From Perkinsus olseni (taxonomy: Eukaryota > Perkinsozoa > Perkinsida > Perkinsidae): a DNA stretch of 64,000 nucleotides. Where the stretch lies: assembly GCA_013115135.1 (NCBI GenBank), contig JABANP010000104.1, forward strand, positions 62,001-126,000, read 5' to 3'. This document shows, in pieces, positions 1-64,000 of the stretch. How positions within the stretch are numbered: the stretch's first letter is position 1; every line of letters begins with the position of its first letter. The notes below the pieces were generated by a model, which was not told where the DNA came from, did no database searches, and saw only the letters and a program-made list of their open reading frames with translations. Position numbers and translations under genes: made by a program.

Positions 1-2228
1 ACCTCTCCATGTTCCACAGCCAAACCCGATTATGGCAACTCGAATAACTCCAAGAGCTTTCTCGCATCAACCACAGAACTCCTCGAGGCAATACAGTACT
101 CCGAAAAGGGTTGTAGCTCGTCCTTCATAAGAACACAATCTACTAACGCCGGCTAAGTCGACCAACACCTCCTCGGACACCCGTTTCTGATTAATCGCAA
201 CTGCCAGTAGAATTCGCCGTAGAGAGAAACTGTTATCATGGTGACGATGATGAGAGCTGGCGTAACACAAAATGAAGGGTATGAAAAATGCTGATGTCAC
301 CATCATCGGTGACCTCACTGCTGCTACCGTCATTATTATACCCGACTACGTCGTACGGAAATCTGAGGCAGATTGAACCTTATTCGCAACATTACGTTGA
401 AGCACGCACCACAGACATTGTCACCGCTAAGTATAGAGATCAAACACTCGCCAACAGGCAGATACAGACGAATTGGATATGGTACGGTATGAAATATTAT
501 CAGAATACAGTTTTGTCTTGGACGATTTACTAACGTGTCGAATAGTTTTCACCGAGTTGAACATGTCCAACCCTATGAAGTTAGAGACCCGAACAATGAA
601 GATTGAGGGAATATAAAAAGTTTTAATTCAGCTTGACCAACCGCATCACGAGACGACCGTTTCATCACTCGGTGTGGCGGTCGCAGTAGCTTCGAAGATA
701 CAAAAGTGGTATCCAGCCTTCACAGTGCAATGAAATGGAGTGTTACATACAGTGTGTTCGAGGTTGGACATCGTAAGGCCTTATAATAATTTTAAGGCCT
801 TATTATAATATGATTACCATACGGGTATAGCTGGCATTGTAAACACCTTGCGATACCTTAATAACGGCACATCACATTGATTGCCTTAACTTTTCTATTC
901 TATTTCATCATTGGTGTGGCTGCTTTTTTATTGTTTATTGCTTTTTTAGAATTTCGCTAACGAAAAGATACTTCCTACCATTTGCCCTCTATACCACCAA
1001 AATTTTTGGTCCAAAAAAACCTCACACTTATCGAAGGGCTTTTCCCCTTAAAATCAATCCGTTTGACACAGTTCGCTTCCAGCCCGCCGGCAGTCATTCT
1101 TCACAAAACTCCACCATCATCCCGCGTCCCCTGGCTGACCCTTACGGTTGTCCTGGAACATAATCGTCCAACTGCGGGCAATGCTTCTCCTTCCCGTCGA
1201 AATCCAACAGGCATTGACACTCGCAAGTCAGCAAACGAACCAACCATTGAAGCTTCCGGGTATCTGGAGTTGAGGAAATGCAAGTTGTCGCTAGATAGCA
1301 AGATTACACCTGGTGGTTTGAGTAGCTTGTAGACGGTGGCATCGATGACGATCCACCACGAGCTGCCTCCTGCCTTGGCCGCCTCGCCAGAAAAGACCAA
1401 GTCACGCATAACCGACGGTGCAGCTAAGCTGGTGCGATGGGCATGGGCGAAGACTGGTCCTAGATCCCAAGTTCTAGTCCCAGCCGAAGCATCGTTCTCA
1501 CTCACCATCATATGTAGCTTCCTTGACGATACCTCCATCACAGTAAGACAGAACTGCCGAGTTTATGCAATGCCGCTCGTTCGGGGGTGGATTGTCGAAA
1601 CCCTGAAACTTGAAGCGATAGCCACCCTCGAAAGCGAAGGCACCACAGACAAGGTTAGCAATACGTTGGCATGTTAAACAAGACGCGAGAGCTCGTAGGA
1701 AGAATAAGCGTCTAGCTTGTGAGAGGAAGTTGCCGCATTCAAGCTACTCCGATGACCATTGAAAGCGACCGGCTAGAAGAACACTCGACTTGAGAAATGA
1801 CGGGAAACGAGATGTCTAAAACAGGATGATTCGCCCTGAAGAGGTTTGATGACGTTGCAAGGACGACATCGATGAGAGCTCGGTCCCACTGTTGTTGTGC
1901 AAGTGCACAACTATGGCCCCTAAGCCTAGCCTGACGCTAGTTGATGACTTTATCAGTGTTATTATTGGCAGAAGCTCAGGATTCCACGAAACCATTGACT
2001 TGAGTTTCCCGATGGTTAACACCCACCTACTTCGTTATAAAATACATGTCCCAAATGTATACCACACTTTCCGCACTTCACCTCAGTGCGGACATCATCA
2101 GTATCCCTCACCAGCTTTAACGCGGCACCCTCGGCACAGCGGTAGAAGCCCGGCCATCCTACAAGGACGCCAGTAAAAACCCCTCACGAGGGCCCCCATT
2201 GATCAACAGCACCCCTCGGAAGACCCAA
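1..2228. other. No gene recognised
   Basis: Several ORFs of 60-150 codons are open on both strands, but none has a recognisable domain, signal peptide or consistent splice structure. A short AT-rich stretch near 780-812 repeats the motif AAGGCCTTATWATAA twice. Nothing else stands out. Confidence 0.5.
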
Positions 2229-2315
2229 GAGAAGGGCCGCTCCTACCCTACCGCCACCACAAGAGGTTGCAGTATCCTTAATAACTCTCCCTAGGAAGAC
2301 CTTAATAACAATAGT
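2229..2315 (-). pseudogene. Decayed histone H4 fragment
   Basis: On the plus strand, the stretch around CAGTATCCTTAATAACTCTC and AGGAAGACCTTAATA closely matches the complement of the H4 coding region at about 5880-5970 (CAGTATCCTTAATGACACTC and AGGAAGACCTTGAGTA). A weaker match continues leftward through AGGGCCG. Small indels break the reading frame, so it cannot encode H4. It looks like a remnant of an old H4 duplication about 3.6 kb from the intact gene. The match rests on roughly 80 bases aligned by eye. Confidence 0.45.
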
Positions 2316-2460
2316 CGCCAAGAACGAGAATATCCAGCAGTATTAAACTATGAGTATACTGATACTGATGTAGGAAAATCCCTCATACACCCGTGGACAG
2401 AAATACAACAGTATTATGACAAACGAGAACGGGCGACCCTCTCCTACCACAACCACAATC

Positions 2461-2552
2461 GAACTTATGCTCAGCATCATACAAGACTGCACCACACTGT
2501 CTACAGAGGTACTGACCCCGCCCAGGAAAATGGTCATCCCATCCACCTGAGA
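2461..2552. repeat. Degenerate repeat, copy 1
   Basis: Shares a diverged match of about 90 bp with 4993-5083: both start GAAC..A.GCTCAGCATCATACAA and end with CARSAAAATGGYCATCCCAT. Identity is only moderate. The origin is unknown; it may be a decayed paralogous gene segment. Confidence 0.45.
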
Positions 2553-3849
2553 GCCATCCGTGACACTACGCGTGGACAACGAAAGTACCTAGATGTTGTG
2601 TCACCCCTCGCGGCTCCGTACCACCATCGACGCCTACTATGTGCCAGGCAGACACCCCAGGCATGAGTACGGGGGGCGGCAGTCAAAACTACACAGCGGT
2701 CTGAAGCTAGACTGAGGGAGGTAATACCAACACCGAAAGTGTTCAACTCATACTCAATAACAACAAGAATGGCGAAAACAACTCGCAAATCTCCTACCAC
2801 AGCATAGTGGTGATAATGACAGCAAGGTCCTCATAGCTAGGGCACAGTTACATGAGACGAGTGCCGGCCGAAGAGAATGCAACAGCGTATAACACACGAG
2901 TGCACTTGTGGTCTTCTGGTACTGTATGAAATTTCCATGAGGCTGAGGTTAGGAGTCTGTATAGTAAGTGACAAAGTCAGTGTCATTATGACAGTGGTAA
3001 CTCCCTATCAAAAACCGCTGAGCGGTCAAGCACGACTGCCTACCCACGGACAGTATTCGTTCTGAAGCATGTTCACCACTGGCCAAAGGGAAGTAGGCCG
3101 GTATTTCCCTTCAGCATAGGAATTCCTCAGGAAAGTCTCCGAGCGAGATTCCCATGGGAGTGCGAATAGTGAATGACAAAGTCAGTGGATTCACACTGCT
3201 ACCTATGATACTCTCTTAGATGGGTGGTGACGAAGACTTGTTAGGCCCTATTCAGTAGGTATCGCCGGACTTCATGTTCATTAGGGCCGAGTCAGCGAAT
3301 CGCGGCAGCCTACTTTCTCCCCTGGGTCAACTGTCCTCGTGCTCCAAAAGCTCAAGCCAAGCCAAAAATCTACGACTTTCAAGGGCACGATAAACCTCTG
3401 GGAAGACCGTTCGTCTCCTCCGACTCGGTACCGTAATGTTCGGCAAGAGTGGGAATTTATCAACGACACAATGCTGGAAACTGTGCATGCGTGCAGCTCA
3501 TACCACTCCTCCCCGAGATCCCACGGAGTGACTAACAACGCCACCCTCGGCCTAAACTCGCTCTGCCTCACGAGGATGCATTCGCCATCGACATATGAAT
3601 CACTATACACGCACTGTGTTGAAGCCCCTGAGCTTCCCTCCCTGCTGAAGCGTCCTCAACTGCAACGCTACGACGCTTGGCAACTCGCCAAGTGAAAGTG
3701 GCCAACACTCCGTAAGAGCTCGCCAGTGGCGACACTTATTCGGCGCGCTCTCTTTCAGAGCTCGAGATTCGGAAATCCATTTACGGTAGCTGTTATGCTA
3801 TCTTAGCGTATTCACAGCTTTTCCCCCTGCTCCACAAATCATCATTAGA
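2553..3849. other. No gene recognised
   Basis: A plus-strand ORF of 118 codons begins at 3339 but has no signal peptide, domain or splice context that supports it as a gene. No other feature was found. Confidence 0.4.
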
Positions 3850-3987
3850 ATGTCCATCCGCATCGGTCTCATTCTCCTCGTGTCTGTCATCATCGGGAGC
3901 GCGTCCTCGAGGTCTATTGTGTTCCCCAGCAGTATGGAGGGCCACGAGGAAGGCCACGGTCACCACAACGTCCGCCGCCACGGCTGA
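3850..3987 (+). CDS. Small secreted His-rich peptide (candidate)
   Basis: A 45-codon ORF with an ATG at 3850. Residues 2-20 form a textbook signal peptide: a short polar start with one Arg, a hydrophobic core IGLILLVSVIIG, then small residues SASS before the likely cleavage. The mature part of about 25 residues has alternating Gly/Glu/His with five histidines and ends in an Arg-rich tail (VRRHG). I recognise no family. The composition would suit divalent metal binding, but that is inference. It is short and has no neighbour that supports it, so it could be a chance ORF or a first exon. Confidence 0.4.
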   Translation: MSIRIGLILLVSVIIGSASSRSIVFPSSMEGHEEGHGHHNVRRHG

Positions 3988-5818
3988 GTAAGCGATACCA
4001 ATTTCTCATAAGATTGCTACCGTCGCAATAACGCTCGTTCTTATGAGAATAGTCGATACCAAATCCAGTTCCGTGACTCAGGTCGTCAAGAAATAGCTTC
4101 CTTTGTTAGATGTAGATGTGTTGTTGCCGCTGAGGCCCCCTGGTTGTTACACCTCGTTTATCTATCATACTTTGTCATCAGGCTGTCTGTTCACGCGTGT
4201 AGCGTGGTTCGAGTTGCAAGTGATCAATTTACGGGTGGCAAGGTCCCACAAGAATACCCTCGAGAACACGCAATTATCGCCAAGTCCGCATAGTTGGGCA
4301 TCCTAAACAACAACAGTGATAACCAGAGAGCACCGTAGAGGCCGCTGAACTTATACTGTGTTGGTTGGCCGTTGAAAAAACTGTGGAGCTCATGGCAGAA
4401 CCTGCAAGCCAAAATCGTTACGTGCATGGGACACTAGAAACCTGCTTCTCAAAAAAGCCTGCAGCTCGAACTGCTCATCGATGACTCAGAACTGAGCGGA
4501 GAAGGAGTGAAGGTCGTTCGTTTGCAGAATCGATATTCCTGACGTATGGTAATCGCCTAGCGCCCAACCTAGCCGTATCGTCAGTTACCTGAACCACAGG
4601 ACATCTCATACGAACTGTTCCGAGAATCCTGGAAATTCACCGCTCCCTACGCTCAACCTTGGATACTGTCTTGCGACGGAGGGCACTGCTGTCTTCAATA
4701 ACGGAACCCGCAAGTCAAGCATCGGGTCTCCCGGAGGAGCTGAGGAAACGCCAAGTGGGAAAGCAACGTTTCTTCGACACAGTACCAGAAAGCTAGGCTA
4801 TCTGGATTACCCGTCTTCACCACGCTATCTCGGCTCACTGCCAGAAAACTACAAATAATAGTCTCGCCATTCGCCGTTGAATTGCAATGTAAATGGTGTT
4901 TACACTTACGTGTAATGGCAGCAGAACTGTGGAGCATTCGTAACGAAGCTCGAGTACCCCCTAGGCACTCCGAAAACTTAGTAACCACAGTAGAACTCAC
5001 GCTCAGCATCATACAACACAGGGAGCCGCACTGCCTAAAAAAGCTTCCCATGACCAGCAAAATGGCCATCCCATTCACGTGAAGGCCCCCGCTTCTCCAA
5101 TTCCACGGATACGACACCCCACCAAAAACTTTAGTTACTCACAAGACGCCGTGCCTCCATCAACCTCTACTATCTGCCAGAGCGGCTTGATGCTACCTGG
5201 AGGGGTGTAGGCTGTTAGATCGGAAACTAGACCTGCGTCAAATAATACCAGGCCCGAGGATAGTGCCCGACTGATGATCCAACTAGTTAATTACCCCACA
5301 GCGATTCTTGAACGCGCACGAGATAGCTCGAGGAAGCAGGTGTAAAAGCTGCGCCCCAGGACTGTACTAGCGTTTTACCAAACAGGTACTACAACCCCTG
5401 CTAATCGTCCACGTTCAATCCCATCCTAAGATACCCCGCCCTTCAACATTCACAAGTATCGCCATGCGCTCGAACATCCCATCACTCTGTACACTCAAAA
5501 ATCATGTGACGATATGCTCATCATAGTCATACCAGCCGACCTGAGGTAACTTGCCTCTACACAATTCCAGAGCAACAGCCCTGCTAATCCCGGAGGACGA
5601 CCAAAATGATCTACCCTTTGCCTGGAGTTATTGCGCAAGCGCGCAAAAGATACCCCTCCCAGCAGAGTGACAACTAACAACCCAACCCCTCCGCCAGGAA
5701 ACCGCGTTATCCGAACCACCGCTGTTGTTATTCAAGATTGAATGTAATGGACTTGAGTCGTTAGCAAAATCGAACGAGAAAAATGTACAAAGTCAAATGA
5801 TCGCCCCGAGCATCTTCA
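3988..5818. other. Gene-poor stretch
   Basis: Contains the second copy of the degenerate repeat (4993-5083). The minus-strand ORF of 140 codons at 4695-5117 overlaps that repeat and shows no recognisable domain. No RNA gene or further structured repeat was seen. Confidence 0.4.
4993..5083. repeat. Degenerate repeat, copy 2
   Basis: Partner of 2461-2552. Read on the minus strand, both copies encode a similar short peptide around a shared CMMLS.SS string, in otherwise diverged context. This would fit two decayed copies of one former coding segment. Confidence 0.45.
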
Positions 5819-8886
<3,068 letters not shown>

Positions 8887-9859
8887 TGGCGTGACAGACG
8901 ACGCCCTTCGCGTAAGGACAGCGGGATGTATGAACGGTGTTGTATGAATCGTTAGCAGCAGCTGGAACCGCGAGGCGACAAGGGCGAATTGATCGGGCCA
9001 TTCCCTGTCACTCAGGGCCAGTTTTTGGTAATTTCACGTAACCGATTGCGAGTTTTGATTTGAGTACATACCTCATGGATAGCAACAACACGTGCGAGCG
9101 ACCATCCGAGCCCGAAAGTGAATTCCCGAATATTATAATCAATTCGTGATTGTCCTTGCAGGCAAGGCGAAATTCAATGAGTCCCCCAGAATTACCGCAG
9201 GGCGATAGGAACAAGTGCCGAGTTGTTTGAGATGAACTCTTAACCTTCTTGTAGACCTTACGATAGGACATCGGCGCAAAGGACCAAGTGAAGAGAAACT
9301 ACCTAGGAAAAAATCCAAGATAGCTCAGCCTTTGGCACTTGGAGCAGGACAAAATGGACTGAGAAACAAACAGGACCCAGCCAGGAGCGCTTGAGAACCA
9401 TGAATCAAGATGCACTACTCAGGATACAAGTACGCAGAAACGCAGAGACACTGCTTCTGCGACCGTGTGTTTCCGCGGAAAACCCGCCCACAATACAGCG
9501 ATGCGTGAATGCTGCTGCTGCTGCCCGAAAGGACAACTCGGGCCACTGCTGATAACTTCACTCAAGGAAGCCATGTACCCTGCGCAGGGTACCCGGGCGG
9601 CGGACTCCTCAGGCATGCATTGCGCACGACAATAGAACCGCTTCCACTGGACCTCTCGACTGGCAAAATACAACACAGCGGTTATCGTAAAACATCAACA
9701 ACATCATCATAGCATGTTAGTCAAAAAACTCATGAAGGGGCAAAAAGTATTGTCTAGCCTTGCCAGACAAACATAAGGCAAAAACAAAAGACAAACAGAA
9801 ACAGAACCTTGATAGATAGAGAACACCGTTAAACGGACCTCTTGATCTAGTCAAGTGGG
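8887..9859. other. No gene clearly supported
   Basis: A minus-strand ORF starting at 9271 begins with a basic segment and could hold a 5' exon of the ALKBH8-like gene or an unrelated one, but I could not splice it convincingly. Nothing else is recognisable. Confidence 0.3.
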
Positions 9860-10819
9860 TCAGCACAAGTACGCAATCACGGCATCGATATCGCTTTCCT
9901 CAGAGCCTGGATGCAACACATAGGTTGTATTGCCGCGTGGGAAACACTCCCAACCCTCGTTTTTCGCGATTGAAATTGCCTCCTTACAAGTCGTAAAGGT
10001 TTGATCGCACAAGTCGGCGAATGTCCTCGAATGCTTCCTTACAGCCTCTCTCACCAGAGGACAGAAATCTTTCATAACCTCATGCACAACACCCAACTTG
10101 CTCACGTCGATTCGGAAATCCCAGCTTTTAGTTGGTTCGACTCCGAGTCCGAGGTAGCCAAAAAACTCATCAAATCGCTCGACTATGTGAGAGAAGGTTC
10201 TGTTGTCGAGATCAAGCAACGGATCCAATCTTGCCTTCTCGGGAGGACCGAACTTGAACACGTAATGCTCATCGGAATCAACGAAATGTCCTCTACACGA
10301 GTGGATGTAGCCAGGCATGTTGTGACCTTCGTCATCACTGAAGTTAAGTCGACATGACTGCACGCTGCCCAATCTCTGTCTTACAATGTAGCACCGAACG
10401 CACCCCGTTCACCACGCTTAGGGCATGCAATGGATTGGGTGATGATGTGGCGGTGGACTGGTCCGTAGGGCCACGTCTGAGGTTTCACCTTCTTCACGGC
10501 AATCTTGAGGCTAGACCAATCTTCTGTCCCTTCCGTGCCGCTGCTGTACTCGCAGAGGGCGTTCAATTCATTGCCGTCTATCCCCTCACCAGTTACCGGA
10601 GGGAAAACCTGAGAGTCGACGACCAGTCGTGAGGAGATAAGATTGAGGTTATACTCCTCGTCAAATCGAGTTATCGAGGCTCATCCTGTGGTCACACGTT
10701 GAGGCTCTTCCGTCATTGGAAGCGGATGAGGACATGATGCGCAATCCATAACCCAAAGGTATGCTGGACAGCGCTGCAACAGCAGCCGTTGCACCGATGA
10801 TACTATTTCTACTAGGCAT
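9860..10819 (-). CDS. Secreted three-exon family, copy E
   Basis: Exon 1 (10819-10712) encodes a signal peptide of the same type as the 42-53 kb copies, with IIGA.AAVAAL and IPLG. Exon 2 (10608-10385) has the family landmarks NALCEYSSG and SIACPKRG.RGAF. Exon 3 (10337-9860) has YVFKFGPP, LDPL.DLD and TFADLCDQ, and ends near YLC. Exon phases match the tandem copies (0, then 2), and intron 2 is 47 nt. It is longer in exon 3 than its relatives, with an extra segment around a GYLGLG turn. The donor after exon 1 reads GAC|GGAAGA where sister copies have GTAAGA, so exon 1 splicing may be lost or non-canonical. Function is unknown; the signal peptide suggests secretion. It lies about 32 kb from, and on the opposite strand to, the tandem array. 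Confidence 0.7.
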
Positions 10820-10912
10820 TTAAAGACTAAGCTTTAAACTACGAGGAGAGATCATCACCCAGGCCATTGGGCGCCGCCCTCTGTAATAGGGGGTCTCAAT
10901 ATTCGCATCGGT

Positions 10913-11564
10913 TCAAATAAATTCGAGTTGAGGTAGTCTTGGCGGCACCAAGATTGGCGTCTCGTCGTAACATCGCATCAAACACGCAGGGAACTGTGGA
11001 ACCGGTGGAAACCACCCATGTAGATCTTCGAAATTGATTATGAAAATCAACCTCGGCGAAATCACCTCGTCAGTCGGTCCAACAAAGTCTATCATTTCGG
11101 GCCCGGTCTCAAGACTTCTCTCTCGATGATTCCTCAGCTCTTTTCCTACCGCGCTCACGCACCACCTTACCATGTGGACCAGTTTCGTACCAGTTATGCC
11201 ACATCTCAACGGAAACGTTCGGGCTGTTCAGCAAACTTTGGCAAAACCTATTCCAGAACTATGTATTCTGAATTGAAGGGGTTTATTGAACACCCCGGTT
11301 ACTTTCGTGCATGTGGAAAGGGCGCATCATTCTGATCCAAGGAACAAGCCTTGCCCAACAATGCTCAGTGCGATTGAATCGCAGCGTTTTCAATTTCTGA
11401 ATGGTTGAACGACCTGCCGAGTTTTCCTCCGATTTGTGTCGCAGGCTGGCAAACGGCGAGCGAGATGGTAGTGAGGACGCAAGCGCATAGATCCTCATTC
11501 GATCGGTGACAGATGGTTCCTCTATGCGGAATACGGTCGTATCATCTTTCCGTCCGTAAGCCAT
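10913..11564 (-). CDS. Unrecognised multi-exon protein
   Basis: A start-like segment MAYGRKDDTTVFRIEEPS begins at 11564. Lower down, a segment reading VEMWHNWYETGPH is followed by a GTAAGG donor, and the final segment contains EMIDFVGPTDEV, IFIINFEDLHGWFPP and ends PQLEFI before a stop at 10913. The segments are in different frames separated by plausible donors, which is how the other genes here look. I do not recognise the family and did not fix all splice sites. It is aromatic-rich and soluble-looking, with no signal peptide. Confidence 0.4.
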
Positions 11565-11670
11565 GTTGCGACAGAACAGACTGTCCTTCCTTCATGGGCC
11601 ACAGAATGGACTGATACGTCCCCGCCTGTGTCCGCGTACATTAGCACGTAAACTCATTTCCGGCACCTGC

Positions 11671-12000
11671 TGTAGACCTTTGGAAATGCCCTTAGGTCCA
11701 CTTGCTCTCTTGCTTTCTTGGATCGCTTGACACTCCTCAACTCGGTCTGAACTTGGTCTGAAGTAGACAAGTGCTCCATGGAATGACCTTTGGCTCGCCG
11801 GTAGCGTGATCGAAATTGGTGTCACGTCACCTTCCGTACGTCACGCATTCTAGTCGCCAAGTGCATCGCTTTGCATCCCGTTCATTCCTTTGGTGGAACT
11901 GTTCTAACCTTACGACCTTTGACCAGGACGTAAGCGTTGAGTTGACTAGTGAGAGCAACGATCTTGGTCACTTGTAGTCTTGCTCACTCGACAGACTACA
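11671..12000 (+). repeat. Left LTR
   Basis: 330 bp, TG...CA. Almost identical to 13390-13728; it lacks the 9-bp CACTATCTG present in the right copy. Confidence 0.92.
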
Positions 12001-12004
12001 TTTC

Positions 12005-12017
12005 TGGTAGCAGCTCC
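12005..12017 (+). promoter_or_regulatory. Primer-binding site of the LTR element
   Basis: TGGTAGCAGCTCC. The first nine bases match the complement of the initiator Met tRNA 3' end including CCA, the commonest LTR-element primer. Confidence 0.7.
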
Positions 12018-12104
12018 TTGTTTGCTATCACTACAACTACGTTCTCCACGAGCTCGGGTACCCATACCAGCGGATAAGACCTTCCCCTACGTGCCTGGTT
12101 CCTG

Positions 12105-12332
12105 ATGGCTTCTCCTGGTAACCACCTTGGTATCGAGAAGAAGGACCTTGCGCTCATCGAGAAGCAGGCGAGGGCAGATGCGACGGCTGCTGGTATGGAC
12201 GAGAACTCTCCCCAGTATCACATCCGCCTGGTTGTGGACCATGCAAGTGACTACGATACCGATCTGTTCACTATTGTCCGGAAGGTCCCCGACGCCGACC
12301 TTCATTTCTTTTCTGAGTGCTACTGGTGCTAG
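12105..12332 (+). CDS. Internal ORF of the LTR element, unrecognised
   Basis: 75 codons from an ATG, acidic and helix-prone in the first half (KKDLALIEKQARADA) and ending near FFSECYWC. No zinc knuckle, protease or polymerase motif is present. It could be a gag remnant or host sequence picked up by the element. The opposite strand is also open here, so coding is not certain. Confidence 0.35.
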   Translation: MASPGNHLGIEKKDLALIEKQARADATAAGMDENSPQYHIRLVVDHASDYDTDLFTIVRKVPDADLHFFSECYWC

Positions 12333-13389
12333 CAATGCTAGCCTAGCATTCCCTATGTGGTGACTTCTGCCTTCCTGGTTAAGGTTTGGTTCGTCGACTT
12401 GCACTATACGCGCTGTGGGAGACCTTTGTAGTTCGGCTAACATACCAGGTCCCAGCTAAGATGGATGCTGGTTGGTCTCTGTGGCTCCGTCTGATCTCGT
12501 CGATGTGACCTTAGAAGTGGTTCACCCTGATCCTGGTTTATCGTCAAGTCATCAATGCTGATCGTCTACTCATCACCCTGCCAGGGTGGTACCAGTGGTA
12601 CAACCAGACCGTCTACCGGAAGATGATGGTTCTGTTGCTATATGGTTATGCTGCTATGTTGACACCTGTAACCGGCTCCGATCTCTTTGGGTTGAAGAGG
12701 TAGGAGAGAAGAGAAGAAGGCACTTTCTCGACTGAGAACGTAATTCAGAACGGCAGGAATTTTTCTTGGGTGTGCACTATACTGCTGATGACCTTTTTTC
12801 GAGACCCCTTGGATGAAGATGATGACCTTTGGATGACTTTGACTTCGACTATTTCGACTTATTATTGGTACGAGTTCCTCCACATGAACTTACCACCGAT
12901 GTCCCTGTTCTGGACCTGGTCTTCTCGACCTTGGCTCGAGATTGTTCTCGACGGCAATCCCCACTTCTTTTTTCTGAGGTTTGACCCCCTGTTCTTTGTG
13001 TCTGGAGAGCTCAAGGAAAGATCATCTTTCAAAGATGAGGTAAACCTGATTACTTATGCTGAATTTCGCAAGACCTTGGTGAATTCCAACTTCGATCCTA
13101 GGCCCTAACTTGGTGTTCTACCTCGGATTCACTCTCTCTGTTTCGTTATTCTTTGTTTTTCTCTTGGATATGTTGTCTTACTGACTCTGCAGATATCCTG
13201 GATGGTACACTTCTCGTATGGTTTGACTTCCATAGACTGTACCATGTGCATTGCTGGCACTCTAATTACTGAACCTCGCTAGCGTCGATGCTCCGGTGGG
13301 AGTACCTTCCGCTTTGGTTCCGTCCTTCCTGTTTTTCCCTGGTTTGGCTGCCTGGTTGAGGAAACGGTGTCAAGCTAGGCGGGGAGGTA

Positions 13390-13728
13390 TGTAGACCTTT
13401 GGAAATGCCCTTAGGTCCACTTGCTCTCTTGCTTTCTTGGATTGCTTGACACTCCTCAACTCGGTCTGAACTTGGTCTGAAGTAGACAAGTGCTCCATGG
13501 AATGACCTTTGGCTCGCCGGTAGCGTGATCGAAATTGGTGTCACGTCACCTTCCGTACGTCACGCATTCTAGTCGCCAAGTGCATCGCTTTGCATCCCGT
13601 TCATTCCTTTGGTGGAACTGTTCTAACCTTACGACCTTTGACCAGGACGTAAGCGTTGAGTTGCACTATCTGACTAGTGAGAGCAACGATCTTGGTCACT
13701 TGTAGTCTTGCTCACTCGACAGACTACA
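13390..13728 (+). repeat. Right LTR
   Basis: 339 bp partner of the left LTR, preceded by the purine tract GCGGGGAGG and followed by the CTGC target duplication. Confidence 0.92.
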
Positions 13729-13823
13729 CTGCGAGATAACGCGAGGAAGAAGGAGAATTTCCGGAGTAGACGTTCCACACGCACCACCCTGATTACGCCA
13801 ATTCAACAGCGTGTGTCTTTCAG

Positions 13824-14060
13824 ATGGTGGTAATCTCTTCCATCAGTAATAGTAGGAGGCACCTGCTAAATCCTACCTCGAGCTCAGAAGTGAGTTCGAG
13901 GAGTCCACTTCCCTCAAATCCACAGAGATCACTAGGACGACATGGAAAGGCGGAGATGATGACGAAAAGAGAAGGGGTAAAGAAACGGCCCGAGGAGAGA
14001 AGGGAGATTGCCAGAGAGGCGAACCTAACCAGCCAGCACGAGCGGAAACTCAAACGATGA
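13824..14060 (+). CDS. Small basic protein or exon, unrecognised
   Basis: 78 codons from an ATG. The second half is strongly charged (EMMTKREGVKKRPEERREIA then HERKLKR) and probably helical, which is unlike random ORFs here. It follows a pyrimidine-rich TTTCAG, so it may be a 3' exon instead of a whole gene. No family recognised. Confidence 0.3.
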   Translation: MVVISSISNSRRHLLNPTSSSEVSSRSPLPSNPQRSLGRHGKAEMMTKREGVKKRPEERREIAREANLTSQHERKLKR

Positions 14061-14460
14061 TGGGATGCAGGACAGCCTTTCATGCTGTTTAATTCTCTAC
14101 TCACCTATTGCGAGTTGGGAATGGAGTGGTATGAGACGGATTATTCTCGCAGGGTGCACCGAGATTGATGCTTCATGATCAATGATGAAACCTAAAGCTC
14201 TTATAACGGAAGTGGAGATAACTTGAGACTCGCTGCAATCGACCAATACAAGGGTCTCGGGTGATGCCGTCCGTGATGAAGTAGATGCCGCAGGAGAGCC
14301 GAAGCGACTCTACCGATGACAACAATAGCATCAATTAGAACTAATGGTGCAGTCGATGGGGTAAGAGTCCACTAGCTTGACGCTAGAAGAAATCACAACA
14401 CAATTGCGTTCACACTAAAATCACATTCACTTGGTGTCCATCACCTCGTCATGAATGCCG

Positions 14461-14793
14461 TTACCAGTACACTGTCGTTTTGTGACGGAATATGTGGTAG
14501 GAGTGGATGAACGCCTCAGTGGTTTTTGCTTCAACCAGATCAAACTTGATGGAGCGGGTTTTTATTGTTTCTTTGGCTTGTGTATGAGTCGAAATTTCCG
14601 GACCCCGAAATCGGTTGTGGTTGAACTTGCGGTGATTCATGAGCTCTATCTGAAGGAGCTGGTATTGGTGAAGGGGTGACTGCCGCTCTGGAGCTTCCAG
14701 CGCTTCTCTGTAGTTTGCGTGCTCGTCACGCTCACCTCGCATATCTTTCATCAATCTCTTATTAATGAACAACCTCGACATATCTTCCGCCAT
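14461..14793 (-). CDS. Unrecognised protein, probable first exon
   Basis: Begins MAEDMSRLFINKRLMKDMR and then meets a strong GTGAGC donor. The ORF also stays open past it for about 90 more codons with a charged, helix-prone sequence. Either a 110-aa protein or a short first exon of a longer minus-strand gene. No family recognised. Confidence 0.35.
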   Translation of the reverse strand: MAEDMSRLFINKRLMKDMRGERDEHANYREALEAPERQSPLHQYQLLQIELMNHRKFNHNRFRGPEISTHTQAKETIKTRSIKFDLVEAKTTEAFIHSYHIFRHKTTVYW

Positions 14794-15259
14794 ACAGTCC
14801 TACAAACATGCAGTATTAGCATATCTAAATTTCGGCCATTGGAGTAAGATCGTACCGGTCGCACAGAAGGCGGTGAAGAGTCCACAAGTAGACGTCATGG
14901 TAGGTGTGGTATTGGGGTCTCTCGACTCGAACCATGCATGTCTTGAAATTTTACTGGTTGTGCTGCTTTGATACTTGATGTCATCAAGTTGATGATGGTG
15001 ATGGTAGGGCCGGACACCGTGAGTGATACTCAGGAGGAAAAAACAACAACCGCGGCATAACAATGCTAAGGGATTGGCTTTCATTCTGCACCGCACACCC
15101 TGCCTGGATTTACGTATCATCTTCATCTCCGTGAATAACAATCATCATATTATAGTATAGATTACTACTGAGTATGGACTAAAGGATGAGTATAATGCTC
15201 TTAGCACTACTTGTTAGTCATAGTGGAGATAATGAAAGTATTTAAGTTCACTACTGCTC

Positions 15260-16044
15260 TCAGAGAAATACCATCACTGCTGGGCTCCTGGCCGTTGACT
15301 ACTTCATGGTCAAGGCAATCCACTCAAGGGAAGGAGATGCTCTCGACAGTCGAGCGGTTGGCTGATGAGAGCGGCCGTGGCTGCCCCGAGTACATCAGCA
15401 TACTTCTGAAGGCCTACCAGTCGTGCATCATGGCGGGTGACTACGAGGTGACCAATGCTGTTGAATTTAACAATCATGACCAACTGCTCTATTTGTAGAC
15501 CGCTTACGGGCACTTCTATCGCTCCTGGGAGACAGGTCCCGATGCTGATGACCTTTTCCCGCTGAAGAGGGCACAAGTGATGGCGCGAGAAGGGGCTTTC
15601 CCGGCTCACTGGGACCTGTCCCTTCGTCGTTGCTAGGTGATGGCGTTGAAGTGTGGCCGATCTGACCTCGTCCATGACGCCATCGCTGAGATCTACAAAA
15701 GGCGTGGCTCCTGCCTATCCACAACGTATGCTGATTCACGATCATCTCACCATCATCCTTACCTCTTCTCAGTCCCTTCCTGGCCGCGATGGTGTCCTTC
15801 GGTTTGGAGCAGATTGGTGACTACGAAGCAGCCGAGCGCGTGGCACTTGATGGCTACGCGTGCGAGGGAGCGGCCACTGATGACATTTGGCTGGACCACG
15901 CAGTGATACACAGTTTATATTTTCAAGTAGGCTTCTTGCACTATCATCCCTTCACCAACTTGCCGTTGTTCTCAGGGCCCCAAACGCCAGCAGGATGCTC
16001 TCGATTTTTGGGATCCATACAGCGATCGTCCCTGTACTGTATGA
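15260..16044 (+). CDS. TTC38-like TPR protein, 5' part unclear
   Basis: Exons spliced in frame: one ending 15447, then 15499-15576, 15637-15701, 15773-15926 and 15976-16044. The joined product reads through MAGDYETAYGHFYRSWE, PLKRAQVMALKCGR.DLVHDAIAEIYK, and SFGLEQIGDYEAAERVALDG followed by DDIWLDHAVIHSLYF. That helix-turn-helix series with W..HAV.H is the signature of TTC38, a TPR-repeat protein of poorly known function. The intron at 15702-15772 appears to use a GC donor. Upstream, the reading shifts frame near 15350 (LLAVDYFMVKAIHSREGDALD to ERLADESG), which needs one missing base. The usual C-terminal half of the family is absent: the frame stops soon after QDALDFWDPYSDRP. It may be truncated, or later exons may have been missed. 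Confidence 0.6.
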
Positions 16045-17299
16045 TCTGTATCGCTCCGTTCACTGTACTGGGATCTATCAAGAGAAGTATACGATGTAGC
16101 CGAGGCCGTGCATCGATGCTGCTTGGGTGAGCGACTTCCCTCTCAGAGAACAGGCTACCCACACTTCGTGACTGCGACTGCATGCCGCCGTATTTGTATA
16201 CTATTGTATCATTATAGTAGGAGTTTGTATGGTGGTCGCTTGATATTCACTTTATTAAACACTTTATAAAACATTATTATTTTAGTATCCCATAATAGAC
16301 ACAAAACCGGTATAAATCGTCCTCACGACTTGCATACAGTATCATTATAGTGGCAATTAAAACCCTGTGTACCAGTTTTGATAAATTTGGTTATGACAAA
16401 AATTATTCCTATGAACATACGTATCAGCCCACCCTACTCGGTGGAAGTTCGCTGGTGTCCTGCGTCAGATCCATGCCTCTCATCCCGTAACAGTCTACTC
16501 GAACTGAGAGACACTTGGCACGTCGTCGGCGGCAGCGAAGAGCAGCGTCTCTGCATATTAGAGCTCGCCACTAACAAACCATGTGTGTGCGGTGTACCAC
16601 AATGACGATTCCGTTTCTTCTTAAAGGCCATCACGCGTTGAGCGGAGGAGTGGAGCCCTGTGGAGCATCAGGGTATCACACGTTAGACACGCACTTGCCG
16701 CCGAGGAGTTTCTTGCTATCAGAATACTGGCAGGGGTGGATTTTGAAGTGGGCATTTTAGTTATAAAATGATGATTTATGATGAGCGATTCCTTTGGTCC
16801 AGGCACCGGCGTGAAGTCGATAAATCAATTTGAGCCACGCGCAAGATCTCTAGTCGCTATTGTAATATCATCAACCGTGTCATAGTGGACATTTAGAATT
16901 TGGACATAGGCATTGGGACATTTGGAAATTCCTGAAGCAGGAAATTTCAAATCTGGCTCGGTAAGACTCTCACTGATCCTTTTCGAAACAAACTGATGTT
17001 AGATTAACCGGAAACCACATCGTATGAGCACTTCACTCTCTACAGTCCATGGTACGATTAACCATCCAGGATACTTTCAGTGACGGCTGCAGGAACTCAT
17101 CAACGCAACAGCACATGTTGTTTCAGCAGACTATGAACGTATAGTCAGCAATAAACAATTGACACTCCTTAAAAGGAGAGGGGAGGAAGAAAAGTTGGAT
17201 TGAAACTTCATTGACGAATAATTGGACAGAGCGGAGTTCTGCAAACTCCTTCTGGCGGAGCGTAACAAATCGCTTGCTATTAACATAAAAATGCACAAA
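16045..17299. other. No gene recognised
   Basis: AT-rich in places (16190-16330), with ORFs of 60-75 codons on both strands and no domain. It probably contains the 3' flank of the mucin-like gene. Confidence 0.45.
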
Positions 17300-19549
17300 T
17301 TAATTAACGATCGCGGTAACTACAATCGCCAGTACAGCGAACGTCGAGCCGACATCAGCGGCCGCACTAAATATAGGTACAGTCACGGTACTTGGAGCGA
17401 CGGTGGTGGACCGAGGAATGGTCGTGATTCCCGTGGTGGTCACAGGGTCACTGGTAGGGGTGGTAACGGTAACAGTAGCACTGGTCGGCACAGGAGCTGT
17501 CGAGGTGTTAGTGGTGGTCGAGGGATCATTGGTAGGAGTGGTACTACTGGTCGACACAGGAGCCGTCGACGAGGTGGATGAACTCGATGAGGGCCAGGGC
17601 GGAGAGGTTGTAGTGCAGTTGATAGGCCAAGGCTCACAGGTACAGGACATGGTCGAGGTTGTCGTAGTTGTACTCGTCGTAGCTGACGTGGAAGAGTAAG
17701 TGGGAGATGCAGAAGTAGAGCGAGCAGTTGTACTAGACGGTCCCGTAGTGGACTCAGCTGAAGTGCTATACGGTCCCGTAGTGGACTCAGTTGTAGTAGA
17801 AGCCGACGTCGTAGAGTTGGCGGGAGTGGTAGGCGGTCCCGTAGTGGACTCAGCTGAAGTGCTATACGGTCCCGTAGTGGACTCAGTTGTAGTAGAAGCC
17901 GACGTCGTAGAGTTGGCGGGAGTGGTAGGCGGTCCCGTAGTGGACTCAGTTGTAGTAGAAGCCGACGTCGTAGAGTTGGCGGGAGTGGTAGGCGGTCCCG
18001 TAGTGGACTCAGCTGAAGTGCTATACGCTCCCGTAGTGGACTCAGTTGTAGTAGAAGCCGACGTCGTAGAGTTGGCCGGAGTGGTAGGCGGTCCCGTAGT
18101 GGACTCAGCTGAAGTGCTATACGGTCCCGTAGTGGACTCAGTTGTAGTAGAAGCCGACGTTGTAGAGTTGGCGGGAGTGGTAGGCGGTCCCGTAGTGGAC
18201 TCAGCTGAAGTGCTATACGGTCCCGTAGTGGACTCAGCCGAAGTGCTATACGGTCCCGTAGTGGACTCAGTTGTAGTAGAAGCCGACGTCGTAGAGTTGG
18301 CGGGAGTGGTAGGCGGTCCCGTAGTGGACTCAGTTGTAGTAGAAGCCGACGTCGTAGAGTTGGCGGGAGTGGTAGGCGGTCCCGTAGTGGACTCAGCTGA
18401 AGTGCTATACGGTCCCGTAGTGGACTCAGTTGTACTAGAAGCCGACGTCGTAGAGTTGGCAGGAGTGGTAGGCGGTCCCGTAGTGGACTCAGCTGAAGTG
18501 CTATACGCTCCCGTAGTGGACTCAGTTGTAGTAGAAGCCGACGTCGTAGAGTTGGCGGGAGTGGTAGGCGGTCCCGTAGTGGACTCGGCTGAAGTGCTAT
18601 ACGGCCCCGTAGTGGACTCAGTTGTAGTGGAAGCCGACGTCGTAGAGTTGGCGGGAGTGGTAGGCGGTCCCGTAGTGGACTCAGTTGTAGTAGAAGCCGA
18701 CGTTGTAGAGTTGGCGGGAGTGGTAGACGATCCCGTAGAGGAAGCCGTCGTAGGAGGACTGGCTGTCCGAGTGGTGGATGGAGTTGTCGGTGCAAGTGAA
18801 GAGGCATAACAGTGTATCGGTATGGGCGGGCATTCACAACGAGCGGTGGTACGTGCAGGTGTACTGGAGGTCGTCGTAGGCACCGAAGTGGTAGAACTGC
18901 GAGGGCCCTGCGTAGAGCTAGTGTTGGTAGTACTAGACGACGATGGCACTGCTGTAGATGAGGAGCCAGTCGTGGGCACCGAAGTGGTAGGACTGTGGGG
19001 GCCCTGCGTAGAGCTAGTGTTGGTAGTACTGGACGACGATGGCACTGCTGTAGATGAGGAGCCAGTCGTGGGCACCGAAGTGGTAGGACTGTGGGGGCCC
19101 TGCGTAGAGCTAGTGTTGGTAGTACTGGACGACGATGGCACTGCTGTAGATGAGGAGCCAGTCGTGGGCACCGAAGTGGTAGGACTGTGGGGGCCCTGCG
19201 TAGAGATAGTGTTGGTAGTACTGGACGACGATGGCACTGCTGTAGATGAGGGGCCGGTGTAAGGCAAAGCAGTAGTGGTTCCACTGGAAGTAGACGATGT
19301 GGTCCCGGTGGTTGACGACAGCGGCGTTGGTCCAACAACAGCGGCCGACGAGGGAGGAACATCGGCTCCACCACAGGGAACTGATGAGCCTTCACAGAGC
19401 CCAACGGTGAAGTTGCACTTGCTTCCAGTTATTCGGGCTGTGTTCTCACAATAGTCATCCCAAGCTTGCTGACTTGGCACAGCCCCTCCCACTTGGACGA
19501 GTACAGAGGCCATAAGGACGGCATAGACGATGCGGAAGCAGGAAGCCAT
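17300..19549 (-). CDS. Mucin-like surface protein with tandem Ser/Thr/Pro repeats
   Basis: About 749 aa if translation starts at the Met at 19549, chosen because it gives a clean signal peptide (MASCFRIVYAVLMASVLVQVGGA); an upstream in-frame Met at 19585 adds 12 residues. After the signal comes one four-cysteine module starting AWDDYC. Then follow four copies of a 32-residue STP repeat, a CECPPIPIHC loop, a long array mixing an 11-residue (PYSTSAESTTG) and a 21-residue unit rich in TTPANSTTSA, and a second CTCEPWPINC loop. The C-terminus is hydrophobic (STFAVLAIVVTAIVN), as for a GPI signal or membrane anchor. Dense Ser/Thr and NST/NCT sites predict heavy glycosylation, so a cell-surface or wall coat is likely. 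The head-to-head neighbour at 20106 carries the same Cys module. Confidence 0.85.
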   Translation of the reverse strand: MASCFRIVYAVLMASVLVQVGGAVPSQQAWDDYCENTARITGSKCNFTVGLCEGSSVPCGGADVPPSSAAVVGPTPLSSTTGTTSSTSSGTTTALPYTGPSSTAVPSSSSTTNTISTQGPHSPTTSVPTTGSSSTAVPSSSSTTNTSSTQGPHSPTTSVPTTGSSSTAVPSSSSTTNTSSTQGPHSPTTSVPTTGSSSTAVPSSSSTTNTSSTQGPRSSTTSVPTTTSSTPARTTARCECPPIPIHCYASSLAPTTPSTTRTASPPTTASSTGSSTTPANSTTSASTTTESTTGPPTTPANSTTSASTTTESTTGPYSTSAESTTGPPTTPANSTTSASTTTESTTGAYSTSAESTTGPPTTPANSTTSASSTTESTTGPYSTSAESTTGPPTTPANSTTSASTTTESTTGPPTTPANSTTSASTTTESTTGPYSTSAESTTGPYSTSAESTTGPPTTPANSTTSASTTTESTTGPYSTSAESTTGPPTTPANSTTSASTTTESTTGAYSTSAESTTGPPTTPANSTTSASTTTESTTGPPTTPANSTTSASTTTESTTGPYSTSAESTTGPPTTPANSTTSASTTTESTTGPYSTSAESTTGPSSTTARSTSASPTYSSTSATTSTTTTTSTMSCTCEPWPINCTTTSPPWPSSSSSTSSTAPVSTSSTTPTNDPSTTTNTSTAPVPTSATVTVTTPTSDPVTTTGITTIPRSTTVAPSTVTVPIFSAAADVGSTFAVLAIVVTAIVN
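17740..18745 (-). repeat. Mixed 33-bp and 63-bp coding tandem repeats
   Basis: Units starting GGTCCCGTAGTGGACTCAG alternate between a 33-bp form and a 63-bp form in irregular order, with near-perfect DNA identity between copies. Such identity, with only scattered base changes, suggests recent expansion by unequal exchange or slippage. Confidence 0.9.
18870..19262 (-). repeat. 96-bp coding tandem repeat, four copies
   Basis: Four consecutive copies of a 96-bp unit encoding SSSTAVPSSSSTTNTSSTQG and its 12-residue tail. Copies differ by only a few bases. Confidence 0.9.
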
Positions 19550-20105
19550 CAAGGAGCTCGGTAAAATGCTCAAAAGCTGATTCACAGAGATTGATTATCA
19601 CCATTCGAGATAGGATTCAAGTGGCACGATTACACTAGCACACGCGTGCACATCCAACCGTTTCGTCCCAGGGCGCATCCCTTCTCGGCGTGTCTCCACT
19701 TTCGTACCGACGGGAAGCTCCTGAGAGCACCATAGGTGGTACCGTAGGGCCCCTCGAGTGCCGTAGCCCCTGCAGGGTACACAACCTCCTGCTTGCGCCG
19801 CCTTGGTACACGCGTGCCCGCTTCGGCACTGCCGAATCGGCAGTGAAACGGCTCGGCGCGCGCAGGTGACCGCTGACGGGTTGCGGATCGATTCTCAGCC
19901 ACAAGTTGTCAAGCCAGTAACAGCCACTGAGTAATCGAGTAGAGCTCAGCATAGCCCATCCCCGCGTGGAAAGTACCGCGGATCCGCCACAGGTGTAGTT
20001 CCGTGCGATGAAAGACTCAGAAGACGCGGCAAAGTCCACCGCCCCACACTCGATTTTGCATTCAGTCATTAACGCCCTTCCCAACCACTCCCCCGCCGAA
20101 TCGCC
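19550..20105. promoter_or_regulatory. Shared intergenic region of the divergent surface-protein pair
   Basis: About 550 bp separates the two start codons of divergently transcribed genes that share a Cys module. Any promoters for both must lie here, although each could extend into flanking sequence. No clear TATA or Inr motif was identified. Two minus-strand ORFs here have no recognisable content. Confidence 0.35.
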
Positions 20106-21151
20106 ATGCACTCGTCAGGCATACCTGCACTGCTGTCACTGACAGCAGCCACTCACCGTGGGCTACAGAGCCTGCCCGAGTGGGACAGCTACTGCAGGGC
20201 CCTCAACGGGGCAACCAGCTTCTGTATCAGAACCCAATTACTGGGGGATTTCTGCGCTTTCGGCAATGAGGGATGCGGCATTGGCACCATTCCGCCGTAC
20301 ACTACTACGCCAGCTACCACACCAGCTACCACACAACAGCCGACAACACCGGAATCTTCTGCTACTCCACCTGCTTCTACCACTACGACTATTACGGTGA
20401 CGACCCTCCCTCCTAGGGCGTGGGATGACTTCTGTAGGAGTCTGAACGGTCCCTCCAGTTTCTGTCTCTCAACTACCCTCCTCGGCAGCTTCTGTGCCTT
20501 CGGTAATCAACCCTGCTCGAGTGGCAATCCCTCCCGACCATCACGCCCGGGGCCTCCACGAGCTCCTCAACTACAGCCACGGCGTCCCCTTCCACAACGA
20601 CGGTAACGCCATCCACACCTTCCACTTCTACTACGCGCTCATCTGCGTCAAGCACACCGACGTCCATGCGCCCTACAACTCAGCCAGTAGATTTCCGTCC
20701 CACATGCAATAGTTTTTGCAAGGATCTGAACGGCCCCGCCTCCTACTGCAAGGATTGGTCGCCGTTTCCTGTCTGCCAATTCGGCAATCAGCCGTGTGGA
20801 TCTCTCGTGGATTGCCAGCTAAGTACCCCTACGCCAACGGCCGCAGTGCCGAGCACTTCTCCCATTCCTACAGCGAGGAGTCGTGACTGTGACGATATGT
20901 GCAGAGATCTCAATGGTGCCGGATCATACTGCAAATCCTGGGCTACCAACCCAGTGTGCCAAGGGGGCAATCAGCCCTGTGACGACGGCCTCTCATGCTC
21001 AGCTACTTTTGGTGGTGACGCGACCGTCCGCGAGGACTGCTCCTCTATGTGTATCAGGCTCAGCGGGCCAGGCTCGTATTGCAAGGTTTGGAAGGACCCT
21101 CCGACCTGCCAAGGTGGGAATCAGCCATGCGGCGCTCCCCACTGTGACTAG
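20106..21151 (+). CDS. Extracellular protein with five four-cysteine modules
   Basis: Starts at an ATG with a short hydrophobic leader (IPALLSLTAAT). It then has modules of spacing C-X9-C-X8/9-C-X6-C: WDSYCRALNGATSFC..., WDDFCRSLNGPSSFC..., CNSFCKDLNGPASYC..., CDDMCRDLNGAGSYC... and CSSMCIRLSGPGSYC..., most ending FGNQPC or GGNQPC. Thr/Pro/Ser-rich linkers separate them. Modules 1-2 lie in one frame and 3-5 in another. The switch falls within about 20,525-20,560, inside a linker: reading on in the second frame gives an uninterrupted S/T-rich linker, so one base appears to be missing. A 60-nt intron could also bridge the frames but would delete the conserved NQPC of module 2. Otherwise intact; probably secreted and glycosylated. 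Divergent partner of the mucin-like gene. Confidence 0.75.
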
Positions 21152-22671
21152 CCGGCTAGCAACTGTACTCTATGTTATTCACTTGATTTTGTAAGCAGCT
21201 CCGCAAGCGTATTCTCATCTTCATTGCGAAGGCGCTGAGCCAATAAACCCGAGCATAAGTGAGTCATCGGCAACCGATTTCACATTCATTATTTTCGTGG
21301 TGCATGTTAGTGTTATGATCAAAGTATTGCTACTTTGCGGTTGAGTTGTCACAGTCTTCAATTGACGGTTAACGGAAACGAACGGTTTGCGAACGCAAAC
21401 GAACGTTCGGGTTAACGAACGCAAAGACCGTTGAAGTTGAGGACTTAGTGGCATACTGCTGATAACATAATAAGTTTGATGAGCGACTGGTAATTTACCA
21501 GTCCCTGCTTGAACCTTTCGGGCTGTTCTCGAAACCCAAAATGATATCACAACTCGCAGAAATATCTTCGAAGTGCCAAGCGAGCAATCTTTTCACCCGC
21601 CAGTTGCGCAAATCATGCTCGCCAAAATTGCAAACTAAAATGCCCTCGCAGTGGCCAAGCCCCCGCATCACGCTCGCCCGTGCACGAGTCCACCTCGCGG
21701 ATTCATACTTGAAGTTGGATTAACTCTAGCTATCACACAATTACGGGGTCCACGGACGAAGGAGGGAAGCCTTGAGTGTGTTCCTTCACGGTTGATCAAA
21801 CTCGCGATGAAGGATGTGCTTGCTCACTCCAGACGTCTACGCCTACGACGTACAAGTACATTTTCGTCTTGAACTCATCACCTGTGGCGTCGTGAGAGTG
21901 ATTCCGAATCGAGTTGGAACAATTTAACGGCCTGAGCCGATCATGCCCAACTGGGGCAGTGCCATCTGGGTCGAGGGTAGACCGGAATAGTCGCGCTCCG
22001 AGCTGATGCCTTCAATCTTATGGGACTGCTCATGAACTCAACTTTCTCTCTATCAGAAACACATCGAAACGTTGATAACATGTGGTAGCTCTCATTGTGA
22101 TCGCCCCTCCAACCACGTGTTAACTTGGCCGAGATCTTCCAATTGGAAGTCGGGACTGAAAAGAGACGCCATGCAACTACCTCGCCTGAAGGATACGAAA
22201 CGCTCGGGCAGTGCGGCTCTCAGCAACAGCCACTCCGACGCTCACAAAATCGACAGAATGACGTCACGAGAATCACTAAATGACGCAGTCCGGCATCAGC
22301 ACATGCGGGTCATTCTATGATTTTTCTCAATGACCCCTTCCGTGAAGACTTCAAGTTGAAGTGCTCTCGAGCTTGACCAGCATCTAATTCTCCAACTTAC
22401 TCGGGTAGCAGGTGTCTTCTTAAAGCAGTCTCGTAATCTTCATCGCCCTCGAGTATAGCTGGATGGCCGGTGGCATGAATGGCATTCAAGAGAAGGAGTC
22501 TTTCGCCCTAAAAAATAGAGAACCCTTCGGATGCCCATACCGAGAATCGAACCCGCGACCTCACCTGTGGAAGACTGTCAACAACCTCCTTGCACCGTCT
22601 CCACAAAGTCTCCACGACTGTAAGCTCCTTCTTACTCAATGGCTCTCGTGAGAAGTGAACCCTCGCAAGAA
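21152..22671. other. No gene recognised; short inverted repeats
   Basis: At about 21,360-21,440 a tract of AACGAACG/CGTTCG motifs forms several overlapping small inverted repeats. Near 22,550 a tRNA B-box-like motif lies on the minus strand. ORFs up to 109 codons show no domain. Confidence 0.4.
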
Positions 22672-23291
22672 TCAGCGACCCCGCCGCCACAGCCACGTCC
22701 TGAGCTCATCGCAACATGACAGATTCGCTCGCAGTACCGCTAAGGCGGACCGGTGGGAAATCCAATCAAAACGACTCACCCGTTGACTCGTCCCTTCCTC
22801 CCTCCACCGATCGACGCTTTGGAGTAGCTGGCCTATAAGCGCTGTATCGTTCAGCTCGGCTCGCAACAGCAGCCTTGCCGCCATCCCTGCTGATTCAACC
22901 CTAACCGTCTTTGCCGCTTTCAGGCTCTTGCTCAATAGTTGGCACAACTTCTGAAAAGAAGAGAGCTGCCCGACCCCAATAGCATAGCAGAGTGACGGAC
23001 CTCAATATCGTTCACCGTTCGAGGGACGAAGCCTGATTGAACGAGCGCTCTGAGGACGAGCACGGCGAGGTCGAATTCACCACACTCCGAGCCATTCACT
23101 CGGAGATGAGGGGGAAGAACCGCCTGAAATGGCAGGAGGAAAAATTCCCTTCTCGCTGAGATCAGTTGACATACTTGCTTGGCGAGATCCCTCGTCTTGA
23201 GGCTTCTGATCGCCGGCAGTAGAACTGAGTCCCAGGCCTTGTGCACATCAGCTGTGAGGGTAAGACGAGATAAGGACTGATCACGATACAC
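22672..23291 (-). CDS. Unrecognised helical protein, two or more exons
   Basis: Two exons join in frame: one ending at 23001 (reading ...FVPRTVNDIE) and 22950-22672 (KLCQLLSKSLKAAKTV...), across a 50-nt intron with TTTTCAG at its 3' end. The product is Leu/Ala/Arg-rich and helical (AMLRSLKT-like and ARLLLRAELNDTALIGQLL), ending WLWRRGR. An upstream exon probably exists, since TTACCCTCACAG just before DVHKAWDSVL looks like an acceptor. The composition recalls the helical-repeat organellar RNA-binding proteins common in alveolates, but no RAP or FAST motif is visible, so no function is assigned. Confidence 0.5.
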
Positions 23292-25837
23292 TAGATATCA
23301 TCTGAAGACGGTCGAAGAGGGTCATCATCGTGATGGATTTCACTTTATTCACCACAGCTGGTGATGGAAATCGTAAGAAAGTAAGACGGTAAAGATTGCA
23401 AGGATTCAAGATTTTGTGGTGGTCCAAAACAAAATTTCGGAATTTTACAATTCAAGTTGATGATACGTCTGACTACAACACGCTGTTGTCACGACACTAT
23501 TCGAATCAAAGTAAGCATGCCTATCATAGGCAGCAAACGCGACAGATATGGAGTTGTTAGAAAGCAAGAAGGGAATACAGATTCGCCCGCTAGTTAGTTT
23601 ATATATGTCCGAGGCCTGCTCGCAATCTCAGCTCGCCGTTAGTCATAACTGCCGGCAATCCCGGCAGCTCCCCTCTCAACCTCATATATTGAAACAATTG
23701 ACATATATCCGGTCACAGTTTCATCGTTACAGAGAAGCCAGCCACCAGTTGTGCCTCTAAGGTCAGCTGCATAGCGCGCATGACTAGTTTCGGAGCCATG
23801 GTGTGTGACACCACCTCTCCAGATCAGGATGCTTGTTCCATCCGAATCGATCCAGAAAGGTACTTACAGAGTTTACTCCGTTCGGCCCTCGAAATCTGCT
23901 GTGACAGCAGTAACCTCTGGCTCACAGTGTGGACGTTCCACACAATCTGGAAAGGCTTGGCTCCGAGACAAGTCTTGCGATTGCTCCCATGTGGGCGAGT
24001 TGGCATGCCTGTGGCCGGCTACTTGTCGTTGTTTCGGGTGATATAAATTGCTACGCAACCACCACATCAGAAGGTGAACACAGACGATTCTCGCCTTTCA
24101 AACTTCTGGCCAACTTCAGATGGTAAGTTCGACTGTCGAACTCCGACAGGTGAATTTGATACACATGCGTAGCTGGAGAAGAATGCTGAGGGGGTCGTAG
24201 ACCTTGGAGACTAGTGGGCGCAGCTGTCCACGATTACTGGGTACTCCATGCCGATAAGCGTCGAGAAGCTTCCTGATAGATGCCGGAAGGGCCACATCTT
24301 GTCCAGGGAAAAGTGGTAGCCGATAAGATTACCTTCTTGTCGGAGCCACCGACGATGTCGTCCATGTAGCCTACATGATGTAGGCACCAACGTCTCCATA
24401 CTGTGATTGTGCTGATAGTGAGAACCGCTGTAATGGACGGCTAGGGGTACACGATGAGTCTGCGGCGGCGACTAGATCGGGCATTGAGGATGCTGTGGCA
24501 TTGCCGTTGTCAAGAATAAGGTGTGACCATAAGGTATGTAGATGGGCAGACATATAAAGTGTGTGGATAAGCCATCAGGTGTGACCAAACAGGGGAGCTC
24601 AGGGAGAGGGAGCTCGATCAGCCTAGGGTCTCCCCCCATATCGGCCATGGCATGCCCCAACACATGCACTTCACGTGGCTGGACTCACGAACATGCGTTG
24701 GCTGCGCTCCAACGCGAGACGGTAGGTGGTGGCCATCGATGAACGAGTAAAGGTAGAAGCCACTCATGTCCAAGCACCGCTCAATTTGAGTGATGACTGT
24801 AAATAGACTGCCTCTCGGACAGGCTGTTTGATTCACTGTCAAATTTGGAAAGATGATCACAAGAATCATTTTCTCGCAAGCGAGCTCCCGTGTTCAATCA
24901 CCTGCGCAATAACCACTATACAAGATTCGATCTTCTTCTTCCGCAATCTCATAACCGCGCTAGCACATACATCCGCAGCTGTTGCCTTGTAGTCCCCACG
25001 GAATAGGGCATGTCTGGACGGTAGTAGGTCCCGAGTTCGACCCCGGCACCCAGCACTTACTCTCCAACGTAACAGAACGATGACATCAAATGTGCCAAAG
25101 TGACGACGTTATCGGTCTTCTCGATGAGCTCTGTCAGCTGAACACCTAGGGCAGGCCGTAACCTGGAACAACAAAAAATCGCCTTGCACCGCGATCACTC
25201 GGATTAAAGATCCAATACGAGCCCGCCTAAAAGCAGGCGCATCTCTATTACACTAAATTTGTGTAACTTTGCAACAATCTGCTTGAATTTGTACCACGAA
25301 TCTTGGCAATTGCGCCATTCGCTCGAGTTAGAGATGAAAGACCCTACCTATTCCCGGGACGCATCTTCCATTTCTTCACGTCAGCCTCCACATGCCTCAT
25401 CCTTTTGAAGGGAATCTGGGCCTTCAAGAACCTATCTCGCTCCCACGCCTGAAATGGGTACATCCGTAGCATCACGAACAGCCACCTGTCGTTCCGTGCT
25501 CAAACACACGGGAGATTTCCTATTCAAGAAGACGTCCCCCCCCACCTCCATGTCCACGGGATCCATAGTTTTCCATCGTGTAGTGACCTTCTCTTTCGAC
25601 GGTACTGTCGATTTCGGACGCTAAGATGCACCACTCCTCAACCGCTAGGTGTGGTTATCAGCCATGGCCAAAGACTCACGGTTTTGACAGGATCCTTATA
25701 CTCGTCCTTGAAACGGAAGTCATCTGCTATGATGAGCTTGGCTAGTTGATCGGGTCGCATGAATGATATGAAGTCCGGGAACGATTGGAATTCTCCTGGC
25801 ATGAAGAATATCAACACTGGGGATCGAACCCGAGACC
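23292..25837. other. No gene recognised
   Basis: Many ORFs of 60-90 codons overlap on both strands without domains. A tRNA B-box-like motif lies at 25033-25044 (plus). Possible unrecognised exons cannot be excluded. Confidence 0.35.
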
Positions 25838-26432
25838 TCAGAAGCTACCATGGACTCCTCCCTGCGGACCCAGCATACTCCGCACCCATTCAGCTTGCCT
25901 AGGGTCGGCATCTCGCGGCGGAAAGAAGGTCTCAGACGAGAAATATCTATCGAATACCATTAGACGCTGGTCGCAGCATCTCGACCTTCTCGTAATCAAC
26001 TGGCATGTCAAGAAGATGCTCACCTGTTCTCAACGGCCTCGAGTATCTTCTCCCCCGTCACTCGATTCGCGCTTCCCACATCTTGCATCAGCACCAACAA
26101 CACCAATGCATGGTGAGCCGACAGAGAGTGATGTTCATTAATTAAGGGTATCAGCCTCTGAGCATTACGCAGGTCCCCCGTTCGATCCCAGCAACAGGCA
26201 ATTTTCAGCACTTTCTCCCCCAATTCCGGTCGCTACGTCGAATACCTACTTTTTCGAAATTCCTCTTCCCGTTGTCCTTATCCTCCCTTGCCATAACATA
26301 GGCCGTATTGATGATGTTATCCAAGGAATCATACTCGACCTCAGCCACCCAATCACGTCCCTCCTCCACCGACTGCGACACTGCTGCAGCTGCTTCTTGC
26401 CGCAGTACTCGGCTGAATGAACGATCTCTCAT
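25838..26432 (-). CDS. Unrecognised multi-exon protein
   Basis: Exon 1 starts at ATG 26432 and reads MRDRSFSRVLRQEAAAAVSQ through VAEVEYDSLDNIINTAYVMA to NFEK before a GTAGGT donor. A later segment reads SANRVTGEKILEAVEN before a GTGAGC donor near 26030. Another reads RYFSSETFFPPRDADPRQAE near 25,930-25,870 before a GTAGCT donor. These read like exons of one acidic protein, but the acceptors were not all fixed. Two putative introns contain tRNA B-box-like motifs. No family recognised. Confidence 0.45.
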
Positions 26433-26760
26433 TGCCCAGGGGCGTGTGGGAGGAGACAGCCAAGGTCAAAGACGAGCCAAAAGACAGCCAAAGACGTGTA
26501 GGGAAGAACCATGCACGTGACGAGTAGCGTGACGACCACGGTGCACTGAGCTCGGGGACTACCTCAACTGCATCGCTCCACAAACTCTCCGCACTGGCCG
26601 AATGGACTTCCAAGGCAGTTTGGACAGCATAATCGGGCAAACTGTCCACCAAAAATCGACCGAACGCAGGTTCAATCCCCACACCCTCCACTTCTATTAG
26701 AAGTCTTCTAATTAAACCAAACCAAACGCTATCTCCAACACAGAAGATACCCCCGTTTTT

Positions 26761-28395
26761 TTATTCTACTAAAGATACAACAACGTGCCACTTAGAACTG
26801 TTGTCTTCCACCCTACCCCTCATCTTCTCCCCCATCAGATCAGTCCGAACCTCCGGCACGATCACCTTCGTATAGCGCTTAGTGTGACCAACAGTCTGGC
26901 CTCGCTTCTCATCAACCTCGTCGAACCACACATCCACCAAATCACCAATATCATACAACTTGTCAGTCAACGAGTAGGACATAAAGAGGTTAGTCACCTC
27001 AGTACTGCGCTCCTTGATCACCTTGCCAGGCAGTCTCGGTCGAATCCGAGCCGCCGCTGTGCCGGGTCTGGCGTAGAACTGACTGATATTAATAACAGGG
27101 AACTGATGCCGCTTGATAAGGTCGAGGGTCTCCTGATGATTCTCCTCAGATTCGGTCGGGAAGCCCGCAAATAATATCGGTGGCCACGGTCAAGTTGGGC
27201 ACGCGTGCCCGTAAGATACCCACAAGACGATCAAAATCTTCTACTGTGTACTCCCGTATCATGTGCCTCAACACGTCGTTGCTCCCCGACTGAATCGGGA
27301 TGTGGATAAACTCGAAAACTTGCGGGTGCGAGAGAATCTTCGCGACCTCCTCGGCATGCTGCAGGATGTACGGTGGGTTCGTCATGCCCAATCTCATCAT
27401 CGACCTTGGATACTTCTCTAGCTCCACCACGATCTCCCTAAGTAGCTCCGCTATGTTGGTCCCGATGTCCAAACCATAGGCGCCCAAATCCTCAGAGGTC
27501 AGCCAAATCTGCTGGACCCCTTCCGCCAAGGCCATGCGCACGCGTGCAAGGATATCTTCTTTGCTGTAGGACCCCAGAGAACCTCTGAGCATACTTTGTC
27601 TTGCAATAAGAGCACTTACCGAGGCAACCCGTATTGACCGCGACGATTTCGACCAGCGGGTTTCGGCGTATCTTGGGTAGCTCTCGCAACTCAGGCAACT
27701 TCTTGTTCTGCAACAACGACACTCGGTTTCCCTTCAGCGTCTCCTCCACCACCTCCACAATTCGATCAATCTGACTCGTCCCAACTAAACTAGCATTCCT
27801 CAGCGCCCGACTCTTCCGATCAGCCTGAGGTACGCAGCCGCAAACAACCGTCGGAAGGCCCTCAGACTCAGCCGTCTTAACCAGCGTTGCCAGAGCATCT
27901 TCGCTAGGATTCTTCACCGTGCATGAGTTCAATACGACCACATCAGCATCAGAAATCTCCTTCGCGAAAGGTGTATCCGTAGCTCGACAGCAACCCCATC
28001 ATGTACTCAGAGTCGCTGGTGTTGTGGCTGCACCCAAAAGTTTTGAAGAATATCTTCTGACCCGCACCCGGAAGATTTCCATCTCCGCTACCAGTCAAAG
28101 ATTCCCTTTGAGGAATCTTTCGGGCAACCTCAACCTTCCTCGATCGTGTCGAGGTCGGCGCAACCTCAGCCGACAAATCCAAATCCTCGAGCTCAGGCAT
28201 GCCAGTCGTAGTAGTACAAGATTCGCTCCCGCACTCGCAAGATTCCCCATCCTCTGCGCAACAAGAAGCAGCTTCCATCGGCAACGGTCGAGTGGACCAC
28301 AAATAATAAAGATACGCCGAGGTCGCCAGCATCGCTCCGCTAACAGCGACCACTTTCGTGACCGCCGAAGCTGTCGGGGCTGAACTCTCGGCCAT
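26761..28395 (-). CDS. CDKAL1: CDKAL1-type tRNA threonylcarbamoyladenosine methylthiotransferase, three frame breaks
   Basis: Adds a methylthio group to t6A37 of tRNAs reading ANN codons, using two iron-sulfur clusters and SAM. Start chosen at the ATG at 28395 (MAESSAPT). A hydrophobic segment at residues 15-34 (VVAVSGAMLATSAYLYYLW) suggests an N-terminal membrane anchor; the animal protein is anchored at its C-terminus. The UPF0004 domain shows FKTFGCSHNTSDSEYM, NSCTVKNPSED and VVCGCVPQ. The radical-SAM CxxxCxxC is CLGKCSYC, followed by IWLTSEDLGAYG, MTNPPYIL, IHIPIQSGS and a C-terminal TRAM-like part. The protein is complete only if one extra base is skipped at three places: near 27968 (YTF/AKEISDAD), near 27593 (KTKYA/RGSLGSY) and near 27166 (IICG/FPTESEEN). 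No introns are visible. All metal ligands are kept, which argues for recent breakage or assembly errors. Confidence 0.85.
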
Positions 28396-29418
28396 GGGAG
28401 GAGTAGTAACAAGAACTTCCGAAAATCGGGAATGAGAGCCCCTCCGACTCCAGAGTGTGAGATTGGAAAAATCCGCAGCATCATTTTCCTCAGTGCGCCC
28501 TTTCGAGGTGATTTTACTGGCGCAACGCTCCGCCAATAATAGCAGCAAATTAGGTAATTTTCTAATCCGTCCATCCCTAGACAGCAGCAGCTGGCGGCTG
28601 GAAGAGTTCAGAGGACCACGATCGGGTAAAATGGGCGCGACGACGACCAGTGCCTGTTATGCTGACAGACGTGGCGATTGTACCATGCACAGCACGATGA
28701 ATAGGGAAACCGTCTACCGATGGCATCCCCAGACGAGGCCTCAGTCCCTAGGAAAGCGTCATAGGGAGACCGTCCATCCTGCTGGGTTGATCGTGAGGGG
28801 GTCCATTCCAAGCAGCACTTAACACGACATAGAGGCACGGTCGTTGACAGCATGATTGACCATGAACTTTCAATTGTACCGGATACCTCTCCTCCAGCGC
28901 TCAAAAGCCGCACCGCACAGACGTTTGTGGTGATGAAACGTAGCCTACCAAGGTGATGTGGAGAATGAAGACAATGTAGACAACTTTAAAGAATTTGATA
29001 CTTGTCACCGCGCGACGATGGAAGAATCTATGGTCGGACATAGGTCATGGCGATATCATATCGACCAACGTCACAGCGTCCGAGTCGCTTTCTTCTTTCG
29101 GCAACTCACCTCGAACACTCCTGATTGCACCGCCATGCTCAGCAGTTCTACCAGCCATCTCAGCTCGGCATCCTCAACATCAAAAATGCTCAACCGGGGA
29201 TATTCCTCATCTAACAGGAAGACGACTCAGGTTCAAGTGCCAGCACCGCAATTAAAAATGATTTTTTGGGTTCGCGCAGCACCATAAGGGGGCGTCTAGA
29301 TGCTGCCACGAAAACGAGCCCAAACAACGCCGCAGATAACTATTCGAACGACACACTACAACCCAAACCATCACCTATTCTACCCTATTGTGTATCGATC
29401 AGCTGGGCGAGCGCTAAT
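28396..29418. other. No gene recognised
   Basis: Includes the 5' flank of the CDKAL1-like gene. In-frame upstream codons continue to 28548 but lack conservation or a better start. Nothing else supported. Confidence 0.4.
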
Positions 29419-29724
29419 CTAACAGCAATAACCCACCCAAGAAGAGTAGATATCTCTCTCGGAGCCTTCCCAGAGCACCCCACTACCGAAAGCCAGCTTC
29501 TCCTCCTCATAAGCGTTCAGCAATTCAAAAATGGTATCCGTCAAATCTTGATCACCCTGCAACAACTTGGCCCAAGCCTGGCAAAGGACAACAAGGCATC
29601 TTCTCTGAATTTCCTGGCGCGCGACAAAACAGACGACTTTGGCACTCTTATGATGAGCGACTTCGTTGAAGCTGAGATTGGCACCACAATCGACCTCAGA
29701 TCTCGGATCGCTACGCATCGACAT
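29419..29724 (-). CDS. Possible coding exon, unrecognised
   Basis: The minus strand reads a protein-like stretch, VVCFVARQEIQRRCLVVLCQ then LTDTIFELLNAYEEEKL, ending YSSWVGYCC. It is helix-prone and open for 100 codons, but start, splice sites and family are unknown. It could belong to the minus-strand gene upstream at 31-34 kb. Confidence 0.3.
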   Translation of the reverse strand: MSMRSDPRSEVDCGANLSFNEVAHHKSAKVVCFVARQEIQRRCLVVLCQAWAKLLQGDQDLTDTIFELLNAYEEEKLAFGSGVLWEGSERDIYSSWVGYCC

Positions 29725-31153
29725 TCATGCAACAAACAGAATAAAAGATACTCTATGAAGTCTCTCCCACTACCAAATGGCCATCAATGAGTCTCACGAA
29801 AGGAATGAGAATTACTAATGCTTAAGACGCATCTTTCGCGTCATCCCATAGTCGACCTAAGATACCCTTCCTACCTTTCCCCGAACATCACTGGCTGCAT
29901 CATAAACCCCCTCGTCTCCCCCAAACGCCCCCTTGGGACCTATCCAAGTATCTCAGACACCAAACGCAGCCGCCCCAAAAGCTACTCCGCCAGGTGCCAT
30001 GAGCATCCCCAATCCGCTGCTCTCGCCTACGAACAAACAACCCTCGCCAAACCCAACCGTCTACATAACACTACTCATTGTCTCATTATACTAGCTTTAT
30101 CAGCACTTATCATCTCGATGACTCACTACCTTTATCTGCTCTAAATGGCTCACTCTGAGCCCAGTCTACTCACGTTCTACTACTACAACAAGTTGGTACA
30201 ACACTCCAACAGCAATCCTTCGAATGAATGACAAAATCGACACTCATGCGAACCGCACTCGAAAAGATACGCCTAATGCGCCGCACTATACCACAACTTC
30301 CCCATAAATCAACTGAAGAAGGGACTCCCTCACCCCCTAAAAGGTCCTCACCGCTTGGCTGATCCCTGCCTTCCCTTCATCTTCTCCCAAGCAACAACGT
30401 AATCGTACAGGAACAGACGGGTCACTGCTGGCGGCGTTGAGTCCATCACGCGGAACAAGCTCAGCCTGAGCAACTCATCATCTCGCACGAATCTTTACTT
30501 CTGACAACTCCCCCCTTCAACCTTAGATCCCAAACAAACCATCGACGGAACGCTACGAAGTTTCGGAATGGCCCACTAAAGTACATATACCAGAAAAATT
30601 TCCCTCAAAACTCCTTCCCGGCGACAAAAAAAACGCTTCTTACGGTGAAATTTTTACCCATCAGTAATCGGCAGTGTGTCGGGTAAATAAATTCCGCCGG
30701 ACGACCAATATTCTTCGAGCCGGAATTTCTGGGTCAGAAATCCTGTAATTGGGTCGCCTATTACCCGACCCTGCATGAGCATGCCCTACTGGCTGTGGCC
30801 AGGTATACGGAGAGTTCATAATACAAAACCTGTCTGCCATTCCTCCAACCACAGATGCCGGAATTCACTGCGGCCCGAGGTGAAGGTGGTATTTCATTTT
30901 GCGGGCCCAGCACGGTACAGATTTTCCAAAACCAGAACCGTCTTAGAAACCTCTCTAGAGTAAAAAATCTTCCAACCCGCTACTGTCGGTGACCCTGTTC
31001 CCTCCGACACCTCAGAAAGGACCCAATTTGAATGAGTGACAATTCCGAACGCAATGCCCGCCCGCGAGACGACATGGAACCGAAAACGCCCAGGTAAGCC
31101 GTTACTCCGTTACCAGCAGTTCTCCCCGTACTACTCTTCTTCTCCTTTCCTCG
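29725..31153. other. No gene recognised
   Basis: Pyrimidine-rich on the plus strand, low in long ORFs. No RNA gene or repeat seen. Confidence 0.4.
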
Positions 31154-34100
31154 TCAAAGGCAGGTCGATGATAGATTCAAAAAAGGCCGAAGATACCCTT
31201 TCCTGTCCAACCGTGGGCCAGCCTTCTTCAGAGCGACGCCGATCCCCTCGCTGCGCCTGAGAAATACACCCACCGAATAAACTTGACCAAAACTTGCGCC
31301 ACTTGGCCTCACTTGCTCTTCCTCAAAGACGGCCATCCTCTCTATACGCCGTCGCAAAACCTCAACTCGAGCCCTTCTCCGGGCCAAAACTCCCACGCCA
31401 TCGCTTCTGCAATAACCCCACCTAAAAGAGACCAACCGGTCCACCTAAAACTGTAACAGGGGACAGAAGGCACTGAAGATTATAATAAATCACCAATTCA
31501 TACTACCATAACAAGCCTACATTGTACCATATCCTGTCTGATTATGGCGAAATGTGGTATTCAAAAATTTATTTTACCGTTGGTTTATCATAATGAGTTA
31601 TCATACATACTCAGTACACGACATAGCTAGATACACTATGCCGAAATTACGTAATAATAAATACTACGCTATGCGCATGGTTTCAGTTTAGAAATAAGTA
31701 CACAATTTCCAGTTAATACATCATCGATATTCTTTTCCTGAGCAGACGTTCCGGCCACGTGGGCCCCATAGCCGCCTTAGTTCTTCCCAAGAGACAGCAA
31801 ACATCATCGATGTCGAAACTGAGATTGCCCAACTATTTCGATGATGAATCCTCTCCTTTGGGCAAACGGCTGTCTCACTGAATGATTGTCAACCCATAAC
31901 GAAAAGGAACCGAAATGCTCCCAGATTTTCTTACCCTCGCCAAGAACAACCGAATCACCCTCGTGTACTTCCTTCGGTGCGTCGCTCCACTTCTCCCGAG
32001 GTTCTTCGTCAGAAATGACCTCACAATTCTTGCACTCTTGATCTTCCTTGCATTTCCTCCAACCACCTCAGCGGCTCCTCCACAATCAACTCGTAAGGTT
32101 GACCCAACCCTGCATGTGCGAATCCATCGCCTGTAGTATCTCTGAATTCTCAGAGCTGCTTCGCTCCGCTCGACCTCCGATGTATCCTTCATTCTCTTTT
32201 CCTTCAACAGTTCCCTCATTTTGGCTAACACCACCAGAGAGTAGACCACCGCCAAAGTCTTCTGGCGGGCGGAATCCACAGACTCCTCCCACTTGCATCG
32301 CCTCTGGTCATCCGCTACTCTCCTAGGCTTTTCGGTTGGTGATTTTACGACTGACAAAAAAAGACAATCGTCATTTCCTCATTACTAGTACCTCGCTACA
32401 TCAAATTTTCTCCCGTATCAAACTCCGTATCATAAGAAATTAAGGAATGGATACAAACAGGAAGAAAAATTACCAGCACTCAGAATAGAACCTAGGGCTT
32501 CACATGCCAAAGCGAGGAAGGTAACCATTAGATCACGCAGCCCCGCCAGGAAACTACCAACATGTTTGTTATCCACAGCCTCCTTCGCCTTCTGATCACC
32601 GAGACGCTGCACCTCCAACCGCCTTTTTCGATTCTCCTCATGCCTGCATAACCATCTCAATCCACCATGAGAAAAATACCTTCACACAGCTTACGAACCG
32701 AATTCCTTCAAAATAATACAATACCAACATTCTGCCAAATCACACTACTGGCCTAAGACTCTCGAGCCACTGCTCTCGAGACCCGCTTCGTTCCGCCAAA
32801 ACATGCTTCCCAACTAGCGCAGATGTCGGTTTATTCTCACGGTATTTTGTTGTAATCTCCATTCAATATCATAACAATGTCGCATTCGTTTCCGATTTCA
32901 CACGCTGTAGATTTCCACTGTAAAAATCCTCAGGACCAGTGTTTCGTCCCTTCTTCTGCGACACAGCCTAATCCCAGAATGATTCGTTATTTCCACCATC
33001 GGCAAACGCCACCTAGTGATTCCTCACTCCACCAATACTACCTCATCTCCCTCTGGATCGTCTGCAAGCACTGGGCCATCCATCTAGCCCTGGGAGTCCG
33101 ACTAGGATTCGACCGAACATTCTCGCTGATTCTGTCCCCTCCCCTGCGCCGGGCCTCCTTCAACCTTCTCCTCTTCTCCGCAGCGATCGCTGCCACGCGT
33201 TGCTGAATCTGCAGATGACAGCCTGATTGAATCTCATGCTTTTTTCAAGTGGAAACGGAATTACATGACGCCTGACATGGTAGGCTATACGAGCCACAAG
33301 CGAAACGTTTATCAACTGGAATCTCATACATGCAGCTAGCGCGGGAGACTGAGCCCATCATTGTCCTCAAACAGATGCTCACGGATTCGCTATTGGCAGC
33401 CTCCGTCCCCCTTCCCCGCAAGGACCTCAACTCCCGAGGCCGACTCCCCAGTTCGATGTGAGGGAGCTAGGACGTCCACAAACTAATAATCCAATTTTGA
33501 AAAAAAACACAGATGATTCACAATCACACTATGGTATTGAATATGAGTTTATAATATAACAGTATACAGTCCTGTCAAAGAAAATTGCCCAGAGAGCATT
33601 TGGAAGCGTCATCTGCCGAGTAATTCTGAGCCGAGGGCATCACTATATTGCAAATTCGTCGCTCTTTCGAACGATCCGAGGGTACTGGAAATACTCACCG
33701 GGTTCGACAGGGCTGTACATTAGAACTAGTTATGAACCAGATCCCCGGAAGACCAGAGAGCAATAATAGTCATGACAAATTGGCCCCGCATCACTCACCT
33801 CGCCATCGAGTACCACACCAGCAGCAATCTCCCTAACTTTCTTAGTAATACCAACATGAACCTCATCCACACGCGTAACCACCGCTATCCTTCGGCGGCC
33901 CTCTTGCGGAGACCCTCCCTTCACAACAACAGACACTCCAAATACCCCTTCTCCTGACTGGCCCGTCCAAGTCCACACAAGCACCCCTGAAGGTCTATTC
34001 TCGATCGAACAACAACTATTTTTGGCGCATGGCCTCGTACTCGACACGCTACCATACGCCCAGATACGACAGTCTTTACTCAAGCACCGCACGGCAACCT

Positions 34101-34437
34101 TCAACCTCCTCACAAAACCACTTTTTCTCCCGGTTGCCGCTGGTACTCTTATCGAAAAGTACTTGGGCACGCCCACAAGAGCATCGCATTCTCGCTCCTC
34201 CGGACACCCCAGGATCGAAACAGCCATGCTACCTTTCCTGGGGGAGGGGTCCTGAGAGGCCCTCGCCAACGCGAACTTCAGTCGACTTTCTTTTATAAGC
34301 CTTTCGACATCCACCATCATCGCATCAAAACAAGCATCGTCCCGAGCGACCCCAGTGAGCGCTTTCCCGGCACCCTCTGGACTCCAGCGGTTCATCCCTA
34401 GCACCTCCCGACCACTCGCTGCTGGGCTGCCGCTCAT
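31154..34437 (-). CDS. IQ-motif, coiled-coil protein, many exons
   Basis: The 5' part is a 235-codon ORF from 34437 (MSGSPAASGREVLGMNRW) with a beta-rich segment around KYFSIRV and CRIWAYGSVSSTRP. Further exons follow: one reading IELGSRPRELRSLRGRGTEA ending in a GTGAGC donor near 33,390; one with LQIQQRVAAIAAEKRRRLKE near 33,200-33,060; one with RRLEVQRLGDQKAKEAVDN near 32,640-32,510; and one at 32,345-31,875 with the IQ motif AALRIQRYYRRWI. Another charged segment (LARRRARVEVLRRRIERMA) lies at 31,444-31,300. IQ motifs bind calmodulin or myosin light chains, so a cytoskeletal or ciliary role is likely. Exon joins were not all resolved, and two genes could be present. Confidence 0.5.
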
Positions 34438-36039
34438 CGCGCTGCCATGAAAACAATAGAGTTCACTGTGGGCCTATCAGGGAGAGAATGCGCCCAATCC
34501 ACGACGCTCGCATCGAGCAAGCTGGTTCAACTCTTTTTTGGTAGAAAGTAACAGAACCCTCACGCTCTGAGACCTATCCCACATACCTTCAATAACCCTA
34601 AGTAGCCACTTAAGGGCCGCTTCAAGTGATAGTGAGTTTCACATGACCCCCCTCGAGTGGCCATTCAGCGGAGGATCCCTTGACTCAGGGACTCTCGAAG
34701 TGGTCACTAGGCCCTAAGTAACCTCTCACATCTCGCTCAGGGCACTTAAGGATAAGTGGTTCTCCGAGAACCATGTGAGTCACATACGTGACAGAGTCAC
34801 TAAGTAGGGGCTGAAATCATTTCAGTGAAATGTCCACCACTTTGAGCGAATTCTATAGGGACCTCCGGAACTCCCTAAAACCGCTGCGAAGTGTCTCTAA
34901 GCAAAAGTGACGCGTGCGCGGATCGAACCACGACAGACTATCGGCTGCGCCTTAACAACCGGCTGCTCGTCAATCGCACCAGATATGCGGAGACAGCGTG
35001 AAAACAATAATACGCCCAGTTTGACAACTTGGAGACTAACAACCACTGAGAAAGTCAAATTGGCTGAGAAGAAATAGACTCTGTGGGATGGATCCGAACA
35101 CGCGTCGGAAAGGGCCCCTTAGGGACCATTTGATTTACGTCGCCCCCGAAGTATCCGGCCCTGAGTGCCCGATTCATCTGAAGGGAGCTGAGCAATAAGT
35201 TATTGCCAATAAGTGGTACTTCACAAAACCTGTCCCTAAGTGTTAGAGTTAGTGCCTCTAGCCTAGTGGCAGTTCGGGTTGAAAGCCATGTGAAATGAGC
35301 CCAAGGGCTAGTAATCTACGGGGTTGGCCCGAGCTTTTCGTCCAAGCGTCGCCGGCGTTATCAGCGCACGTTGAATCTCGATCGCCTTTAACTCGCCGTG
35401 TGGACTCGTGAAACCGTGAAAGTCTCTGTTATGGTTCTATCCATTTGTCAAGCGGACGGGACAGTGTGAGCGTCGTAGCAATTATGTTCACGCATCTGAG
35501 GTCATTCATGCGGACAGAGGCGGCCACAGCTAGACAGTAACTGGTACTTACAATAATAAATAGCTACTATCTTGCTGCGGGGAAATCATTAAATTATTCC
35601 TGTACGGATAAAGCGAGTCACAGGACTTTAGAGAGGGCTAGGCTGTCCGCCGGAAGTTGAACGCTTCATCTCGACGAACTCGAGAACGTATCATGATTGG
35701 TGGAATTCTGAGATTCTTCTCAACTCCAATCGCAAGTGGCGCGACTATCTAGCGAGGTCGCCGAGTTGATTTGGGGTTCAATATTCGAGCTTCTGCACGA
35801 CTGTTCAATTACACGCTAGCCTCAGATGGGTTAGTTTATACTATAAACTTGTTGGTGACACCAACAACTCGATCAAGCAGCCAAGGAGACAGACGGCGCC
35901 CGCGAAAGCACGGCCCGATCGGTCATGGGCAGCATAGACACCATTCCTCATCACTTCCTTGCGCAGGTCGGATACCGTCGTGATTCCCGACTTGAAACTA
36001 CAATGGAGTTTCTCCCGCGATATGGAAAACACATCTCAC
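34438..36039. other. Non-coding, repeat-like
   Basis: 34,560-35,300 contains many short CTAAGTGG / CCACTTAAGG-type words in both orientations and a tRNA-like element. No gene is supported. Confidence 0.4.
34907..34972 (-). other. tRNA-like element (Ser/Leu type), degenerate
   Basis: The minus strand has an A-box/D-arm-like AGCCGGTTGTTAAGGCGC and, further on, a B box GTGGTTCGATCCGC. The ends TGACG and CGTCA pair. The T stem and lower acceptor do not pair fully and no clear anticodon arm forms, so this is more likely a tRNA pseudogene or the head of a tRNA-derived SINE than a working tRNA. Confidence 0.45.
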
Positions 36040-36059
36040 ATGGCAAAATTCACATTTGG

Positions 36060-36700
36060 AAGGTGAAAAACGCGATTGACAATGTGAATTTCACGGGAAA
36101 TTCACATCCCATTTTTCGCGCTAAAACTGTTTTTCCGCGAAGTTCTCAACGTGTTTTCGCGAAATACTCGACATGTTTTTCGCGAAATGGCCTCCATTGC
36201 CAAGAAGACGGTCAAAAATCCGAGCTTTTTTCAGAGGTCGGAAGTCGTATTACGCGGCTCCGAGTGAGGCCATTCCTCGATGTTCGATTAAGGTGTTGGG
36301 CTTTCCGAGTTCCGAGTTCGAAAAACTTTCAGAGTCTTTCGACTCTCGGAAATCCTGAGCCGAGCTCGGAAAACCCACAAAACCACTCGCCAATAACAAG
36401 CGCTCACTCGTAAAAAACCATCGAGTCTTCACCACGAAATCCCGAGAGGAAGAAACGCTTCTCGCACGCAAGGATTCGCGGCGTTCCACTCTCTCCGAGT
36501 TACTCAGAAAACAACTAAATATTGAGTGTTTTCCGAGATCGAGCTGATATCAGGGGTGAGCACTTTTATGCGGGGAAAGTGACTCGGTCCGAGTTCTCAG
36601 GTGAAGGTCTCGGGAAATAGCCTTTTCCGAGGGATTGCACTTGGACTCGGAACTCGGAACGCCCAATCACTTCAATCGGCTCCTGAAGAGACCACAACTA
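36060..36700. repeat. TTTTCGCGAA / ACTCGGAA-rich tract
   Basis: The left half repeats TTTTTCGCG and GAATTTCACGG words; the right half is dense in CGAGTTCCGAG and ACTCGGAA in both orientations. The vocabulary matches the interior of the MITE at 47247-47942, suggesting a related, more decayed element. I could not find its ends. Confidence 0.5.
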
Positions 36701-37664
36701 TCACAGTTGAACTGCGGATAAGACGAACCGCAGACCTTTGCAAGACTTGCATTCTACGGCAGCTTCGGATATCTCCGTTCGTTTCGCCCTGATGAAACGC
36801 TCCTAATGGCGGCCATCGTCAGTTGCTCAACGACGGATATATGAACTGCTCGGATCATCGTTATTGTACTGTCACTATGCTGGTTAGACTTACCGGTGTT
36901 TTAACCGACTATGCAGTTGAGACCCCGGTTGCTGTTGTGCCTGTAGTCAGTCTGTCTGTTGCTCCACAGTCAGCACTGTTGACATTGTCAACACAGGTCT
37001 ATAAACTTTATAGATCAACGCCGGTCGTATCGGTCCAGTATTCACCAATGATGTTCTCAGTTCGTATGGGCTGAGTACACGTACCGGTGTAAAGTGATCA
37101 TCAGATGGGTTATCAAAAGTCCTGTTCGAGCCCGCAAGTTTTGTTCGAGGAGAGCAGACAGCAGTGGACGGCAATGGAGAGGGGGGCGACGGGACGCATT
37201 GAATGGAAGTGATTCACACTACAGCATTTCCCTTCTCAGTTCTCGGCTTGGTGGGCTACCGCACTTCTGCTACTCCACGCAGGAGGGTTTATGCATTATA
37301 CTGAATAGCTTGCCTGGAATAATCCGTCGAGAGCCGCGTTTGAGTACTTCAGATCATCCATGAATTGCAGGAGGTAGCGCACAGAAGGATGACTTAGTCG
37401 AATCAATCTCAATACACAACACATTCAGACGACGGAGAAGGAAAATATAGCAGCCCAAAGGCCCAGTGTCACTTGGCGACACTAACTGGATTAGACTAAA
37501 TGGACTCGTTGATGCTTTGGCCAGGAGGACACTTCAAAAGTGACCCGAACGCCTATTGTATTGTCGGGCCAGACCCTAGGTGGAAAGAAGACGAGTACCT
37601 GACTGAGGTGAAGTAAGAGCAGGATATCGCTGTTCTTGCCCTACATGGTTTTCCAGCCCTACAC
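36701..37664. other. No gene recognised
   Basis: Short ORFs only, without a signal peptide or domain. Part of it may be the 3' flank of the peptide gene at 37665. Confidence 0.4.
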
Positions 37665-37865
37665 TTAGCAGTCACAACAATACATATACCACCCTGACGG
37701 CACAGCGCAGCAGCGGCAGGTCGGGCTTGGGCAGGGATCGGGGCATCCAGTGCCCAACAGCTCGTCGTTCTGGACTACGACCTCGTTGAAAGAAGGATCC
37801 TCTTTTATACTCGAGCACAGCAAGAAGCAGTACACGGCGAGGAAGAGTCCAGCAAAGTAGCGCAT
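37665..37865 (-). CDS. Small secreted Cys-rich peptide 1
   Basis: 66 aa from an ATG with no intron. Residues 1-19 form a signal peptide (MRYFAGLFLAVYCFLLCSS), followed by an acidic pro-like stretch (IKEDPSFNEVVVQNDEL). The mature end of about 26 residues has eight cysteines in the order C-X3-C-X4-C-X-C-C-X9-C-C-X-C, terminating CCDC. The layout (signal, acidic spacer, Cys-dense tail ending C-X-C) is shared with the ORFs at 40064 and 41286 on the same strand. Disulfide-knotted secreted peptides have many roles; none is assigned here. Confidence 0.7.
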   Translation of the reverse strand: MRYFAGLFLAVYCFLLCSSIKEDPSFNEVVVQNDELLGTGCPDPCPSPTCRCCAVPSGWYMYCCDC

Positions 37866-38319
37866 TGACGACGAAAGAATTCTCCAAAAGAATCAGCGCT
37901 GCGAGAGATCCTGCCCGCACTGCGGTGGCAACCAGGCTACGGCGAGTTTTCTCAAAACTGAGGCTTTCCTTGCACGCAGTACACGGGTCACGGTGACCGT
38001 CATTCAGCACGCTAGCCGCTAGCTTGAACTTTCGTCACTTGATTAGGGTCATGGTGTACAAGTTGTACAGTACAACATAGTGCATTGTACAGTGTACACC
38101 ATAACCCTCATTGAATGCACACTGTGCCTGTTACATGTCCCGAGCGCACTTTGGTTTCATTGGGAATCGCCGTACCAGATGAACACATCTCATGCAATTT
38201 TACCGCGGACGACAGCCAGAATGCTCGATTCTAGAGAAGATAGCGAGAGAGACATCCCGACAGTGACGCTCCACGGCAGTTACTTACGACGGTTGCGACG
38301 GTATATGGCAGCTATATGG
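37866..38319. other. Upstream region of peptide gene 1
   Basis: About 450 bp with no supported ORF. Contains alternating GTACA/TGTAC words near 38,050-38,100. Confidence 0.35.
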
Positions 38320-38856
38320 GGCCCCCACATACGCTACACCCCCCCCCTATCCCCCCATATAGGCTACACCCCCCTATCCCCCATATAGGCTACGGCCCCC
38401 TATCCCCCCATATAGGCTACGGCCCCCTATCCCCCCATATAGGCTACACCCCCCTATCCCCCCATATAGGCTACGGCCCCCTATCCCCCCACATAGGCTA
38501 CGGCCCCCTATCCCCCACATAGGCTACGGCCCCCTTATCCCCCCACATAGGCTACGGCCCCCTTATCCCCCCATATAGGCTACGGCCCCCTATCCCCCCA
38601 TATAGGCTACGGCCCCCTATCCCCCCACATAGGCTACGGCCCCCTATCCCCCCACATAGGCTACGGCCCCCTTATCCCCCCACATAGGCTACACCCCCCT
38701 ATCCCCCCCACATAGGCTACGACCCCCCTGTCCCCCCATATAGGCTACACCCCCCTATCCCCCCCACATAGGCTACGGCCCCCTATCCCCCCATATAGGC
38801 TACGGCCCCCTATCCCCCCATATAGGCTACGGCCCCCCTATCCCCCCGTATGGGCT
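38320..38856. repeat. 27-bp minisatellite, about 19 copies
   Basis: The unit is close to CCCCCCATATAGGCTACGG plus CCCCTAT, repeated head to tail. Copies vary between CATATAGG and CACATAGG, between CTACGG and CTACAC, and by one or two C residues. Strand asymmetry is strong: the plus strand is C-rich with runs of 5-8 C. Confidence 0.95.
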
Positions 38857-38893
38857 TCTGAATGGTATAGATGTTGAAAAGGTGCAGACTTTT

Positions 38894-38944
38894 CTCTCCA
38901 CATGAGCCTATTATTCTATAATAGTAGTTGGCTCATGTGGAGAG
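38894..38944. repeat. Perfect 15-bp hairpin after the minisatellite
   Basis: CTCTCCACATGAGCC at 38894-38908 is the exact reverse complement of 38930-38944, with a 21-nt AT-rich loop. It starts about 40 bp after the minisatellite ends. It could be a structured RNA or the tip of a small foldback element. Confidence 0.8.
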
Positions 38945-40063
38945 GCTCAGCAAGATACTCGTCTCGCTAATATCGAAGTTCTTCGATGTGCACCATAGAG
39001 TAACCGTTGCGATCTCTTCGAAGAGATACTCTCTCCAATGTGCTGAGGGGGTCTCTGTGGCAATTGATTAGCAGTGTGATCAGATGGTTTGCCGAGAAGG
39101 TATCCTCAAAGGGTGCATTCGAAAAGATATTCTCTGTCAGAGGAGCTCCCTTTTATTCCAGCGAGTGTTGCTATTGCTTCGATCGACAGTTAAATTGCCC
39201 ACTGATGAGAGCTTCATCAGTTTATCTATCTTTCCGATCGCTTTCAACCATCACACGTCCCATCAACGACATCTCCTGTGCCATGCCTGGTACTTCCTTG
39301 ATTTCTGTCGACGGGTTATCTGTCAGCGAGGCAGTCATAGATGCTCTGTCAATGATGACACAACCTGCTCCTTTCGAAAGTCTTTTCAGGATGGTACGCC
39401 TTGGTGAGAGCCCCTTCGGGCTGGACTCTCTCTCTAAGGACGTTCATAGGAAAATCATGTCGAGGAGGAAATCACGCTGAGAGCATCATTTTTGGTTGTC
39501 AGCTCCCGTGACGGTGGACACTTGTCCTCTGTTCCGTACGTACCGCGAAGCGAGTTGTCTTAAGCCTGCACTCCAGCCACTCCGCTATGGGTCTATGCAG
39601 GGCACCCTCGAGTGAGGATCTGCGCACTATCCGGAGTGGAATCTGAGGATGCCACGTCAACTCAGGTGTGTCAACTTGATAATAACCTCACAGTGAACGG
39701 CAAAGCGAAAAGCCAAACCACTCGAATGTGACCACGCAACCAGTGGGAGGACTGAGACTAAAAAATATCGATTCGGTAAGTTAAGAGCGACTGCGTCCGC
39801 AGATGTGGCCGAGAAAAAATCATCGTCTGCTCATACATGTACGGGTAGGCCCTACCTTGGTAACTCTACCGTCTATCCGAGGGTAGGAGTAGCTCAGGAA
39901 GCCGCTTTGCGCTGTTCCAGACCTCAGCAGGAGAAGACGGACTAAAGAGATTCGTGTGCCTGATTGGGAGCCCGAAGAACCGCATAGTCAAAACGACAAG
40001 CTCACGCTCACCGTTTCACATGAGGGGTAAAATCAAATTATACACGCGGGTGGAATGTGTGGT
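38945..40063. other. No gene clearly supported
   Basis: A plus-strand frame is open for 157 codons at 39007-39480 but begins at a non-ATG codon and shows no domain. Confidence 0.3.
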
Positions 40064-40264
40064 TCAACACACGCAATGCCAGTAGATATTGACCGGGGAT
40101 ATCGGAGTGCATTTGCAGCCTGGCGAGCAAGTGCCAGAACAGAAACCCGAGTTCAGTTCGTCATCCTTCGTCATGAGCCTAGGGGCGGAGGGCTCGGCCT
40201 TGATACCAGAGCACTGCATCAAGCAGTATACAGCGCAAACAAGGAGGACAGCGAGGCAGCGCAT
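40064..40264 (-). CDS. Small secreted Cys-rich peptide 2
   Basis: 66 aa, intronless, starting MRCLAVLLVCAVYCLMQCSG, a signal peptide clearly related to that of peptide 1 (both MR.-A-L...VYC.L.CS). An IKAEPS / KDDEL spacer follows, again like peptide 1. The mature tail has six cysteines, C-X3-C-X3-C-X-C-X11-C-X-C, ending HCVC. It lacks the two paired extra Cys of peptides 1 and 3. A plus-strand frame across it is open by chance. Confidence 0.7.
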   Translation of the reverse strand: MRCLAVLLVCAVYCLMQCSGIKAEPSAPRLMTKDDELNSGFCSGTCSPGCKCTPISPVNIYWHCVC

Positions 40265-41285
40265 GGATTACAACAGGCGATTTACTACAGTGATTGGCGG
40301 TTTTGGTGGCGCTAAAAGAGCTCTTGCACGCATGCTCCGTGACACACCACTCAGCTCAAGCTGAGCCGGCTCGACGGGGGTTATTGTGAACATGTTTCCG
40401 GTATGCTCTGCAGTAGATGTCATTGGGAGTTCGTCGTGGTGAGTGGGAAGACCTGATGCCATTACGCAGCAATGGGCTAGCAGCATAAACGGGCCTTCAT
40501 ATCCTGAGCGAGTCACTTAGCGCGAGGGACTTCCCGACCGTGACGCTCCGGGAACGATATGCTACGGCGAATCACGAGAACCTGCGAGGCTCGACTGGTA
40601 GCCCAACAGCTGTCAAGAAACCGAACCCGTGTAAGTCAGTCTGCAGGGACTCAGCGCAGGTTGGTTTGGGCATGACTCTGCCCCAGCTGCAGCGGACGGC
40701 CTGACGGATGCACTGTTCTGGAGGGGGACAGGGATGATTCATCAGCCATTCTATCAGGCCCTCCGTACGGAGGAGATGAATGACTCTGTTTGTGATGAGC
40801 AGTCGTACATCCGATTTCCTCATCGCCGAGAAATATCAAATATCTGATGGCCGATATGCTGTCGCAAGGTCTCTACAGTCTCGCTTGGTCTGTTATTGTC
40901 GTGGACAGGCCTCAGCCCGTGTCAGCCGGAACTTTCACTAGGACCCTCGTTGCGATGGATTCTGTGTGGAAGAGTTCGAGGCCAGTGCCCATATTCTACC
41001 ATGTAACTCGGCAACAGGAAACGAAATAGAAGAATCTTGGACTGAGGATTGACTGATTGATCGTCCGACTCGATGACAGAATGAACCGGACCGGAAATTC
41101 ATGGACTTATAGCTTCTCGGGAGGCCGTACCAGAGCCACGCGAGAGCCCGCTGACGGGAATCGCGGGAAGGGATCATGGTGGTCCCGGGGGAAGGCTACC
41201 TGATTAACACGGGCCGAAAGGACTGTAGGGCAATAGGCTAGATTACTCTGAGACTAATACTAACTACTCCCCATTGATGAGGCGT
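40265..41285. other. Spacer between peptide genes
   Basis: ORFs of 60-90 codons without domains on both strands. No fourth peptide copy was found. Confidence 0.35.
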
Positions 41286-41468
41286 TCAACAATCGCAGCA
41301 TATCGCTATCCCCGTGGGTAGGGTGCAGCACTGACAGCCGACGATCGGACATACCATACCAGGGAGACACAACACGACTCCTCCCACACTCGGGTCAGCA
41401 ACATGGTCCTTCATGCTGGAACTTTGCTGAATGGCGCACACAGCGATGAGCAGCGCGAGGAAGCGCAT
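41286..41468 (-). CDS. Small secreted Cys-rich peptide 3
   Basis: 60 aa, intronless. The signal peptide MRFLALLIAVCAIQQSSS is followed by a short spacer (MKDHVADPS) and a tail C-X5-C-X4-C-X-C-C-X8-C-C-X-C ending CCDC, the same closing motif as peptide 1. The spacer is shorter than in the other two. Same strand as peptides 1 and 2, about 1 kb upstream of peptide 2. Confidence 0.65.
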   Translation of the reverse strand: MRFLALLIAVCAIQQSSSMKDHVADPSVGGVVLCLPGMVCPIVGCQCCTLPTGIAICCDC

Positions 41469-42524
41469 TAACGTTGAGAGATGAACGCTGAAAGCGTCAT
41501 TTTTTTCCTGTGTGAGAGCCTATTGCCGGTGCCAGTTGGCCTGAGAGTCGGGAATGAGCGTCATGGCTAATGCGAAGGCAATACGGTCGAGTACGTCATG
41601 AACGTGTCTCTCTCACCTCCATGATTCGGGATCGATTCCCCAGCCACAGCACGCGTGCGTTAAGCTTGTTGTAGGGTTCGTGTCGGGTATGAACTAGTGG
41701 TGACTCTAGAGCTCAGATTCAGTTAACACAACCGTAAGGGGCCTTAGGTTGAGTGGTTAGTGAGAGGAGTGACTACACAGGGCGACTAGAGCTGGGACGA
41801 CGACCAACTATACCAGCCGCGCCGATTCGCTATAGATCTGATGAAGCACGCATGCACACGAAGTCCGCAACATCCCACTACAAGCTTAACCACCGGCATC
41901 GATGGGAAGGCAAGTCACATATTCGAAGGCACATGAACACGGCTACAAAAGACTCTGAGTGGGGGAGGAAGGCGGGGAAGAGAACCTCGAAACCCGTCCC
42001 GAAACCCGAGGCGGCAACCAGACCTTCCAACTGTAGCCGATGGCAGTCGAAGCGAAGCGGTCGTTTACACCAAACTAGCTTCCCGAAAACGTACGACTCG
42101 TTTCCCCCAACAGAACACTGCCTCGGAAATTCGAGTGCCCGAAGGGCGACGGTCGTCGCCTTCTCGACTGGCGAGCGAGGTCACCTTCCTTTGCACGAAA
42201 TATCTATTTCCCCCTGCTTGGTTGCGTTTAATAATTGTGGATCTTCGCTGACACAGTCCGAAGAGCTTGCTATCATTAGCAGCATCCCGGATTGATAGCG
42301 GCAACAGTGTGTGAGTGTCTAGCCTACTACCGGGACCGGCTCGGTTGCATTCTCCCCGACGACATGCTCACCTCCTGGGGACTTTCGTAGCTCAGACCGT
42401 TCATTGGTCACCGATACGAAGTGATTATCGATCGGTTTGTGAAGAGGCCCCCCCGCGCTGTTGGCAACGACAGTGACCGTGCTCCTTGATGGTGCATTCA
42501 TGCAGTATCCATAAGGTCACTGTT
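41469..42524. other. No gene clearly supported
   Basis: A 180-codon plus-strand frame (41753-42295) opens with a non-conserved basic sequence; neither signal peptide nor domain. It holds a B-box-like motif at 41628-41640 and the 5' flank of family copy A. Confidence 0.35.
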
Positions 42525-43384
42525 ATGTTGGCTAAACCTTCCATCGCCGAAGCCCTAGCGGCTGCTACCGCTGTGCTGCTGTCGAGCCTGCCCCTCTCCG
42601 ACGCGACCAAAGCAGCAGCCCGATCCATTCCCGCCTATGATGTAAGGATAGTGTCGGTGTACTTCAAGTACGTCAAGTTGACGCTCGTGGCTTACCATCC
42701 AGCGTGTTGCCCCCTGTACATTCTCAAGAAGCAAATTCATTTTTCCCCATCTGCGTAGACTGGGAACGACACGCCTGTTTCGTTTCCCTCAGGATTACCC
42801 TCGGGCCAGAAAGGCGGTCTTTGACGACAAAATCAACGCCCTTCATTGCTCATTTAGCAACGACCAATTTCGGAAGCGCAATGAGTATTCAGCGGCGCTG
42901 GACTTCTACATCAGCGACGACACCGTGATGACTGGGGCCATCACCTGCCCGAAGGCTGGTGACGAGGAAGCCTTCCAAGCTTCGTAAGACACAGAGGAAA
43001 ATGAAGTCTCTTTTTTCCCAGCCGTGTTTCCTATTCTCCAGTTACCAGAGAAGCCTCACCCTCAAGATGTATAACCCGGACTTTGGTCAAGAATCAGACG
43101 GCTTCCGATTCAGTGGCTCTCCTCCTCCTCGCAGGAAAGGTCTCGATCCACTTAGGAGGCTCAGCTTACCTAACCCTCACTCTCACGACGAAAACCAGCT
43201 CCCAATAGCCGCGAAGACGAGAGAGGCGCTCTGCTCTGATGCCGTTGAGGCTTCAAGGGCTGTATTCGGTAGTTTCGCAGACTTGTGCGCCAAGGTACGC
43301 AAATCTTCCAAAGCTGCCGTCAAAGCCGCTGTCAAAGCCGCCGTCAAAGCTACCGGTAGTGAAGAATTTAAAACGGCTGCCTAA
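42525..43384 (+). CDS. Secreted three-exon family, copy A
   Basis: Exons 42525-42641, 42793-42983 and 43042-43384 splice in frame (phases 0 and 2; introns 151 and 58 nt) to 216 aa. Exon 1 is a signal peptide (MLAKPSIAEALAAATAVLLS, cleavage likely near SDA). Exon 2, which lacks an ATG, reads DYPRARKAVFDDKINALHCS and later LDFYIS, GAITCPKAG and AFQAS. Exon 3 reads LKMYNPDFG, PPPRRKGLDPLRRLSLP and FGSFADLCAKV, with a short Ala/Lys-rich run (KAAVKAAVKAAVKA) near its end. Two cysteines in exon 2 (HCS and TCP) and one in LC are shared by the family. Donors GTAAGG and GTAAGA and both acceptors are canonical. No known domain; secretion is inferred from the leader. First of the tandem array. Confidence 0.8.
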
Positions 43385-43808
43385 CGACTGTGGCTTCAAA
43401 GAGATGATTCCTCCGCCTTAGTGAGCTTCATGAGTTCATATCCATCAATTCCGGTCAATCTTTATCTTATGTGACAGAACCGCAAATCGAATGCATGGAT
43501 GAGATGATTATGACGATGTTGTTGTGTGCAGCCACTTAGGTTTTGTGTTTGTCTAAATCTCAATGAAGGTGCTGTACTGAAACGGCTGTAGTGATTCTGG
43601 TTTCGGCTCCGTCTGCCCACGCAAAGGAGAGCCGCTGGCCAGGAGGGGAACGATCCTAGGAATATACGTGTTTGCTCCCTTTCAGGTCCAACGCCGAAAA
43701 CCGGCTTAGTCTGACTAGCGCCGATGTATCTTGTCTTAAGAGGGATGAGTTTAGGCGAGCAGCTCGCCGCGAGCTTATTGAGCACTAAAGTAGCGCTCAG
43801 GCAGAGGG
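43385..43808. other. 3' flank duplicated with the gene array
   Basis: Contains GATGTTGTTGTGTG and GGTTTTGTGTTTG words that recur after copy D (about 49,370-49,420) and, weaker, after copy B (about 51,300), so the duplicated unit included downstream flank. Confidence 0.5.
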
Positions 43809-43867
43809 CAGTACAGTACAGTACAGTACAGTACAGTACAGTACAGTACAGTACAGTACAGTACAGT
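43809..43867. repeat. (GTACA)11 microsatellite
   Basis: Eleven perfect GTACA units from 43811, directly left of the transposon region. Confidence 0.95.
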
Positions 43868-43886
43868 GAAGCAGTACTACTGCTCA

Positions 43887-43911
43887 ATTCGATGAGCAGT
43901 GCTCATCGAAT
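43887..43911. repeat. 12-bp near-perfect palindrome
   Basis: ATTCGATGAGCA, one base, then its exact reverse complement. It sits between the microsatellite and the MULE 3' end. Confidence 0.85.
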
Positions 43912-43940
43912 AGGGCAAGAGAATACAGACACAAGCTTTG

Positions 43941-44897
43941 CTAGGTCCGGAATTGGGAATGGTCGGAGCGTCTCAAGTCAGGAAGGTCTCCGACTGCTGC
44001 TGGGAACAGGTTAACAGTGTCACTGTCGAGTTGCTCAAAAACATACAACCTCATCCGGGACTCGTCGAACACAACGAGCTCAGGGTCAGATCCGGAGGGG
44101 CCTAGAGCAAACTGAGTCAACCTAGCCAAGACATGCAAAGCGCATGTGTTGGACCCAGTACTCTGCTGCTGAATGCCCATGAAAATTACAGGTTTATTGG
44201 GACCGTAGAGTGTTCGCAAGTAGTGCTTAGCGATAGCGGGTATGCTGTTGACTCCACGGGATAGGCTGTCCATGTAGTAAATAGTTCCTTCTACCCTTGC
44301 AGTCCCAGCGTAGTGATGCTCTGTAGCCAAATTTATAGGCTGCAATAGCAACCCATGACCGGGCGCTCGATTAAACGAGCCTAGCTGGCCGCCGTATCCC
44401 TGCGACATGTACATCGGTTGTGGAGGCACCAGCCTTCCTCCCATGCGTCGCCACAAGATGGTCATCCATGCATCTATGATTGGCTCGTCGATATCCATAC
44501 CTGGAGTGAGCAAGCGCGCTCTCTCTTCATTATGGAGGACCAATTCCTCCGCATACTCACTACCAGGAATAGTTTGAAACACTTTCCAAACCTGATTCCG
44601 GTCAACCCTCCCTGGATCCTGGGTTCCAGGAATAGTCGCCTCACCACGCCGATCTTGATCCACTGTCCGTCTAGAGGCATCGCCAGCACTGGTCTGGCTC
44701 GGGTTGGCTGAGCCAGCTGGAACTTCCAACACCACAACATCTTCACCAAAGGGCCGTACAATGCTGAAGAAATCAGTGCCTTCTTGCTCTTCGTCGAGAT
44801 CGGGCACGAAGAACTCTGGACCGGTTGGAGTACTTGGAATAATCGCAGGCCGAATGCGTCGAAGCACAGCCCTCGCCGAGGCGAACCATCGTTGCAA
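43941..44897 (-). CDS. C48 (Ulp1-like) cysteine protease part of the MULE
   Basis: About 318 codons. The catalytic set of C48 proteases can be read: His in TEHHYAG, Asp in IYYMDSLSRG, Gln in MGIQQQSTGSNTC and Cys in the same NTC followed by ALHVLARL. In Ulp1/SENP enzymes this set removes SUMO-like modifiers; in transposons the role is unknown. An acidic N-terminal half (VPDLDEEQEG) precedes it. It overlaps the transposase frame by about 120 bp, offset by one, so the two are probably halves of one polyprotein split by a frame shift or unseen intron. Confidence 0.7.
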   Translation of the reverse strand: MQRWFASARAVLRRIRPAIIPSTPTGPEFFVPDLDEEQEGTDFFSIVRPFGEDVVVLEVPAGSANPSQTSAGDASRRTVDQDRRGEATIPGTQDPGRVDRNQVWKVFQTIPGSEYAEELVLHNEERARLLTPGMDIDEPIIDAWMTILWRRMGGRLVPPQPMYMSQGYGGQLGSFNRAPGHGLLLQPINLATEHHYAGTARVEGTIYYMDSLSRGVNSIPAIAKHYLRTLYGPNKPVIFMGIQQQSTGSNTCALHVLARLTQFALGPSGSDPELVVFDESRMRLYVFEQLDSDTVNLFPAAVGDLPDLRRSDHSQFRT

Positions 44898-46300
44898 GCT
44901 CGGTCGAGAGCTGTCTACCTCCTCGCGATTCGCGAACCACGAGTTCAGTGAGTCTCACATCAGTAACCTCATAAGTTCGGCGACGCTTGTGTGGAGCGCC
45001 ACTTTCAAGTGAAGCTATGTCGCTCTGCACTTGATTCATAACTCTGTGCACAACAAGGACCCAAGACCACAAGTTAGGGTGCCCATCAACAGTGAATAGC
45101 GAGTTCCACTTTCGGTGGAATCCCTCTTGGTTGTTGTTCGTTCTGGGCAAACCCTCCCTCACGCGCTCTCTCATATTCCATAGATGCGGGGGGTATAGAC
45201 CATTAGGTCCATACGTGTTCAAGAAGTAGATCAGTATAGACGCTCGTTCCTCTTGACCAAGAGGCGATACAGCTTCTAAGACGCCCTCCAGCGTGATTTT
45301 GACCGGTAGAAAAGCAACCGAAAGCAAGTCATAGTAAGCATGACGACGATCACGCATAGCATCCTTGTCGCCGAGCTTGAACAGACCCTCATCCCTGAAT
45401 TTCTCCCAGACGTTGTTACCCAGATGAAATAGGCATAGGCAAATTCGCACACCAGGGAAAATAACTTCGAACGAGCTTATCGCCGCGTACTCGAAGTCGA
45501 AAATACAAGACGTATCGTCTTGTATTTTCGACTTCGAGTACGCGGCGACCCCTTAGAATCGTCTTAGACGATATCCCTGACGGAAACAGGCCAGCGACCA
45601 TCTGGAAAAACCGTTGGTACGTTGCAGCAGTCTTATTGGGAAGCGCCGCGAAGACAATCGGAACCCATCTTCCAGATCGATGTCGCAGCATAATCGTATA
45701 CTTCTGACGCCAGTGAACAGGAGCTCTTTTGAAGGTTCCATCGCATGAAATATCGACCCTAGGGGACCCTTGTAACAGCCTACTGACAACCGTTACGTCG
45801 CAGTAGACGAGTATTTGATCTGCGTCTGCTTCACCACTATCAGAATAAAGAGAAGGTCGCCACTCTCCGGCAGATTCTACATGTGTGAAGCGGGGCTCAA
45901 TGCTAAAGCCGTACCTTGCTTTGGGAACCTTCAAGGTCGGGCATAGGATTAGCCTTTGCCTTCGCTCGCCTCAAGCTCTGCATGACTGCGTCTTTCCGAC
46001 CAATATGTGACAGCCACTCAGGAGGAACTGCACTAGTAACCTTATCATAAGCTTCCACGATCGGCGTGTCGGGTCCTGCACCTCTCACCAGCTCCTTCAT
46101 CGTATTCACCATGACTTTTCCGAAGGCGTTGGGCGGGCAACAGCTGTGGGGCTTCATTGTAAGCCTGTTTTTGATAACCAACTGATCCGCAGGCAGAACA
46201 TCAGTGTCCCCAATGATAGTTAGTCGAGCGCTGCATGTAGGAAAGCCCTTCCGACCACTGCAGTTTCATTTCCAGTATGAAATGTCCTTCCCCTTCTCCT
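44898..46300 (-). pseudogene. MULE transposase with FLYWCH finger, interrupted
   Basis: The finger reads YKFCLFRKEKGKDISYWK, then a TGA (46266-46268) where family members carry Cys or another residue, then NCSGRKGFPTCSARL and, after TMKP, HSC. The DDE core follows: DGTFKRAPVHWRQKYTIML (first Asp), VPIVFAALPNKTAATYQ, then, past a foldback insert, IFDFEYAAISSFEVIFPGVR (second Asp) with CLCLFHLGNNVW. The C-terminal zone has PRTNNNQEGFHRKWN, as in MULE transposases. The 69-bp foldback at 45480-45548 sits exactly before the second catalytic Asp and shifts the frame. Confidence 0.75.
45480..45548. repeat. 33-bp perfect foldback inside the transposase core
   Basis: 45480-45512 and 45516-45548 are exact reverse complements with a 3-nt spacer. 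The right-to-left reading of the left arm is the genuine coding sequence for the second catalytic Asp region, so the other arm is an inverted copy. Confidence 0.95.
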
Positions 46301-46327
46301 TTCTGAAGAGGCAGAACTTGTAGATAA

Positions 46328-46392
46328 GAAGCGGCTTACTGCGCTCGGATAGGGTGTAGACTACACCCTATCCGAGCGCAGTAAGCCGCTTC
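46328..46392. repeat. 32-bp perfect foldback upstream of the FLYWCH finger
   Basis: 46328-46359 and 46361-46392 are exact reverse complements around a single base. One arm encodes LSERSKPLL, which runs into the FLYWCH segment. Confidence 0.95.
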
Positions 46393-47246
46393 ACCGTGTA
46401 GTGCAGTGTTTCGGGATCGGTGGAAGACATATTGTTCGATGTCCGAGAATATACGAGAAAAACAACTCACTACAGCTGTGTAGGACCATGGTATCAAATA
46501 GCGCTCAAGCGGAGCGCTCCACAAGTGCTTCACGGGGTGCACACCATGGCCTGCCAACCCGAACGTTCCGGAGGAGACCTGGTGCAATCAGATCGTATAA
46601 GTGGCTAGCGTGAAAGAAATTTGGAGATGTTGTGTGCTCCGTCCCCGTCGAGGACCCCCCGGAGATGGACCCTTTTTCATGTATGCGTGAGACTTGACAA
46701 GCCGTAATCCCCGTGTAAACGGTCCGATCGACACTAGTAACGCACACCGGAGCCAACAAAACTCGAAAGGGATAGTAGACTTTTGCGGTCAAAGCGACGA
46801 TATCTCTCTCTTTGCCGAAACGTTGCATCTTCCTCGTGCCCTTCTCGTCAGCATCGACCCTCTCCCACTCGGGGTGTAAGTGCACCAACCTTTTGTGGAC
46901 CAGATTGGGGACCGACAGCGAATCAACTGCGACCACCGCGGGTACTAGTCGATCACAGGCCACACGTTCATCTTGGTGGCCCAGCACTGCTGGGCCAGCA
47001 GCGCGTCAAACGGCCGAAAGGGACTCCGATCGAGCCTCGGGGGAAGCGGCGATGGTGGCGTACACAGGCTTCTCGGAACGCTTATATTGACCAGGGACGC
47101 TGCTGTGAACTTCAGTGGAAGACGAGGGACTTTCCTGAGGGGTCTTCCCTTCACTAGGGACAGGCTCAGCCTTGTCGTTGTTGGGGTTGTTCAGGTACTT
47201 CTTGCGGAACCATTCGGGCACGGAAGTGCAAGCCGGATTCCTCCAG

Positions 47247-47942
47247 GAGCCCGTTCAAGTGCAAAACACTTCCGAGTTCCGAGTCTGAGTACTTCCCTCC
47301 GAGTCAGTATTCGTAGTGAACGAGTTCCGAGTAATCGTCTGTTCAAGTCCGGCCGCTCGGTTTGGTCGCATTTCCGAGCTGTTTTGCAAAGTACGAATCC
47401 CGAGTTAATTTTTCTCGTGTTCAAGTCATTGCTGTGAGAAATGGCTCCGACTCGGAAAAGTAGCCTTACTCGGTGAACTTATTCCTGCGACGAAACGCGC
47501 TGCGGGACAGAAACACAACGCAACTTTTTTACTTCGTTCTCGTCAATACAATACGAGTTTGCACTATGAGGCCCTCACAGTGAGGAATAGGCTATTCCGA
47601 GTAGCTACATTACTGGTAGTAATCATTCCATAGCATAGTATGATCCAAGGGAACGGAAGCGTTGCGTTCGCAGGAAGTTCGGGTTGCGAAAGGACTCGGA
47701 AACACTAGCCCTCCCCACTCGGACTCGGATTCACCTTTAGCGAGCCGAGTGGGCGGCACTTGAACTAAGAACTCGGTTCGAGTTATCCCAGAGCTCGGAT
47801 TTCCAGGCCGCAGAGAATTTCTTAGCTCTCGGAAAGTGAACTCGGGAAAAGTTTGCACTTGAACGGACAATTTTTCTCTGAGCTCGGAAGGGTGCTCTTT
47901 CCGAGAACTAAGACTCGGAAATGGGAGCACTTGAACGGGCTT
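47247..47942. mobile_element. MITE nested in the gag gene, Harbinger-like target site
   Basis: Ends are inverted repeats, GAGCCCGTTCAAGTGC on the left and GCACTTGAACGGGCTT on the right, with at least 15 bp matching. It is flanked by CAG at 47244-47246 and 47943-47945. Removing the element and one CAG restores the gag frame from the zinc knuckle (..DC) into WRNPAC, which fixes the insertion point. A 3-bp CWG target is typical of some PIF/Harbinger elements. The interior is non-coding and packed with ACTCGGAA / TTCCGAGT words. Confidence 0.8.
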
Positions 47943-49045
47943 CAGCAGTCAACCGGGTCGTGGACTCCTGAACGCTTACAGAATGGACATAGGTCATCCG
48001 AGATCTCCTCAGTCCGGGAAGGAGCACTGTTCCTCCTTGTGGTACCACGACTCCGCTTGCCTGACCGTTGACCACCGGCTGAAGACTTCTGGTTCTTGGA
48101 CTCCCAAGGAAACCACGTGTAGTGCCGCGTCTCCTGTTGGATGATCGCGGATACCACCATCGTGTAGTCGAGATCAGAGAGGGCAACCATGTCTTTCCTC
48201 CATCTCGCCGTCACGGCCTCGGAGTGACAGGCTCTCACGGCTGACATTATCTGAGCTATGCGCTCCTGCTCGTCGGGAGGGCTCACGGAGTAGAAGTTGC
48301 AGACAGAGATCAGCTCCTCCCATGTTTGTTGCTCTCGCGATAGGAAGGTCTCAACGTACTCGTCCTTCTCCTGCACCAGAGCATGCCACTTGGATATAGA
48401 CTCTTCAGGAGAGGAGAAGCCGAAGTTGGACGCCTCCCACTCGGTCACCATATAATCGGTGAGGTCAGTCCAAGTATTAGGAGAGCGAGCCTGGCATAGA
48501 CATTGGTAACGGTGGAAGGACTCGAGGCTGACGGAGTTCAGGTCGTAGGTCTCATCGTAAACCACGGCTCCGCGATTCTTCTCCGCCTCGCCAATGAGGT
48601 CAGTGACTGGTCTCTTTGTGGTGATGAACGTCTTGAAGGCGGCTTCAGTGCGGACCTTCAATAAAGGGGTCGACAGTGTTATGTGGAACATGATCAAAAC
48701 GCATATTATCATGGGACCGTCGAGCTCATAGGCGATCTCCATATGCGAGCTGGCCTCTTCTAAGGCAGATATAGACGTTCCGCTGTTGGCGAGGGTCTCG
48801 AACACGCCATCTTTGGATAACCTTTTCATCAGTTGGGGAAGGGTTGCACACCAGTAAGTATCATACAGCCATTTGTAGTGAGCCTTCATATTGATACACT
48901 GGGACAACATGTGGGCGACATCCCGTCGAGTGGTGAACGATGGGTATCGCTTGTTAGATAGCCGGGTAGTGCCGGTAGTAGCCTTACCAGAGGGATTCTC
49001 AGCTGAATCCTTCTGGCGTGGGGAAGTCGCTAGAGTGGTCGACAC
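47943..49045 (-). CDS. Gag-like protein of the retroelement
   Basis: 367 codons beginning at a GTG next to the family-fragment boundary, so the true N-terminus is probably lost. The middle is helical and capsid-like (LLKVRTEAAFKTFITTKRPV, YMVTEWEASNFGF, FLSREQQTWEELISVCN). A basic Ser-rich tail (KRSRGTTRRNSAPSRT) precedes the zinc-knuckle-like CX2CX5HX4C. The stop TGA arises at the MITE junction. Only the knuckle supports the gag call; the rest is by layout. Confidence 0.55.
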
Positions 49046-49049
49046 CGAC

Positions 49050-49232
49050 CGTCACATTGAGACTTCCACGGTTAAAATCGGTAGTTTCGCGGAGCTGTGC
49101 ACCAAGGTACGCGAATCGTCCAAAGCCGCCGTCAGAGAAAGCCTCAAAGCTGCCCGCGAAGCTGCCAATCGTGAAGAGTGGACGCCCGCGCCTGACGGCA
49201 GTGGTTCGAATAAGATAGTTCTCCCGGAATAG
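49050..49232 (+). pseudogene. Secreted family, copy D: 3' end only
   Basis: Reads IGSFAELCTKVRESSKAAVR and continues to EEWTPAPD and a stop, closely matching the end of copy A's exon 3 (FGSFADLCAKVRKSSKAAVK). Its 3' flank also matches copy A's. Everything upstream is replaced by the retroelement, so the gene is truncated. Confidence 0.75.
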
Positions 49233-50332
49233 TGGGAACAGCTACGTTGGGACTCTCCAGGCCGGACACCCACTCTATAAATTACTATTTATCAATATCG
49301 CTCTAACGTTATTAGGAAGATGTTTGATGGTATCGAACGTGAAAGGGGATGTGTGAATAAGATTATCATGATGATGTTGCTGTTCTGTACGGGTGCTCTA
49401 ATTTTGTGTTGCCCTGTATCTTAATGAAGCCATCGCTGTAATTCTGGTCTCCGCTCCGTCCGCCCGCACTAGAGGCAATCGCGTGGGAGCAGGGCTACGA
49501 TTGTCGGGTAAGAATCCTCAGCCTTGGGCGTCATTCTACCGATAAGAGTACTTCGTTGACAACCCGCTCAGCAGCACAGTGCTGCCAGCACTCACAGACA
49601 CTTGAAGATAGAAGCGAAACCCGCGCGAACAATTGGCACTCTTCGGGTAGATTAGGCAGGTAAGTTACTGTGAGTTAGCGCTATCGGATTCTTACCATCC
49701 CATCATGACGCAGTTTGACTGACCCCGACACTAGAAGAGGAGATAATTTCGACTCGCTCTTGAAGTAACTTCAATGAAGTTCTTGGTTGCTCAGAGAAAT
49801 AATCTCCCCAGGGCAGCATACGCAAAGGGTACGCGGCACAAAGTCGGGAACCCCGCTCAGCGGAAGCTGCGGAGGAAGTCAGCTGGGAAGGTAAATTTCT
49901 CAGGAGCTTTCTGAAAATTAGTTCATCTATCAAGCAAGTGCTTCCTTCGATTGATACGGAATTTATAAGGTTATGGTCTCTAGCAGTATGACCGACGCAG
50001 AACTGTAGTGACAACAACAGGCCGGGTTCGACGACGTTTCCGCCGCTCGAAGGCTGACGCGGTAACGCCTAGAGGCGAGCGATACCACCCTCCTACGCGC
50101 AAAAGGCATATTCCTTCACAGGCCTTCATTGAGGGCCCTTCAACTTAGAGTGAAGTCAGGGGCAGGTTGTGAGAATCGGCCTCCCTCGCGTTCTATGAAC
50201 TGGCACAGACGGACTAGAGCCAGTGTCAAAACTGAGGAGCGTATCTTAGGGTTCCACCATCAACAGGGTCGCGGCAACAGCGAGCACTCGGATTGTCGAT
50301 AGTTTTATGCAGTGTTGTTGCTGATCAATCAA
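49233..50332. other. Spacer of the gene array
   Basis: Holds the duplicated 3' flank of copy D and the 5' flank of copy B. No other gene seen. Confidence 0.5.
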
Positions 50333-51164
50333 ATGCCGGCTAAGAAGTTCATCATCGGGGCCTCAGCAGCTGCAGCAGCGGTGCTCTCAAACTTACCCTT
50401 CTGTGCCGCGATCGGAGCAACCGCCGCTGCCGACGTAAGAACCTCTAACACACAGACAGCGGTCAGTAGGCGTTGATCGAACAGCAATGGGAGTGTCTAT
50501 GAGGATGATGAGTTTTATTAACCGTTTTTACGGGACGATGAAGTTTGTTGTTCTCAGGACTACCCTGGGGAGATATCTTCGACCTTCGACGATAGGAAGA
50601 ACGCCCTTCGTTGTTCATACGGCAATGGCAAGAAACGCACTGGTCAATCGCCCTCCTTCGACTTCTACATCACCGGGAGCACCATGAAAACAGAGTCCAT
50701 CGCCTGCCCTAAGGCTGGTCGTCGAAGAGCGTTCCGAACAGCGTAAGAGGTTGATGAGAGGCAGCGTATCTTTCGTCGAACTTTGCTTTCTGTATGACAG
50801 TTACTACATGCACCCCGCCCTGAAGATGTATAATCCCGACCCGGCAAGTGGCCGGCGTAGTTACGTTTTCAGAGTGGCCCCTCCTCCTAGGAACACCGGT
50901 TTGGATCCTCTCGGGAAGCTCAGCATACCTGACCCTCGTTTTCACGATAAGGACGAACTTTTCACCGCTGCCAAGAAGAGACCATCTAGTTGTCCCGTTG
51001 CGATTGAGGTTATCAAGAAGGCATTCGGTTACACCTTCGCGGACCTATGTAACGCGTTTCATGCAGTGTCTAGGGAAGCCATCAGAGCTGCGGGGCGCGA
51101 GGGATGGGACTTCACGAATAATACACTTGGTTCAACGGACGTTATGCCCAAGTTGTCGAAGTGA
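50333..51164 (+). CDS. Secreted three-exon family, copy B
   Basis: Exons 50333-50434, 50558-50742 and 50801-51164 splice in frame (introns 123 and 58 nt, phases 0 and 2) to 216 aa, the same length as copy A. Exon 1 is a signal peptide (MPAKKFIIGASAAAAAVLSN, then FCAA). Exon 2: DYPGEISSTFDDRKNALRCS, SFDFYITGS, SIACPKAG and AFRTA. Exon 3: LKMYNPDPASG, YVFRVAPPPRNTGLDPLGKL and YTFADLCNAF, ending with EGWDFTNN. Donors are GTAAGA and GTAAGA; acceptors CTCAG and GACAG. No frame breaks. Unknown function; a secreted or surface protein is the likeliest fate. Confidence 0.85.
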
Positions 51165-52206
51165 GCGTATAGCGACGGCAGGGGAATGCTTGAATTCGTG
51201 AACCTGGTGTCTTTGATTTTTTTATTTCCGGACGAAGAGGCTATGACGATGGAATTGGCTGTATTGTGATGATACTTTAAACCATGGTAATGGTCATGCA
51301 GATGTTGTTGTTCAAAGCAACTTAGATTTCGCGTTCGATTCAGCCCGTTTGTGGAGGGAATATTTTTACCGTCGACGTCATAGACTTTCCCCGCAGCTTT
51401 TCATTGCAAAGGTCTGGATTTGAACTCTGGGCAGAGATGAAGGTCACCTGGTGATTGAACGTGCTTGGGGCAGTTTTAACTGATGACCCCACATGGAGGG
51501 GCACCGTGTGTTCGGAATCTTGCTTCGATCTCGCATTGTTGTAAGATTCGCGATTTATGAGCTCAGCACCCGGATGAGAACATGCCGCGGCTCGACCAAA
51601 GCAGACCACGGATGCTCCCCGAAACAACACAACACAGCCCGTCTATCAGTCATCCTTCCCCAAAACCACATTGGGGGCAAAGAAAAGGCCAACCCAGTCC
51701 GATACAACCTACGTGGTAACGTAACTCTACGGCAAACGGATGGGGCAGTCCGACAGAATGTTGATAGTAGTTTACAACTCCAGTAGGAAGCTACTTGACC
51801 GTCCGGCTGGGCTTGAGCTTCTCCATGCCAACCTAAGAGAGACCGCGAGGACCAGCGAGCTATTCTGGGTTCTGGGTGATCCTAGTTTACAGGATCTCCT
51901 AGCGGGAGATCTACGCTTTGTGTTACTTAAGTTCGTATTGGACGATGGTCCCTACGCTCGAGCACCGGAAAGGCCAGCGATATCTCCCTCCGTTGCGCGA
52001 GCTCCTTTTTCCAGTACATTTTTCGCAACTCCGCATTGGACCAGGCGTCAGGTTTGGATGTCAGTCTAGACTCGTGAATTATCGGTTGACGGTGAATTCG
52101 GAGGCTGCTTTGGAAGGCCGCGCGGTGACAAGCACCACAGAGGGCTTATCTGCGATGAGCATCAAGAGTGATGCAGATCCGCGCAGTTTCGGAGCTGGAA
52201 ATAATA
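51165..52206. other. Spacer with overlapping open frames
   Basis: Frames at 51740-52069 and 51918-52307 are open on the plus strand, the first with LRETARTSELFWVLGDPSLQ. I cannot join them or recognise a family, so no gene is called. Confidence 0.35.
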
Positions 52207-53005
52207 ATGTCAACCAACCAGTTGATCATCGCATCGTTGGCGACAGCAGTTGCACTGATCTCGAACTTACCCTTCTCTACTGCGATCGGGGCAGCAGCCC
52301 TCTTTGACGCGACCGGTGATGTAAGCCAGCCCACCGATTCTCTTAATCGCACTCACAGCGGTCACCGAACTGTGAAGCATAATCGTTTCTTCCAAGAGTC
52401 CCGACAGAATATGCTACTCACTCTTAGGGCTACCCTGGGAGGAAGAAAGCATCATTCGACGAGACAAGAAGCGCCACTCACTGTTCCTACAGTAACCACA
52501 GGGAATACTCAGAGCAGTGGGCATCATTGGACTTCTACATCACGGGAAGTAGCATCCGAACAGGATCGATCGTTTGTCCCGAGACCAACCGTTGGGATAC
52601 TTTCCGAGCCGCGTAAGTGATGCATGCAGGATGATATAGAATAGGAGTGCCTCTCTACGTTGTAGTTACTGGACTAGCAACGTCCTCAGACTGTTCAATC
52701 CCGACGTCTTGAGACTTCGCCGTAGCTATTTTTTCCATCGCCCTCCTCCTGAGAACACCGGCGGGGATCCGCTCAGAGAGGTGCACCTCTCAGCGCCTCG
52801 TTTCTACAACGTAGGCCGCTGTTCGACCGCCATTCGGGCTATCAAGCTGAAATTTGGCGAGACTTTCTCTGACTTGTGCGCGCAGTTCTCCAGAGTTTCT
52901 CAAGGAACCCTCAACGCCGCTGTACGGAATGAGTGGCTGTTTGTTGATGAATTAGAGACACTTACGATGGTATTTCCTCGCCGCGGTCCAGCACCGTCGA
53001 GTTGA
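52207..53005 (+). CDS. Secreted three-exon family, copy C
   Basis: Exons 52207-52320, 52428-52612 and 52666-53005 splice in frame (introns 107 and 53 nt, phases 0 and 2) to 212 aa. Exon 1 signal peptide: MSTNQLIIASLATAVALISN then PFSTA. Exon 2: GYPGRKKASFDETRSATHCS, SLDFYITGSS, SIVCPETN, TFRAA. Exon 3: VLRLFNPDV, RPPPENTGGDPLREVHL, ETFSDLCAQFS. Exon 2 has exactly the same length (185 nt) as in copy B. All splice sites are canonical and no frame break is seen. This is the most diverged of the three full array copies in exon 3. Confidence 0.82.
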
Positions 53006-53572
53006 CGCCGTGCCTCGAAAGTTTTGTCATGTTTATCCGCTTCAATCGCTATAACATCGCCGCCTGACCAGACTTATTCGGAAATTGCACGTCTGCATGT
53101 CACAGTGATGATTCGGTGGTTGTCCCTGTTTGCCCGATCTTTGTGTTCACAGAAATTCCTATGGAAAAGATATCATCGCGCTGGCACTAGGAAGGTTTCT
53201 CATATTACCCATCGTCATTGATATCAGCTGCCAGTAAACTCCCCTCGATTTCCAAGGCGCACGATGGCTAGTGCGGCAATTGACCACAAATCGCAGCGTG
53301 TGCGCGCTGTCGACAACTCGTGTATCATAGCTCCCCTCTTCATCACAACTCACACATGTCTGTCGGTGTCGAAAAACTAATGAGTTCCGAGCCTTGTACG
53401 ACTCGTACAGGTATGGTGGTTGGCCATGGCTCGGCCCGAGCAAACTACGCACGCTTCAGGGAGCAGCGCAGATGAAAGGATGTCACCCCGGTGTCAACTA
53501 TCATCATCAAGACCACATTGAAGGGTGAGTAAAAATCCGCAAGGCCCCAAAAGCCATCATATAACTCTCGCT
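53006..53572. other. Intergenic, array end
   Basis: No feature recognised between copy C and the convergent symporter gene. Confidence 0.4.
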
Positions 53573-55162
53573 CTAATACGATCCGCCAGAGAGCTGGTCA
53601 GTTGGACCGACCTCTTTTGACGGGCCCTTGACCTCTGCTTGTGGTTGATCTGGTAAATAGCGGCCTTGAGCGAGGAAGCCCTCAGTGCGGGGAAAGAGCT
53701 TACGCTGCACTATCGACACCGCTAGAGTGACCACGACACTTCCCACCATCACAACAAGGAAGACGATCATCGCTGTTGACGAGTACAGGCCGCCTGGCAA
53801 GGTATACATTATGAAACCCCCAACGAAGGTGCCGGTCGAAGCCCAGCCGTAAATCAATATCGCGAGGTTGGCGGCGATAATACCACAGACGGCGCCAAAG
53901 GTCGTGACTGTCGAATAGAGACCGCAGTACGCCGGCATGCAGATCGTAGCAGCGACGAGGTCGGCGACGAGGAAGAGGTTGATAACGGAGATCTCCCTCA
54001 TGGCCACGACTATCGCCGGGACGTTCATCAGGACCAACAGCAGCCGTCCCCAGTTCAAACTCCATCCACGCTTGACAAACTCGGCGGCGAACACCGACAG
54101 GAAGGCCGATTGCAGAGAGTCGACACTTGAGGTGGTGAGACAGATGGCGAGGACCACAACCGCACCGACTGCCGCGTTCGGCAGAACTCCCAGCAGGTCG
54201 AAGAAGGCCAAGGACTTCGTGTACGGGTCCAACGTGAGGTGGGGTACTGGGCGGGCACGGTCTTGAGCCTCGGCTAGCATGCCCAGCACGCCAAAGGCGA
54301 TCATAGTGAGGAATATGAGAGTACCTCCGAGGAGCAAACCCATCCTCAAGTTGAAGTCATTCTTAGCCGCCCAGACCCTCTGCCAGATGACCATGTCGAG
54401 TAGCTGAAAGCCGAGGATAGCCAGGATGAGGGCGATGAGACTTTGGAAACCCAGACTGCTCCAATTGGCGACGGCATTCCAGTCAGCTGTGGTCACAGTG
54501 ACGTTGGTAGAAGTGGCGACCACGGCGAAGACTATCAGACCAACTGCTGCTACACCCTGGGCCATATCGGTCAGAATAGAGACGGGAAGGCCGGCGACTA
54601 GAGTGTAGCTGAGCGTGATGACCGCTACTGAGAGAGTCGACAACCACACCGGTATGCCTGTGAACATTCTAATAACTTGTCCAACGGCAGTGTACTCAGC
54701 GGTGGTGCTGATCCACATGAGGAAGATGGACACGAGGACAGCGTAGGCTTGGACGAGGCGGCCAAACCTAGCCAGGATCCAGTCCGTAGCAGCATATCCT
54801 TCACTACCTCCAGCTGCCATATATGAGTTCATCTTCCTCCTGATCTTCACTCCCAGGACCCAGATGATCGCCATGGGGACGACACAGGCCAGGGCGTATC
54901 CAAGAACTCCCCACCAGCCGAGGAACGTGCCAACTTCGGGCGCGGCATAGATAACCCAGGTCCCCATACCGCTGGCAAAATAGGAGGCTCCAATCCAAGC
55001 CCAACTGAAGCGCTTTCTTGCAGCATAGAAGTCCTGCGCGGCATCCGCGTTCGACTGCACCATGACGCGACTGCGGAAGACCAGCAGAAGGTAGGCGACG
55101 GCCGCGAAGACGCCCAGGGTGATGTAGAGGATGAGGTAGCCAGAGAGAGTTGAGAGACGCAT
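53573..55162 (-). CDS. Sodium:solute symporter (SSS family)
   Basis: 529 aa from the Met at 55162 (MRLSTLSGYLILYITLGVFA), chosen because it begins the first membrane span; an in-frame extension to 55360 is low-complexity and probably 5' leader. About 13 hydrophobic spans are visible. The early segment DFYAARKRFSWAWIGASYFA, with GMGTW and GYALACVVPMAI, fits spans 2-4 of the SSS fold. The conserved core has TDMAQGVAAVGLI and GFQLLDMVIWQRVWAAK. Then comes LTTSSVDSLQSAFLSV, the Ser/Thr-rich span contributing the second sodium site. The tail is cytosolic. The best general match in my knowledge is the eukaryotic DUR3/SSS group, but the substrate is not readable. No intron is needed. It lies about 220 bp downstream of the LPAAT gene on the same strand. 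Confidence 0.85.
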   Translation of the reverse strand: MRLSTLSGYLILYITLGVFAAVAYLLLVFRSRVMVQSNADAAQDFYAARKRFSWAWIGASYFASGMGTWVIYAAPEVGTFLGWWGVLGYALACVVPMAIIWVLGVKIRRKMNSYMAAGGSEGYAATDWILARFGRLVQAYAVLVSIFLMWISTTAEYTAVGQVIRMFTGIPVWLSTLSVAVITLSYTLVAGLPVSILTDMAQGVAAVGLIVFAVVATSTNVTVTTADWNAVANWSSLGFQSLIALILAILGFQLLDMVIWQRVWAAKNDFNLRMGLLLGGTLIFLTMIAFGVLGMLAEAQDRARPVPHLTLDPYTKSLAFFDLLGVLPNAAVGAVVVLAICLTTSSVDSLQSAFLSVFAAEFVKRGWSLNWGRLLLVLMNVPAIVVAMREISVINLFLVADLVAATICMPAYCGLYSTVTTFGAVCGIIAANLAILIYGWASTGTFVGGFIMYTLPGGLYSSTAMIVFLVVMVGSVVVTLAVSIVQRKLFPRTEGFLAQGRYLPDQPQAEVKGPSKEVGPTDQLSGGSY

Positions 55163-55384
55163 GTTGGAGAACTCGCTTCCTACGCAGGTATTGTCCTGAT
55201 CAGGTGGTGACGGTTTGATCTCAGCAAGTACCGAAGGGATGGTACGAGCACCCGTGCGAGTGCGAAATTGAAGAGTAAACCTGAAAATGGAAAACGGCAA
55301 AGGAAGGCAAAAGCGAAAACTCAAAAACTCTGACGATGGAAAAGAAACTTTGCTAGACACTCAAGTATTCGGGTGTGTTTTGGC

Positions 55385-57090
55385 TCACCTACTATGCTGA
55401 ATCACCAATTTGGACATAACAAACGCTACAAGTGGCACGAAGAGGAGTAGAGTACTTCCCCAAAGGAGCGATCGAGGAACGGGAGTGCCGAGGCTGAAGG
55501 CAGTGTCTTGGGAGTAGGGCTTGCCGGCCATACCGGCCACTATCTCACGCTTGAAGACCTCCCTTGTTTCTGATTGAATCTGACAAGACGAAAAAATCGG
55601 GAAAAGCCGAGAATTCTTTTCTTCGGATTGGGATCCAAGAATTTTGGACGAAAAATTAGACACAGTGCGCAAGAAAAGCACAACCTCAAGCACCGAATGT
55701 CGTAGCTCGCTGGAGCTCGATGAGAACAGAAAGTGTAAGTCTTCTATTACCTCGGCCACATCCTTCGAGGCGTCCACTTTGACTGGGTCGCCGAATCTGA
55801 CGGTCACCTTAGCTCCCGGTATCGGGAAGAGACTTCCCGGCGGCCAGGCAGCGTTGGCGCCAAAGAGGGTCTGAGGGAGCAGCCAGGAGGAAGAGCATCA
55901 TCACAACGAGCGCTTGGGCGGAAAGCGTACAGCTGGCAGGAACGTCTTGCTCTTGATCTGCTTGACCATGTGGAAGGGGCCTTTCTTGAACGGCTTCAAC
56001 TGGTCCGGGCCCCAGGATGGCGCTGAGAGTGAACCACTCCAGGCGAGAGAACAGTCGAATAGAACTACTTCTCCTCCGGGTTCCCTCTGGGGAGATTCCT
56101 ACCACGTAGACGCTGTCGATGTGTGCAACAGCAGAATCGAGCTGACTGATCGCCTGGTTGTGTTTTGCCCCTGAGGACAACGAAATGGCGAAGCGGGACG
56201 AATGGGGCCTTACTGTCGATGGCCACGACACCAGTGAGTCGGAATAATGTGCCGAGAATCGGTATTTTGAATAGACTCTTCTTCGCTACAACTCCCATGG
56301 GAAGCTGCTTCTGAAAGAGAAAAAAATGATCTCTCGACGATGACATTCAGGAAATTTTTTTCTGAGTGAAAGATTTTTTCGTAAACCTCTGACATGGTAG
56401 ATTATAGAAGTCACAAGTGGAACGTTTATCAATCCCAACCAGCCAAACAGAAAAGCAAGCACAGGCCAGAGTACCTTCGAGAAGATATCAAAGCAGGCGG
56501 AGACGGCGAAACCGTCCAAGTTGCTGCCGTGGGTGAAGAGCATCAACACACCGTTATCGTCCATCGAGGGGAGCTTGCTGAGAGCCTAAGAGACGACACT
56601 GTGCTAAGTTGGCGGGTCCCTGGAAGCGACTACCTCTCTGTTTTGTACGGACAGTTGCACGCCGGTGGTGGCCATGGCCATGCGTCCCACACCGACACAA
56701 CAGTAGGTACGAGTACGCTTCTTTAGATGACTGTCTTCGGGAAGGAAGTAAACCTGGCATGAGTTGATCGATTAGGACGTGATGGAACTGAGGTTGACCA
56801 ATTCCGTATCCTGCATGGTCAACCTAGTATCTTTCCGTTTCAAAAGATACCCAAACCCCTCCCAGCACTACCAGAGCCAGCAGTGTGAATATAAAAGGTG
56901 CCGAGGCGGCGAAGAGGGCCACGAACAGCAAAGACCGCACTATCTGGTCGACCTTCTGGTAGAGCGTCAAATGAAGCATTTTGTTCGTTGTTCGACCATC
57001 AGCAGGTTTATGATACTCCTCTTCTTCTGAGCTCCCCTCGTCCGAAGACGATACCTTCTGCGTCGTGCTCGGTGACGGTGGCGGTGGCAT
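55385..57090 (-). CDS. 1-acyl-glycerol-3-phosphate acyltransferase (PlsC/LPAAT family)
   Basis: Eight exons join in frame: 57090-56851, 56753-56634, 56585-56394, 56310-56214, 56170-56069, 56022-55931, 55870-55751 and 55579-55385; 385 aa. It transfers an acyl chain to lysophosphatidate or a related lysolipid. Block I is FTHGSNLDGF (the HX4D catalytic pair), block II is GVVAKKSLFKIPILGTLF followed by GVVAIDR, block III is GISPEGTRR, and block IV is FKKGPFHMVKQ. A hydrophobic N-terminal span (SLLFVALFAASAPFIFTLL) and a C-terminal span (LLLFVPLVAFVMS) suggest an ER membrane enzyme. Introns are 47-171 nt. The exon 3 donor is GTCAGA, unusual but needed to keep frame. In animals and plants similar enzymes make phosphatidic acid; the exact acceptor here is not decided. 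Confidence 0.87.
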
Positions 57091-57597
57091 TGGAACTACT
57101 TCAATAGTACTGACGATACGACGGCTGTGACGTTTAATTGTGTGAGTTTGCCTTTCCCGAAGGCCCCCACCACGTAGAGTGAGACTGGATTTTGGAGACT
57201 ATCCGATCTACCGGCCTTCCGCGACTGCCGTCAGCGTCCACTCCTCCCTCGAGTAGCTCTCGACGTACACGTGAGCTCCATTCGAGGATCGCCCTGAACT
57301 CGCTGGATACCCCTTGCTTGCCCGATCAGGCAAGTAGGCCCGCGGCCACGCCGATGGCGGAGGTCATGGCATGAAGAACCCATCTTATCCATAAATTCGC
57401 TCTGTTGATCATAACCCATGCTCTTCGACCCAGATTTCACTGGTCCAACTGTTAAGAGTTGATCGCTGATCGCGCGTCACAGCGGAGCGAAGCAATATTT
57501 ATTCCGCAGTTTTCAAGCGCAATTTCTCTTGTCTCCACGACTAGCGCCTTACAACAGTCTCCGACAGGTTTTCTCTCAGTATTATGTTCTTCCAATC

Positions 57598-57899
57598 ATG
57601 ACTGAATCGCAACAATGTTCCAAACCTTCTCCTCGACTTGCTGCGGTGCCGAGTAAATTGATGAGGCCTTACCCGGTTTTTTCGAACCGCTATTTCAACC
57701 AGCTACTCATATGGCAATTTCAATTGGTGTGGAAGGTCATCACGGCCATAGTGACCATTCTCAGTGCAGTAAGGTGCTCCGATCCTCCCCCGTGCGGTAA
57801 TGTCTCTTTCCTCAGATTTTCACTTCTCGAATTCGACAAGAGCCGCTGCCGGCTAAGGAGAGCCTGCGCGGTGGATGTAAAATCAAGGCAAAGTTGTAA
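57598..57899 (+). CDS. Small membrane protein, partial
   Basis: Exon 1 (57598-57768) begins MTESQQCSKPSPRLAAVPSK and contains one membrane span (LIWQFQLVWKVITAIVTILS) before a GTAAGG donor. Exon 2 (57816 onward, after CCTCAG) reads IFTSRIRQEPLPAKESLRGG. A stop follows at 57897-57899, but it overlaps a perfect GTAAGT donor, so the gene probably continues in an exon I did not find. Divergent from the LPAAT gene about 500 bp away. No family recognised. Confidence 0.45.
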
Positions 57900-58115
57900 G
57901 TATCATACCAATCGGTTGCCGCTTGGTGGTCTGGATCACTATTCGTCACTGCTCACATCGGAGTGAGAGACTACCGTAGAACGTTGGACTGAGGGAAAAT
58001 CGGTAACTCGGGTAACGTAACTGTGGATCAAGGAAAATATACGAAGACGGTGGTCTTCAATTTCTTAGTAGGGCTGCTGATTCTAGGGTTCAATGAGTGC
58101 ATTAATGAGTTATTA

Positions 58116-58841
58116 CTACACCTTTTCCCGAGCAAATAAAATGTTTTTTCGTTTGATTTAAAAGGGCCTGGAAAACCGAAGTTTGTTTTAAAAAAGTTTT
58201 CATCCACTTTAAACACTTTAGCAATTTTAAAAACCTCATGTCACGCATATTAAATCTCACTTTCCATGCAATTTAGAATGCTCTACAGTAGTCGCCGAAT
58301 TAGTCGCGCGCATCCCCATTGTTCATTGCATGCCTCATCGTGAAATTTTCATCCCGAGCTCCTATCTCAATATGACCAACGTCAATGGCGTCGGACTTCT
58401 AAGGCACAGCATTAGCTGAGGGTGACACGCAACATGGTAGATATTTCATATACAGTAGTAGCCGTGACATCACGCCAGTGACATGATGTCACACGTGGCA
58501 GCGTTCTCGGAGGAACTTCCACCGGATCGAATCATTGAAGTGTGGTTACCGTTGGCAAGAATCACGAGCATTAGTGTTCTACCGTGTTTCATAAGCTTAG
58601 AGCATGTGCTCGAGTTGCAGGAAAGGATCGTACTAGCAGAATGATTCAGATAGCGAAATTGGATCAAAATCGATTTAAATAGAATGACACGGGTTAAATC
58701 GTATTTGCTCAAAATATTAATTTGGGTGACAAAACGAATTTGGTTTGACAATTTTTTAATTCCAATGACACTCGCTAAATTGCTATCAAAATGGTTTAAA
58801 CCGAACGAAAAAACATTTTATTTGCTCGGGAAATGGTGTAG
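58116..58841. mobile_element. MITE with about 38-bp terminal inverted repeats
   Basis: CTACACCTTTTCCCGAGCAA... at the left end and its near-exact reverse complement at the right (ending TTGCTCGGGAAATGGTGTAG), extending over about 38 bp with one mismatch in the first dozen bases. The interior is AT-rich and non-coding. Flanks show no convincing target duplication. Confidence 0.75.
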
Positions 58842-60391
58842 ATGGACGTCAGCGGTATGATCGGGATTTCACGAAATGAAATGGGCTATCTCAAATAAGA
58901 AATCTCGATAGTCGTTGATGGGTTGTTATGCGGTCAACTGCGAGGGTTGAAGCAGTCAGCCCGGCGAGTAGTCTTATTATCGTCAGAACTACTGCAACAC
59001 ACGTGAGCCTCGTGATAGTCCGCGGAGTTTGAAAGAACCGCGAAAGACTCACTGGATCACCCAGCCTGGGTGAGATATCGACCTACCTGCAACCGGAATT
59101 CAAGAATCGACCGTATATACGTCGATCTGGTGCCACACCGTGGCCGATCACTTCACTATCTCTAACCAGGCTGCCGCATTCGAGTAAGTCATCATCTTTA
59201 TCTCCTCCTGCAGAAGAGTCGGGAATGTCCCGCAATGACTCCGAAGACAGACCGCTGGATAGCAGTCAAGGTGTACCGCAGTAACTACGGGCCATGCATC
59301 ACCTTTGAAGAATCAAGAGGAGCCCTGCATATGTTTTGGTCCTCTTTTGCCGACCCGGGAACTTTCTTGACTTAGTAGCTAGCGCGGGTCATCGGATTGA
59401 GTGGCGTGGTTGTAAAAATGTCGGAGGAAAGGAGCTCACGAGCCGTGAGCCACGACTCCTGGGCCGGGAGAACCACGCCTGGCTTACGAGCATGGGGATG
59501 AGCCTGGCATTGCAGGCTTGATGCCCGCAGAACTGAACGCCTAGGCCGGCTGCGTTGTGATACTGACAGGCTTCTTCACCGGCGCGGACAGCGATACGCC
59601 TGCATTGTGCCGCGAGCCTGATCGGTTTTCAAATGGCTGTTGAACAGCAGCATACCCGTATTTCATCTGCGTGATTCACACCGAGTATGAAGTGGAAGAT
59701 TGCCGGCCCTGGGAAGTTGCCTTTGTCGCTTTCTGTTGCCGGGATCACGTTGAAGTCTGCCTCCCGATGTTGCCACGGTGGGACTTCTGAGGTCCACTCG
59801 GGGAGATGAATTCGGAACGGAAAGCTTGGCGGAAGTCAACTGACATGAACGGCACTTAGATTGCTCAGTATCGCTCTCTGGGCACTGAGCATTTTTGAAG
59901 CTCAAGGTCACCCCTACACCTCAGAGAGGTGCAACCGTGCGGTGCACCGAGTATGCGTCACGCATGAATCATGCGGCATGATGGTGGTAATTAATTCGGG
60001 TCCCCTGAGTCAGGAGACTCAGAATTGCAGCGCAGCGTACCAACTAGATCAATTGCAGCAAACTCAGTTTCTGTCTCACTGTTCCAAGTTCGCTGTTTTT
60101 GGTTGTTTCCCTCTTACCGAAATCTGAAATTCCGAGTCTGAATACAGTGCGAGTTGCATTGTGTTCAGACATGATTTGGCAACCCATTTCACTGGGCAAC
60201 CCGCATGCTGAGTCTGGGTGGGGCCCATCGTTTGGACTGAGTAGATCTATGCTCTCTTAGGTGCCACGATTTCTCCAAGGATGACCAACCGATGCCTCAG
60301 AATGCATTTGCTGTGACTCCACCCAATAAGGTGGACCTCTCACACGAAGGATGCAACCCGACAAGGCTGCTACAGAGCGCTAAGGTACTAA
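58842..60391. other. No gene recognised
   Basis: An 88-codon frame (59861-60127) could be a Cys-containing secreted segment but starts at a TTG and has no splice support. Nothing else seen. Confidence 0.4.
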
Positions 60392-62185
60392 ATGGCGTTC
60401 GGAAACATTCCTGATAGTTCGAATGGTAGCCTGTCGGGTGATGCACCTCTCAAGTTGTCGCAGATACCACTGAGCTCATTCTCGCTCTTTCAGGTCTCCA
60501 CCAGCTTGGCGTTGGCCAGCGGTCTGCGACGCATCCCGGGTATAGGATTAGGGATAGCCTCTGGAAAGGATACCAATGCTCTATTGGAAGTGACAGTGTC
60601 TCACAATACGATGGAGTCTATTAAACTCGTGCTGACCAAGCCGGTAGCGCTTTATGATATCAAGTAGGTCGGATAGGCGGAAAAGATTCCTTATGGAGAA
60701 TCTTTCAGGCGAGCACTGCGCAACTACAACGACATTGCTGTGAGGCCTCAGCGGAAATCCTTCCGCGGCCGGATACTCAGCCTGGCCAGCTGGAGCTTCG
60801 AGCTGATGGAGCGTCTCGGGATCGTGATCTGCCTATCATCAGCGAAGTCCATGGCCGCGCCCAGTGCCCATGGAGCACTTCGACTTAGTTTCAACGGTTT
60901 CATATCGTTTGCTGGAGGCCTCATCAGGCTGCCATTCCGCGACATTGTGGTTCCCGAGGAGATTATCCCTCTTCCCTTGGCCCGCCTCGACCTCGTCGGT
61001 TACTTCGCAACGGCTGCGGGTAATCACACCTGTGTCCAGAGCAATAAGGGGGTGGTCAGAATTGATGAGAAGCCGGACGAATTTGCGCGAGTCCTGTCCG
61101 ATTTGATAGTCGGAGCGAAGTTCTCGGTTGTCTCGCGCTTGCTCATACCTGAGGTGGAGGTCGCCAACGTTTTGGGCGATCTATCTGTTATTACGACGAC
61201 CATCACTCACAAGGCTGGCGGATCGAAGGTCATGTACATGCGTGCAGCCGGGTCGTACCATAATGATTGCGACAAAGATGGTATGAGTCTTTCTCTGGAT
61301 GATCTCAAGTTGAAGGAAGATTCCTCTTCTATTCTGAAGGCGAGATGGGTTGGCACTAAGCTGGGCAGCCTGAGGAAGGATGCGCCATTGGAAGGCCGAC
61401 TCTCGGTGGAAATGTTCGACACGCAGATTTTGTCGCAGACGATGGAAGTGTTAGTGGACTACTGTAACCCTGTTGTAAGGGGGTGCGTTCACAGTCCGGT
61501 AGAGGTATCAAGTTTGGTGGTATGTGGCAAAGCCGAGATGACTGTGAAGGCCGCCTCGGTCGCCAAGCTGCTCGACAATGCGGCTGAGAGCATCGAAATC
61601 GACCCGGATGTCTCCCTGGACTACTCGTCGACCATTTCTCTCACCAAGGGACTCATTGACGACGGTCTTGCCAAGGTCTATGGCAATGCTAGAAATTTCG
61701 AAATTCGCGGAAAAATTGTGGCTGATGGGAAAAAACAAGACGCCGTGGATCGCCTGAAAGTGTCTGCGGTAGCGAGGACGAACAACGCCTTTCCCCTAGC
61801 GCTTTCCACTGTGCTCCCTCTACCGGTCTTCCCTGAGTTGAACATGTCCAGCAGCGACAAAGTTACTATTGCTGGCTCGGCAAGGCTGACTGCGAGTGGT
61901 GGTTTCAGACTTACGGAGAAGGGCGTGAGCTGCGATGACTCGGTGGTGGACGTGGAAGTGTCGAACCCTGTGCGAGCTAAGTTCTTGCGGAGGGAAGTGG
62001 TCTTGCCGTCTCGTACCCATCTGAAGGCGGTTATTAATATGCTGCATGTGGGTTATGACGGCTTGGCGCAGACTGATATGATGGTCACTCTGGACGAAAC
62101 TTATCTGCACTTTTCGGGATGCAATGGTGATGGTACTGCCGCCTTGCGACTCAGGCCAGTCACTCTACCGGTGAGCATCAGGTAG
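60392..62185 (+). CDS. Unrecognised 570-aa protein
   Basis: Two exons: 60392-60663 (from ATG; MAFGNIPDSSNGSLSGDAPL) and 60745-62185, joined across an 81-nt intron (donor GTAGGT) in phase 2 to read ...ALYDIKPQRKSFRGR. The protein has no signal peptide. It alternates hydrophobic and polar residues in beta-strand fashion (VEVANVLGDLSVITTTITHK, VDVEVSNPVRAKFL) with repeated 'VxVxxxLPLP' turns. That recalls beta-sandwich LEA14/WHy-type or lipid-binding folds, but no defining motif is present. GC-rich codon use and an uninterrupted 480-codon exon make coding certain even though function is not. Confidence 0.75.
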
Positions 62186-62501
62186 TAGTCGGGAAGAGGC
62201 GACCATGCTTGTGGTCTGGGGAACGGGCTTAGATATTGAGGCTTCTCTCGGGCCCCCGAGTCGGGACTGGTTGGTAGCATCCGTTTTCGTTATCCCATAG
62301 GGCTCAGTTGACATCAACTGTCTTCGTATCGTAAATGCTTTTCAGTGGTGTCATATCTGCATGACAGATACTCATAGAGTATTTGCATGAATTTGATAAG
62401 GGCTCTGTTCGTATTAGTACATTCGACAATTACAAAGCTACTGATCTGACGAGTAGGTTATCTCATGAGTCATGACCATACTCTCTTATATTGTACAGTA
62501 G

Positions 62502-63340
62502 GTGAGGCACTATTTTCTGATTCGGCGTGAATCTGCATCGGCTGGTTCTATTTTCACTTTTAGTCCGGTCGGCGGCATCGACTGCGGGGAGACCATCATT
62601 GGTGCCATACTGAGACCGGATATCCGAGGCGCGGTCTTCTTGAATACGATGGAGAAGATCAGGGCTGGTGAAGAAGATGAATTTTTGAGGGGTCTTCGAG
62701 ACGATATGGACGGGGTAGGTTGATGGGGAGTGTGCTGGTCGTGATGGTTGTGGTGTATGACGGAAAAGTTTGGCCTAGAGTAGAGCTGGGCAACCGCACT
62801 GGGGTCGAAGAAAGTGCGGTACAGAGTACGTTTCACACTGTCGACCTAGTACGGGTACGGAGGACTAGTACGTATTAAATATATTAAACAACGCGTACAT
62901 GTATTAAATTACGCCGTACTTCAAGTACGGGAACTCACGCGAACCGCTGCGACGGGTAGTACGGGTACGGAGCCGTGCTCGTACTACCCGTGCCGTACTA
63001 GACCGTACCCGTACTGTCGCCCACCTCTAGGCCCTAGAGGCATATTAGAGTGCCGAAAATGTCTGTCCTGTGATGGCTGGTTGAGGCTCTGTGTGAATAC
63101 TCATCAGAAACGCTTCGTCCGTAATAGTGGAATTTGAACGTAAAACTGATTGGTATAAGATAGACGGTTGGTTACCCTGGCTGGTGTTAGGTGATCAAGG
63201 TTATGGTACCGTCCCTTCACTCCTTCGTCTGGCGTATAGTTGATGAAGTCAAGCGCGCTAAGAGGGTGCTGGAGGAAGAGAAAGTAGTAGGGGGATTTGA
63301 GAGACTCTGTTGTGCTCTCGATGATGCTGGGGAGAGAACG
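62502..63340 (+). CDS. Possible exons of an unrecognised gene
   Basis: One segment reads VGGIDCGETIIGAILRPDIR and ends DDMDG before a GTAGGT donor near 62718. Another near 63203-63338 reads VMVPSLHSFVWRIVDEVKRA, KRVLEEEKVVGG and CCALDDAGERT before GTGCGT. A hAT-like MITE lies between them. Whether they belong to one gene is unknown. Confidence 0.3.
62781..63029. mobile_element. hAT-like MITE, GTAC-rich
   Basis: The left end TAGAGCTGGGCAAC pairs with the right end GTCGCCCACCTCTA (inverted, two mismatches), close to the RTGGGCAAC ends of hAT elements. Subterminal GTACGGGTACGG / CCGTACCCGTAC arrays in both orientations are also typical. Flanks GGCCTAGAG (left) and GGCCCTAGAG (right) look like a target duplication with one indel; hAT duplications are normally 8 bp. 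Confidence 0.7.
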
Positions 63341-64000
63341 GTGCGTCTCTGTCTTTTACTGTAAATGATATCATTTATCGTCACTAGTAAACTTCTAGTA
63401 GAAGCAGTGATTGTTAAATGAGAATGAAGTGCAGGAATTATGTTTTGAAGGAAGGAAAGGGATGAGGAGAGTAGAGGACATGGTCGGATGTCACGGGCTT
63501 CATTTTTTGGGATCATCTACCAAGGCGTACGACCATTTTGGCTGTTGGAGTGAGGTTGAAAGCTATTTCGTACTTTTCATGGAATACGCAGACTGCGGCC
63601 TTTCGAATGGTATGTGTCTCGCGAGTTCAGCTAACATAGTCGTGGAGGAATGATTTGAACGACCGCACAAGAAAGCGTAGAAGTGACAGTATATGCTTTG
63701 CTCGCTCCGCAATCTGGGGTGGCTAAGTCGCTTCAGCTAGTCGGTTGCCCTTTGTCATGATGAAGGTTTTATTCTCTTCGACGATCGCTTCCCTAGGTGA
63801 CTGCGCCGCTGGATGTGATCCCCAACAGCAAGATGGGCCGCCTCGTCAGTCTTCTCTTCTTCAAGGACGACTCCAGAACGGAGAGGATCTCCAGCATCTT
63901 CCACCAGGTGATGTTGGTAATTTCGTGGCGCGCGGTGATTGGCTCGGTCAGGTTACCGAGGGTGATGGGTTGGACAAGGCCGCGTGTCGTGAGCTTATTG
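63341..64000. other. Window edge with a partial exon
   Basis: From about 63,800 to the edge, one minus-strand and two plus-strand frames are all open with coding-like codon use (plus strand reads VTAPLDVIPNSKMGRLVSLL). I cannot tell which is real. Confidence 0.3.

What the first reader, a model, noticed from the sequence alone, without database searches (positions are those of the whole stretch)
42525..53005. A hidden, tandemly duplicated secreted protein family with a fixed three-exon plan
Three full copies (42525, 50333, 52207) and one truncated copy (49050) lie in one strand orientation. Each full copy has a signal-peptide exon ending in phase 0, an ATG-less middle exon ending in phase 2 (185-191 nt), and a last exon. 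Shared landmarks are NA..CS, DFYI.., CP..., ..NPD, PPP...DPL and F.DLC. Two copies are both 216 aa. Exon 2 is invisible to ATG-based ORF calling, so automated annotation may have split or missed these genes. A fast-diversifying secreted family in a probable parasite is a good candidate for host-interface proteins. Splicing and homology are read from sequence; function is inference.
Basis: partly seen in the sequence, partly recalled or inferred. Interest (0 to 1): 0.87.

Follow-up and report, generated by a model that had tools for sequence, protein, structure and literature searches.

The report
Large secreted protein family in Perkinsus
The three look-alike genes are real and belong to a large, scattered family of apparently secreted proteins in a mollusc parasite, for which I found no description; what the proteins do is unknown.

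Summary
Copies A, B and C (42525, 50333, 52207) are homologous three-exon genes: a signal-like exon (phase 0), a 185-191 nt middle exon (phase 2) and a last exon. A 3' fragment lies at 49057. Profiles of relatives, without the window copies, recover all of these (the fragment weakly), plus a fourth member, D, at 10820-9860 on the minus strand. The genome is Perkinsus olseni. The family is far larger than the finding says: eight exon searches merge to 111 gene-like places on 62 contigs at E<=1e-3, haplotype copies and fragments included; 56 have a neighbour within 6 kb, and all 33 such adjacent pairs share a strand. The plan is shared: of 43 anchored middle-exon sequences, 41 have the acceptor at the same codon and 36 a donor in phase 2, against 10 and 3 in the other phases. 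Two public gene models agree with the splicing; others fuse neighbours. No significant Pfam or PDB match. 'Fast-diversifying' is not supported: dN/dS between haplotypes is below 1 wherever defined. Region A is mosaic between haplotypes. A host-facing role is plausible but untested.

The parts
42525..42641 (+). copy A exon 1: signal-like, ends phase 0
42793..42983 (+). copy A exon 2, 191 nt, phase 2
43042..43385 (+). copy A exon 3; about 57-78% identical to the C454 allele in 60-nt windows, unlike exon 1
49057..49232 (+). 3' fragment of exon 3 (truncated copy); 169 of 176 bases match the 3' end of the C454 allele of A, 125 of 176 match copy A
50333..50434 (+). copy B exon 1: signal-like
50558..50742 (+). 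copy B exon 2, 185 nt, phase 2
50801..51164 (+). copy B exon 3
52207..52320 (+). copy C exon 1: signal-like
52428..52612 (+). copy C exon 2, 185 nt, phase 2
52666..53005 (+). copy C exon 3
10713..10820 (-). copy D putative exon 1, read by eye; its 3' border lacks a canonical donor dinucleotide in this haplotype
10385..10608 (-). copy D exon 2, 224 nt, phase 2
   Evidence: E 2.8e-10, profile free of window copies; borders by eye
9860..10337 (-). copy D exon 3
   Evidence: (E 5.3e-12); borders by eye

Best explanation
These are members of a large family of secreted proteins in Perkinsus olseni, with no relative found outside that species. Exon 1 encodes a signal-like N-terminus and is spliced in phase 0 to a module of about 62 residues carrying two conserved cysteines. 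That module is spliced in phase 2 to a C-terminal module with a proline-rich segment (PP.NTGLDPLR in many members) and a second conserved cysteine pair. Shown by sequence: the exon plan, the four cysteines in the members aligned, one-strand clusters, dN/dS below 1, and a structural difference between haplotypes. Inferred: the signal peptide is removed, each cysteine pair forms a disulfide, and a soluble product of roughly 20-27 kDa is released. It would then act outside the cell, most likely on host tissue or host defence molecules. Tandem duplication, recombination between haplotypes and loss of pieces would supply the repertoire. The family anatomy is near certain; the host-facing role is a guess of about one in two.
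For: 111 gene-like places on 62 contigs at E<=1e-3 in the union of eight searches (counted); 33 adjacent pairs within 6 kb, all same strand. Of 43 anchored middle-exon sequences 41 have AG exactly at the anchor codon, against 0-2 at each of twelve other offsets, and 36 a donor-type sequence in phase 2, against 10 and 3 in phases 0 and 1. Cys 53, 84, 160, 179 of P0002 are invariant in 9 of 9 sequences that I chose for alignment, and the first two in 21 of 21 middle exons. Gene models P0002 and P0010 agree with the splicing. dN/dS below 1. Haplotype rearrangement at A. All 11 proteins returned by the three protein searches are named P. olseni.
Against: No RNA or protein evidence. Secretion rests on hydrophobic N-termini; no signal-peptide predictor was run. 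One member (L057 model) has a hydrophobic stretch near its C-terminus, so not all need be soluble. Nothing ties the family to the host: no RxLR or PEXEL motif in the first 100 residues of 20 rows checked, several without a full N-terminus, and no excess of amino-acid change. Single-sequence links between subfamilies are weak: the C189 exon 3 query finds B at 0.0032, A at 0.116 and D at 0.81.
Confidence: 0.55

Rival explanations
1. Secreted structural proteins of the parasite's own wall or extracellular matrix, for example of the sporangium, with no direct action on the host.
For: Signal-like exons, conserved cysteines and N-glycosylation sequons in 18 of 20 rows, though not in A or C; dN/dS below 1.
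Against: Over a hundred divergent places in small clusters and a structural haplotype difference seem more than a wall protein needs; this is a judgement, not a test.
Confidence: 0.25
2. Secreted proteins for feeding, defence or signalling outside any host, such as inhibitors or binding proteins, expanded without host pressure.
For: No host-targeting motif found; no dN/dS above 1.
Against: No enzyme or inhibitor family matched; nothing positive supports it.
Confidence: 0.15
3. Mostly decaying genes: the array is a graveyard with few active members.
For: The 49057 fragment; D's non-canonical exon 1 border; several hits with stops inside.
Against: A, B and C are open; whole-gene dN/dS of B and C against other haplotypes is 0.22-0.41; B's changes favour third codon positions; most middle exons keep both borders.
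Confidence: 0.05

Closest known systems
P. olseni hypothetical proteins FOZ63_003160 (P0002), FOZ61_003821 (P0001), FOZ60_009795 (P0010)
   Same: P0002 is 93% identical over 100% of the B query; P0010 is 99% identical over 100% of the model predicted for the C189 member, and both are 249 aa
   Different: Unnamed; P0001 fuses parts of A and B. UniRef labels P0002 'Tat pathway signal sequence domain', a label not tested here
Large clustered secreted or surface families of apicomplexans, such as pir (recalled, not tested)
   Same: Resembles them in being big, clustered and signal-bearing
   Different: No sequence link sought or found; no PEXEL motif in the rows checked
Oomycete RXLR effectors (recalled)
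   Same: Large families of small secreted proteins
   Different: No RxLR motif in the first 100 residues of 20 rows; conserved cysteines; a fixed intron plan

Membership tests
P. olseni three-exon secreted family (defined here) | Middle exon starting at X-[YF]-P, phase 0 in, phase 2 out | tested here: met
   A, B, C; 35 of 43 anchored sequences meet both borders, 3 of the 8 misses being cut by the end of the fetched locus; control offsets and phases
P. olseni three-exon secreted family (defined here) | Four conserved cysteines, CP, PP...DP and G..F...C | tested here: met
   invariant in 9 of 9 sequences of A2, including a B-type protein, A and C
P. olseni three-exon secreted family (defined here) | N-terminal signal peptide | tested here: inconclusive
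   29 of 35 models got an exon 1 candidate, at least two unconvincing; the scoring favoured hydrophobic candidates; no SignalP run
RXLR / PEXEL exported effectors | RxLR or RxLxE/D/Q after the signal peptide | tested here: not met
   0 of 20 rows (19 distinct sequences), first 100 residues; seven rows lack exon 1
Any Pfam-A family | Score above curated cut-off | tested here: not met
   P0001-P0003: none above cut-off, best 16.8 bits against 27 for DUF7155; 9 members of A2: best E 0.008
Host-acting effector | Delivered to and acting on the host | not testable with these tools
   needs expression, localisation and binding data

The most novel reading that the evidence does not exclude
An undescribed secreted repertoire, with more than a hundred places counting haplotype copies, forms the main variable host-facing protein set of Perkinsus. 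A constant signal exon and fixed intron phases would let recombination swap the last exon between copies and haplotypes, as the mosaic A gene suggests.
Probability: 0.2. Interest if true: 0.8.

Novelty: new member of a known kind. Interest (0 to 1): 0.55.

Why it matters
Perkinsus olseni is a parasite of clams and other molluscs, and, as far as I recall, how it handles its hosts at the protein level is little known. A large apparently secreted family with no known domain, partly mis-annotated, gives a concrete list of genes to look for in RNA and secreted-protein data. It also gives profiles that can be run on other Perkinsus species to ask when the family arose.

Tried and rejected
Considered and rejected: chance similarity (profiles without window copies, shuffles and shifted borders); RXLR or PEXEL membership; strong positive selection. 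Exon 3 of A had no tblastn match in the phage collection. PDB searches with P0002 and with the family profile gave nothing significant (best E 1.2 and 0.17). Ten literature searches were made, nine on this subject and one on the riboswitch (61). Judged by the titles and abstract openings listed, none describes this family. Several lists were capped, and the library is open-licence PubMed Central only, so this is weak evidence of absence. Beyond listings I saw passages of PMC2868825 and PMC4260697.

Led nowhere or was mended: alignment search of the genome; structure prediction. In one search copy D was wrongly part of the exon 3 profile that found it; one search repeats the test without it. 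My borders were off and were corrected. The border pass picked some wrong anchors and donors and was redone. In one search the donor was sought in phase 2 only, so its '35 of 35 in phase 2' is by construction; one search is the real control. A looser count (124 places) was replaced. One search stopped on a division by zero after printing the fragment comparison; one search finished it. Two notebook phrases go beyond the evidence: 'MULE-like' (recalled, not tested) and 'all with same exon plan'.

Full report
What was claimed.

A fourth member. The same profiles find copy D on the minus strand, exon 2 (E 2.8e-10) and exon 3 (E 5.3e-12), at 9860-10608, with a putative signal exon up to 10820 read by eye. 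Its exon 1 border lacks a canonical donor dinucleotide in this haplotype; the copy on contig C516 has one (1070 of 1101 aligned bases identical).

Organism. All 11 proteins found in the three protein searches are named Perkinsus olseni. P0010 is named FOZ60_009795 and lies on a contig of 50,789 bases, the length of contig C331 of the window's own genome. The window's genome is therefore most likely that P. olseni assembly.

Family size. Eight exon searches of the own genome were merged at E<=1e-3: 111 gene-like places on 62 contigs, 56 with a neighbour within 6 kb, 33 adjacent pairs all on the same strand and none opposed. The number includes haplotype copies, because the same gene occurs on several contigs (C189, C331 and C252 at 95-100%), and fragments such as the one at 49057, and some hits with stops inside. 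On the other side, the tool calls such counts lower bounds. Single-sequence links between subfamilies can be weak: the C189 exon 3 query finds B at 0.0032, A at 0.116 and D at 0.81, though B's C454 allele at 3.8e-7.

Exon plan. The held loci gave 53 distinct middle-exon sequences, 43 with the X-[YF]-P anchor. These are sequences, not genes: haplotype copies and pieces cut by a locus end are among them. Of the 43, 41 have AG exactly before the anchor codon; at twelve neighbouring offsets the count is 0 to 2. A donor-type sequence lies in the expected seven codons in phase 2 for 36, in phase 0 for 10 and in phase 1 for 3. Both borders are present in 35, and three of the eight misses run into the end of the fetched locus. 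Random rates in the window are 0.065 and 0.135. An exon 1 candidate was found for 29 of 35, at least two unconvincing, with a scoring that favours hydrophobic candidates.

Public annotation. P0002 (216 aa) and P0010 (249 aa) agree with the splicing predicted here, which supports the models, though gene models are not transcripts. P0001 fuses part of A with part of B, P0004 appears to fuse two members, and P0009 joins a fragment to a RING protein. So the claim that annotation split or missed some genes is partly right. How many members are annotated at all was not measured, because the protein search is limited to shared words.

Selection. Nei-Gojobori dN/dS is 0.22 for B against C454, 0.18 for B exon 3 against C202, 0.24 for B exon 3 of C454 against C202, 0.32 and 0.41 for C against C454 and C202, and 0.61 for C of C454 against C202. 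Exon by exon these comparisons range from 0.05 to 0.54. For A against its C454 allele it is 0.22 in exon 2 and 0.52 in exon 3. It is undefined for exon 1 of A against C454 and of C against C202, which have one replacement and no silent change each. Paralogues A, B, C have dN 0.48-0.60 and dS 1.2-1.9, close to saturation. Third codon positions dominate for B (p=1.6e-4) but not significantly for C. So rapid adaptive change is not shown. B exon 3 differs more between window and C454 (11.0%) than intron 1 (8.2%), intron 2 (3.4%) or the B-C interval (6.2%), but the 114 alignable bases just upstream of B differ by 30%. Old alleles or conversion from another copy could explain this; I did not separate them.

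Rearrangement between haplotypes. C454 and C202 carry the same locus (94.5% and 96.2% over about 7.6 kb). At A, the window and C454 are 95-100% identical, gaps aside, up to about 42760, vary between 80 and 94% through exon 2, then fall to 57-78% from 43000 through exon 3. The 49057 fragment instead matches the 3' end of the C454 allele at 169 of 176 bases, against 125 of 176 for copy A; with its downstream flank the match is 87% over 514 columns. The 5.6 kb between 43400 and 49056 gave no match in the first 30 kb of C454. The window haplotype thus has a rearranged, mosaic A region. I cannot say which arrangement is older.

How it most likely works. Shown: signal-like exon, four invariant cysteines in the 9 sequences aligned, a proline-rich PP...DP segment, no match above cut-off in Pfam and no significant solved relative. 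The last 20 residues of the rows look hydrophilic by eye, but the L057 model has a hydrophobic stretch near its end. Inferred: secretion, two disulfides, soluble release and an extracellular target, probably in the host. The wall-protein rival is open.

Known or new. Nine literature searches on the subject listed nothing I could recognise as this family, in an open-licence library only. I rate it a new family of a known kind: an expanded secreted multigene family in an alveolate parasite.

Noticed in passing
55160-55265 (-), ORF 53576-55360 (-): TPP riboswitch (60.4 bits) in or beside a frame with a borderline sodium:solute symporter match (22.2 bits, cut-off 22.8). PMC4260697 passages already report a TPP riboswitch in P. 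marinus and riboswitch-linked symporters in other lineages.
   Followed up: partly
45480-45548 and 46328-46392: Two perfect inverted repeats with 33 and 32 nt arms and 3 and 1 nt between, in the segment not matched in C454.
   Followed up: no
43941-49045 (-): Four minus-strand frames (318, 225, 172 and 367 aa) without Pfam match in the 5.6 kb not matched in C454; possibly a mobile element, not identified.
   Followed up: no
17303-19585 (-) and 17700-18809 (+): Long frames open on both strands over a 96-nt minisatellite; no Pfam match for the minus-strand frame.
   Followed up: no
38342-38856: 27-nt minisatellite, 18.9 copies.
   Followed up: no
11671-11944 and 13390-13663: 274-nt direct repeat, reported as 100% identical, 1719 bases apart.
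   Followed up: no
window (C7), L061/L062/L064 (C454), L063 (C202): Three contigs hold the same locus at 94-96% identity, which suggests more than two haplotypes in the assembly.
   Followed up: no
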